From a virus: a DNA stretch of 42,011 bases. Below the pieces are notes generated by a model. It saw only the letters and a list, made by a program, of their open reading frames with translations, searched no databases and was not told the DNA's origin. Shown here in pieces: positions 1 through 42,011 of this stretch (within the stretch, counting starts at the first letter, position 1; the number at the start of each line of letters is the position of its first letter). The position numbers were made by a program, and so were the translations under genes. The stretch is taken from the IMG/VR virus record IMGVR_UViG_3300021963_000246, positions 1-42,011 of that record; one strand, 5' to 3'.

Positions 1-112
1 CAGCCTTTATGCGAGCAAACTGTTGGGCCAAACTTTCGCCCACGGGTTGACCTGGATTGTTTTGCAACCATTGGTTATATGCTTCTGCTTTATTTGGATC
101 GTAGCCGGCCAT
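1..112 (-). CDS. N-terminal part of an unidentified late gene (runs off the window)
   Basis: Reading leftward from an ATG at 112, 37 codons stay open to the window edge. The product begins MAGYDPNKAEAYNQW and is polar and Gln/Asn-rich, with no recognisable domain in the part visible. A ribosome site (TAGGA) lies about 8 nt before the ATG, and a GGTAAATA late-promoter-like box lies 18 nt upstream. That makes it probably a late, perhaps virion, gene. It diverges from the gp55 gene. A rightward frame covering 23-205 is the antisense shadow of this gene. Function is unknown. Confidence 0.6.
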   Translation of the reverse strand, partial: MAGYDPNKAEAYNQWLQNNPGQPVGESLAQQFARIKA

Positions 113-130
113 TTTTGTTTTCCTATAGCT

Positions 131-138
131 TATTTACC
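131..138 (-). promoter_or_regulatory. T4-late-type promoter (GGTAAATA) for the leftward gene at 112
   Basis: GGTAAATA on the minus strand matches the core of the T4 late -10 (TATAAATA). It lies 18 nt before the ATG at 112, with a TATAGGA ribosome site between them. Confidence 0.45.
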
Positions 139-169
139 GCTGTTAAAAACGGCGCAGTTTAACAAGAGG

Positions 170-197
170 TTGACAATTGTTGTAAATATGCTACAAT
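170..197 (+). promoter_or_regulatory. Sigma70-type promoter upstream of gp55
   Basis: TTGACA at 170-175 and TACAAT at 192-197 are separated by 16 bp, with a TATGC extension before the -10. The mRNA would have a leader of about 20 nt carrying AAGGAGA (204-210) before the ATG at 223. It would use the host polymerase, which fits early or middle expression of the late sigma factor and the genes after it. Confidence 0.7.
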
Positions 198-222
198 CCT
201 TATAAGGAGACCTTGTCATAAT

Positions 223-1119
223 ATGACTTTATTACCAAAAGCGGCACCTCGTGTCAATTATCTAAACAACAGAGACATCTTGAAAGAGATTCACCACAGC
301 AAGAACACCTATTGCTGGTATCGAGATCGAGCACTGGACCACCAATTTGATTTGATCCTACCTAGCCTGGACAAAATCAATCAACGCACCGTAGTGGAAG
401 CAAGAAAAAATCGTGCTGATCGTATCAAACGCGAAACAGGCGAAGTGATTGACCAAAAGAAAATTCCCAACACTGACCTGGTGTTTAGGATCACTTGCTG
501 GGATCATATCCCCATGGCGCCCAAAAAGATTACCAAAGCCGAAGCCAAACGCAAAAAGCTCGAGGACATCTTCGAACTGGACGATGTAGCAGAGGATCCC
601 TTGGCAGAACTGTTAGATGTGCCGGTACTGGATCTAAATCATGTGCGAGTGAACTTTCCACCGTTTGAACAGTACAGACTGGACGAAGACAAAAAGCCTT
701 ACATTGTGGGCCGTAGTCACTGGAAAGGTGATTTAGAAACTGGAGAGTTTTCTAAGGATCACGGCGAGATGACCAAAAAGCTGGCACTGATGTTTATGAA
801 ACTGTGCGAACGCTACGCCACTCGTTCTAACTGGCGCGGCTACACCTACAACGAAGAAATGCGTGGACAAGCTCTACTTCAACTTAGTCAAATTGGTCTT
901 CAATTTGACGAATCAAAATCGCAAAATCCCTTTGCTTACTATACCGCTGCTATCACTAATAGTTTTACACGAATTCTTAACATTGAAAAGAAAAATCAAA
1001 ATATCAGAGATGACATCCTGGAGATGAACGGCCTTAACCCATCGTGGACTAGACAGAACTCCGGCAAAGCTGGCATGGCTGCCATGTCCGGACCGGTTGT
1101 ATCTAGCTTGGATGAGTAG
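223..1119 (+). CDS. 55: Late-transcription sigma factor, T4 gp55-like, with a large internal insertion
   Basis: This 298-residue protein is a phage sigma factor that directs host RNA polymerase to TATAAATA-type late promoters. The N-terminus has NYLNNRDILKEI, which matches the NYVNNKELLQAI-type start of T4 gp55 as I recall it. The sigma region-2-like part runs from about residue 181 to 265 (TKKLALMFMKL, NWRGYTYNEEM, FDESKSQNPFAYYTAA, RILNIEKKNQ). T4 gp55 is about 185 residues. Here roughly 130 extra residues lie between the N-terminal helix and region 2, including a Lys-rich helix and an acidic stretch. The C-terminus ends in VSSLDE and appears to lack the hydrophobic clamp-binding tail of T4 gp55. 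The AAGGAGA site is 12 nt from the ATG. The gene heads the gp55-gp47-gp46 cluster. Confidence 0.85.
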   Translation: MTLLPKAAPRVNYLNNRDILKEIHHSKNTYCWYRDRALDHQFDLILPSLDKINQRTVVEARKNRADRIKRETGEVIDQKKIPNTDLVFRITCWDHIPMAPKKITKAEAKRKKLEDIFELDDVAEDPLAELLDVPVLDLNHVRVNFPPFEQYRLDEDKKPYIVGRSHWKGDLETGEFSKDHGEMTKKLALMFMKLCERYATRSNWRGYTYNEEMRGQALLQLSQIGLQFDESKSQNPFAYYTAAITNSFTRILNIEKKNQNIRDDILEMNGLNPSWTRQNSGKAGMAAMSGPVVSSLDE

Positions 1120-1125
1120 TATACT
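1097..1125 (+). promoter_or_regulatory. Sigma70-type promoter placing +1 on the gp47 ATG
   Basis: TTGTAT (1097-1102), a 17-bp spacer and TATACT (1120-1125) overlap the gp55 stop codon. The gp47 ATG at 1132 begins exactly 6 nt after the -10, so the expected start of transcription is the A of the ATG. The -35 match is partial. Confidence 0.5.
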
Positions 1126-1131
1126 AGCAGG

Positions 1132-2148
1132 ATGACTAATCTATTCCGCAAAGCCGCAATCTTCACTGACATACACTTTGGACTCAAATCCAATTCAACC
1201 TTGCACAATGAAGATTGTTTGGCTTTTGTAAAATGGGCCACTGCCAAAGCAAAAGAAGAGGGTTGCGAAACTGCCATGTTTCTTGGCGACTGGCACAACA
1301 ATCGAGCCAGCCTAAACATTGTCACCCTAAACTACAGCCTTCGATCACTGGAGCACCTGAATGCTAATTTTGACCGCGTGTATTTTATACCTGGGAATCA
1401 CGACCTTTATTATCGCGACAAGCGTGATATTCAAAGCGTGGAGTGGGCACGTCATCTCCCCAATGTGGAAATATGTAACGATTGGTTTAGTAGCGGTGAC
1501 GTCGTTATTGCTCCTTGGCTTTGCGGGGATGACCATAAACGCATTCCTAAGCTGACCGGCAAGTACATGTTTGGGCACTTTGAACTGCCGGGCTATTTGA
1601 TGAATGCCATGGTGGAGATGCCCGATCATGGAGAAGTACGCAGAGAAGACTTTGAGAATTTTGAACATGTATTCACCGGACACTTTCACAAGCGACAAAC
1701 CAAAAAGAACATTACCTATATCGGTAATGCGTTCCCTCACAATTATGCAGATGCTGGTGACGACGAAAGAGGCCTCACTATACTGGAGTGGGGAGCAGCG
1801 CCTGAGTTTCATGCTTGGCCTGCTCAACCGACCTATAGAGTATACGGTCTCGCCAACCTTATTGATAACGCTCCAACTCTTCTTAAGCCCAAGATGCATG
1901 TGCGTGTTGGACTAGACATTGAAATTTCATACGAAGAAGCCAACTTCATCAAAGAAACATTCATCCGAGACTACGACCTGCGTGAGATGTCGCTTATCCC
2001 AAACAAGAACTCAGACGTGGACACAGACATGGCACCTGGCGAGATCAAGTTTGAGTCAGTAGATCAAATTGTCACAGACCAACTCACAAACATCGAATCA
2101 GAATTTTACGACAACAAGCTACTGCTAAAGATTTATCAAAACTTATGA
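1132..2148 (+). CDS. 47: Recombination endonuclease subunit gp47 (SbcD/Mre11-like)
   Basis: This 338-residue metallophosphoesterase is the nuclease half of the gp46/gp47 complex. The complex resects DNA ends for recombination-dependent replication and host DNA degradation. The calcineurin-like motifs appear in order: TDIH near residue 13, GDWHNNR near 51, GNHD near 86 and GHFHK near 183. All metal-binding Asp/His/Asn positions look intact. Length matches T4 gp47 (339 residues). Its last codons overlap the gp46 start by 4 nt (ATGA), which suggests coupled translation of the two subunits. The start at 1132 has no good Shine-Dalgarno and sits 6 nt after a -10 box. Confidence 0.93.
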   Translation: MTNLFRKAAIFTDIHFGLKSNSTLHNEDCLAFVKWATAKAKEEGCETAMFLGDWHNNRASLNIVTLNYSLRSLEHLNANFDRVYFIPGNHDLYYRDKRDIQSVEWARHLPNVEICNDWFSSGDVVIAPWLCGDDHKRIPKLTGKYMFGHFELPGYLMNAMVEMPDHGEVRREDFENFEHVFTGHFHKRQTKKNITYIGNAFPHNYADAGDDERGLTILEWGAAPEFHAWPAQPTYRVYGLANLIDNAPTLLKPKMHVRVGLDIEISYEEANFIKETFIRDYDLREMSLIPNKNSDVDTDMAPGEIKFESVDQIVTDQLTNIESEFYDNKLLLKIYQNL

Positions 2149-3908
2149 TCCAAATACGCGACCTTACTGTTAAAAACTTTATGAGTGTGGGTGCTGCCAC
2201 ACAGGCTATCAATTTTGATCGCACGGACCTTACACTTGTGTTGGGTGAAAACTTGGATCTAGGCGGTGATGGATCAAGAAACGGCACTGGCAAGACCACA
2301 ATCATCAATGCCCTAAGTTATGCCTTGTATGGTCAAGCACTGTCAAACATCCGCAAAGACAACTTAGTAAACAAAACCAATGCCAAACACATGTTGGTCA
2401 GTTTAGACTTTCACATCAATGGCACAGACTACAAGATTGAGCGTGGGCGCAAGCCCAACGTACTTAAATTCTATGTCAACAACGAACACAAAGCCGCAGA
2501 AGACGAAGCACAAGGCGATTCAAGAGAGACACAAGATGCCATAGAGCGTATCATTGGCATGAGTCACGACATGTTCAAACATGTGCTGGCCTTAAACACC
2601 TACACAGAACCGTTTCTAAGTTTGAAGGCCAACGATCAACGCACTATAATTGAACAGTTGTTGGGTATTACCTTACTGAGTGAACGTGCAGACCGCATCA
2701 AAGAACTCAACCGTCAGACCAAAGATGCCATCCAGTCTGAAGAGTTTAGAATCCGTGCTGTACAAGAAGCCAACAAGCGCATTGAAGAACAGATTGCCAG
2801 TTTAGAAAAGCGCCGGACCATGTGGTTCAAAAAACAACAGGAAGATTGTGTAGGGTTTGAAACGGCCATTGGCGATCTTGAACACATTGACATTGATGCC
2901 GAAGTACAAGCACACAGAGACTTGGAAGCGTTTCACGTCAAGAAAAAAGCCATTGATGAGGCTAATCGATACATTCGACAAATTGCCGCAGATGATGTCA
3001 AGCAACAAAAACTTTTAGACAAACTTCGAACAGAGATTGCGGCCCTTGACGATCATAAGTGTCACAGTTGTGGACAAGATTTGCATGACAACAAACAAGA
3101 CGAACTCAAACAGGCCAAAGAAGAACTGTTGCGTGAAACTGCATTGCAGTTGTTGGCCAATGACACACAGCGCCAAGAGCATCAAGACACACTTGCCAGT
3201 TTGGGCGAGCTAGGCACCGCACCCACTGTGTTTTACGACACATTGGAAGATGCACTGAATCATCGCAACACTCTTAGCACCTTGCGCACTAGTTTGGATA
3301 CACGAAAAACGGAATCTGATCCATACACAGAACAAATTGCAGACATGCAAGGGCAAGCCTTACAAGTTGTAAGTTATGATCATTTGAATGAGCTCACTAG
3401 AGTGCAGGATCATCAGGACTTTTTGCTCAAACTGCTGACCAGCAAAGACTCGTTTGTGCGTAAGAAGATTATTGAACAAAATTTGAGCTATCTCAATCAA
3501 CGTCTAACACATTACTTGGATCGGATTGGTTTGCCACACACAGTGAAGTTCATGAACGACTTGAGTGTGAGCATCGAAGAACTGGGTCGTGAACTGGACT
3601 TTGACAACTTGAGTCGTGGTGAACGCAATCGATTGATACTCTCTATGAGTTGGGCGTTCCGTGATGTGTGGGAAAGTTTATACTCGCCCATTAACCTGTT
3701 GTTTATTGACGAGATGATTGACAATGGCCTGGACACACAAGGTGTGGAGAATGCCTTGGGTCTGTTGAAGAAGATGAGTCGCGAACGCCATAAGAGTATT
3801 TGGTTGGTCAGCCATAGAGATGAACTTACCAGCAGGGTAGAAAACATTCTCAAAGTTATCAAAGAAAACGGCTTTACCAGCTATAACACGGATGTAGAAA
3901 TTGCGTAA
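2145..3908 (+). CDS. 46: Recombination endonuclease subunit gp46 (SbcC/Rad50-like ATPase)
   Basis: This 587-residue SMC-type ATPase is the partner of gp47. Walker A (GSRNGTGKTT) lies near residues 43-52. Coiled-coil-like arms flank a zinc-hook CHSCG at residues 306-310. The ABC signature LSRGERN lies near 488-494, and Walker B (LLFIDE) plus a D-loop lie near 518-530. The order is that of Rad50/SbcC, and length is close to T4 gp46 (560). The ATG overlaps the gp47 stop. The 3' end overlaps the next gene's TTG start by 8 nt, so the radical SAM genes may be co-transcribed with it. Confidence 0.93.
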   Translation: MIQIRDLTVKNFMSVGAATQAINFDRTDLTLVLGENLDLGGDGSRNGTGKTTIINALSYALYGQALSNIRKDNLVNKTNAKHMLVSLDFHINGTDYKIERGRKPNVLKFYVNNEHKAAEDEAQGDSRETQDAIERIIGMSHDMFKHVLALNTYTEPFLSLKANDQRTIIEQLLGITLLSERADRIKELNRQTKDAIQSEEFRIRAVQEANKRIEEQIASLEKRRTMWFKKQQEDCVGFETAIGDLEHIDIDAEVQAHRDLEAFHVKKKAIDEANRYIRQIAADDVKQQKLLDKLRTEIAALDDHKCHSCGQDLHDNKQDELKQAKEELLRETALQLLANDTQRQEHQDTLASLGELGTAPTVFYDTLEDALNHRNTLSTLRTSLDTRKTESDPYTEQIADMQGQALQVVSYDHLNELTRVQDHQDFLLKLLTSKDSFVRKKIIEQNLSYLNQRLTHYLDRIGLPHTVKFMNDLSVSIEELGRELDFDNLSRGERNRLILSMSWAFRDVWESLYSPINLLFIDEMIDNGLDTQGVENALGLLKKMSRERHKSIWLVSHRDELTSRVENILKVIKENGFTSYNTDVEIA

Positions 3909-4752
3909 GATCAAAGTATTACACCTTGAACCCACCGATGTGTGCCAAGCCGCATGCCCAGCATGTGCTAGAGAAACTGACTCAAAGTTTCGCAAGGATC
4001 AAAAACATCATTTATCCATTGGGCACATACAACGACATTTCTCTGATCGCAGGATCAAGAGCCTAGACAAGGTTTTCATGTGCGGCAACTACGGCGATCC
4101 AGCCGCTGGTGCATATACTGGTGACATGTACAAATGGTTTAGACAGCTAAACCCCACAATCACACTTGGTATGAATACCAACGGTGCCATACAAAACACT
4201 TTCTGGTGGCATGAAATTGGACGCTTGTTCAATCAGTCCCAGGACTATGTGGTATTCAGCATTGATGGATTAGAAGACACCAATGGCGTGTATAGAAAAG
4301 GTGTTAACTGGACCAAGCTCATGCAAAATGCACAGGCATTCATTGAAGCAGGCGGTTCGGCACACTGGGATATGTTGATCTATCAACATAACGAACATCA
4401 AGTAGACGAGTGCGAGCAGCTGGCTCGCAACATGGGTTTCAAATGGTTTCGTGCCAAAGTCAGCAAACGACCACTAATTGGTAGACTGGAATGGCCACGC
4501 AGCTATCAAGCACACTCATTTGAAGGTGCTATAAAGTGTCATGCACAGCAAGAAAAAAGTGCGTACATAGATGCTCGTGGCAATCTTAGTCCGTGCTGCT
4601 GGATTGGTGCCACACAAACAGATTTTGTTCGCACTGATTCTGTAGTGGATTTTTATTCAAAGAAACATGCAACTTGTGTTGCAACTTGCTCAACAGATCA
4701 ATCACAAACAGCATTTTCAAATCAATGGCGTAAAGAGATAGAGTTATGTTAG
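3901..4752 (+). CDS. Radical SAM protein with SPASM-like C-terminus (copy 1)
   Basis: This 283-residue protein has the radical SAM cluster motif CxxxCxxC at Cys15, Cys19 and Cys22 (CQAACPAC), which binds the 4Fe-4S cluster that cleaves S-adenosylmethionine. Later core-strand motifs are CGNYGDP, MNTNG and FSIDG. The C-terminal GNLSPCCWIG followed by CVATC resembles a SPASM-type auxiliary cluster, as in enzymes that modify peptides or proteins. The start must be TTG at 3901: an in-frame TAG lies two codons upstream, and the next in-frame ATG would remove the cluster motif. It overlaps gp46 and, by 7 nt, its downstream paralogue. The substrate cannot be told from sequence. Confidence 0.85.
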   Translation: MRKIKVLHLEPTDVCQAACPACARETDSKFRKDQKHHLSIGHIQRHFSDRRIKSLDKVFMCGNYGDPAAGAYTGDMYKWFRQLNPTITLGMNTNGAIQNTFWWHEIGRLFNQSQDYVVFSIDGLEDTNGVYRKGVNWTKLMQNAQAFIEAGGSAHWDMLIYQHNEHQVDECEQLARNMGFKWFRAKVSKRPLIGRLEWPRSYQAHSFEGAIKCHAQQEKSAYIDARGNLSPCCWIGATQTDFVRTDSVVDFYSKKHATCVATCSTDQSQTAFSNQWRKEIELC

Positions 4753-5756
4753 CAACTTGGCATTTTCACATTGAGATCTCCAGCAAGTGTACCTTGCGGT
4801 GTCCTCGGTGTGCCCGCCAAGAAGTACCTGACAGTCTTATTAACACTGAATTAGATTTAGAGTTTTTTAAACGCAACTTCACTCCCGAGTTTGTGAGAAC
4901 CAATGTTGAGAAGATTACATTCTGTGGCGATGATGGCGACCCTATCTATGCACACGACTTGATCCCTGTAATTAGCTATCTTAAAAATATAAAACCTGTT
5001 GAAATTGTGATTGTCACTAACGGATCACACAAAAAATTAACTTGGTGGACTCAATTGGGTACTTTGTTGGACTCAAAAGATAGTGTTCACTTTAGTATAG
5101 ATGGATACGATAACGCCAGCAATAACTTGTATCGTGTAAACAGCGATTATGACAGCATCATTGATGGGTTACAAACATTGCGTAGCATAAGTGATTGCCA
5201 AATTGTGTGGGCTGCTATTGCATTCAAGTTCAACGAACATCATATAGACACAATGAAAAAAGTTGCCCGACAACTTGGTGTGGACAGATTTCAATTGACC
5301 AAGAGCACAAAGTTTGGCAGTGTGTATCCATCATATGGCGTGGATGATCCGTTGCAACCCAGCGTAAAATTTGTCAGCAGTTCACATCGCTTTGAACGTG
5401 AATTTACCCCTTTAACAGAAGCAGGCAAATGTACTGCGATTCCGCTCACAAACAACCGACTATTCAATCAAACTCAAAGTCGTAACGGTGTTACTCCGTT
5501 ATGCGAGATAGGCAACAAAGGATTGTACATTGATGCCCGCGGCAGGTTATTTCCTTGCTGTTGGGTAGCCAATAGATACAATCACAATTCAGACTGGCAA
5601 CAACTAGCAAACAACTTCGATCTAAACACAAAAACATTAACAGACGTATTAGCAGATAACTTTTGGGCTAACGAGTTCCAAACTTTCAAGTGGCAAGAAT
5701 GTCAAACCAAATGCTCTAGCGCATTAGTTGACGAAAACTACGCCACTTCTTGGTAA
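4746..5756 (+). CDS. Radical SAM protein with SPASM-like C-terminus (copy 2)
   Basis: This 336-residue protein has CTLRCPRC at Cys15, Cys19 and Cys22, the same positions as in the upstream gene. It also has the parallel motifs FCGDDGDP, VTNGS and FSIDG and a C-terminal GRLFPCCWVAN, then CQTKCSS. The two proteins are clearly paralogues, and this one has a longer middle part. The ATG lies inside the last codons of copy 1, so translation is probably coupled. No short precursor-peptide gene is visible beside them. Candidate roles are modification of a phage or host protein or peptide; this is inference. Confidence 0.85.
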   Translation: MLATWHFHIEISSKCTLRCPRCARQEVPDSLINTELDLEFFKRNFTPEFVRTNVEKITFCGDDGDPIYAHDLIPVISYLKNIKPVEIVIVTNGSHKKLTWWTQLGTLLDSKDSVHFSIDGYDNASNNLYRVNSDYDSIIDGLQTLRSISDCQIVWAAIAFKFNEHHIDTMKKVARQLGVDRFQLTKSTKFGSVYPSYGVDDPLQPSVKFVSSSHRFEREFTPLTEAGKCTAIPLTNNRLFNQTQSRNGVTPLCEIGNKGLYIDARGRLFPCCWVANRYNHNSDWQQLANNFDLNTKTLTDVLADNFWANEFQTFKWQECQTKCSSALVDENYATSW

Positions 5757-5790
5757 AAGGACTAACTATAGCACATAATCAAATTTGCAC

Positions 5791-6219
5791 ATGACATGGC
5801 TTTATCAAGATACCCCAATTGAGACACTGCCCGAAGAATGTGTAGGTTTTGTTTATCTAATCACAAATAATCTATCTGGACGCAAGTACATAGGCAAAAA
5901 ATTAGCAAAGTTTAGCAAAACAACATATAAAATAGTCAAACAAAAAAACGGCACAAAGAAGCGGAAGAAGATACGATCAAAGATCGATAGCGATTGGAGA
6001 GAGTACTACGGGTCAAGCCCAGAATTGACCGCAGATGTAATCAAATTAGGCACCGAAAACTTTACCAGAGAAATACTTTACTATTGTAAATCAAAATCAG
6101 AATGTTCGTACATTGAAGCAAGAGAACAGTTCACAAGAAAAGTATTAGAATCAACAGATTATTACAACGGCCATATTCAAGTTCGTGTGCATGGCTCGCA
6201 CATCATCAACAAACTTTAA
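5791..6219 (+). CDS. GIY-YIG endonuclease-like protein
   Basis: A small basic protein of 142 residues. The N-terminal GFVYLITN (residues 19-26) and KYIGKK (32-37) form the two-part GIY-YIG motif. A later WREYYGSS and a conserved-looking EAREQF (the probable metal-ligand Glu) follow. Such proteins are common in T4-like phages as free-standing or intron-borne homing nucleases. The frame also opens at a TTG at 5785, but ATG 5791 is preferred. The sequence right after its stop is a long non-coding, hairpin-rich stretch, so the gene and RNA may form one mobile unit. No separate DNA-binding repeat is evident. Confidence 0.7.
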   Translation: MTWLYQDTPIETLPEECVGFVYLITNNLSGRKYIGKKLAKFSKTTYKIVKQKNGTKKRKKIRSKIDSDWREYYGSSPELTADVIKLGTENFTREILYYCKSKSECSYIEAREQFTRKVLESTDYYNGHIQVRVHGSHIINKL

Positions 6220-6231
6220 TCACGACTCTGT

Positions 6232-6608
6232 GCTGAGTGTTTGACTCAGCCCCATTGAGGAACGGTGCAATACCCGGTCCAGACTTGGGCGTCAAAGGCA
6301 ACTGTTAACTTAAGGCAGCAAATGGTTTGGGCTCTGTGAAAAAGCAACCCATGCTCGTAGGATTTAGATCTATTCTGGATTACTAGGGTTCCGTTGATAT
6401 GTGAAGCTAGAGTAGGGGGTACCGGTCAACCGCCTCCGTGTGTGCAAACACAATCTCTTTAGAATAGATGACTGGGCTACTCGGATGATGCTCTCTCATG
6501 TTCACCGTGCATACGGTGAATTATGACCAGTTAATCTGGATGATACTAATTCAAGAAACAGTTAGTTGTTGAGCGATAGCGAAAACAACAGACTTGCGTA
6601 GCAAGTCT
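6232..6608 (+). ncRNA. Candidate structured non-coding RNA (unclassified)
   Basis: Nothing in 6220-6608 reads as a gene, but it is full of self-complementary pairs. A 7-bp hairpin pairs 6232-6238 with 6244-6250. A long-range 9-bp helix (ATCTATTCT/AGAATAGAT) pairs 6368-6376 with 6461-6469 and encloses smaller stems (6415-6420/6432-6437; 6441-6444/6449-6452). A perfect 8-bp stem with a GCAT loop spans 6501-6520. CCAG/CTGG pairs at 6527-6539 and GTTGTT/AACAAC at 6565-6589, followed by a terminator stem at 6590-6608. The strand is inferred from the GIY-YIG gene upstream and the terminator at the end. I could not match it to tmRNA, RNase P or a group I intron core by eye. Confidence 0.5.
6590..6608. 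terminator. Hairpin terminator between convergent units
   Basis: AGACTTGC, a 3-nt GTA loop and GCAAGTCT form a perfect 8-bp stem, followed by TT on the plus strand. It lies directly after the leftward gene ending at 6609 and at the end of the hairpin-rich region, so it may serve both directions. The U-tract is short. Confidence 0.55.
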
Positions 6609-6953
6609 TTAATCATCTAAGTTAGTATCTGGCCAATCTCTAAACAGTGCATGTTGTATTGTACCTGAAACAAACTGATTGAATGACTTGTGTTTCTCTT
6701 CGAGTTCGCCTTTGAGTGGTGCAACTCGTTTGAATGCTGAGTCCATTTGCGCCATGTCTCGAAACTCCATAATAATCATCCATTCGGGCATGTCTGCGAT
6801 TGAACGGAATCCCATCTTGCAACGAGTGATTCTGTAGTCCATCATTCGATCTTCTGAAACCAAATGATCAAAGAAACTTTTCATTCCGTTCACCCAGTCA
6901 AGGTCTGAGATGTCGCCTTCTTTGTCTGCCCAAATTGTGTATAAGTCTGCCAT
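6609..6953 (-). CDS. Small protein resembling DUF6614
   Basis: A 114-residue soluble protein. The pattern LYTIWADKEGDISDLDWVNGM, then YRITRCKMGF and WMIIMEFRDMAQMDSAFKRV, looks like the DUF6614 family, a small ferredoxin-like alpha/beta fold of unknown function. It is the last gene of the leftward unit that begins with the gp26-like gene, starting 2 nt after its neighbour's stop. It has no obvious catalytic residues. A role in the virion is possible from its position but not supported by the sequence itself. Confidence 0.55.
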   Translation of the reverse strand: MADLYTIWADKEGDISDLDWVNGMKSFFDHLVSEDRMMDYRITRCKMGFRSIADMPEWMIIMEFRDMAQMDSAFKRVAPLKGELEEKHKSFNQFVSGTIQHALFRDWPDTNLDD

Positions 6954-6955
6954 GT

Positions 6956-7390
6956 TTACTCCAGTGGTCCTAGTATTTCAAATCCCGCCATGTCGGATTT
7001 GTATAAGTGTGCTTGCTCAAGGTACAAGTATTGGAATCCACGTTCCTTGTAGATAGCACACTCTGTTTTCATTGTTTCAATGCCCAATCTCATCTTGGGC
7101 TTGTTGTAGTTCCATGCAAATTGATCGCACAGTGCGTTATGATCGTCGTAGCGTTTGATTAGACTAAATGCAACCAGCCGATCTTGATCATAATATCCAA
7201 TCACATCAGTCATTGAATCTGTGTATCGACTGTCAAATATAGGCATCACACTTGCAAAATGTTTGTATTTGCAGTAGTCTCTATAGATAGAATTTAACTG
7301 CTTGATATCAGGATCATGCAAGTACTTCCACTTTACACTTGGTGTATAGTTTGTTTTTGCTAGATCAATTCTGGCAAACTGATAACTCAT
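6956..7390 (-). CDS. Hypothetical protein, possibly GNAT/acyl-transferase-like fold
   Basis: A 144-residue protein rich in Tyr. The segment VIGYYDQDRLVAFSLIKRY followed by a helix containing GIETMKTECAIYKERG and then YLYLEQ resembles the strand-strand-helix-strand core of GNAT or aminoacyl-tRNA-protein transferase folds. The match is by eye and weak. It overlaps the upstream gene by 4 nt (ATGA) and leaves 2 nt to the DUF6614-like gene, so these genes are translated as one unit. Function is unknown. Confidence 0.55.
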   Translation of the reverse strand: MSYQFARIDLAKTNYTPSVKWKYLHDPDIKQLNSIYRDYCKYKHFASVMPIFDSRYTDSMTDVIGYYDQDRLVAFSLIKRYDDHNALCDQFAWNYNKPKMRLGIETMKTECAIYKERGFQYLYLEQAHLYKSDMAGFEILGPLE

Positions 7391-7887
7391 CTTGGATCCT
7401 GTCGATGCTGAAACAATCCCTGCAAGTACTCTTCTGGCCAGTTGTGATAGAAGCCTTTTTCTGCCATGGTGCGAGCTTTGGTGTTTAAGTCACTAAGACT
7501 TTGCACTAGAGCTAATGCATATTTGCCTTGATTCATGCATACACCGTTTACCATCTCAACGTCTGCGGGATGATCTTCAAGTGCAATAATATCTGCTTTT
7601 AGAAGATGTTCGTGATTGGCATTTTTTAAACTGCCGCTGAATATTTCATATGGCCAAGCCACAGGATCGTACACATAGATTATGACTTCACGATCGCCCA
7701 TGCCCCAACGTGCTTGATTCTTCAAATCAAAGTAGGGATCTACGCCTATTCGCACATCGTAACTTTTCTTCATGCGTGCTGAGCGTGCATAAGGACAAGG
7801 AGCCCAGCCGCCAAGAGCAGGATGTGGAACTTCCACAAAGTTCACAATCCAGTTTTCTATATCTTGAGTGACTGTTTCAATATCCAT
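7387..7887 (-). CDS. Conserved-looking hypothetical protein
   Basis: A 166-residue protein I do not recognise. The N-terminal part contains a striking motif (VEVPHPALGGWAPCPYARSAR, split here for reading at W) with a single Cys in CPYA. The middle is DREVIIYVYDP and the C-terminus is helical and basic. The ATG shares its A with the TAA stop of the upstream 62-residue gene (TAATG), and its own end overlaps the next gene by 4 nt. Tight coupling within a leftward unit headed by a baseplate gene is clear. A function is not. Confidence 0.6.
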   Translation of the reverse strand: MDIETVTQDIENWIVNFVEVPHPALGGWAPCPYARSARMKKSYDVRIGVDPYFDLKNQARWGMGDREVIIYVYDPVAWPYEIFSGSLKNANHEHLLKADIIALEDHPADVEMVNGVCMNQGKYALALVQSLSDLNTKARTMAEKGFYHNWPEEYLQGLFQHRQDPR

Positions 7888-8075
7888 TAGAAGAACGGCA
7901 AGTTTGTTTTCTTGGTAGTTTCAATATTTTCTTTGGCCAATGCAGCAATCATTGCACGTTCGTTGCTGCTGAGTTGTAATACTTGTTCGTAAGTGATGCC
8001 GCCGCGCATGTGCCAGGCCAATTTGAATCCTTCTTCTCGAATTGAATTGGCCTCCTTTTCCATGCCCTCAATCAT
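7887..8075 (-). CDS. Small baseplate-assembly-type protein downstream of gp26
   Basis: A 62-residue protein with MRGGITYEQVLQLSSNERAMI and a C-terminal ETTKKTNLPFF. Small proteins with this sort of ending sit right after the gp26 gene in T4-like phages, where T4 has gene 51 (baseplate hub assembly catalyst). I infer a baseplate assembly role from position and motif style, not from a firm family match. The open frame continues back to the gp26 stop, but no ATG, GTG or TTG precedes 8075. Confidence 0.55.
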   Translation of the reverse strand: MIEGMEKEANSIREEGFKLAWHMRGGITYEQVLQLSSNERAMIAALAKENIETTKKTNLPFF

Positions 8076-8101
8076 CTCATTGATTTGTTCTGCGCTTGCG
8101 G

Positions 8102-8944
8102 TTAGGAGGCGGCGCCGAAAAAATTTGCTGTATCCAAAGTAATGTTCTGCTCGTATTCATGTTCGCAATTGGAACATTTCATTTTTATTGGTTTGAATTC
8201 GTCATAGGCACGAATTTTGATTGCATGATCTCTAATCTCACCGTACAGTTGACGATCGCAATTCATCAAGAAATCTTCAATAAATTCTGGTTCAGACACT
8301 AGGGCCTGCGGTGTCTTGATTCCGATAATGCTACTTCTAATAGCTTTCACAGTGATCTTGGTGATCTGTTGAATAGCCTCGTTTAGCATTTTGGTTTTTT
8401 GTTCTTCAGTCAAATCTGAATTTGGCAACTGTGCTAACACACGTTGTTGTTCAAATTGCAACAGGTTAATTTCTGTTTGTTTTTCATATGCAACAGACTG
8501 GAAGTAAATTTCAAGATCACCGTGCTTGACAGATTCTGAAAAGTCTGGTGTATCTAATGTATCCAATAGATTTTTCAGATCTAGTTCAAAATTATTCTCT
8601 GTTTCGCACTTTTCACAAGTTGTGTCAACTTCCATCATTGGTCCATAACTGGCAATACGAATGGCTGTGAGGATAGTGTTGAGATCGCAGTTGGGCATGT
8701 TCCAAGCATTTTTAATGCTGGGTATGCAACTTTGTACCACACTCACAATAGCTGCTCCGTTGAACAGTGCGTCAGGAGTGCGATAGGTAATTTCGTCCAT
8801 GGCAGTCATGGGCAGAATTGGCAGTTCTCGATTGACTGGCATGTCTATGCTGCCAGGCGGCCAAAATTGTCCATCACTGGGCAAGCGAATGTAAATGGCA
8901 GGTTGACGGAAAAACGCTCGTAGCGGGTTCAAAGATTGGGTCAT
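8102..8944 (-). CDS. 26: Baseplate protein of the gp26/T4_baseplate type with a zinc ribbon
   Basis: A 280-residue protein. The N-terminus contains LPSDGQFWPPGS, LPILPMTAMDEITYRTPDALFNG and later GPMMEV, the pattern of the T4_baseplate family (gp26-like hub assembly protein). Two Cys pairs, C110-x2-C113 and C257-x2-C260 (CSNCEHEYE), probably form one zinc ribbon. It heads a five-gene leftward unit and diverges from the tape measure gene across a 42-nt gap. That gap holds a 13-bp inverted repeat and late promoters in both directions. The pairing with a tail tape measure supports a tail or baseplate role. Confidence 0.75.
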   Translation of the reverse strand: MTQSLNPLRAFFRQPAIYIRLPSDGQFWPPGSIDMPVNRELPILPMTAMDEITYRTPDALFNGAAIVSVVQSCIPSIKNAWNMPNCDLNTILTAIRIASYGPMMEVDTTCEKCETENNFELDLKNLLDTLDTPDFSESVKHGDLEIYFQSVAYEKQTEINLLQFEQQRVLAQLPNSDLTEEQKTKMLNEAIQQITKITVKAIRSSIIGIKTPQALVSEPEFIEDFLMNCDRQLYGEIRDHAIKIRAYDEFKPIKMKCSNCEHEYEQNITLDTANFFGAAS

Positions 8945-8953
8945 TTTATTACC

Positions 8954-8961
8954 TATAAATA
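8954..8961 (+). promoter_or_regulatory. Late promoter TATAAATA for the tape measure gene
   Basis: An exact match to the T4 late consensus, 25 nt before the ATG at 8987, with TATAGG in between as ribosome site. Confidence 0.65.
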
Positions 8962-8967
8962 TACTTC

Positions 8968-8975
8968 TACTTATA
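8968..8975 (-). promoter_or_regulatory. Late promoter TATAAGTA for the gp26-like unit
   Basis: One mismatch to TATAAATA on the minus strand, 23 nt before the ATG at 8944. It mirrors the plus-strand promoter within the inverted repeat. Confidence 0.5.
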
Positions 8976-8986
8976 GGTAATAAACC

Positions 8987-11900
8987 ATGGCCATGACAGA
9001 AGAAGAATTAAGACAACTCGGTGAACAAATGCGTGAACTCAATGGGTTCACAAGATTTCAATCTGAAGCTGCTGCCGCTGCTGCTGCCGAAACTAAAAGA
9101 CTTGGGCAAGAAGAAAAAGCAGCGGCTGAAGCATCTGCTCGATTCAAAGCCAAAATGGATGCTGCGACCGGCGCGACCGGTGCAGTGGTTGATGCATTTG
9201 TTACCTACAATAAAAGTGTTTATAAAGGCGCTAGTGCCAATGAAGCCGCAGCCCAAAGCATGGAAAAAATGGGCGAGGCGGCCAAATATGCAGGTGCATT
9301 TTTGGCAATCCTGGTTCCTGGTGGACCAGTAGTTAAAGCGTTAGTTGCTGGCCTAGGATTGCTAACCGGTAAACTACTAGAAGCCGGTGCTGAAGTAGCA
9401 AGACATACTGATCAAGTCTTTAAAGCCTATCAAGACATGGCTAAAATTGGTGCCACTGGTGCAGGTGGCATGCAAGATGTGTTTGACGGCTTGCAAAAAG
9501 TTGGATTAGGCACAGAAAAATTTGGTGAGTATCTTAAACTTGTAAATGAAAATTCCAAAGATTTAGCATTGTTTGGAGGTTCAGTTCTCAAAGGTCGCAA
9601 GGCTTTTGAGGATACCATGGGGTCGTTGACTAGAGAACAACGTGTGCAGATGGAGCTGATGGGCCTGGACAGAACTGCTCAATCAGAAGCTGTAATGGGT
9701 TATATCAAGCAACAACGCTTGTTGACCATGGGCACCAAAACTCAAATGGACACCAGCAGCACTGCTGTGATGAAGTACATCAAAGAAACTGATGAACTAA
9801 CACGCATTACTGGCATGAATCGTCAAGCACAACAAAAAGCTCTTGATGAAGCCATGAGCCGAGAACAGTTTGCAGCATCTATAGCAAAGATACAGCGAGA
9901 ACAAGGCAAGGAAGCCGCAGAAGCAGCCAAGAACACTCACGCCATGTTGTATGCCATTGATCCCAAAGCTGGACGTCAATTTGCAGACAGTCTTTCAGGA
10001 TTCATTGGCTCAAGTGAAGATGCTCAACAAGCATACATGGCCACCGGTGGTAAGATCACAGAAGTAAGCAATCGGTTCATGTCCGGGCAAATTAAATCTC
10101 AAAAGGATGCTGTAGCAGCCGCCCAAGAACTGGCTGTAGCTTATGGGCAAACTGCTGAACAGTTTGAAGGTCAGGCTTTGATGGGGAATCTAAGTTCTAC
10201 TGTAGGCAGCGTTCAGATGTTGTACAAAATGCAACAAGCTGCCAGCAACGATCTCAATGCAAATTATGAGCAAGCAGTCAAAGATGCAGAACAGCGTGAC
10301 AAAACAACCACAACAATGGCCGAGGCTGAAAATGCAACTAGAGAAACTCAATTGATGTTGCAAGAAGAACTCAACAAGTTGATGCCTGCATACGTTGAAA
10401 AAACTGCTGAAGCTGCTGAAGCAAATAGAAAATTAGTAGAAGCCACTGGCAAACTTGCAGCAGATATAATGGATGACTTATCTCCAGCATTTAAAAAATT
10501 GTTTGAAGCATTAAGTCCTATGGTAACAAAAATAGGCGATTTGATGAAAGACCATGTGCTGCCAGCATTGGTAAGAGCAATTGAAAGTCTGGCTAAATTT
10601 ATAACAAAATTTTCTGGCGGCGTTCTTGATGTAATGAATGCTGACGGCACAGATGCTAAAGTTAAAGCTGCTGGCAAAGCTGGACTGACGGAAACCGCAG
10701 CCAGTGCTGGAGGGGCTTATCTTGGCATGAAAGCTGGAGCTGCTGGCGGAGCACTCTTGGGATCTGTTGTGCCTGTTATTGGTACAACAGTGGGTGCAGC
10801 AGTGGGTGCAGCTCTTGGTGGTGCCGTTGGATATTTTGGAGGTGGAGGATTAGGCAGGGCTGCGGATGCATCAGCACAAGACAAAAGTGGTATGCAACAA
10901 CTTGCAGCTATGTTTGGCAGAAAAGATGAAGCAGAAGTAGAAATAAGTGAAAGAGATAAAGCCTTTTTAGAAAAACATAAAGCAGGCATTGGCACAAGAG
11001 CTGCTGGTGGACCAGTCTCAGCCAAAACCCCATACCTAGTGGGTGAAGAAGGTCCAGAACTGTTTGTTCCCAGCCTGGCTGGCGACATTGTACCCACTGG
11101 TCAACTGCAAGGAACCACCGGCTCAGCACTAAAGCAAAGTGATGCAATTGAAAAAATTGTTGACCAAATTGTTTTGGATATCAAGTCAAGACAAAAAATT
11201 TCAGACATCGATGCTGACCGCGCAAAAAATCACAGTGATGAACTGAAAACTCAAACTGAAAAAATTAACAAGTCTATCAACGACATTGTTGTTAGCAGTA
11301 AAGAACTAGACAGCATTAATAAAATAGATCTCAAACGTGCTCAAGACTATAGTATTTTTTACAAAGGATTTATTGAGACCAAAACCAAGTTTGAAAAAGA
11401 TCAACTGGAAGCAATAAACTATCAACTTACTGAAGGATCTAGTGGCGGTCAACAAGGCAGCGGCAGCTCTGGTGGCGGTCTAAAATTGCCCAGCATGCCC
11501 GGTATTTCAGGCATGGGTGGCGGCCAAGGACTGCAAACTACCAAGCAAGACGACTTGTCTAAGATGGGATTGAATATCAAAGCTGGCGACGTTCAAGCTG
11601 AAGGTGCAGGCATTAGCCCCAGATTAATTGAACTAGCACGTCAAATACAAAGTGGAGTTCCAGGATTTGGATATTTCAGTGCATTCAACGACAAGTTCCA
11701 TCAAGAGAAAGCACCTGGCAGTCAACATGCCAAGGGCCTGGCACTGGACTTTACTGTGGCACAACAGCCCAGCGTTGAAGAAGGCAAAGCCATCACTGAT
11801 TGGCTTAAAGGCCTAGGTGCCAGTTTGGCCATTGACGAATACAACAATCCCAGTTCAAAATCCACAGCAGGACATTTCCATGCACAAATTCCCGGCTTTG

Positions 11901-12130
11901 AAGATGGTGGAATGCTGGGTGCAGGCAAAATAGGCATTGCAGGCGAAGGCGGCAAACCAGAATTGATATCTGGACCTGCTAGTATTACGCCAATGAACGA
12001 CCTAATGGGTGCGTTAAACAGTCTCAATGCTACTATGGAACGAAGCTATGACACATTGTCTGAAATTGCCAGAATTAGCAAAGCTACTAGTGATTCAAGT
12101 GCTAAGATGCTGTCGTATGCACAGAACTAA
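8987..12130 (+). CDS. Tail tape measure protein with embedded M15-type peptidase-like domain
   Basis: This 1047-residue protein sets tail length and is probably released into the host envelope at infection. The N-terminal third is Ala-rich coiled coil. A hydrophobic segment lies near residues 98-128, and a glycine-zipper membrane stretch near 580-625 (GAALLGSVVPVIG, GAAVGAALGGAVG region). The typical tape-measure motif PYLVGEEGPELFVPS lies near residue 685, and GKPELISGPASITP near the C-terminus. Between them, residues about 890-970 carry GSQHAKGLALDF (HxxGxAxD near 915-922), a DEY and GHFHAQ (near 963). This is the ligand pattern of M15 zinc D-Ala-D-Ala/L-Ala-D-Glu peptidases and suggests local peptidoglycan cutting. 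A second in-frame ATG lies two codons downstream. Confidence 0.85.
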   Translation: MAMTEEELRQLGEQMRELNGFTRFQSEAAAAAAAETKRLGQEEKAAAEASARFKAKMDAATGATGAVVDAFVTYNKSVYKGASANEAAAQSMEKMGEAAKYAGAFLAILVPGGPVVKALVAGLGLLTGKLLEAGAEVARHTDQVFKAYQDMAKIGATGAGGMQDVFDGLQKVGLGTEKFGEYLKLVNENSKDLALFGGSVLKGRKAFEDTMGSLTREQRVQMELMGLDRTAQSEAVMGYIKQQRLLTMGTKTQMDTSSTAVMKYIKETDELTRITGMNRQAQQKALDEAMSREQFAASIAKIQREQGKEAAEAAKNTHAMLYAIDPKAGRQFADSLSGFIGSSEDAQQAYMATGGKITEVSNRFMSGQIKSQKDAVAAAQELAVAYGQTAEQFEGQALMGNLSSTVGSVQMLYKMQQAASNDLNANYEQAVKDAEQRDKTTTTMAEAENATRETQLMLQEELNKLMPAYVEKTAEAAEANRKLVEATGKLAADIMDDLSPAFKKLFEALSPMVTKIGDLMKDHVLPALVRAIESLAKFITKFSGGVLDVMNADGTDAKVKAAGKAGLTETAASAGGAYLGMKAGAAGGALLGSVVPVIGTTVGAAVGAALGGAVGYFGGGGLGRAADASAQDKSGMQQLAAMFGRKDEAEVEISERDKAFLEKHKAGIGTRAAGGPVSAKTPYLVGEEGPELFVPSLAGDIVPTGQLQGTTGSALKQSDAIEKIVDQIVLDIKSRQKISDIDADRAKNHSDELKTQTEKINKSINDIVVSSKELDSINKIDLKRAQDYSIFYKGFIETKTKFEKDQLEAINYQLTEGSSGGQQGSGSSGGGLKLPSMPGISGMGGGQGLQTTKQDDLSKMGLNIKAGDVQAEGAGISPRLIELARQIQSGVPGFGYFSAFNDKFHQEKAPGSQHAKGLALDFTVAQQPSVEEGKAITDWLKGLGASLAIDEYNNPSSKSTAGHFHAQIPGFEDGGMLGAGKIGIAGEGGKPELISGPASITPMNDLMGALNSLNATMERSYDTLSEIARISKATSDSSAKMLSYAQN

Positions 12131-12131
12131 C

Positions 12132-12139
12132 GGTAAATA
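12132..12139 (+). promoter_or_regulatory. Late promoter GGTAAATA 7 nt before the portal ATG
   Basis: TAAATA (12134-12139) is followed by 7 nt and the ATG at 12147. There is no Shine-Dalgarno in the gap. The predicted transcript starts at or next to the ATG. Confidence 0.55.
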
Positions 12140-12146
12140 AACAACC

Positions 12147-13916
12147 ATGGCAGAACAAAACAAACCCGGCTGGAAAAAATATTTTAAGGTAGCAGACACT
12201 ACTGGAGTGATGAGTCCAATTTCTGGAACTAATCAATTCGGCTTTCCGGGATACGGCAAGAACGATGGCGGAATGGGCAACACCAATGAGTTTGGATTCC
12301 GCAACTATGCCAGCAGACTGCCAGAAGTTTACTCTGGTCACCCCAACAGAATTGAGCGTTACAATCAGTATGAGAACATGGACATGGACTCAGAAATCAA
12401 CGCCTGTTTGGATATCATTGCAGAGTTCTCCACACAGCTAAATGAACAAAACGGCACGCCGTTTGACATTGACTATCAAGACAAACCCACTGATCACGAA
12501 ATTGAAATCATCCGCAAGCAGATGAAGCAGTGGGTCAAGCTAAACAAACTGGATCAGCGTATATTCAAACTGTTCCGCAACACCATCAAGTACGGCGATC
12601 AAATTTTTGTGCGCGATCCAGAAACATTTGAAATGATGTGGGTGGACATGAGCAAGTTGGCCCGTGTGATTGTGAACGAATCAGAAGGCAAACGTCCTGA
12701 GCAGTATGTGATCCGTGACATCAACCCCAACTTTCAAAACATGACTGTGGCAGCAAAAACCACCACAGACTACATGACCAATCCTGTTACAGGATCAATC
12801 TCTGGCAGCTCTAACTACACCATGCCCAACGGCGGCACAGGTGGTGGCGTGGGCAACAGTCGTTTCATGACAGCCATGAACGAAGTTTGCTTAGACGCCA
12901 AGCATGTGGTGCATATGAGCCTAAACGAAGGCCTAGACACATTCTGGCCATTTGGCAAAAGCATACTAGAAAACATCTACATGGTGTTCAAACAAAAGCA
13001 ATTGCTAGAAGACTCGATCTTGATCTATCGTGTGCAACGTGCTCCGGAGCGTAGAATTTTTAAAATTGACGTGGGCAACATGCCGTCACACTTGGCCATG
13101 CAGTTTGTGGAACGTGTGAAAAACGAAATGCACCAGCGTAGAATCCCCACTGTTACAGGTGGTGGAAACAACATGATGGATGCGTCTTACAACCCACTTT
13201 CAGTAGGTGAAGACTACTTCTTTCCACAAGGTCAAGACGGTCGAGGATCGTCAGTTGAAACATTGCCCGGCGGTCAGAACCTAGGCGAAATTGACGATTT
13301 AAAGTATTTCAACAACAAAATGGCCCGTGGTTTGCGTGTGCCATCTAGCTATTTGCCCACTGGTCCAGACGATTCAGACCGTGTGACAAGTGACGGAAAA
13401 GTAGGCACAGCCCTTATCCAAGAGTACAGATTCAACCAGTATTGCGAGCGATTGCAAGCGTTAATTGTGCAGAAATTAGACGACGAATTTAAGATGTTCT
13501 TGAAGTGGCGTGGGTTTAACATTGACTCTAGCCTGTTCAACATCAAATTTAATGCACCACAAAACTTTGCAAGTTATCGACAATCAGAACTGGATAACAC
13601 CAGAATAACGTCTTTTACAGCGTTAGAGCAGTTGCCTTACATGAGCAAGCGTTTTATGCTAGAACGTTTCTTGGGATTGACCGAAGACGAAATTCAGAAG
13701 AACGAAGAGTTGTGGCGTGAAGAACATGATGACGTTGACGCACCTTCTGTGGCTGGCAGCGACTTGCGAGCTGTGGGTGTAACGCCAGGGGGCATGGAAG
13801 CTGACATAACTACTGGTGAAGAAATGGCTGCTATGAACCAACCAGGCGCAGAAGGCATGACAGGTCCTGGCGCAGCACCTCCAGCAGCTGGACCCGGAGC
13901 ACCAGGTACCGTATAA
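12147..13916 (+). CDS. 20: Portal vertex protein gp20
   Basis: A 589-residue portal that forms the dodecameric ring through which DNA enters and leaves the head. Diagnostic stretches are MDSEINACLDIIAEF near 82, YRVQRAPERRIFKIDVGN near 293, HQRRIPTVTGGG near 330, TLPGGQNLGEIDDLKYF near 373 and MARGLRVPSSYLP near 393. The C-terminus is Gly/Pro/Ala-rich. It starts the T4-type head cassette (20, core proteins, 21, 22, 23). Its stop codon is part of the next late promoter. No Shine-Dalgarno precedes its ATG, so a leaderless start is likely. Confidence 0.95.
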   Translation: MAEQNKPGWKKYFKVADTTGVMSPISGTNQFGFPGYGKNDGGMGNTNEFGFRNYASRLPEVYSGHPNRIERYNQYENMDMDSEINACLDIIAEFSTQLNEQNGTPFDIDYQDKPTDHEIEIIRKQMKQWVKLNKLDQRIFKLFRNTIKYGDQIFVRDPETFEMMWVDMSKLARVIVNESEGKRPEQYVIRDINPNFQNMTVAAKTTTDYMTNPVTGSISGSSNYTMPNGGTGGGVGNSRFMTAMNEVCLDAKHVVHMSLNEGLDTFWPFGKSILENIYMVFKQKQLLEDSILIYRVQRAPERRIFKIDVGNMPSHLAMQFVERVKNEMHQRRIPTVTGGGNNMMDASYNPLSVGEDYFFPQGQDGRGSSVETLPGGQNLGEIDDLKYFNNKMARGLRVPSSYLPTGPDDSDRVTSDGKVGTALIQEYRFNQYCERLQALIVQKLDDEFKMFLKWRGFNIDSSLFNIKFNAPQNFASYRQSELDNTRITSFTALEQLPYMSKRFMLERFLGLTEDEIQKNEELWREEHDDVDAPSVAGSDLRAVGVTPGGMEADITTGEEMAAMNQPGAEGMTGPGAAPPAAGPGAPGTV

Positions 13917-13919
13917 ATA
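13912..13919 (+). promoter_or_regulatory. Late promoter TATAAATA overlapping the portal stop codon
   Basis: An exact T4 late consensus that includes the TAA stop of gp20. It is followed by 5 nt (ACATC) and the ATG at 13925. In T4 the last A of this box is at -6, so +1 would fall on the ATG itself. Confidence 0.65.
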
Positions 13920-13924
13920 ACATC

Positions 13925-14143
13925 ATGCTACTGACAGAAATCTACAATCAACAGCCTCAAGCCTATCAAGACCTGAGTCAAGACAACAGTCAATTGCAAC
14001 TCAGCGACTTGCGTAAAACTCGCTTGACTTTGCGCCAGCTAAACAAACTGCGCAAAATGAACGACATTCGTTCAGTGGAGTTTAAAGACAAACTCAAACT
14101 GATACGTCGACAGTACCAACCTCCCCCACAACCCTTAGCCTAA
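13925..14143 (+). CDS. Small basic head-cassette protein (gp67 position)
   Basis: A 72-residue protein with a helical, basic C-terminal half (LRKTRLTLRQLNKLRKMND, EFKDKLKLIRRQYQPPP). It sits between portal and prohead core, where T4 has gene 67. Small proteins of this kind (RLTLxQLNKLRxMNDxR) recur at this site in aquatic T4-like phages. Similarity to gp67 itself cannot be claimed. It is probably a prohead core or assembly component. The ATG directly follows a late promoter with no Shine-Dalgarno. Confidence 0.7.
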   Translation: MLLTEIYNQQPQAYQDLSQDNSQLQLSDLRKTRLTLRQLNKLRKMNDIRSVEFKDKLKLIRRQYQPPPQPLA

Positions 14144-14154
14144 TCAGTCGGCAA

Positions 14155-14173
14155 GAAAAAACAGCCGTTTTGA
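14155..14173 (+). repeat. Dispersed motif copy A, upstream of a late promoter
   Basis: GAAAAAACAGCCGTTTTGA recurs, with one extra A, on the minus strand at 41853-41834. In both places a TAAATA box follows 26-32 nt downstream in the same orientation. The core AAAAC-AGCC-GTTTT could form a weak 5-bp hairpin. Confidence 0.6.
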
Positions 14174-14203
14174 GGGTTAATCACTATAGTTTTTGACTGT
14201 TAT

Positions 14204-14211
14204 ATTAAATA
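14204..14211 (+). promoter_or_regulatory. Late-type promoter ATTAAATA upstream of the prohead core gene
   Basis: TAAATA at 14206-14211 lies 33 nt before the ATG at 14245. The leader carries TATAGGAG with AGGAG at 14230-14234. This is the leadered class, for a core gene that must be expressed strongly. Confidence 0.5.
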
Positions 14212-14244
14212 ACAGCACACTTTACCTATAGGAGTTTACCCAAT

Positions 14245-15087
14245 ATGAACCGTTTTGAACAATTGATCGAATATGTGATCAACGACGAAGATGCAAAGGC
14301 CCGCGAACTTTTCCACGACATTGTTGTGGAAAAAAGCCGCCAAATCTATGAAAACTTAATGGCCGAAGAAGCCGAAGAAGAATTAGACGAAGCTGAAGAA
14401 GACGACCTTGACGAAGGCATGATGGGCGGCGACGCTGCTGATGACCTTATCGACAACGTTGAAACTGAAGAAGAAATGAGCATGGAAAGCGAAGATGACG
14501 CTGATGCTGAATTTGACGACGAAGCTGAAGAAGCTGGTGCTGACCTAACTGGTGATTTAGAAGCTGATCACGATGAGTTTGGGAGCGACGAAGGTGGTAG
14601 CGACGAAGCTGCTACCAAAGACGACATTATGAATTTAGAAGACAAACTAGACCAGTTGATGGCCGAGTTTGAAGCTGCCATGGGCGGTGACGATATGGGC
14701 GACGGCGACGGTTTTGGTCCTGAAGAAGGTGGCGATGCCATCGAAATGGACGACACCGGCGAAATGGAACCAGGCATGATGGAAGCCATCAGCTTAAAAG
14801 CAGCCCCAAAGCCAGTGACCACCGAACAAGGTAATGGCAAAGCAGGTCCTGTGGCATTTAACTCAGGTGCAACTGGTATGGCCAGCAAGCCTGTACACAC
14901 TGGCACAGACGGCGGTGGTCATCATGACACCACTGCTTATCGCAACTCAACCAAAGACTTGATTGGCAAAGTGGGTAACACACCTGCTCAATCAACACAA
15001 GATCTCAAGCCTGCTACCAAGCCACATTTGGGCCAAGCATCAGGCGTGAACAACACCAGCCCACTGCCAAGCGGTCGTAAGGGTTAA
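14245..15087 (+). CDS. Acidic prohead core protein (gp68-like position)
   Basis: This 280-residue protein has a well-defined N-terminus (MNRFEQLIEYVINDEDAKAR, then ELFHDIVVEKSRQIYE). Asp/Glu-rich low-complexity sequence follows to about residue 175, then a Gly/Thr-rich tail. The start and position resemble prohead core proteins (gp67/gp68 region) of aquatic T4-like phages. The T4 proteins are shorter (gp68 about 141). The acidic middle part may balance DNA-binding surfaces inside the prohead and be removed by gp21. A strong AGGAG lies 10 nt before the ATG. Confidence 0.7.
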   Translation: MNRFEQLIEYVINDEDAKARELFHDIVVEKSRQIYENLMAEEAEEELDEAEEDDLDEGMMGGDAADDLIDNVETEEEMSMESEDDADAEFDDEAEEAGADLTGDLEADHDEFGSDEGGSDEAATKDDIMNLEDKLDQLMAEFEAAMGGDDMGDGDGFGPEEGGDAIEMDDTGEMEPGMMEAISLKAAPKPVTTEQGNGKAGPVAFNSGATGMASKPVHTGTDGGGHHDTTAYRNSTKDLIGKVGNTPAQSTQDLKPATKPHLGQASGVNNTSPLPSGRKG

Positions 15088-15091
15088 TTAG

Positions 15092-15730
15092 ATGTCATCT
15101 AGATACCTAAGGGAAGATCTTACTTTTAGCCAAGCCAACATCCAAGTTTTGGAAGAAGCTGATGTTGGCGGCAAAAAGCACCTCTATCTCAAAGGCATTT
15201 GCATTGAAGGCGACAAGAAAAATGCAAATGAGCGTATCTATCCTCGACATGAAATTATCAAGGCAGTTGAAACCATCAACGAACAGATCCGTAACGGTAA
15301 CTCCGTTTTAGGTGAAGTGGACCATCCAGACGATCTCAAGATTAACTTGGATCGTGTGTGCCACACAGTTGACGGCATGTGGATGGACGGACATGCTGGT
15401 TGCGGCAAGTTGAAAATTCTGCCAACCCCAATGGGTGAATTGATAAAGACTCTGTTGACATCTGGCGTAAAGCTGGGTGTTAGCAGTCGTGGATCAGGTA
15501 ATGTTGATGACAGAACCGGACATGTAAGTGACTTTGAAATAGTCACTATAGATGTGGTTGCCCAACCCAGTGCTCCTAATGCGTATCCTACAGCAATCTA
15601 TGAAGGCCTCATGAATATGAAGCACGGTCATAAGATCTTAGAGATGGCTAGAGAGTCTGGTCAGGACGACAAAGTGAAAAAGTATCTCGCAAGTGAGGTT
15701 AAACGCCTCATCCGAGAACTTAAAATCTAA
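15092..15730 (+). CDS. 21: Prohead maturation protease gp21
   Basis: A 212-residue S77-type serine protease that trims the core and capsid proteins before packaging. GEVDHPDD with His78 and VSSRGSG with Ser131/132 give the His and Ser of the active site. DFEIVTIDVVAQPSAPNA near 148-165 is typical of the family. Length equals T4 gp21 (212). It follows the core gene by 4 nt and lies 12 nt before gp22, the conserved T4 order. Confidence 0.95.
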   Translation: MSSRYLREDLTFSQANIQVLEEADVGGKKHLYLKGICIEGDKKNANERIYPRHEIIKAVETINEQIRNGNSVLGEVDHPDDLKINLDRVCHTVDGMWMDGHAGCGKLKILPTPMGELIKTLLTSGVKLGVSSRGSGNVDDRTGHVSDFEIVTIDVVAQPSAPNAYPTAIYEGLMNMKHGHKILEMARESGQDDKVKKYLASEVKRLIRELKI

Positions 15731-15742
15731 GGAGAATGAGGC

Positions 15743-16837
15743 ATGTTTGATGCTATTAAACCATTGCTAGATAGCGGATTAATTAACGAAGATGTTAGTA
15801 AGGAACTCAACGAAGCTTGGGAATCTAAACTGACAGAAGCTCGTGAATTAGTTCGTGCTGAACTTCGTGAGGAGTTTGCACAACGCTATGAGCACGACAA
15901 GTCAGTGATGGTAGAAGCCCTAGATAAGATGGTAACAGAAGGTCTCGCAGGAGAACTGGCTAACGTTGCTGCTGAAAAGCGTAACCTGGCCGAAGACCGT
16001 GTGAAGTTTCAACACAAGATGAAAGAGTCAGCTACAAAGTTTAACAGCTTTTTAGTTACCAAACTTTCTGAAGAAATTTCTGAACTGCGTAAAGACCGTA
16101 AAATGCACGCTGAAGGTGTCAATAAACTTGAAAACTTCGTTGTGCAGGCTCTGGCTAGAGAAATCACAGAATTCGCAAAAGACAAACGTGATGTCGTGGA
16201 GACAAAAGTGCGTCTGGTGCGTGAGGCTCGTGAAAAGCTAGAAGGACTCAAGTCACGATTCATCAAAGAATCTGCACAAAAAATGAGTTCTGCTGTTAGC
16301 CGTCACTTGAAGGCTGAACTGAACCAATTGCAAGAAGACATCAAGGTTGCTCGCGAGAACAATTTTGGTCGTCGTATCTTCGAAGCGTATGCTACTGAAT
16401 TTGGCGCTACTCACTTGAATGAGAAAGCCGAAGTTCGTAAGTTGCATAACACAATTGCGCACAAAGACAAGAAATTGTCTGAGGCAATTCGTCTCACCGA
16501 GAAAGCCAAAGTCTTGGTTGAGAATAAAGAGCGCGAACTGCGTATGATTAAAGAGTCCAATGAGCGTCAAAGCACAATGGATGAATTGCTACGTCCCTTA
16601 AACAAGGAAAAGCAAGAAGTCATGCGTAATTTGCTTGAAAGCGTCCAAACTAACCGTTTGAAAAACGCATTCGAAAAGTATCTACCAGCAGTGTTGGAAG
16701 ACCGATCAGCTAAAGCCCGCAAGGTGATTTCTGAACAAGTATCCGCAGTTACCGGTGATAAGACAGTTCCACAAAAGTCAGAATCTGATGATGATCGCAG
16801 CAATGTGATTGACCTCAAGAGACTGGCTGGACTGTGA
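15743..16837 (+). CDS. 22: Prohead scaffold protein gp22
   Basis: A 364-residue, almost entirely helical and charged protein with coiled-coil stretches at about 25-110, 120-205 and 240-290. It forms the assembly core around which gp23 builds. The N-terminus (FDAIKPLLDSGLINEDV) and FGRRIFEAYATEFGATHL near 207 are typical of gp22. It is placed between protease and capsid as in T4, with a good AAGGAG 8 nt before the ATG. It is expected to be cleaved by gp21 during maturation. Confidence 0.92.
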   Translation: MFDAIKPLLDSGLINEDVSKELNEAWESKLTEARELVRAELREEFAQRYEHDKSVMVEALDKMVTEGLAGELANVAAEKRNLAEDRVKFQHKMKESATKFNSFLVTKLSEEISELRKDRKMHAEGVNKLENFVVQALAREITEFAKDKRDVVETKVRLVREAREKLEGLKSRFIKESAQKMSSAVSRHLKAELNQLQEDIKVARENNFGRRIFEAYATEFGATHLNEKAEVRKLHNTIAHKDKKLSEAIRLTEKAKVLVENKERELRMIKESNERQSTMDELLRPLNKEKQEVMRNLLESVQTNRLKNAFEKYLPAVLEDRSAKARKVISEQVSAVTGDKTVPQKSESDDDRSNVIDLKRLAGL

Positions 16838-16860
16838 TAATAAAAATTTAGGAGACTTAA

Positions 16861-18057
16861 ATGTCACAAGAACTTTTAGAAAGTCGCTGGGGCGAGACCA
16901 AAGAAGCTCTGCTTGAAGGTCTGAACGGCACCAAGCGCAACTCAATGAGTGTTATCCTGGAAAACACCAAGCGTTACTTGAAAGAGAACGCAAGTGCTGG
17001 ATCAACCTCTTCTGGCAACATTGCCACACTTAACCGTGTGATTCTGCCAGTTATCCGTCGTGTGATGCCAACTGTTATTGCTAACGAGTTGGTTGGTGTT
17101 CAGCCAATGACTGGCCCTGTTGGTCAGATCCACACTCTGCGTGTTCGCTATGCACAAAGTTTGACTGATACTTCTGCTGCTGCAACTTCTGTTACAGCTG
17201 GCCAAGAAGCATTGTCACCCTTTACAATTGCTACTGCATACTCTACAGTTCCTCAAGGTACTACTTCTACCAATGCTTACACTGGTGGAAACACAGCTAC
17301 CATGGAAGGTACTGGCGGTAAGCAAATCAGCGTTCAAATCTTGAAACAAGCTGTTGAAGCCAAGACCCGCAAGCTGCAAGCTCGCTGGACTTTTGAATCT
17401 GCACAAGACGCACAAGCCATGCATGGTATTGACGTTGAAGCAGAAATCATGGCTGCTCTTGCACAAGAGATTACCGCTGAAATCGACCAAGAGATTCTTT
17501 TGAGCTTGCGCTCATTGGCTTCTACTGAGTTCACATACAACCAAGCTACCGTTTCAGGTACAGCTACATTCGTTGGTGACGAACACGCCGCATTGGCAGT
17601 GTTGATCAACCGTGTTGCTAACTTGATCGCCCAACGTACACGTCGTGGCGCTGGTAACTACGCTGTTGTTAGTTCAGCTGCTCTAACAGTGTTGCAAAGT
17701 GCAACAACTTCAGCTTTTGCTCGTACCACAGAAGGCACCTTCGAAGCACCTACAAACACTAAGTTTGTTGGTACATTGAACGGTTCTATGCGTGTGTTTG
17801 TTGACAGCTATGCTGCTGACACCACACCAGTTTTGGTTGGCTACAAAGGCTCTTCAGAAGCTGACGCTCCTGCATTCTACTGCCCATACATTCCGTTGAT
17901 GAGCAGTGGTGTTGTGTTGGATCCAACAACCTTTGAACCAGTGGTGTCATTCATGACACGTTATGGTTACATTGAGTTGACCAACACTGCAAGTTCGTTC
18001 GGTAACGCCGGCGACTATGTGGGTGAGATCGCAGTATCTAACTTGTCATTCTCCTAA
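16861..18057 (+). CDS. 23: Major capsid protein gp23
   Basis: A 398-residue HK97-fold capsid protein. The N-terminal region runs to about residue 42, where YLKE|N offers a likely gp21 site of the LxE type. IATLNRVILPVIRRVMPTVIAN near 55 and ELVGVQPMTGPVGQI near 76 are diagnostic. The C-terminal PYIPLMSSGVVLDPTTFEP and MTRYGYIEL match gp23. T4 gp23 is 521 residues, so this is a compact version, probably without the T4 insertion domain. AGGAG lies 6 nt before the ATG, and a strong terminator follows. Confidence 0.95.
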   Translation: MSQELLESRWGETKEALLEGLNGTKRNSMSVILENTKRYLKENASAGSTSSGNIATLNRVILPVIRRVMPTVIANELVGVQPMTGPVGQIHTLRVRYAQSLTDTSAAATSVTAGQEALSPFTIATAYSTVPQGTTSTNAYTGGNTATMEGTGGKQISVQILKQAVEAKTRKLQARWTFESAQDAQAMHGIDVEAEIMAALAQEITAEIDQEILLSLRSLASTEFTYNQATVSGTATFVGDEHAALAVLINRVANLIAQRTRRGAGNYAVVSSAALTVLQSATTSAFARTTEGTFEAPTNTKFVGTLNGSMRVFVDSYAADTTPVLVGYKGSSEADAPAFYCPYIPLMSSGVVLDPTTFEPVVSFMTRYGYIELTNTASSFGNAGDYVGEIAVSNLSFS

Positions 18058-18090
18058 TCAGAGAACCAACCCAGGGATGGGAAGGCAAAG

Positions 18091-18112
18091 AACCTGCTTC
18101 GGCAGGTTTTTT
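18091..18112 (+). terminator. Intrinsic terminator after the major capsid gene
   Basis: AACCTGC (18091-18097), a stable TTCG-type loop and GCAGGTT (18102-18108) run straight into six T residues. It lies 34 nt after the capsid stop and separates the head cassette from the desaturase gene. Confidence 0.9.
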
Positions 18113-18116
18113 GTTG

Positions 18117-18124
18117 GCTAAGTA
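18117..18124 (+). promoter_or_regulatory. Late-type promoter GCTAAGTA 5 nt before the desaturase ATG
   Basis: TAAGTA (18119-18124) is followed by 5 nt and the ATG at 18130. It is the same A-to-G variant seen at 8968-8975. There is no Shine-Dalgarno, so a leaderless start is predicted. Confidence 0.45.
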
Positions 18125-18129
18125 TTTGC

Positions 18130-18978
18130 ATGCGAGTATTCAGACACTCTGTTAGAGATATATTTTTGTTAGTTCAAACGTTGGTAACTGTGGCAGTGCC
18201 AATAATTTTTGCAATCTCTAATCCAGATGTTGTATGGTGGGTGTTGCTGTTACCGCTGCATGTGATGTTAATACTGTGTTGTAATAATACATCAGTACAT
18301 CATCATTCACATTGGGAAACATTCAACAGCAAAATACTAAATCGTGTGTACGAATGTGTGTTGTCAGTAGCAGGTGCAACTCCCGTACAAGTGTATAGAA
18401 ATTCACATTTGATTCACCACAAATTTGTAAACGATCCTCCGGTGAGTAAAGATATAATCAGCGTACTAGCCAACGGAACTGACGGTCAAGCCGAAAACGC
18501 CTGGAAATTTTGTTTGGGCTGGACTGTAAAAACTAACTTTTTGTATGGCTGGGCGACTGGCAAAATAAAATTAATGCCATTGGTTAAACTGGCACACTGG
18601 CAAAGAGAAGCAGGCACCCTGGCAGCGTTTACATTGCTTTTGTTGTTGCTGAACTTTGAATATGGTCTTTGGTGGTTTTTTGTAGTGTGCCCAGTCATGC
18701 AGTTTTTAAATGCTGCCTGGCATTACGGAGAACATTGGGGAGCCCATGATCGCAGAGGAGACACCACACAAGACTCTGTGGGCATATACAACTGGTGGTA
18801 CAATACGTTTTGTTTTAACTCAGGACTGCATCAAGAGCATCATCACAAGCCAGGTGTGCATTGGACTAAATTACCATCAGTAACGCCATTATTACATCCT
18901 GACAGAGTCACAGCCGGTGGCATGCACATTTTTAACGTGCCTTGGTCAGCAGATTTAAAAAAGTTGATTAAACTTTAA
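18130..18978 (+). CDS. Membrane fatty acid desaturase/hydroxylase-like protein
   Basis: This 282-residue protein carries the three histidine boxes of membrane di-iron desaturases and hydroxylases: H57-x3-H61, H93-x2-H96-H97 and H234-x2-H237-H238, plus WHYGEHWG near 197. Hydrophobic segments lie near 12-30, 35-52 and 163-195, so it should sit in the host inner membrane with the His boxes facing the cytoplasm. The family inserts double bonds or hydroxyl groups into acyl chains or carotenoid-like lipids; the substrate cannot be assigned. It stands alone after the capsid terminator and overlaps the convergent glycosyltransferase gene by 11 nt. It is a clear host-derived metabolic gene. Confidence 0.8.
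   Translation: MRVFRHSVRDIFLLVQTLVTVAVPIIFAISNPDVVWWVLLLPLHVMLILCCNNTSVHHHSHWETFNSKILNRVYECVLSVAGATPVQVYRNSHLIHHKFVNDPPVSKDIISVLANGTDGQAENAWKFCLGWTVKTNFLYGWATGKIKLMPLVKLAHWQREAGTLAAFTLLLLLLNFEYGLWWFFVVCPVMQFLNAAWHYGEHWGAHDRRGDTTQDSVGIYNWWYNTFCFNSGLHQEHHHKPGVHWTKLPSVTPLLHPDRVTAGGMHIFNVPWSADLKKLIKL
18955..18975 (-). terminator. Weak terminator for the leftward glycosyltransferase gene
   Basis: On the minus strand a 5-bp stem (18975-18971 with 18965-18961, AAGTT/AACTT) is followed by a run of T residues inside the end of the desaturase gene. The stem is short, so this is tentative. Confidence 0.35.
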
Positions 18979-20116
18979 ACCAACTGAGATATTGAGCTAT
19001 TTTCTTTGTGACTGACGCCCAGTCATCTTGTGCAGGCTGTCTGAATAGTCGTGCAGTTGAATACCAAGGGCAATCATCACGTCCTAACAAGTAGCGCCAA
19101 TCTGTACCAAACCAGTTGAGCATGATCCAAGTAGGTCTACCTAGTGAACCACTCAAGTGACTTACAGCCGTATCAACACCAATCACAACGTCCATGGCCA
19201 TGATTAAGGCCGCAGTGTCTGCAAAATTTTGTATGGTACCGGGAAATCTGCTTACACCAGCAGCCTCTAATGCAGCTTCTTCTTCCGCATTAGCATCAAT
19301 TTGCAAGTTAACCCACTCATACTGTGGATTGGACTTAATTAAGTCTAGCATCACAGGAAACGGCATGCCTTTGTGTTCATTTAACCAGTTGTCTTTTCTA
19401 CCACTCCAACAAAATCCCACTCGCATGCGATTCTTTGGACCCAGGCGTTGCAGCCACTCTTGTTGTTTGCCCATGTCAGCATTGAGATAGTTTACAGGTC
19501 TTGGCAAGTTTTCTAATGTCACACCCAAGATACCAGGAATGCTCATGATGGGAGTCCAGTAGTCAAATTCACCCACATCATCAATATACCTTCCAATAGT
19601 TTCAATCAGAGGGCTACCAGCAAACAATGGGATCAATGAATCAGTAACTTTGAGTTTGATCTTTGCACCCATTGTGTGTAGATTGTAAATGAATCTCACA
19701 AACTGAATATTGTCTCCGTGACCTTGTTCGCCTTCTACAAGTATAGTCTTGTCTTTGAGATCTTGCCCTGTCCATCTTGGCTGTATGTATTTGGGCAATT
19801 GACCAGCCAAGTGTTCATAGTTCCAACGAGTTTCATACTGGCGCCATCCGTCTCGATAGTTGCCCATTTGCAACAATGCCACAGCAAGATTAAATTGTGC
19901 TGTAGCCGAAGTGGGTTCTAGTATAATGGCATGTTGTAAAAATGGTAAGGCTCTAGCTGGTTGTCCGCATTCTCTCATGACATTGCCATAGTTGTTCCAA
20001 GCCGCTGATGAGTCAGGATCGTCGACAAATGCCTGAGCATAACATTTAAGAGCTTCCATTGGGCGATGTTGTGCTCTAAGGTCGTTGCCTTGAGCGATGA
20101 GAGTGTTAGTATCCAT
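18968..20116 (-). CDS. TPR protein with glycosyltransferase (GT9/41-like) C-terminus
   Basis: This 382-residue protein begins with about three tetratricopeptide repeats (ALKCYAQAFVDDPDSSAAW, NNYGNVMRECGQPARALPF, FNLAVALLQMGNYRDGWRQYE). A glycosyltransferase-like domain follows (LVEGEQGHGDNIQFVRFI, then VGFCWSGRKDNW and a C-terminal DVVIGVDTAVSHLSGSLGRPTWIML). The latter motif is typical of heptosyltransferase/OGT-like folds that bind nucleotide sugars. It probably modifies a host surface glycan or a virion protein. An ATG at 20140 is possible, but ATG 20116 is preferred because CTTAAATA lies 5 nt before it and inside the longer reading. Confidence 0.8.
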   Translation of the reverse strand: MDTNTLIAQGNDLRAQHRPMEALKCYAQAFVDDPDSSAAWNNYGNVMRECGQPARALPFLQHAIILEPTSATAQFNLAVALLQMGNYRDGWRQYETRWNYEHLAGQLPKYIQPRWTGQDLKDKTILVEGEQGHGDNIQFVRFIYNLHTMGAKIKLKVTDSLIPLFAGSPLIETIGRYIDDVGEFDYWTPIMSIPGILGVTLENLPRPVNYLNADMGKQQEWLQRLGPKNRMRVGFCWSGRKDNWLNEHKGMPFPVMLDLIKSNPQYEWVNLQIDANAEEEAALEAAGVSRFPGTIQNFADTAALIMAMDVVIGVDTAVSHLSGSLGRPTWIMLNWFGTDWRYLLGRDDCPWYSTARLFRQPAQDDWASVTKKIAQYLSWFKV

Positions 20117-20121
20117 GGCTA

Positions 20122-20129
20122 TATTTAAG
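20122..20129 (-). promoter_or_regulatory. Late promoter CTTAAATA 5 nt before the glycosyltransferase ATG
   Basis: On the minus strand TAAATA (20127-20122) is followed by TAGCC and the ATG at 20116. This decides the start over the ATG at 20140. Confidence 0.5.
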
Positions 20130-20156
20130 GTGCAATCCAAGCCATTTTACATTTTT

Positions 20157-20164
20157 GCTAAATA
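20157..20164 (+). promoter_or_regulatory. Late promoter GCTAAATA with a long leader for the gene at 20250
   Basis: The box lies 85 nt before the ATG. The leader contains AACGC/GCGTT (a short hairpin just after the start site) and ends in AAGGAG (20237-20242), 7 nt from the ATG. Confidence 0.5.
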
Positions 20165-20249
20165 CTTGTCAACGCAATACGGCGTTTTATGCAGTTCACC
20201 CCTGCGTAGCGGCTAGAACCCGCATTGGGCTTCTTTAAGGAGAAATCAA

Positions 20250-21071
20250 ATGGCAAGAGCTCTTAAAATTCAAAAGTACGGTACCGCACAAGGTATCACA
20301 ATCAATTCCGATGGCACAGTAAATCAACCTGCTGCCGCTGTGGCAGTTGATCAAGGTTATCCAAACTTTGGATCATTGACTGATCCAGTTTACAACTCAG
20401 CAGGCACATTGAGTGCTGCTGACTTTTTGGGTGTGGTCGGCGGTTTAAGCACCACAGCTACAACAACATCTTACCCTATCATTCTGCCACAAGTTAACAT
20501 CAGTTTGGCTGATGGCACTTCAACTGGTGCAGGCAATGGTCGTTTGATCCGTCAAAAAGGTGCGCACAAGTTTTTGGTAGCTTATGTTGCTACAGCAACA
20601 AATGACGAAGATTTTATTGTTGGCCAAGCCTACAGTATCGCCAGCGTGGGTTCAACAAACTGGGCAGCAGTTGGCGCAGGATCAGGCACTGTAGCAGTTG
20701 GTGATATCTTCACTGCCACTGCTGTTGGTTCTGGTTCTGGAACAGCATATCCAGTTGGTATTTGTGTGTTGGCCAATGATGGCACACCTTCCGCAGGTTA
20801 CATGTGTATTGAGTATTCAGTTGGCGACAGCTCTGCTGTGTATGCCAGTTACGTTACCAACAAGTGGATACGCGACTGGAACGGCATGACCTACGACAAT
20901 TATAGTCCAAGCAATGCTGGTACCAACGTTCAAAGTGGTGAAAACTTCTATCCTGTGAACTTCTTCTCAGACGAAGGCACAGTTACATGGTCTGGTGCAG
21001 AGATTATCAACAGCACTAATGCACAAAACGGTTCATTGCAATTGGCCCAGGTGGTTAACGCCACAAGCTAA
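20250..21071 (+). CDS. Probable virion protein with a phage fibre-type inserted domain
   Basis: A 273-residue, Gly/Ala/Ser/Thr-rich protein with no Cys apart from two near residues 172-186. The N-terminal half (ARALKIQKYGTAQGITINSDG) is unassigned. Residues about 123-166 (VGQAYSIASVGSTNW, then AVGAGSGTVAVGDIFTA) match the small domain YTI..VGTTDFT.IGA that recurs in phage fibre and decoration proteins. A strong ribosome site and a terminator right after the gene suggest abundant expression as a single-gene unit. A head decoration or fibre-associated role is inference. Confidence 0.6.
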   Translation: MARALKIQKYGTAQGITINSDGTVNQPAAAVAVDQGYPNFGSLTDPVYNSAGTLSAADFLGVVGGLSTTATTTSYPIILPQVNISLADGTSTGAGNGRLIRQKGAHKFLVAYVATATNDEDFIVGQAYSIASVGSTNWAAVGAGSGTVAVGDIFTATAVGSGSGTAYPVGICVLANDGTPSAGYMCIEYSVGDSSAVYASYVTNKWIRDWNGMTYDNYSPSNAGTNVQSGENFYPVNFFSDEGTVTWSGAEIINSTNAQNGSLQLAQVVNATS

Positions 21072-21088
21072 TTAGATTTGATCCCACC

Positions 21089-21120
21089 ATCCTCCTTGCT
21101 AACTACAAGGAGGATTTTTT
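21089..21120 (+). terminator. Terminator hairpin whose 3' arm contains the next gene's ribosome site
   Basis: ATCCTCCTTG (21089-21098), a 7-nt loop and CAAGGAGGAT (21106-21115) form a 10-bp stem followed by T residues to 21120. AAGGAGG (21107-21113) is an ideal Shine-Dalgarno 7 nt from ATG 21121. Read-through mRNA would therefore have its ribosome site locked in the stem. Confidence 0.85.
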
Positions 21121-21693
21121 ATGACCACAGCATTTGTATTGGGCAATGGAGTAAGTCGCAAAGGCGTAAATTTAGAAAATCTACGCTCTCACGGCACAAT
21201 CTATGGGTGCAACGCCTTATACAGAGATTTTATACCAGATGTGTTGATTGCTACAGATCGTCCAATTAGTGAGCAAATACAGCACTCGGGATATCCACTA
21301 AAAAATAAATTTTACACCAGAAAACCTCTTGATGGATTGGGCGCACACCGTGTACCCGACCCATACTGGGGGTACAGTTCTGGACCATTGGCAGCGGCTA
21401 TAGCAGCAGTAGACAAGCATCTAACTATCTATCTGTTGGGATTTGACATGGCCGGTATTAATGATAGATTCAACAATGTTTATGCTGATTCAGAATTTTA
21501 CAAACGCAGTGCTTCGACTCCGACGTATACTGGAAATTGGGAACGCCAGCTGCTCAAAATAATGCAAGATTATCCGCACACAAACTTCATTCGAGTGCAT
21601 GGTGCAGTCACAGCAGATGTTCCAGAATTCAACAAACACCCACGATACTCGCGACAGAATATAGCGGAATTTCAAAGCCAATTTGGCGTTTGA
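21121..21693 (+). CDS. Conserved phage protein of unknown function, Rossmann-like start
   Basis: A 190-residue protein. FVLGNGVSRKGVNLENL at the N-terminus is a Gly-rich strand-loop-helix of Rossmann type. YGCNALYRDF, LIATDRPIS, YWGYSSGPLAAAIAA and IYLLGFDMAG follow. Such proteins occur in aquatic phage genomes near fibre genes. A loose likeness to DUF115/glycosyltransferase-type folds is possible but I cannot confirm it. Its ribosome site lies within the preceding terminator stem, and a late promoter for the next fibre gene follows its stop. Confidence 0.65.
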   Translation: MTTAFVLGNGVSRKGVNLENLRSHGTIYGCNALYRDFIPDVLIATDRPISEQIQHSGYPLKNKFYTRKPLDGLGAHRVPDPYWGYSSGPLAAAIAAVDKHLTIYLLGFDMAGINDRFNNVYADSEFYKRSASTPTYTGNWERQLLKIMQDYPHTNFIRVHGAVTADVPEFNKHPRYSRQNIAEFQSQFGV

Positions 21694-21719
21694 CCCAAAT
21701 TCAACAAGGACTGGGTTCT

Positions 21720-21727
21720 GGTAAATA
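21720..21727 (+). promoter_or_regulatory. Late promoter GGTAAATA for the first fibre gene
   Basis: TAAATA (21722-21727) lies 22 nt before the ATG at 21750, with ATAGGA in between. Confidence 0.55.
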
Positions 21728-21749
21728 TACCATAGGATCCAGATTCAGC

Positions 21750-23114
21750 ATGAGTGAACCACAACAATTAATCAATGTAGGACAAGTTGCCAACGACGGC
21801 ACCGGTGAGTCTTTACGTGATGCATTCAACGCAGTAAACAACAATTTTGCCAACGTTTGGGCTGCCGGACCTGTAGACTCTCAGGTGGTAATATCTAATA
21901 ACCGGATTAGCACAAACGAAACCAATCTTGATCTTGTGTTGGCCGGAAATGGTGTTGGCAACGTAGTTTTGAGCAGTACCACAGTGCCCAGTATTGATTC
22001 TGTGTACGATATTGGTAGCCCAGTTCGTTATTTTGATACCACTTACAGCAGATACTATTATGGCAATGGTGCATTCTTAACAGGTATAAGTGGTAGCGGA
22101 AACGCCAACTATTCAAATGCCAACGTAGCTGCTTATCTTCCAACTTACACAGGCAATCTAGTCAGCTTGGCCGGTCCAGTTGTGACAACTGCCAATGTCA
22201 CTGGCGGAAATATTAGAACTGGCGGAACTGTATCTGCAACCGGCAACATTACTGGTGCCAATGTTATTGCTGCTTTGTACACAGGCAATACAGTTTCGGT
22301 CACAGGTAATATCACCAGTGCCAATGTAAATCTTTCAGGCAATCTCAGTATTGCTGGCAATGTAAATTCAGCATTGACTGTTCGCGCAAACATTTCAGGC
22401 ACCAATGTCATAACTGGTGGTAATGTATTTGGCAGTTATTTTATCGGCAACGGTAGTCAATTAACAGGTATTGTAGTAAGCGGCGGTAGTTCAATTAACA
22501 ATGGCAATAGTAATGTAAGAATTGGTGGAGAGAATGCCAATGTTACTGTCAGTGTTAACAATGTTAGTAATGTAGCAGTTTTTACTCAAACTGGAGTAAG
22601 CGTTGCAGGCAATGTAACGGCCGCCAATTTCCTTGGCAATATTACTGGTAATTTGACTGTCTCAGGTGCCAACACCGAAGTACTGTTCAACAACAACGGA
22701 GTTGTTGGAACTGCCAACGCATTCACATTCAATTCTGCCACAAGTGTACTATCAGTTAATGGCAATGTTGTTGCTGGCAATTTTGTGGGCAATGGTCAAG
22801 CACTGACCAGTGTGATGGCCGATCGTGGTGGCGATTCAAATAATTGGAATACACTGATTCAAATGGGTGTTTATACGGTAAATAGAGTAAGTTGGGCAGG
22901 AACCATTGGTACTCCGTTGGACAGCCAGGTTTTTGTGGGACTATTGGAAGTGGTAAACAGTACAAACACTGCAATTGAGCAGGTGTTTTACCCAGGCACA
23001 GTGGAAGATGGAAATGTAAAAATTCAGTGGAATCGTGCGTATTGGTTAGATACTTGGACAGGTTGGGTAAAGATCGTTAACGATTTCCAGGTGGTAACTG
23101 GTGGTGAGTTTTGA
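21750..23114 (+). CDS. Tail fibre protein with Gly/Asn repeats and pyocin-knob-like C-terminus
   Basis: A 454-residue fibre. The frame stays open back to 21537, but ATG 21750 has a late promoter and ATAGGA at the right distance. The N-terminus (INVGQVANDGTGESLRDAFNAVNNNF) is a typical phage fibre attachment segment. Repeats of the TGNITGAN type fill about 120-270. The C-terminal 95 residues (SNNWNTLIQMGVYTVNRVSW, GLLEV, QWNRAYWLDTWTGWVKIV) resemble the pyocin knob domain, a sugar-binding or trimer-stabilising module. It probably contacts the host surface. Confidence 0.75.
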   Translation: MSEPQQLINVGQVANDGTGESLRDAFNAVNNNFANVWAAGPVDSQVVISNNRISTNETNLDLVLAGNGVGNVVLSSTTVPSIDSVYDIGSPVRYFDTTYSRYYYGNGAFLTGISGSGNANYSNANVAAYLPTYTGNLVSLAGPVVTTANVTGGNIRTGGTVSATGNITGANVIAALYTGNTVSVTGNITSANVNLSGNLSIAGNVNSALTVRANISGTNVITGGNVFGSYFIGNGSQLTGIVVSGGSSINNGNSNVRIGGENANVTVSVNNVSNVAVFTQTGVSVAGNVTAANFLGNITGNLTVSGANTEVLFNNNGVVGTANAFTFNSATSVLSVNGNVVAGNFVGNGQALTSVMADRGGDSNNWNTLIQMGVYTVNRVSWAGTIGTPLDSQVFVGLLEVVNSTNTAIEQVFYPGTVEDGNVKIQWNRAYWLDTWTGWVKIVNDFQVVTGGEF

Positions 23115-23135
23115 AAAATTTAGGAAAAAAATAAA

Positions 23136-26100
23136 ATGTCGAATACAATTTTAATTAAACGCTCAGGCACAGCAAATGCTGTGCCAGCCAGCGGCAATTT
23201 GTCCTTGGGTGAGTTGGCCATCAACTATCAAGACGGTAATTTATTCTACAAAGACTCCAGCGGAACAGTTCAGACCATTGCCAGCAAACAGTTTGTTTCG
23301 GTATCAGGCAATATCACTGGTGGCAATGTCAACACAAGTGGCTTGAGCCTAAGTGGTAACGTACTCAGCGCAATCAACACCACATCTAACATAACTACTA
23401 CAGGTAACATAGCCGGCAATTACTTTTTAGGCAACGGCAGCTTACTAACTGGTATTGATGCTACTTCGATACAAAACGGAACATCAAACGTTCGTGTTGT
23501 AAGTTCTGGTGGCAATGTGGCCATTGGTGTTGGCGGCACATCAAATGTGGCTGTGTTTGCTACTACCGGTGCATACATCACTGGATTGATCAGTGCCAAT
23601 GGCAACATCACAGGTGGAAATCTAAATGCTGCTGGATTGAGTCTAAGTGGCAATGTGCTTAGTGTAATCAATTCTACAAGCAATATTACCACAACTGCCA
23701 ATGCAGCCATTGGCAATTTGTTAACTGATGGATTGTACCATGCTAATGGTGTGGCTTGGGATTTCCAACAACCAGCTGGCTCTAATACTCAAATTCAATA
23801 CAATGATGGTTCTGGTGGATTTGGTGCCAGCGCCAACTTTACGTTTAACGACTCAACTCAACTGTTGAGTGTTGGTGGTGCTCAAAGTGTAACTGGCAAT
23901 ATCACAAGCGGAAACTTAAATGCAGCTGGATTGAGTCTGAGTTCAAATGTGGTTTCTGCATTGAACTCAACCAGCAACATTACAACTGCTGCCAATATCA
24001 CTGGTGGCAACATCTTAACTGGTGGATTGATCTCTGCCACAGCCACAATCACAGGTGGCAACTTAGCCACAGGTGGAACTGCAAGTGCCGGTGGCAATGT
24101 AACTGGTGCTAATCTAATTACAGGTGGATTGGTAACAGCCGTTGGTAATGTGATTGGCGGCAACATCACAACTGGTGGCCAAGTTAGTGCTACAGGTAAC
24201 ATAACTGGTGGCAATATTAGCACATCAGGGTCTGGTGGCAACATCAGTGGCGCCAACGTAATCAGTGGCACTACTCTTTCAGCAACTGCCAACGTCGTTG
24301 GCGGCAATATCACAACTGCGGGATCGATATCAGCTACATCTACTATTACATCAGCGGCTAATATTGCTGGTGGTAATATCACTACAGGTGGACAAGTCAG
24401 TGCTACAGGTAATATTACCGGTGGTAACTTGAATACCACAGGCCAGTTGAGTACTTCTGGCAACTTGGCTGCTAACAATATTAGCGTTACCAATTCACTC
24501 ACTTCCAGTATAATCAGCGCCAGCGCCAACGTTACTGGTGGTAACTTGTTGACTGGTGGATTGATCAGCTCTGCTGGCACTATTACTGGAACCACAATCA
24601 CTGGGTCAACGCTGAGCTCAACTGGCAATGTGAATACTGTGGGCATTGTTAGCACTGGAAATATCTCTACTACAGGTAATATTTCAGGTGGTAATGTATT
24701 AACAGGCGGATTGAGTTTAAGCGCCAATGTAATCAGTAATATTAATACTACATCTAACATCACTACCACCGCTAATATATCTGGTGGTAATCTATTAACT
24801 GTTAGATTATCTGCTTCAGGAAACGTTGACGGCGCTAACATCAATGCTGGCACAGCAGTTTATACTTCAAACATTATTGGCAAAACCAATGCACTGACTC
24901 TTGAATCTATTAGTAATGGTAATATTAATTTGTTCCCAAATGGTACTGGTAACATTGTTCTTGCCAATACCATTATCAACGGCCTGGCAGAACCATTGCA
25001 AAGTCAAGATGCTGCTACCAAGTACTATGTTGACAATGCTGTAACAACTGGATTTGCTTTCCACCAGCCGGTATTTGCTGCCACCAATACAGATTTGGCC
25101 ACAGCCACTGGTGGTACAATCACATACACACAACCAAACGGTGTAGCAAACGGCATTGGTGCCACGCTGACCACAACTGGTTCTTTCAACTTGATCGATA
25201 CTGCTAACATTCAAACTGTTGGTACTAGAGTGTTGGTTAAAAACCAAGCTAATGCTGTACAAAACGGTGTCTATGTCTGGGCAAATGCCACAGTGATCAC
25301 TCGTTCTGTAGATGCTGACCAATACGGTTCAGACAGTGCAGAATCATTCAGTATCAATGACTACTTCTTCACACAAAGTGGTAATGTCAATGCAGGTACT
25401 GCATTTATTGTTAATGCACCAGCAGGTACTATCACATTTGGTACTTCAAATATTACGTTTGCTGAATTCAGTAGTACACAAGTTTACTCAGCCAATACCT
25501 CAGCTGGTATCAGTCTCACTGGTACAGTATTCAGTACCAAAGTTGACAACACCACTACAGCATTTGACGGCGGCGGCAATATTGTTGTCAAAGTCAGCGC
25601 CCAGCTCACAACACCAAATATTGGTGCTGCAACAGGTGATAGTTTAAGTGTAACTGGTTTGATTACAGGTGGTAACATCACTGCTGGGTCCGGCTACGTC
25701 AGTACTACAGGTAATGTGATTGGCGGAAACATCACAACTGGTGGGTTGATTACGGCAACTGGTAACATTGCATCTTCTGCAAATGTGTCAGGTGGAAATA
25801 TTCTAACAGGTGGATTGATTAGCGCCACATCCACAATCACAGGTGGCAACTTGGCCACAGGTGGTACCGCAAGTGCTACTGGTAATGTCACTGGTGGTAA
25901 TGTCTTAACAGGTGGATTGATCTCTGCCACAGCCACAATCACAGGTGGCAACTTGGCCACTGGCGGCACAGCAAGCGCAGGCGGCAATATTACTGGTGCT
26001 AATCTAATCACAGGTGGATTGGTAACAGCCACTGGTAATGTGATTGGTGGTAATTTGATTGCTGGTGCGTTGACAAAAACAGTTGACTTGAGTATCAGTG

Positions 26101-26684
26101 GCAATGTGATTGGCAATTTGTTGCCTAGTGCCAACGCAACGTACAACTTGGGCGGTCCTGGACAACTTTGGAAAGATTTGTTCCTAGCTGGAAATTCACT
26201 GTATCTTGGCGATCAATCATTCACTGCTAATGCTACTGCAATTGCAACAGCAAATAACTTTGCTGCCAACAATTTAAATGCTGTTAACAGCATTACCGCT
26301 GGAACCACAGTATCAGCAGTAGGCAATGTGATTGGTGGTAATATCACTTCAGCTGGCTTGGCTTCTATTACTGGTAATGTAACCGGTGGAAATGTACTAA
26401 CTGGTGGATTGATCTCTGCAACTGGTAACGTAACTGGTGGCAATGTCCTAACAGGTGGATTGATTTCAGCAACAGGAAATATTACATCAGCAGCTAATAT
26501 TGCAGGTGGTAACATCCTGGGCGGTAGTGGTATAATCATTACTACAGGCAATATCACCGGTGGCAACATATTGTTTGGCACAGGCATTGTAAGCGGAACT
26601 GGAAACATCACTGGTGGCAATATCTTCCAAGGTGTAAACCAAGTATTAGATACAGCGTCTACTGTGGATGGCGGACTGTATTAA
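23136..26684 (+). CDS. Large repeat tail fibre protein (1182 residues)
   Basis: The N-terminal 50 residues (LIKRSGTANAVPASGNLSLG, ELAINYQDGNLFYKDSSG) match the widespread fibre N-domain and are shared with the gene at 26700. Most of the protein is 14-17-residue repeats of the type SATGNITGGNILTGGLI, which should form a long beta-structured shaft. A non-repeat module of about 200 residues (from about 625, YYVDNAVTTGFAFHQPVF to TAFDGG) is nearly identical in protein to one in the 27235 gene. NLGGPGQLWKDLFL near 1005 is another fibre motif. Almost no charged residues occur in the shaft. Confidence 0.75.
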   Translation: MSNTILIKRSGTANAVPASGNLSLGELAINYQDGNLFYKDSSGTVQTIASKQFVSVSGNITGGNVNTSGLSLSGNVLSAINTTSNITTTGNIAGNYFLGNGSLLTGIDATSIQNGTSNVRVVSSGGNVAIGVGGTSNVAVFATTGAYITGLISANGNITGGNLNAAGLSLSGNVLSVINSTSNITTTANAAIGNLLTDGLYHANGVAWDFQQPAGSNTQIQYNDGSGGFGASANFTFNDSTQLLSVGGAQSVTGNITSGNLNAAGLSLSSNVVSALNSTSNITTAANITGGNILTGGLISATATITGGNLATGGTASAGGNVTGANLITGGLVTAVGNVIGGNITTGGQVSATGNITGGNISTSGSGGNISGANVISGTTLSATANVVGGNITTAGSISATSTITSAANIAGGNITTGGQVSATGNITGGNLNTTGQLSTSGNLAANNISVTNSLTSSIISASANVTGGNLLTGGLISSAGTITGTTITGSTLSSTGNVNTVGIVSTGNISTTGNISGGNVLTGGLSLSANVISNINTTSNITTTANISGGNLLTVRLSASGNVDGANINAGTAVYTSNIIGKTNALTLESISNGNINLFPNGTGNIVLANTIINGLAEPLQSQDAATKYYVDNAVTTGFAFHQPVFAATNTDLATATGGTITYTQPNGVANGIGATLTTTGSFNLIDTANIQTVGTRVLVKNQANAVQNGVYVWANATVITRSVDADQYGSDSAESFSINDYFFTQSGNVNAGTAFIVNAPAGTITFGTSNITFAEFSSTQVYSANTSAGISLTGTVFSTKVDNTTTAFDGGGNIVVKVSAQLTTPNIGAATGDSLSVTGLITGGNITAGSGYVSTTGNVIGGNITTGGLITATGNIASSANVSGGNILTGGLISATSTITGGNLATGGTASATGNVTGGNVLTGGLISATATITGGNLATGGTASAGGNITGANLITGGLVTATGNVIGGNLIAGALTKTVDLSISGNVIGNLLPSANATYNLGGPGQLWKDLFLAGNSLYLGDQSFTANATAIATANNFAANNLNAVNSITAGTTVSAVGNVIGGNITSAGLASITGNVTGGNVLTGGLISATGNVTGGNVLTGGLISATGNITSAANIAGGNILGGSGIIITTGNITGGNILFGTGIVSGTGNITGGNIFQGVNQVLDTASTVDGGLY
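24000..24840 (+). repeat. Degenerate 42-51-nt coding repeats of the Gly/Asn fibre shaft
   Basis: Repeated units encode ISATGNITGGNILTGGL-like segments. Related arrays lie at 25650-26620, 27280-28080, 28540-28960, 29690-30000 and 30780-31570. Codon choice varies between units while the protein pattern is kept, so the repeats are maintained as protein structure. Confidence 0.8.
25016..25640 (+). repeat. Fibre module copy 1 (second copy at 30145-30760)
   Basis: About 205 codons encode a module shared with the next large fibre gene. The two proteins differ at roughly one residue in eight, but the DNA differs at many more synonymous sites, which points to an old duplication or exchange kept by selection. 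Confidence 0.8.
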
Positions 26685-26699
26685 AATAGAAAATGATCA

Positions 26700-27206
26700 A
26701 TGACAAATACAGTACAGCTTAAACGATCAAGTGTAGCTAACTCAATACCAGGCACTGGAAATCTAGTTCCTGGCGAGCTGGCCATCAACTACACCGATGG
26801 TAATTTATTTTACAAAAATTCTAGCAATGTAGTCACAGTTATTGCTAGTAATAAATTTGTAAGTGTAAGTGGAAATGTAACTGGCGATTACTTTATTGGA
26901 AACGGCAGCCAACTTACTGGAATTAACGCCACATCGTCGCAGATATCCAATGGAACCAGTAATGTAGCAATTGTTGCAGCCAATGGAAATGTGCAAGTTG
27001 CTGTGGCTGCTGTGGCAAATTCTGTTGTGATGGGTGCGGGCAGTTTGTTTGTTCAAGGCCCAATTTCTACGCCTAAAACTATAAACACCTTAGCTCTTGT
27101 GCCAAATGAAGTAAATGCTGTGATGATTAGTCCACTGACTATATCAGCGTTGGGCAATATCTTTGTGCCTACAGATTCTACACTCACAATCTTTACGCCA
27201 ACATGA
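26700..27206 (+). CDS. Short fibre protein sharing the N-domain of the 1182-residue fibre
   Basis: A 168-residue protein. QLKRSSVANSIPGTGNLVPG and ELAINYTDGNLFYKNSS repeat the N-terminal domain of the upstream fibre. A short GNVTGDYFIGNGSQLTGI and ISNGTSNVAIVAANGNV module and a distinct C-terminus (TINTLALVPNEVNAVMISPL) follow. It may be a minor fibre or a capping or accessory protein that competes for the same attachment site. It starts 15 nt after the upstream stop with no good ribosome site, so translation may depend on coupling. Confidence 0.65.
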   Translation: MTNTVQLKRSSVANSIPGTGNLVPGELAINYTDGNLFYKNSSNVVTVIASNKFVSVSGNVTGDYFIGNGSQLTGINATSSQISNGTSNVAIVAANGNVQVAVAAVANSVVMGAGSLFVQGPISTPKTINTLALVPNEVNAVMISPLTISALGNIFVPTDSTLTIFTPT

Positions 27207-27207
27207 T

Positions 27208-27215
27208 GCTAAATA
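27208..27215 (+). promoter_or_regulatory. Late promoter GCTAAATA for the 1872-residue fibre
   Basis: TAAATA (27210-27215) lies 19 nt before the ATG at 27235. GAGG (27224-27227) serves as ribosome site. Confidence 0.5.
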
Positions 27216-27234
27216 TCAAATACGAGGATAAATC

Positions 27235-30200
27235 ATGGCAATTCAACTAGACGGCACAACTGGAATTTCAACAAGTGGCAATATTACCGCTGCCGGTACT
27301 CTTACAGTTGGCCTTTTTAATCCTGGTAATATCAGTGCTTCGGGTAATGTAGTTGGTGCAAATCTAATTACAGCTGGCGAACTGAGTGTGGGCGGAAACT
27401 CTGTTATCACTGGTGATTTAACAGTAGTGGGCAATGCTTCGCTGAGTGGTAACATTATTGGCGACAAAATCACCAATGGATCCACTTCAGTCGAAATCCC
27501 AGTTGCCAACGGAAACGTTAGCTTTACCATCGGAGGAAGCACAAACGTAGTTGTAGTTACTACAACAGGCGGATTTGTTACAGGCGTTGTTAGCGCCACA
27601 GGAAACATCACAGGTAGCAACTTAAATGCGTCGGGATTGAGTTTAGCTTCGAATGTTCTAAGTGCAATCAATTCAACTTCGGCTATCACTACCTCGGCTA
27701 ATGTTTCGGCTAATAACGTTGTTGTGACCAATCATATAAACTCATCTGGTAACATATCAGGTGGTAATGTGTTGTCAGCTGGCCAAGTATCAGCAATAAG
27801 CAACGTCACAGGTAGTAATTTGTTAACCGCCGGAGTTGTTAGTTCTGCAGGAAACATCACTGGTGGCAACATAGTAACTATTGGACTAATTAGTTCTGCA
27901 GGAAACATCACTGGTGATAACATACTAACAGGCGGATTGATCAGTGCTACAGGCAACATCACAGGTGGTAATATCTTGGGTGGTGCCAATGTAAATGCTA
28001 CCACACATACAGGTACCACAGTATCAGTAACGGGAAATATTACAGGTGGCAATTTACGAACTTCTGGAACATTGTCAACCGCTGCAAACATTATTATTCC
28101 AGGAGCCCTGAATGCAAGTGGAAATGGTACAATATTTTTTAATAACACTGGCACACTATCAGCTAATATTATTTTGTATCAAGAAGGTGCAAATGGAAAT
28201 GTCACAGTTAGAATTGGCGAAAGTGCCACTGAAGGATTTGGATTATATTCATCTGGCACCATTGGTGCAGTTGGAAATTTAACTTCACTATCTAATATCA
28301 TTGGCAATAACATCAGTTCAGCCAATATTATCAGTGCCACAGGTAACATCACAGGCAATTACTTTTTAGGTAACGGATCACAACTTACTGGTATTGATGC
28401 TACAAGCATACAAAATGGCACAAGCAATGTGCGTGTAGTAAGTTCTGGTGGCAATGTGGCTGTTGGAGTTGGCGGTACAAGCAATGTGGCTGTTTTTGCT
28501 ACCACTGGTGAATATGTCACTGGTGTGATAAGTGCAAGTGGAAATATCACTGGTGGCAATATACTAGGCGGAGCTAATGTCAATGCTACTACACACACAG
28601 GTACCACAGTTTCCGTAAGTGCTAATATTACTGGTGGTAACATTTTAACACCTGGATTGATTTCAGCAGCAAGTACAATAACTGGTACCACTATAACTGG
28701 ATCAACTTTAAGCTCAACTGGTAATGTTAACACAGTAGGTATTGTGGGTACTGGTAATATTAGTACAACTGGCAATGTGTCAGGTGGCAATATCTTAACT
28801 GGTGGATTGATATCTGCCACAGGCACTGTAACTGGATCAAGTTTGCTGGGATCAGTTGTAAGCGTGTCAGGTAACATCACTGGTGGCAACTTAAATGCAG
28901 GTGGACTAAGTCTAAGTTCAAATGTTGTGTCGGCATTGAATTCAACCAGCAATATCACTACTTCTGCCAATGTTCAGGCAAATTATTTTGTCGGAACATT
29001 TGTTGGTAACATTTCTGGCAATATCACTGCGCCTGGTTCAAACACACAAGTGGTATTCAATGACGGTGGTAATGCTGCTGGATCGGCTGTATTTACATTT
29101 AACAAAACTTCCAATGTGGTCAGTGTTGCTGGCAACATCATTGGCAACAACATCTCAGCAAATACTCAAATCAGTGCCACAGGCAATTTAATTTCTAACA
29201 CAGGATTGTATGTTGGTGCTGGCGCCACTAGCAGTAGCCTAACCAACCCAATTATTGTAGCCCAGGCCACTGGACTTGCTTATGTTCAGGTAGCAGCTAG
29301 AAACACAGCCAATACTGGTTCTGCTGACATGGTTACTTACGCCAACAATGGCGATGATACCAGAGCCTGGACAGATATGGGTATGACTGGTTCAGGATTC
29401 AACGACACTGCATACACCATAACCAATGCCAACGACGGCTATGTGTTTGTTCAAGGCAACGCTGATGGTACAGGTGGCAATCTAGTATTAGCCACAGGCG
29501 AACTTGGCACCGCAGCAGACATTGTGTTTGCCACAGGCGGTTTCCTTGATGCCAACGAAAAAATGCGTTTTGTCAACGCAACTGGACAATTCTGGATTGA
29601 AACTACTACAAATTCTACCAGCGACACAAGCGGTGCATTGAAAGTTTCTGGTGGTGCAGGCATTGCAGGCAATGCGTATGTGGGTGGATTAATTTCGGCT
29701 GCTGGTAATGTCACCGGTGGTAACTTGTCTGGCACAAGTATTACCGGATCTGTGGTCAGCGCAAGTGGTACTATTACTGGTGGCAACTTGGCCACAGGTG
29801 GCACTGCGTCAGCAGGTGGTAATGTTACTGGTGCCAATATATTAACTGGCGGCTTGATTTCGGCCACAGGCAATATCACTGGTGGTAACATCTTAGGCGG
29901 AGCCAATGTCAACGCCACAACTCATACAGGTGCTACTGTATCGGTTACAGGCAATATCACTGGCGGCAATATTGTAACTACTGCAAATGTCAACGGTGGC
30001 AATGTTAACACCAACAACATAGTTGGCACCGGATTAACAATAGTATCTACTGGTAATCTAACATTGATCGCCACAGGTAACATTGATGCCAACAACGAAT
30101 ACATCAATAATGTGCCATCACCACAACAAGATGGTGACGCTGTTAACAAATTGTATGTCGATAATGCAGTTACAACTGGGTTTGCTTTCCACCAACCAGT

Positions 30201-32853
30201 GTTTGCTGCCACAAATACCACACTGGCCACAGCCACAGGTGGTACCATTACATATACTCAACCCAATGGTGTAGCAAACGGTATTGGTGCCACACTCACA
30301 ACCACTGGATCATTTAACTTAATTGATACGGCCAATATTCAGACTATTGGTACTAGAGTGCTGGTCAAAGATCAAGCTAACGCTGTACAAAATGGCGTGT
30401 ATACTTGGGCTAACGCTACAGCCATTGTGCGTTCAACTGATGCAGACGAATATGGCTCAAACAGCGCAGAAGCGTTTGGACTGAACGATTATTTCTATGT
30501 GCAAAGTGGTAATGTCAATGCAGGTACTGCATATATTGTTAGTGCGCCTGCAGGCACTATCACATTTGGTACTTCAAACATTACGTTTGCTGAATTTAGT
30601 AGCACACAAGTTTACTCAGCCAATACTTCAGCAGGTATCAGTCTAAACGGCACAGTAATAAATGCATTGGTTGATAATGTTACCACAGCATTTAGCAGTG
30701 GCAATATTGTGGTCAAAACCGGTGCTCAACTCACAACACCAAATATTGGTGCTGCTACCGGTACCAGTTTGGGTGTGACAGGCAATGTCACAGGTGGCAA
30801 TATCAACACAGGTGGCGTAATAAGTGCCACAGGTAATGTTACAGGAAGTTATTTCCTTGGTAATGGTAGCCAACTAACAGGTATTGATGCTACAAGTATA
30901 CAAAATGGCACAAGCAATGTTCGTGTTGTAAGTTCGGGCGGTAATGTCACCGTCAGCGTGGGTGGCACAAGTAATGTAGCAGTGTTTGCTACCACAGGTG
31001 AATATGTTACTGGGTTGATAAGTGCAAGTGGTAACATTACCGGCGGCAACTTATTGACTGGTGGATTGATTAGTTCAACTGGTAATATTACCAGTGTTGC
31101 CAACGTTGCTGGTGGTAATTTGATTTCGTCAGGATTGGTCACAGCCACAGGCAACATTGTAACCACAGCCAACGTGTCTGGTGGTAATGTGTTGAGTTCA
31201 GCGTTGATTCAAGGTGTCACATTAAGTGCAAGTGGCAATGTGAACGGTGCCAACATAACCACAGCAGGGTCTGTAAGTGCTACTGGCAACTTGGTCGGCG
31301 GAAATGTAACCACAGCCGGATTGATTAGTTCCACAGGAAATATCACCAGTGCCGCCAACATTGCAGGCGGCAATATAATTGTCACCGGTATAGTTGTCGA
31401 CAACACAGGCAATTTAGATTTAACATCTTCTGCCACAAACGGCAACATTAACCTCATCCCTAACGGCACTGGTAATGTGTATACAGGTGCAAATTTACTG
31501 GTAACCAGTTTGGTATCTGGCGCTACATTGAGCGCAAGCGGCAATGTGATTGGTGGAAACATCACAACTGCTGGACAATTGGTCAGTTCTGTAGCTACAG
31601 GCACAGCACCGTTGGTGATTACCAGCACAACACTGGTTCCAAACTTGTATGTTTCTAGAGCCAACGTGAGCGATTATGATGGTGTTACAACCGCAACCAC
31701 TGGTACATACTATCCAGCATTCTTTACAGCAGTCACTGGTAATGTGCAAAACTATGCCAATACCAACTTGTCTTTCAATGCTGCCACTGGTGTACTAACT
31801 GCTTCTGGTTATACCACAGCCGGTACAGTTACAGCAGCCACAGTCAATGCTGCCACAATTGGTAATTCAGGTGCTGCATTTACAGGCGCAAGCATTAGTG
31901 CCGCCACAATTGGTAATGCAAGTGCTGTTCACAACGGTGCCACAGTATCCATAACTGGCACTGTAACTGCTGCCACAGTTAATGCCGCTGCAATTGGTAA
32001 CTCGGGTGCAGCATTTACAGGCGCAAGTATATCAGCTGCCACAATTGGTAATGCAAGTGCTGTTCACAACGGTGCCACAGTATCCATAACTGGTACTGTA
32101 ACTGCTGCCACTGTTAATGCTGCCGCAATTGGTAACTCAGGTGCTACTCTAACAGGTACATTACAAACTGCTGCACAAACCAACATCACATCAGTTGGTA
32201 CATTGACTGGTGGTACTTGGAACGCAACCAGCATTAGCACCACATACACTGATGCAAAAGTAACATCTGTTGCTAGTAGAACAGGTGCAGTTACATTGGC
32301 TCAAGCAGATATTTCAGGCTTGACCACTGGCAGTACCCCAACATTTGCTGGAGTGACAGTAGGCACTGGTAATCTCAGTGGCGGTAATATCAACAACAAC
32401 AACACAACTGGTGTTGGTAACATTGGTACTTCTACTGTTACTTTCAATACTGTGTTTGCTAAAGCCACATCAGCACAATATGCTGACTTGGCAGAAAGCT
32501 ATGCAGCTGATGCAGATTATGCACCAGGCACTGTGTTGACATTTGGTGGTATAAAAGAAGTCACATTTGCATCAGCATCTAGCGATACTCGAGTGGCTGG
32601 TGTGGTATCTACTAATCCAGCTCATGTGATGAATGCAGGATTAGATGCTGAACATGTGGCAGTATTAGCTCTAACAGGTCGTGCGCCAACATCAGTTGTG
32701 GGCACAGTGCGCAAAGGCGACATGATGGTGTCTGCAGGTAATGGTGCAGCTCAAGCATGTTCTACACCTAGCATGGGTACTGTGATTGGTAAAGCTCTTG
32801 AAAACTTTGACGGTGAGTCAGGCGTGATTGAGATTGTTGTTGGTAGATTATAA
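27235..32853 (+). CDS. Giant repeat tail fibre protein (1872 residues) with G2-like C-terminal domain
   Basis: The largest gene in the window. The N-terminus AIQLDGTTGISTSGNITAAG differs from the other fibres. The shaft is Gly/Asn repeats interrupted by modules: IQNGTSNVRVVSSGGNV twice (near 28400 and 30890), one copy of the 205-residue module (30145-30760), and a 45-residue tandem repeat near residues 1530-1635. The last 130 residues (DLAESYAADADYAPGTVLTFGG, then DTRVAGVVSTNPAHVMN, GDMMVSAGNG, GTVIGKALENFDG) form a C-terminal domain frequent in aquatic phage fibres. It is sometimes annotated as peptidase G2/chaperone-like. Autocleavage is not shown here. A terminator follows directly. Confidence 0.78.
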   Translation: MAIQLDGTTGISTSGNITAAGTLTVGLFNPGNISASGNVVGANLITAGELSVGGNSVITGDLTVVGNASLSGNIIGDKITNGSTSVEIPVANGNVSFTIGGSTNVVVVTTTGGFVTGVVSATGNITGSNLNASGLSLASNVLSAINSTSAITTSANVSANNVVVTNHINSSGNISGGNVLSAGQVSAISNVTGSNLLTAGVVSSAGNITGGNIVTIGLISSAGNITGDNILTGGLISATGNITGGNILGGANVNATTHTGTTVSVTGNITGGNLRTSGTLSTAANIIIPGALNASGNGTIFFNNTGTLSANIILYQEGANGNVTVRIGESATEGFGLYSSGTIGAVGNLTSLSNIIGNNISSANIISATGNITGNYFLGNGSQLTGIDATSIQNGTSNVRVVSSGGNVAVGVGGTSNVAVFATTGEYVTGVISASGNITGGNILGGANVNATTHTGTTVSVSANITGGNILTPGLISAASTITGTTITGSTLSSTGNVNTVGIVGTGNISTTGNVSGGNILTGGLISATGTVTGSSLLGSVVSVSGNITGGNLNAGGLSLSSNVVSALNSTSNITTSANVQANYFVGTFVGNISGNITAPGSNTQVVFNDGGNAAGSAVFTFNKTSNVVSVAGNIIGNNISANTQISATGNLISNTGLYVGAGATSSSLTNPIIVAQATGLAYVQVAARNTANTGSADMVTYANNGDDTRAWTDMGMTGSGFNDTAYTITNANDGYVFVQGNADGTGGNLVLATGELGTAADIVFATGGFLDANEKMRFVNATGQFWIETTTNSTSDTSGALKVSGGAGIAGNAYVGGLISAAGNVTGGNLSGTSITGSVVSASGTITGGNLATGGTASAGGNVTGANILTGGLISATGNITGGNILGGANVNATTHTGATVSVTGNITGGNIVTTANVNGGNVNTNNIVGTGLTIVSTGNLTLIATGNIDANNEYINNVPSPQQDGDAVNKLYVDNAVTTGFAFHQPVFAATNTTLATATGGTITYTQPNGVANGIGATLTTTGSFNLIDTANIQTIGTRVLVKDQANAVQNGVYTWANATAIVRSTDADEYGSNSAEAFGLNDYFYVQSGNVNAGTAYIVSAPAGTITFGTSNITFAEFSSTQVYSANTSAGISLNGTVINALVDNVTTAFSSGNIVVKTGAQLTTPNIGAATGTSLGVTGNVTGGNINTGGVISATGNVTGSYFLGNGSQLTGIDATSIQNGTSNVRVVSSGGNVTVSVGGTSNVAVFATTGEYVTGLISASGNITGGNLLTGGLISSTGNITSVANVAGGNLISSGLVTATGNIVTTANVSGGNVLSSALIQGVTLSASGNVNGANITTAGSVSATGNLVGGNVTTAGLISSTGNITSAANIAGGNIIVTGIVVDNTGNLDLTSSATNGNINLIPNGTGNVYTGANLLVTSLVSGATLSASGNVIGGNITTAGQLVSSVATGTAPLVITSTTLVPNLYVSRANVSDYDGVTTATTGTYYPAFFTAVTGNVQNYANTNLSFNAATGVLTASGYTTAGTVTAATVNAATIGNSGAAFTGASISAATIGNASAVHNGATVSITGTVTAATVNAAAIGNSGAAFTGASISAATIGNASAVHNGATVSITGTVTAATVNAAAIGNSGATLTGTLQTAAQTNITSVGTLTGGTWNATSISTTYTDAKVTSVASRTGAVTLAQADISGLTTGSTPTFAGVTVGTGNLSGGNINNNNTTGVGNIGTSTVTFNTVFAKATSAQYADLAESYAADADYAPGTVLTFGGIKEVTFASASSDTRVAGVVSTNPAHVMNAGLDAEHVAVLALTGRAPTSVVGTVRKGDMMVSAGNGAAQACSTPSMGTVIGKALENFDGESGVIEIVVGRL
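30145..30760 (+). repeat. Fibre module copy 2 (first copy at 25016-25640)
   Basis: It encodes YVDNAVTTGFAFHQPVFAAT through the AFSSGNIVVKT region, collinear with the copy in the 1182-residue fibre. Long stretches of identical protein are written with different synonymous codons. Confidence 0.8.
31822..32145 (+). repeat. 135-bp tandem repeat, about 2.4 copies
   Basis: Units begin at 31822, 31957 and 32092 (GGTACAGTTACAGCAGCC and variants). Each full unit encodes 45 residues (TVTAATVNAAAIGNSGAAF, then TGASISAATIGNASAVHNG and ATVSITG). Within a unit the half-motif AATIGNS/AATIGNA occurs twice, so the unit itself arose by duplication. Confidence 0.9.
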
Positions 32854-33342
32854 ACTGGCCAACTCTGTGTGTTCCACAGAAGCCAGTTTTTGTTGAACAG
32901 CGTCAATGTTCACAGTGTTCCACAATCCTGGATGCATGGGCTTGGGCCATACACCAGCTTGAATCCATGCATGTCCAATGTGCTCGTCGTTGAGCACTGG
33001 CACAAATTCCGTATCCAAAACACAAACCCAAGTGTGATATTCAAACACACCATCTGCTGATGTAAACTTTTCTAGCGGTACAAGTCTGTGATATTCTGGG
33101 AAGTGTCCCAGTTCCTCAATACATTCTCTTTCCATGCCACCTAGAAGAGTCTCGCCAGATTCAACTTTGCCTCCGGGAAGGCCCCATGTCTCTGGATGTT
33201 TAGCGTCATTGCGCAACAAATACAGGTAACGGCCTGTACTCCGGGATAAAAACCAAACGCCTACAGCCTTTACAGTACCAAACTCCAAGCTCCGGGTGGG
33301 TACACTCCTTGATAGCTTTTTATCCATTGTTCGCCAGTCCAT
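32848..33342 (-). CDS. Nudix hydrolase
   Basis: A 164-residue protein with a complete Nudix box at about 58-80 (GGKVESGE, seven residues, RECIEELGH), which fits GX5EX7REUXEEXGU. Nudix enzymes cleave nucleoside diphosphates linked to another group; phage versions may clear oxidised nucleotides, dinucleotide signals or mRNA caps. The substrate is unknown. The start at 33342 overlaps the end of gp15 by 73 nt; ATG 33327 is an alternative and no clear ribosome site decides. Its 3' end overlaps the fibre stop by 6 nt and contains the fibre gene's terminator. Confidence 0.85.
   Translation of the reverse strand: MDWRTMDKKLSRSVPTRSLEFGTVKAVGVWFLSRSTGRYLYLLRNDAKHPETWGLPGGKVESGETLLGGMERECIEELGHFPEYHRLVPLEKFTSADGVFEYHTWVCVLDTEFVPVLNDEHIGHAWIQAGVWPKPMHPGLWNTVNIDAVQQKLASVEHTELASL
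32852..32891 (+). terminator. Two-part intrinsic terminator after the giant fibre
   Basis: An outer stem AAACTGGC/GCCAGTTT (32852-32859 with 32882-32889) encloses an inner stem TCTGTG/CACAGA (32864-32869 with 32875-32880). Five T residues end at 32891. It lies inside the 3' end of the leftward Nudix gene, so it is both coding and regulatory. Confidence 0.8.
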
Positions 33343-34688
33343 TCATATTGTGTACCAGTAGTTATGTTGGTAACATACTGAGTGGCAGTTTCGTCAGCGG
33401 CCACAAATACCACACGCCAACGAGAGCCATTCCACTCAATGATATCATTAGCCATAGCAATTAACGGTTGGCCGCCGGTGCCATCCCAGGCATTGGGATT
33501 GTCTGTGTTGTCCCAGTTGCCTGTATTTTCTGTCAGCAGGTATCTAACGCCCACAACAGGTGCAGGCAATCCAGCACCAGGACCACTTGCAAGTGGATTG
33601 ATAATGGCATCAATGGGTGCTAGTGTGTTTTGTGGTGCAGTGTCTGGATCAGGTGTGAATATAACCAATCTATCATCGTCAGGATTAATCACAATAGTAC
33701 CAACAATTGGGTTAGCAGTGTCAGGCGCCGCAATAGGTGGGCGATTCAATCTAATTTGACTGATACCCGGACGCAACACACCATAAGCTGAAATCACAGC
33801 AGGCCACAGCAGTGGTGAGTCTGCCACAATAGCAGTAGGATCCAAATCTTCATACCCGCCATTGGGCACAATTGTGGGATTGTACAACACTTGAATTTGA
33901 TTGTCAATCACAACCAATTTGTAGTTCCATGGTGTAAACATCTGTCGTGTGCCTAGCAACAGATCGTTGTTGGTGATAGCATCAATGGCATCACCTTGTG
34001 CGTCAAAGATACCGGCAATGATACGTTCCACCACACCCAGTTTCTTGATCTTGGCTGGTGATGATATCCATATGGGCATGGAGAATTTGATGCTGGCAAT
34101 GTCAATGGGATTTTCTGCACCTTGTGGAATTGCCCTTGAGCTCCATGTCAACTGATCCAAATACATCACACTCAAACTTGACCAGTCAATGTAGTTGTCA
34201 GTACTTTGCAGTTCTAATGAAGGATTGAACAGTGTTAAAATTTGCTCAAGTAGTTGCAGTTTCTGATTGGTGTTTGATGTCCAAATATCTAATGTAATAT
34301 TCAGCTTGTACGGCACAGGCATCAAGCGTTCAATGGTGAATGCGTTTCCTTGTGTGGTCTCATATGTATCTGTAGCAGTATCGTATGTGCGCTGGCGTAC
34401 ACTAAATCTATCCACAAAGGTGGGATCTTGTATGCGTGGTCTATCGTATTCAAGATTGTTGATGTAAAAAGTCATTAGCGGAGTTGATGGCAAGGCACTG
34501 GCAGAGTTTTCTTGAATGATAGTCTGTGCATTGCGACTGGAATCACCATACCGCACAGGCACACGCAACAAAGTAGCATTGTTTACACCATCAGTTTCGT
34601 TGCCGTACTCAATTTGGAATCCTGAAAAGATTCTGGTAAATTGCAGTAGGAACCTGCGTATTTGTGCGTCATAAAAAAATTGTTGCAT
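33270..34688 (-). CDS. 15: Tail sheath stabiliser/completion protein gp15-like
   Basis: A 472-residue protein. The N-terminus FFYDAQIRRFLLQFTRIFSGFQIEYG follows the pattern of T4 gp15 (YFYNSSFRRY type), which caps the tail and joins it to the neck. VPVRYGDSSRNAQTI, TIERLMPVPYKLNITLDIWTSN and QILTLFNPSLELQSTDNYIDW are typical of the family in aquatic phages. T4 gp15 has 272 residues. The extra C-terminal 200 residues contain WDNTDNPNAWDG and WNGSRWRVVFVA, possibly a surface-exposed domain. It begins 2 nt after the gp14 stop, so the two are co-translated. Confidence 0.8.
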   Translation of the reverse strand: MQQFFYDAQIRRFLLQFTRIFSGFQIEYGNETDGVNNATLLRVPVRYGDSSRNAQTIIQENSASALPSTPLMTFYINNLEYDRPRIQDPTFVDRFSVRQRTYDTATDTYETTQGNAFTIERLMPVPYKLNITLDIWTSNTNQKLQLLEQILTLFNPSLELQSTDNYIDWSSLSVMYLDQLTWSSRAIPQGAENPIDIASIKFSMPIWISSPAKIKKLGVVERIIAGIFDAQGDAIDAITNNDLLLGTRQMFTPWNYKLVVIDNQIQVLYNPTIVPNGGYEDLDPTAIVADSPLLWPAVISAYGVLRPGISQIRLNRPPIAAPDTANPIVGTIVINPDDDRLVIFTPDPDTAPQNTLAPIDAIINPLASGPGAGLPAPVVGVRYLLTENTGNWDNTDNPNAWDGTGGQPLIAMANDIIEWNGSRWRVVFVAADETATQYVTNITTGTQYEWTGEQWIKSYQGVYPPGAWSLVL

Positions 34689-34690
34689 GT

Positions 34691-36049
34691 TTATCTTGAA
34701 AAAGGTGGTGGCGGGTTGGGTGGCAAGAAGCCGCCTTGATCGCCATTGTCTGCTTTGGGTTTGAGAGCTTGACTCAAACTCTGACGCTGTGGTATAGCAC
34801 CCAAGTCAGTGGTATTGGTAGTGTATGTATTGTTCACAAAGCCCGAGCGTTGAGTTTGATTGACAGGTCCATTGTCTAAATTGGTGCGTACTTTTTCTTC
34901 AATCTTGATCCACATGCGACCATTGTATCGGAACAGTCTGTTGGGCTTGTAATCCAATCGCAAGCAGTAGTCTCCGGCCACAGGATTTGGAGGAAAACTC
35001 ACACCTGGAGTAACTGGCAGGCCGTTTGGTGCTTTGCCATCACCAGTGAGATAGCCTGCGGTATACCCATCTGCTCGTGGAGTGACATTCATTCCGCCTT
35101 GTGTGCCATCAACTGTGGTGCCACCCATGGTATACAAACTGGTTGGGTTGGCAGGCTGACCATCTTCTGTTGTGGCCACAACATAAAACTTTTCAACGTC
35201 ATATCCACTTAGTGGCACTTCCACATTGGCCTGAGCAAGAATGTCGTCATTGATCTGTTGATCTTTGGGTCTGGTACTCTGCATGTCAGAAATTGTGGGC
35301 GGAGTATACGGAGCCCAATATTCAGTGTTGGTAATGTCTGTGCCAGCAGGTGTATTTTTGATAGCACGATAATAAACATCACCATAATTTACAATGCTGC
35401 CACCAGGATAGAAATCACCCGGATCCCAAATGTATTCGGCCACAAAAGGCTTGTCCAATATGCTGTTGTATTCTTGTGCATTGGTCAGTGGCGTGGCTTT
35501 TACCCGCCACAAGTGCGGCAACCAAGTTTGGCTAAAGCCTTCTGATGCAAAGTTAGCATCCTGGATCACATAGTATCTGGGCAAGGCCAAGGGCAAGGCT
35601 GCATTTAATGGATTGTAATCTTTCAAATTTGGCACTTCGATCACGTCGCCGTTCATGAGTTTGCGACCAAATGTGTCAATCATGTCGTTGTAGTGGAATG
35701 TTATGAACAAAGTGTCAGAGTTTAAAAACAATCCAAACTGAGTCAAGTCAAAGTCCACATCCTGCACACGATACACACCGCGCATGACGTAGATGTCTGG
35801 ATCATATATTCTGTCTCTATTTTCCAGCAACAGCAAGTCTTGGATGTTTAGCGGGCTTTGTGTGTCGTAAATGGGCTGTGTGACATCATAGTTGCCCGAC
35901 AGCGCAGAATCTTGCCCACCTGTTTGTGGGCCCAGATATTTGTGGATGAAAATGTCGAGGCCACCTACCGTGTACATCTCACTAATAGTGCGATCCAAAA
36001 ATTGGTAGTCTCTTGTGCGATTTGGGCGGTATAAACTTAGACGTGGCAT
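34691..36049 (-). CDS. 14: Neck protein gp14-like
   Basis: A 452-residue protein. I assign it to gp14 from its position directly before gp15 and from the pattern of aquatic gp14 proteins (EMYTVGGLDIFIHKYLGPQ, RDRIYDPDIYVMRGVYRVQDVDFDL, LFITFHYNDMIDTFGRKLMNGD, VIEVPNLKDYNPL, then PRYYVIQDANFASEGFSQTW). T4 gp14 is 256 residues. The extra part includes WDPGDFYPGGSIVNYGDVYYRAI and a flexible Pro-rich C-terminus. It forms the neck with gp13, which here is encoded 3.4 kb away on the other strand. The ATG lies 6 nt after a late promoter. Confidence 0.78.
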   Translation of the reverse strand: MPRLSLYRPNRTRDYQFLDRTISEMYTVGGLDIFIHKYLGPQTGGQDSALSGNYDVTQPIYDTQSPLNIQDLLLLENRDRIYDPDIYVMRGVYRVQDVDFDLTQFGLFLNSDTLFITFHYNDMIDTFGRKLMNGDVIEVPNLKDYNPLNAALPLALPRYYVIQDANFASEGFSQTWLPHLWRVKATPLTNAQEYNSILDKPFVAEYIWDPGDFYPGGSIVNYGDVYYRAIKNTPAGTDITNTEYWAPYTPPTISDMQSTRPKDQQINDDILAQANVEVPLSGYDVEKFYVVATTEDGQPANPTSLYTMGGTTVDGTQGGMNVTPRADGYTAGYLTGDGKAPNGLPVTPGVSFPPNPVAGDYCLRLDYKPNRLFRYNGRMWIKIEEKVRTNLDNGPVNQTQRSGFVNNTYTTNTTDLGAIPQRQSLSQALKPKADNGDQGGFLPPNPPPPFSR

Positions 36050-36055
36050 AGTGTA

Positions 36056-36063
36056 TATTTATG
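36056..36063 (-). promoter_or_regulatory. Late promoter CATAAATA 6 nt before the gp14 ATG
   Basis: On the minus strand TAAATA (36061-36056) is followed by TACACT and ATG 36049. No Shine-Dalgarno lies between. One mismatch to TATAAATA. Confidence 0.55.
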
Positions 36064-36069
36064 GGCAGG

Positions 36070-36098
36070 TTGACCAATAATTTCCAACCTGTTATACT
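36070..36098 (+). promoter_or_regulatory. Sigma70-type promoter placing +1 on ATG 36105
   Basis: TTGACC (36070-36075), a 17-bp spacer and TATACT (36093-36098), then exactly 6 nt to the ATG. It diverges from the gp14 late promoter, which lies only 7 nt away. Confidence 0.7.
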
Positions 36099-36104
36099 TT
36101 GGGC

Positions 36105-36374
36105 ATGAAAGTAGTTAAATTAAACAACAGATTCCGCCAATACAAACAGCACGGGCATGTGATTGCTGTGCGATGTGATAGTTGGCTGGGGGAAGGCACG
36201 TCTTTTGAACAAATATGCAAGGCCAAACTGGGAGGCCGAGGCTACATGCCCGACAACGACTGGCATGCTTACTTTGGCAAAAACAACGGCCGCGCCAACC
36301 GCCCATTCTGGGTCTCCTTCCGCAGGGAATCAGATCTTACTTTAGTACTACTTTCTGCCCAGTTGACCAAATAA
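36105..36374 (+). CDS. Small hypothetical protein, leaderless start
   Basis: An 89-residue basic protein (KLNNRFRQYKQHGHVIAVRC, LGGRGYMPDNDWHAYFG, NRPFWVSFRRESDLTLVLL). I recognise no family; the mix of aromatic and basic residues suggests a compact single domain. It is transcribed from a near-consensus sigma70 promoter whose expected +1 is the ATG, so it is probably an early gene. The stop is followed at once by a second sigma70 promoter for the next gene. Confidence 0.6.
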   Translation: MKVVKLNNRFRQYKQHGHVIAVRCDSWLGEGTSFEQICKAKLGGRGYMPDNDWHAYFGKNNGRANRPFWVSFRRESDLTLVLLSAQLTK

Positions 36375-36391
36375 TTAAAATCTGCTATAAT
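36363..36391 (+). promoter_or_regulatory. Consensus sigma70 promoter for the 36419 gene
   Basis: TTGACC (36363-36368), a 17-bp spacer and a perfect TATAAT (36386-36391). The leader of about 20 nt carries AGGAG (36409-36413), 5 nt from the ATG. A strong early promoter. Confidence 0.85.
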
Positions 36392-36418
36392 ACACACTTG
36401 TTCACTACAGGAGTCTGT

Positions 36419-36706
36419 ATGCAAAAGGCAGCAAAATTTGTTGCAAAGTATTCTACTGCCAACAAGTCCAAAGCAGTGGTTCCTTATGATCGTATACAAG
36501 CCACAGAAAAATGGGTGGAATACAGCCTGGACATTGTGGACATGAATCGTATTTTGATGCAGTCAGACTTTGACACCAAATGGCGTCTAATGGAAGCCCT
36601 GGACGTTGCAGAGCGCAAGAGAAAATACATGTATAACCACAAAAACTTTAAACTCAAACGTGCTACGGAATTGTTTGAACTCTGCAAAGATTTGGCTGTA
36701 AAATAA
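36419..36706 (+). CDS. Small helical hypothetical protein
   Basis: A 95-residue, highly charged protein, probably all helical (RIQATEKWVEYSLDIVDMNR, EALDVAERKRKYMYNHKNFK, ATELFELCKDLAVK). I recognise no family. A frame opening at 36215 is only a chance upstream extension. ATG 36419 has AGGAG at 5 nt and a perfect -10 upstream. It lies 12 nt before the 377-residue gene and is likely co-transcribed with it as an early unit. Confidence 0.7.
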   Translation: MQKAAKFVAKYSTANKSKAVVPYDRIQATEKWVEYSLDIVDMNRILMQSDFDTKWRLMEALDVAERKRKYMYNHKNFKLKRATELFELCKDLAVK

Positions 36707-36718
36707 GTAAGGACACAC

Positions 36719-37852
36719 ATGAGCACCACATTCAAAATTAAACTGCTAAACCCCCGCAGTTCTGACACCAACATCTTGGGCATGGAGCCAACTTGGCAAG
36801 TCCAGCCCACAGAGTATCGTGCCAGCCGACTGAGCAAGGCGTTCTCTTGGTATAACTATTTCTACGGCAAGAAAGATGCCCGGGACATGATTGTGAACTA
36901 CTTGGAAGCACATGATCGTAAGGCCGATGTGCGCCTGCTTAAAGGCATTCCAGATTCGGCAATTCGACTGACCACAGGCTGGCTGTGCCGCATGAGTATG
37001 GTAGGACTGGAACTGCATGACGCAGAACAACTCAAATTGCAAAATCAATTGCGAGAAATCTTAGACAGCAAGCAAAACGAAGTGACAGAAGTCACAGAAG
37101 AGCCTGCTGTGGCCAAACCCAACATCCAGGACCGCCTGCGCGAAAAAGCGTCAGAGTGCAACGGCGAACTGGACGGCATGTTTGACGAGTTCATGTTGAG
37201 CGGTGCCAAACTGACTGCAGACTTCAAGCCGGTGTCAATCATGCGTGGGCTAAATGTGGCACCGCAAATGATCAGTCAAATTGCTGACAACTGGAAGCGC
37301 AAACTCACAGAGTTTGAAGCAGTGGTTGAGGGCAAGGATGCACAACTGGTAGAAGCATACAGTTACCTTTCTAAAATCCAACTGCGCAATGTGATCAAGT
37401 TTTGCGAAGCTGTGGTCAACGATTGCGGTGCTTATGTGCAGATCAAAAAAGTGGAACGCAAACCACGCAAGGTCAAAGCAGTGCCACCAGAAAAACGTGC
37501 GGCCAAGTTCAAGATTCTGGCAGAATTTGCAGAACTCAAACTCAAGAGCCAGCCAGCCGCAAGCCTTGTGGACAAAACCGAAGCCTGGTTATATGACAGC
37601 AAAAAACGAAAACTCATCCACCTTGTGGCAGACAGTCATACACAGGCATTCACTGTAAAGAACAACTCAATCATTGGGTTTTCGACTGTGGAAACAGTAC
37701 AAAAGACTCTGCGCAAGCCAGCAGAACAGCTGAAGGGTATTGTGGGTGCAGGCAAGCCCGCCGCCCGTAAAGCATTCAAGGATATCAAAGCCACAGAAAC
37801 TGCATGGAACGCCCGTGGCACAGAGAACTTGATCATCCTTAAGAGTTGGTAA
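36719..37852 (+). CDS. Conserved hypothetical protein of T4-like aquatic phages
   Basis: A 377-residue soluble protein. Its pattern (EYRASRLSKAFSWYNYFYGKKDARDMIVNYL, read as two helices; LKGIPDSAIRLTTGWLCRM; QTFVKNNS-type C-terminal strand region; KTLRKPAEQLKG; KAFKDIKATETAWNARGTEN) resembles a protein I recall from marine T4-like phages without known function. A coiled-coil and Lys-rich middle (about 200-300) suggests nucleic acid or protein binding. AAGGA lies 5 nt before the ATG. Its stop codon is part of the late promoter of the next gene. Confidence 0.65.
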   Translation: MSTTFKIKLLNPRSSDTNILGMEPTWQVQPTEYRASRLSKAFSWYNYFYGKKDARDMIVNYLEAHDRKADVRLLKGIPDSAIRLTTGWLCRMSMVGLELHDAEQLKLQNQLREILDSKQNEVTEVTEEPAVAKPNIQDRLREKASECNGELDGMFDEFMLSGAKLTADFKPVSIMRGLNVAPQMISQIADNWKRKLTEFEAVVEGKDAQLVEAYSYLSKIQLRNVIKFCEAVVNDCGAYVQIKKVERKPRKVKAVPPEKRAAKFKILAEFAELKLKSQPAASLVDKTEAWLYDSKKRKLIHLVADSHTQAFTVKNNSIIGFSTVETVQKTLRKPAEQLKGIVGAGKPAARKAFKDIKATETAWNARGTENLIILKSW

Positions 37853-37855
37853 ATA
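37848..37855 (+). promoter_or_regulatory. Late promoter GGTAAATA 5 nt before ATG 37861
   Basis: TAAATA (37850-37855) begins with the stop codon of the previous gene. It is followed by TCGGC and the ATG. This decides ATG 37861 over the in-frame TTG at 37846. Confidence 0.55.
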
Positions 37856-37860
37856 TCGGC

Positions 37861-38823
37861 ATGCAATTTATTCCAGACGAGGATCCAAGTGATCCTCGTG
37901 TCTTTGTGCCCAATGTTGAATTTTACATAACCAATGTTTGTAATTTGGCCTGTCCAGATTGCAATCGATTCAACAATTATAATTTTCGTGGCTGGCAAGA
38001 TTGGCACGACTATGCAGAACAATATCAACAATGGGCCAAGTATATCAAACTGCAACGGATAACTATCCTTGGTGGAGAACCATTGTTGAATCCCTCTATA
38101 TGTGATTGGATTGATGGAATCAATCAATTGTGGGGTAAAACAGTCCAGGTACTCACAAACGGAACCCGTTTAAATCATGTGCCAAATTTGTATGACCGCA
38201 TGATCAAATTTCACGATCCGGCTTTGCCTTGGAAAAAAAACTGGATCGGAGTTAGCATACACAATGAAAACGATAGACAACGATGCTTTGATGAAATACG
38301 CAAGTTTCTTAAAGGCACAATCACCTATCATGCAAAAACTGATCTTGACAATGAAGATAATGCAGTGACTTATGGTGCAAATCATGCATTTATAGACAGC
38401 AATGGCATGAGAATATGTGTATGGGAATACGATTCTTTTTACAAGGCCTCAATACAACAAAATACTCAAGGTAAATTTATTTTATGGGACAATGATCCAA
38501 TTGAATCGCACAACCAGTGCGGGTTTGTGCTAAACAAATGCTATCATTTTATAAAAGCCAAATTATACAAATGCGGTCCAGTGGCGTTATTTCCTGAGTT
38601 TGATCAACAGCACCACTTAAATATAACTGATCAGGACCGTGAACTGATCAATGGGTATCAGCCACTGAGTGTTGATCAGTTTGATCAAAGAGGTAAAGTA
38701 TTTTTAGATCATATAGATGATGTAATCCCTCAGTGTAAATTTTGTCCAAATGGCAGTCAGTTTGCGGGCAAAAAAATATTTGCAGTAAGCAAAAAAATTA
38801 ATTCAGTTAGTGGGTTTGATTGA
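37861..38823 (+). CDS. Radical SAM protein with C-terminal Cys cluster (third copy)
   Basis: This 320-residue protein has CNLACPDC with Cys27, Cys31 and Cys34 as the S-adenosylmethionine cluster, then ITILGGEPLLNP and VLTNGTRL, the usual next motifs. The C-terminal third has many Cys (CVWEY, NQCGF, NKCYHF, KLYKCGPV, CKFCPNG), consistent with an auxiliary Fe-S region of the SPASM/twitch type. It belongs to a different subfamily from the pair at 3901-5756: it has the GGEP form instead of CGxxGDP. The next gene (SGNH hydrolase-like) starts 1 nt after its stop, so the two probably act together. The substrate is unknown. Confidence 0.85.
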   Translation: MQFIPDEDPSDPRVFVPNVEFYITNVCNLACPDCNRFNNYNFRGWQDWHDYAEQYQQWAKYIKLQRITILGGEPLLNPSICDWIDGINQLWGKTVQVLTNGTRLNHVPNLYDRMIKFHDPALPWKKNWIGVSIHNENDRQRCFDEIRKFLKGTITYHAKTDLDNEDNAVTYGANHAFIDSNGMRICVWEYDSFYKASIQQNTQGKFILWDNDPIESHNQCGFVLNKCYHFIKAKLYKCGPVALFPEFDQQHHLNITDQDRELINGYQPLSVDQFDQRGKVFLDHIDDVIPQCKFCPNGSQFAGKKIFAVSKKINSVSGFD

Positions 38824-38824
38824 T

Positions 38825-39490
38825 ATGAAAACAGTATTATTGACTTTTGGAGACAGTTGGCCACAGGGGGTGGAGCTTGGCGATGGAAAACGCTATGGTG
38901 AAATTCTACAAGAACAAATGAAGTTTGATGAATTTTATAACTATGGTCTTGGCGGCACTAGCAATGAACACATGCTACGACAATTGCAAAAATACGTTGA
39001 TGAGCATCACACGCCCGACCACAAAACAACTGCAATTTTTTTCTTAACAAACCCACACCGCACTGCATACTGGCCTCATGATTCAGATTTCAATGTACAC
39101 GGCGAGTATCGTCAACACTGGAACGACGAAGCCAAACAAATTTTTATGAAAACATGGTTGCATTTTCACACAGATGAAATTACTGTGATGAGATCAAGTT
39201 TGAGTGTTTGTGCATTGCAAAGCTGGTGCAACCGTTGCGGTATAGACGATTATTATTTTTCTGGTTGGGTAAAATACCCCACTTGGTTGCCGTGTGTGGA
39301 CACTGATAAAATTTGGGCGCAAGGAACAGAAACTGTAGCTGATTGGTTTGGTGCTCCAGATCACAACGGTGAAAATTTATATAACGTAGAAAACAATCCC
39401 TATATTCGACCCAACTTTTGCCACCCAAATCAGCTAGGACATCAACTTATAGCTGATCGGTTGCAGGGTTGGATACAGTCTACGCAATAA
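38825..39490 (+). CDS. SGNH/GDSL-type hydrolase-like protein
   Basis: A 221-residue protein. FGDSWPQG (Ser11 as nucleophile), GGTSNEHM (Gly44 and Asn47 blocks) and CHPNQLGHQLIADRL (His200) follow the block order of SGNH esterases. These remove acyl groups from sugars, lipids or peptides. The usual Asp three residues before the catalytic His is replaced here by an Asn/Phe stretch (RPNFCHP), so activity is uncertain. ATG 38825 is preferred over the upstream 38810 start, which overlaps the radical SAM gene. Confidence 0.72.
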   Translation: MKTVLLTFGDSWPQGVELGDGKRYGEILQEQMKFDEFYNYGLGGTSNEHMLRQLQKYVDEHHTPDHKTTAIFFLTNPHRTAYWPHDSDFNVHGEYRQHWNDEAKQIFMKTWLHFHTDEITVMRSSLSVCALQSWCNRCGIDDYYFSGWVKYPTWLPCVDTDKIWAQGTETVADWFGAPDHNGENLYNVENNPYIRPNFCHPNQLGHQLIADRLQGWIQSTQ

Positions 39491-39493
39491 ATA
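39486..39493 (+). promoter_or_regulatory. Late promoter AATAAATA for gp13
   Basis: TAAATA (39488-39493) overlaps the stop of the previous gene and lies 18 nt before ATG 39512. Confidence 0.55.
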
Positions 39494-39494
39494 C

Positions 39495-39511
39495 AGGGAC
39501 ACGGAGTCCCT
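39495..39511 (+). promoter_or_regulatory. Hairpin holding the gp13 ribosome site
   Basis: AGGGAC, loop ACGGA and GTCCCT form a perfect 6-bp hairpin ending directly at the ATG. The only Shine-Dalgarno (GGAG, 39503-39506) lies in the loop and first stem base. Confidence 0.6.
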
Positions 39512-40279
39512 ATGGCAGAACAGCAAGACACACTTTCTCAGCTCAAACAAAATCTCATTGAGTATGCACAGCTTCAGCTGGGCAGTCAAATCATTGATTT
39601 GGAACTAGACCCATCCCACTACGAAGCTGCATATACCAAAACAATTGGCACTTACCGCCAACGAGCCAACAATGCTTACGAGGAAAGTTACAGTTTTTTC
39701 ACCCTGGTCAAGGATGAAAACATCTACACCCTGCCACAAGAAGTGGTAAGTGTGCGCCAGTGTTTTCGCAGAACTTTTGGTGATGCAACTGGTCCTTATG
39801 CTTCAAACTTTGACCCGTTTGCACAGGCTTCGTTGAATGTTTACTTGATGAACTTCAACGTGGCTGGTGGTCTTGCTACATACGACTTTTACAGTCAATA
39901 CACAGAGTTGGCTGCTAAAATGTTTGGTGGATATTTCAACTATACATTTAATCCTGTTACCAAGAAACTACAGTTGATTCGTGATCCCAAGAATACTGGC
40001 GAAGCTGTGCTTATCTGGACCTATAACTTGAAGCCAGAAATCAATCTCTTGAGCGACTATCAAATTTCACAGTGGATCCGTGACTACATGGTAGCCAGCT
40101 GTAAGATGATCATTGGTGAAGCACGTGAAAAGTTTGGCACCATTGCTGGCCCACAGGGTGGCGGCACTCTAAATGGTACCGCCATGAAAGCAGAAGCCAA
40201 AACAGCCATGGACGAATTGATTGGTCAACTGGTCAATTATGTGGATGCCAGCCAGCCATTGACCTGGGTGATTGGTTAA
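39512..40279 (+). CDS. 13: Neck protein gp13
   Basis: A 255-residue neck protein that joins head and tail with gp14. The N-terminus (LSQLKQNLIEYAQLQLGSQI, DLELDPSHYEAAYTKTIGTYRQR) and LPQEVVSVRQCFRRTFGDATG near 85 are diagnostic of gp13 in aquatic T4-like phages. WIRDYMVASCKMIIGEAREKFG near 188 is too. T4 gp13 is 309 residues. It lies on the plus strand with a late promoter, while gp14 and gp15 are on the minus strand more than 3 kb away. Confidence 0.88.
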   Translation: MAEQQDTLSQLKQNLIEYAQLQLGSQIIDLELDPSHYEAAYTKTIGTYRQRANNAYEESYSFFTLVKDENIYTLPQEVVSVRQCFRRTFGDATGPYASNFDPFAQASLNVYLMNFNVAGGLATYDFYSQYTELAAKMFGGYFNYTFNPVTKKLQLIRDPKNTGEAVLIWTYNLKPEINLLSDYQISQWIRDYMVASCKMIIGEAREKFGTIAGPQGGGTLNGTAMKAEAKTAMDELIGQLVNYVDASQPLTWVIG

Positions 40280-40286
40280 TACAATA

Positions 40287-40315
40287 TAGACACACGGCGA
40301 TAAATTTGCTATAAT
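40287..40315 (+). promoter_or_regulatory. Sigma70-type promoter placing +1 on ATG 40322
   Basis: TAGACA (40287-40292), a 17-bp spacer and TATAAT (40310-40315), then exactly 6 nt to the ATG. There is no Shine-Dalgarno between them. Confidence 0.7.
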
Positions 40316-40321
40316 CATCAC

Positions 40322-40843
40322 ATGGACTTGATGATTGATCTTGAGGGCTTGGGAACAGGCCCCGACACTACTATTCTTACCATTGCTGCCCAGGCGTTCG
40401 ATCCGTTTGGCTCCGGCTACTACGAGCAATCATACTATGCCAGAGTCACACTGGAGAGCCAAGAAACTCGTAGCATACAGCAAGGTACTATAGAGTGGTG
40501 GGCCACACAACCTGCTGTGGTGCGTGACGAAGCGTTTGCTGAAGAAGACCGCATACCCTTGGATGAGGCACTGGACGGGTTAGGCAAATTAATTTGGCAT
40601 GCTAAACGTATTTGGGCGCAAGGACCCACATACGATATGAACATCCTTGAGCATGCTTACAAAAGTTACAACAAACCTCTACCCTGGCAATATTACCAGG
40701 TGCGTGACAGTCGCACAGTGTTTTCACTGTGGCCCAACCAGCCAATCCCATCCACTAGTCACCATGCCTTAGAAGACTGCCGCAGACAAATTGGCATGCT
40801 ACAAAACACACTTAAATACCTCAACGTTCGGGAGTTAAAATGA
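40322..40843 (+). CDS. DEDDh 3'-5' exonuclease (Rv2179c/RNase T-like)
   Basis: A 173-residue nuclease. IDLEGLG gives Asp6 and Glu8 (Exo I), TYDMNIL gives Asp105 (Exo II), and HHALEDCRRQ gives His147/148 and Asp152 (Exo III). The set is complete for a DEDDh enzyme. The short length without other domains and QGTIEWWATQ resemble the 3'-5' exoribonuclease group also found in T4-like phages. It could trim RNA or single-stranded DNA. The start is leaderless from a near-consensus sigma70 promoter. Its end overlaps the dNMP kinase gene by 4 nt. Confidence 0.85.
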   Translation: MDLMIDLEGLGTGPDTTILTIAAQAFDPFGSGYYEQSYYARVTLESQETRSIQQGTIEWWATQPAVVRDEAFAEEDRIPLDEALDGLGKLIWHAKRIWAQGPTYDMNILEHAYKSYNKPLPWQYYQVRDSRTVFSLWPNQPIPSTSHHALEDCRRQIGMLQNTLKYLNVRELK

Positions 40844-41502
40844 TCATTGGCATCTGTGGATTCATTGGGTCTGGTAAAGACACCATTGCTGACTACCTTG
40901 TAAATTTACATCACTTTCGCAGAGAAAGTTTTGCTTCAACACTAAAAGATGCTGTGGCACAAGTGTTTGGCTGGGATAGAACCATGCTGGAAGGGCGCAC
41001 AAAACAAGCCCGTGAATGGCGCGAGCGTGTGGATCCATGGTGGGCAGAGCGCCTGGGCATGCCCACACTAACACCGCGTTGGATCTTGCAGTACTGGGGC
41101 ACAGAAGTATGCAGAGCAGGATTTCATGATGACATCTGGATTGCCAGCTTGGAAAACAAACTGCGTCACAGCCAGGATGATGTGGTGATTTCAGACTGCC
41201 GTTTCCCCAATGAAATTCTGGCCATTAAAAACACTGGCGGGCGTGTGATTCGTGTGGTACGCGGACCCGAGCCTGCTTGGTATAATGCGGCTGTGAGTGT
41301 TAACCGTGGCCCAACTGGCAACTCAACCTGGGCACTAAGTCAACGTAAATTGGAAAAACAAGGCATTCACGCATCAGAAACTGCATGGGTAGGCACCAAC
41401 TTTGATGCTGTGTTAGACAACAACGGTACCCTAGATGACTTGTATCAGCAGGTTAAAAATCTGGTTCAAGATCGCCCTGACGCCACGGAAGATCGCTCTT
41501 AG
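40840..41502 (+). CDS. 1: Deoxynucleoside monophosphate kinase, T4 gp1-like
   Basis: A 220-residue kinase that converts dNMPs to dNDPs for phage DNA synthesis. The P-loop GFIGSGKDT is at residues 7-15, the substrate region has RWILQYWGTEVCR near 84, and VVISDCRFPNE near 115 matches the gp1 family. T4 gp1 is 241 residues. It is coupled to the exonuclease by an ATGA overlap. Its last 50 nt overlap the leftward HNH-like gene. Confidence 0.87.
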   Translation: MIIGICGFIGSGKDTIADYLVNLHHFRRESFASTLKDAVAQVFGWDRTMLEGRTKQAREWRERVDPWWAERLGMPTLTPRWILQYWGTEVCRAGFHDDIWIASLENKLRHSQDDVVISDCRFPNEILAIKNTGGRVIRVVRGPEPAWYNAAVSVNRGPTGNSTWALSQRKLEKQGIHASETAWVGTNFDAVLDNNGTLDDLYQQVKNLVQDRPDATEDRS

Positions 41503-41797
41503 ACAGCTCTACTTCACAGTTTCTACAAACTGATTTGAGATTCTTAAGTGTGGCATTGTTCAAGTTTCCATCTGTATGATACACAAAGATTTGGCCAGCA
41601 TACTTGGCTTTGAATCCACAGCGATCACAGCTCATTTTTTTCTTGTAGCCCGCTGACTTCCAGCGTGGTTCTCGGGGCTTGAGTCCCCGCCCTTTTCTAG
41701 CACAGTTCTCGCACCGTGATCGATAGTGTGTGACATCCTCACGCTTGTAGTTCACAGCACAAGGGCGTTGGTGGCAGGCTTGACAAATGGGTCTCAT
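41453..41797 (-). CDS. Zinc-ribbon/HNH-like protein
   Basis: A 114-residue basic protein with three Cys pairs: Cys5/Cys8 and Cys29/Cys32 at the N-terminus, then Cys57/Cys60 pairing with Cys91/Cys94. Between the last two pairs is YHTDGNLNNATLKNLKSVCRNC, the His-Asn pattern (H74, N78, N81) of an HNH fold, although the first catalytic His is not clear. It may be a small homing-type nuclease or a DNA-binding protein. The gene converges on and overlaps the dNMP kinase by 50 nt. The ATG lies 4 nt after a late promoter. Confidence 0.7.
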   Translation of the reverse strand: MRPICQACHQRPCAVNYKREDVTHYRSRCENCARKGRGLKPREPRWKSAGYKKKMSCDRCGFKAKYAGQIFVYHTDGNLNNATLKNLKSVCRNCEVELSKSDLPWRQGDLEPDF

Positions 41798-41801
41798 ACG
41801 G

Positions 41802-41809
41802 TATTTAGC
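41802..41809 (-). promoter_or_regulatory. Late promoter GCTAAATA 4 nt before ATG 41797
   Basis: On the minus strand TAAATA (41807-41802) is followed by CCGT and the ATG. No Shine-Dalgarno is present. Confidence 0.5.
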
Positions 41810-41833
41810 GGCATGGACCTTTATTAAAGGTAT

Positions 41834-41853
41834 TCAAAACGGCTGTTTTTTTC
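41834..41853 (-). repeat. Dispersed motif copy B, upstream of a late promoter
   Basis: Reading leftward, this is the 14155-14173 motif with one added A. The late box of the HNH-like gene follows 26 nt downstream. It also lies 10 nt before the plus-strand late box of the sheath gene. Confidence 0.6.
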
Positions 41854-41861
41854 AAGGTCTC

Positions 41862-41869
41862 AATAAATA
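41862..41869 (+). promoter_or_regulatory. Late promoter AATAAATA for the tail sheath gene
   Basis: TAAATA (41864-41869) lies 24 nt before ATG 41894, with AAAGGA (41881-41886) as ribosome site. Confidence 0.6.
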
Positions 41870-41893
41870 TTAGAACTTGAAAAGGATTCAACC

Positions 41894-42011
41894 ATGGCTC
41901 TCACATCACCCGGCGTACAAGTAACAGTAATTGACGAAAGTCAATATATTCCATCAGCAGTCAACACAGTACCATACTTCTTGATTGCAACAGCACAAAA
42001 CAAAGTATCTG
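41894..42011 (+). CDS. 18: Tail sheath protein gp18, N-terminal part (window end)
   Basis: The first 39 codons (ALTSPGVQVTVIDESQYIPS, then VNTVPYFLIATAQNK) match the start of T4-type contractile sheath proteins, which wrap the tail tube and contract at infection. The gene runs off the window. It has a late promoter and an AAAGGA ribosome site, fitting a highly expressed structural gene. Confidence 0.85.
   Translation, partial: MALTSPGVQVTVIDESQYIPSAVNTVPYFLIATAQNKVS

Follow-up and report, generated by a model that had tools for sequence, protein, structure and literature searches.

The window, that is, the whole 42,011-base virus record analysed here, encodes a T4-like portal, protease, scaffold, gp23 and sheath, together with a gp55-like late sigma factor. 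The major capsid protein gp23 (16861..18057, plus strand; PF07068, E = 5e-97) matches that of Pseudomonas phage PA5oct (287 kb) at 67% identity and those of other jumbo phages of 350–470 kb at about 61–66%. Because of this resemblance we infer that the window is a piece of a jumbo T4-like myovirus genome related to PA5oct. The source phage is a giant bacterial virus known from environmental DNA alone. The window also carries a pair of adjoining radical-SAM genes beside an SbcCD-like pair (3901–5756).

The gp23 gene, which ends at 18057 and marks the upstream side of the locus, is followed by an intrinsic terminator (18091..18112, plus strand) consisting of a hairpin at 18091–18108, with a 7-bp stem and a TTCG loop, and six T; the stem is symmetric and the terminator can also be called on the minus strand. 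The sequence TAAGTA, a T4-late-type -10 core, is situated at 18119–18124 (plus strand) and is separated by 5 nt from the ATG (18130) of a 282 aa open reading frame (18130..18978, plus strand). No Shine-Dalgarno sequence is found between gp23 and this ATG. The 3′ end of the open reading frame overlaps by 11 bp a gene for a TPR/GT9-like protein (ORF 18968–20140, minus strand; probable start 20116, with TAAATA 5 nt upstream of the start). As this downstream gene is convergent, the 18130..18978 gene forms a one-gene unit. The first-pass annotation had described a single unit behind the capsid terminator, directly after the major capsid gene and with its own late-type box 5 nt from the ATG, and all of this is borne out.

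The nine-histidine membrane protein

The 282 aa protein matches PF00487, the membrane di-iron FA_desaturase superfamily, at residues 36–258 with an E-value of 1.7e-25 and 90.7 bits (cut-off 29.7). Three histidine boxes are present: H57HHSH61 (HxxxH, 18298..18312), H93LIHH97 (HxxHH, 18406..18420) and H234QEHH238 (HxxHH, 18829..18843), all on the plus strand. H202, in the sequence YGEH (18733..18735, plus strand), is probably the ninth histidine ligand. In an alignment of 26 sequences H57, H61, H93, H96, H97, H202, H234, H237 and H238 are invariant, and H198 varies. Relatives with decayed His boxes, named in the first-pass annotation as the finding that would count against its reading, do not occur among these 26 sequences, none of which has lost a box residue.

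In the AF2 model (pLDDT 84, pTM 0.85) there are four long helices, as expected for this fold. These form a four-helix membrane core (positions 8–30, 34–61, 154–174 and 176–209) with which hydropathy agrees, and the membrane segments are thus intact as well as the boxes, as had been proposed. Among the top Foldseek matches of the model are AlkB, a di-iron membrane enzyme (probability 0.97), and viral desaturases. The E-values are weak, 0.18–0.24 in PDB and 0.03–0.05 in BFVD, and as none is below 0.001 the fold match is taken as supportive only. A PDB sequence search gave His-rich noise only, and a PHROG profile search gave no match.

By its sequence, the window gene is an intact, selected, phage-borne gene for a membrane di-iron-type protein of the PF00487 superfamily, with predicted activity. 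A chance open reading frame or a decayed gene is ruled out, to near certainty, by the PF00487 match, the invariant histidines, the AF2 fold and the dN/dS values given below.

Relatives and position within PF00487

In IMG/VR, 38 loci of the window's desaturase family are found, with 39–100% identity, some of them on contigs 320 and 354 kb long. The dN/dS of the window gene against its relatives is 0.03–0.22, indicating purifying selection. In 24 of the 26 loci whose upstream sequence is long enough, the family member lies behind gp23, the exceptions being L039 and L048; four of the 24 have one to three genes between gp23 and the desaturase. A radical-SAM gene is found in this interval in L029. 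Divergence of gp23 correlates with that of the desaturase (Mantel r = 0.69). L012 has a backbone 87–93% like the window, with a desaturase that is 90% identical to that of L031 and 54% to that of the window. Desaturase alleles are thus exchanged between phage lineages, and the flanks and the capsid gene stay put.

A tblastn search of 50,697 phage records with the window protein gave zero matches even at E ≤ 10, and PF00487 is present in none of four cultured jumbo relatives. Among contigs picked by gp23 alone PF00487 is found in 4 of 18, and in 4 of the 6 that are 100 kb or more. The proposal that every clade member has a desaturase was rejected on the 4 of 18 count; a set of large contigs that are all PF00487-positive (15 of 15) was mostly selected for the gene. 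The earlier description of the gene as uncommon for a myovirus therefore fits isolates but does not apply to uncultured jumbo relatives. Acinetobacter phage MD-2021a (L215, CAKLQH020000002.1), an apparent desaturase-bearing isolate, was set aside because its trpB, btuB, baeSR and other chromosomal genes suggest that the record is a piece of a bacterial chromosome. Multiple copies are seen in some virus contigs: about four PF00487 desaturase genes in L224 (345-kb IMG/VR contig 3300027708_000012, 242000–260000) and three in one 524-kb contig.

The phylogeny suggested by the first-pass annotation separates the window family from the DesC/DesA (delta-9) half of PF00487 (split 100/99). The family is sister (96/89) to uncharacterised rhizobial plasmid proteins, and MocD-like proteins and the CrtW reference are on the same side. 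The deep branches of the tree are long and two of its references, DesC included, are of provisional sequence, and for these reasons only its main split is used. The closest cellular relative found is a rhizobial plasmid 'fatty acid desaturase', e.g. WP_203431350.1, with about 26% identity. No cellular relative emerged from two conserved-motif scans of GTDB genomes; the scans used a few exact peptide patterns only, which more distant homologues could escape. The label "membrane desaturase" holds as far as a PF00487 membrane di-iron protein is concerned; a lipid substrate and desaturation itself are no more than probable, the tree position being the main source of doubt.

With the family on the MocD/CrtW side, hydroxylation or a substrate other than a fatty acid has to be considered. 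The protein could be a membrane di-iron hydroxylase, ketolase or small-molecule oxidase, whose target would be a head group, a carotenoid, an amine-bearing lipid or another host compound. Besides the tree, the profile scores of the family point this way (rhizobial proteins 122 bits, MocD-like 30, CrtW 9, phage DesA family about 2 or below). So do the neighbours of the rhizobial gene, none of which is an evident lipid-synthesis gene. Its operon, seen at L053:2125–8031 and L054:1570–8238, combines the desaturase-like gene with a class III aminotransferase, arginase, an EamA transporter pair, a hydrolase and a GNAT gene; the phage gene stands alone. However, the one operon gene sought in six large phage relatives, the aminotransferase, was not found there, in a search run without a positive control. 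CrtW (NF045690), the best NCBIfam model for the window protein, gives 19.1 bits against an equivalog cut-off of 350; the cut-off of the delta-5 DesA equivalog is not reached either. In addition, relatives hold a DesA-family desaturase in the same genomic position, as described below. Hydroxylase or oxidase activity of this kind is on balance rather unlikely, and an acyl desaturase is the reading we prefer.

The post-capsid slot and its late-type box

Sixty listed related loci chosen by gp23 alone (gp23 81–96%) contain no member of the window's desaturase family, in a search whose positive control gave 32 of 32. In about 20 of them the position behind gp23 holds a homing-endonuclease family (NUMOD3 in the one tested), and elsewhere in the set glycosyltransferase-like or radical-SAM genes and structural genes are found. 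PA5oct has a Hef-like homing endonuclease at the same position. The post-gp23 site is therefore, as judged from gene content, a cargo slot in this jumbo phage group. Glycosyltransferase-like proteins in the slot, read by eye and with no Pfam match, are seen at L006:3274–4308, L029:7350–9309, L031:8914–9963 and L101:3707–4843.

Six of the 60 loci carry behind gp23 a different PF00487 protein of about 235 aa, whose score with NF049918, the NCBIfam model for DesA-family desaturases, is 394 bits (cut-off 400). Among the matches listed, a scan for the DesA family gave 80 loci, and in at least 25 the gene lies behind gp23, at a distance of 66–1217 nt from a gp23 84–90% like that of the window. This second desaturase appears to be a DesA-family member, near the phospholipid desaturases (NF049918; Pseudomonas DesA), and its phage copies share the slot and the promoter type of the window gene. 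The window protein is a different lineage: the two phage families are not alignable (hhalign Prob 2) and lie on opposite sides of the 100/99 branch in the tree.

The T4 late box, TATAAATA, is centred near -10, so that transcription from a box 3–7 nt before an ATG would start on the ATG. The window has both parts of a T4-type late unit, a TATAAATA-like -10 box (TAAGTA) and a gene for a gp55-type sigma factor. This gp55-like protein (223..1119, plus strand; phrog_12791, E = 6.5e-76) is likely the reader of the window's late box. Jumbo phage CBB is reported to have a similar box, ATAAATA (PMC5259590).

TAARTA ends 3–7 nt before the ATG in 17 of 23 distinct upstream sequences of the window's family (shuffled mean 0.28) and in 14 of 16 for the DesA family behind gp23 (shuffled mean 0.06). 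Strong Shine-Dalgarno sequences are absent in both sets. The same loci show the box at TPR/GT genes (17/17) and at one small head gene (10/11), and at none of the gp23 (0/22), scaffold (0/19) and protease (0/17) genes. DesA-family copies elsewhere in virus contigs have a TAARTA box in 17 of 27 cases. Both desaturase families are thus predicted to be expressed from leaderless late mRNAs. The slot, its DesA-family tenant and the leaderless prediction go beyond the first-pass annotation.

A site that takes homing endonucleases could also hold genes that do little for the phage. The desaturase would then be a host gene brought into a post-gp23 recombination and homing hot spot and tolerated there with little benefit, a possibility in keeping with the endonucleases of the related loci and PA5oct and with the desaturase swapped between L012, the window and L031. 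But dN/dS is low, all nine histidines are conserved down to 39% identity, and the dedicated late box is retained across lineages. Passive carriage is therefore improbable. Low dN/dS and recurrence of the late box across relatives also indicate that the arrangement is more than chance.

A probable late membrane enzyme and its possible role

The locus is best described as a self-contained late cassette in which a nine-histidine, integral-membrane di-iron oxidase occupies the post-capsid slot, most likely as an acyl desaturase for the host membrane; we hold this reading with some confidence, well short of certainty. Desaturation is the somewhat favoured activity mainly because the slot is shared with a DesA-family enzyme; in cells, members of this family introduce double bonds into the acyl chains of membrane phospholipids (PMC10634369). 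The presence of two separate desaturase lineages in one slot with one promoter type speaks for a common role in membrane lipids. As the slot also takes homing endonucleases and other cargo, the sharing by itself is weak evidence for this.

As we picture it, the phage late sigma factor would read the TAAGTA box, and transcription would begin on the A of the desaturase ATG or immediately beside it. The resulting mRNA would be leaderless, carry this one gene and be produced when the capsid is. The protein would insert into the host inner membrane and use O2 and electrons from host carriers. While virions are being produced, it would most likely introduce double bonds into the acyl chains of lipids already in the membrane. 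A more fluid membrane or changed curvature could result, serving assembly, lysis or growth in the cold. In 15 large relative contigs no Fer2 ferredoxin gene is found. A 273 aa Rieske-domain protein (L235:3004–3825), present in the 320- and 354-kb jumbo contigs, has neighbours resembling GTP cyclohydrolase, carboxytetrahydropterin synthase and PP-loop enzymes. It was set aside as an electron donor, since by eye this neighbourhood resembles a nucleotide-modification cluster.

Desaturases of phages have been described before, from cyanophages, from cryopeg and sea-ice viruses and from Lake Baikal. Cyanophage lipid desaturases, as cited in PMC11480375 (Roitman et al. 2018, ISME J 12:343), are phage-borne PF00487-type enzymes proposed to act on host lipids, and the window gene likewise encodes a phage-borne PF00487-type enzyme. 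In contrast, the window protein is outside the DesC side of the tree, sits in a jumbo post-capsid slot and finds no phage record by tblastn at E 10. The FADs that viruses of cryopeg brine and sea ice encode (PMC7300359) have intact His motifs and reach up to five copies per virus, with purifying selection for the cryopeg set, and a Lake Baikal Nitrospirota virus has an acyl-CoA desaturase with intact His motifs (PMC7678222). These are, like the window gene, uncultured-virus desaturases with intact motifs. PMC7300359 models 11 of 12 virus FADs as delta-9 SCD-like, and the window family belongs to the opposite half of PF00487. The portions of PMC7300359 and PMC7678222 used here describe no genomic slot or promoter for those desaturases. 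Within the reach of our tools, what is new is the enzyme lineage together with its place behind the capsid gene, the other desaturase found there and the way the box is arranged.

These results bear on how the phage group treats its host. It is quite possible, though a little short of an even call, that membrane desaturases were recruited into the post-capsid slot of this jumbo T4-like clade at least two times, from separate lineages and each as a leaderless, stand-alone late cassette, and that inner-membrane remodelling is a regular part of their programme. The data suggest that late change of the host membrane is a repeated strategy of this giant-virus group. Its signature of gp23 terminator, TAARTA box and ATG makes the slot easy to scan in a search for further late effectors. 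Phage lipid-modifying genes are usually read as stray host genes aiding early metabolism. An old, selected family in a fixed slot, with its own late-type promoter and a second lineage at the same place, makes late membrane remodelling testable. If this is true, inner-membrane remodelling during virion production would be routine in these phages, and not the effect of a stray host gene.
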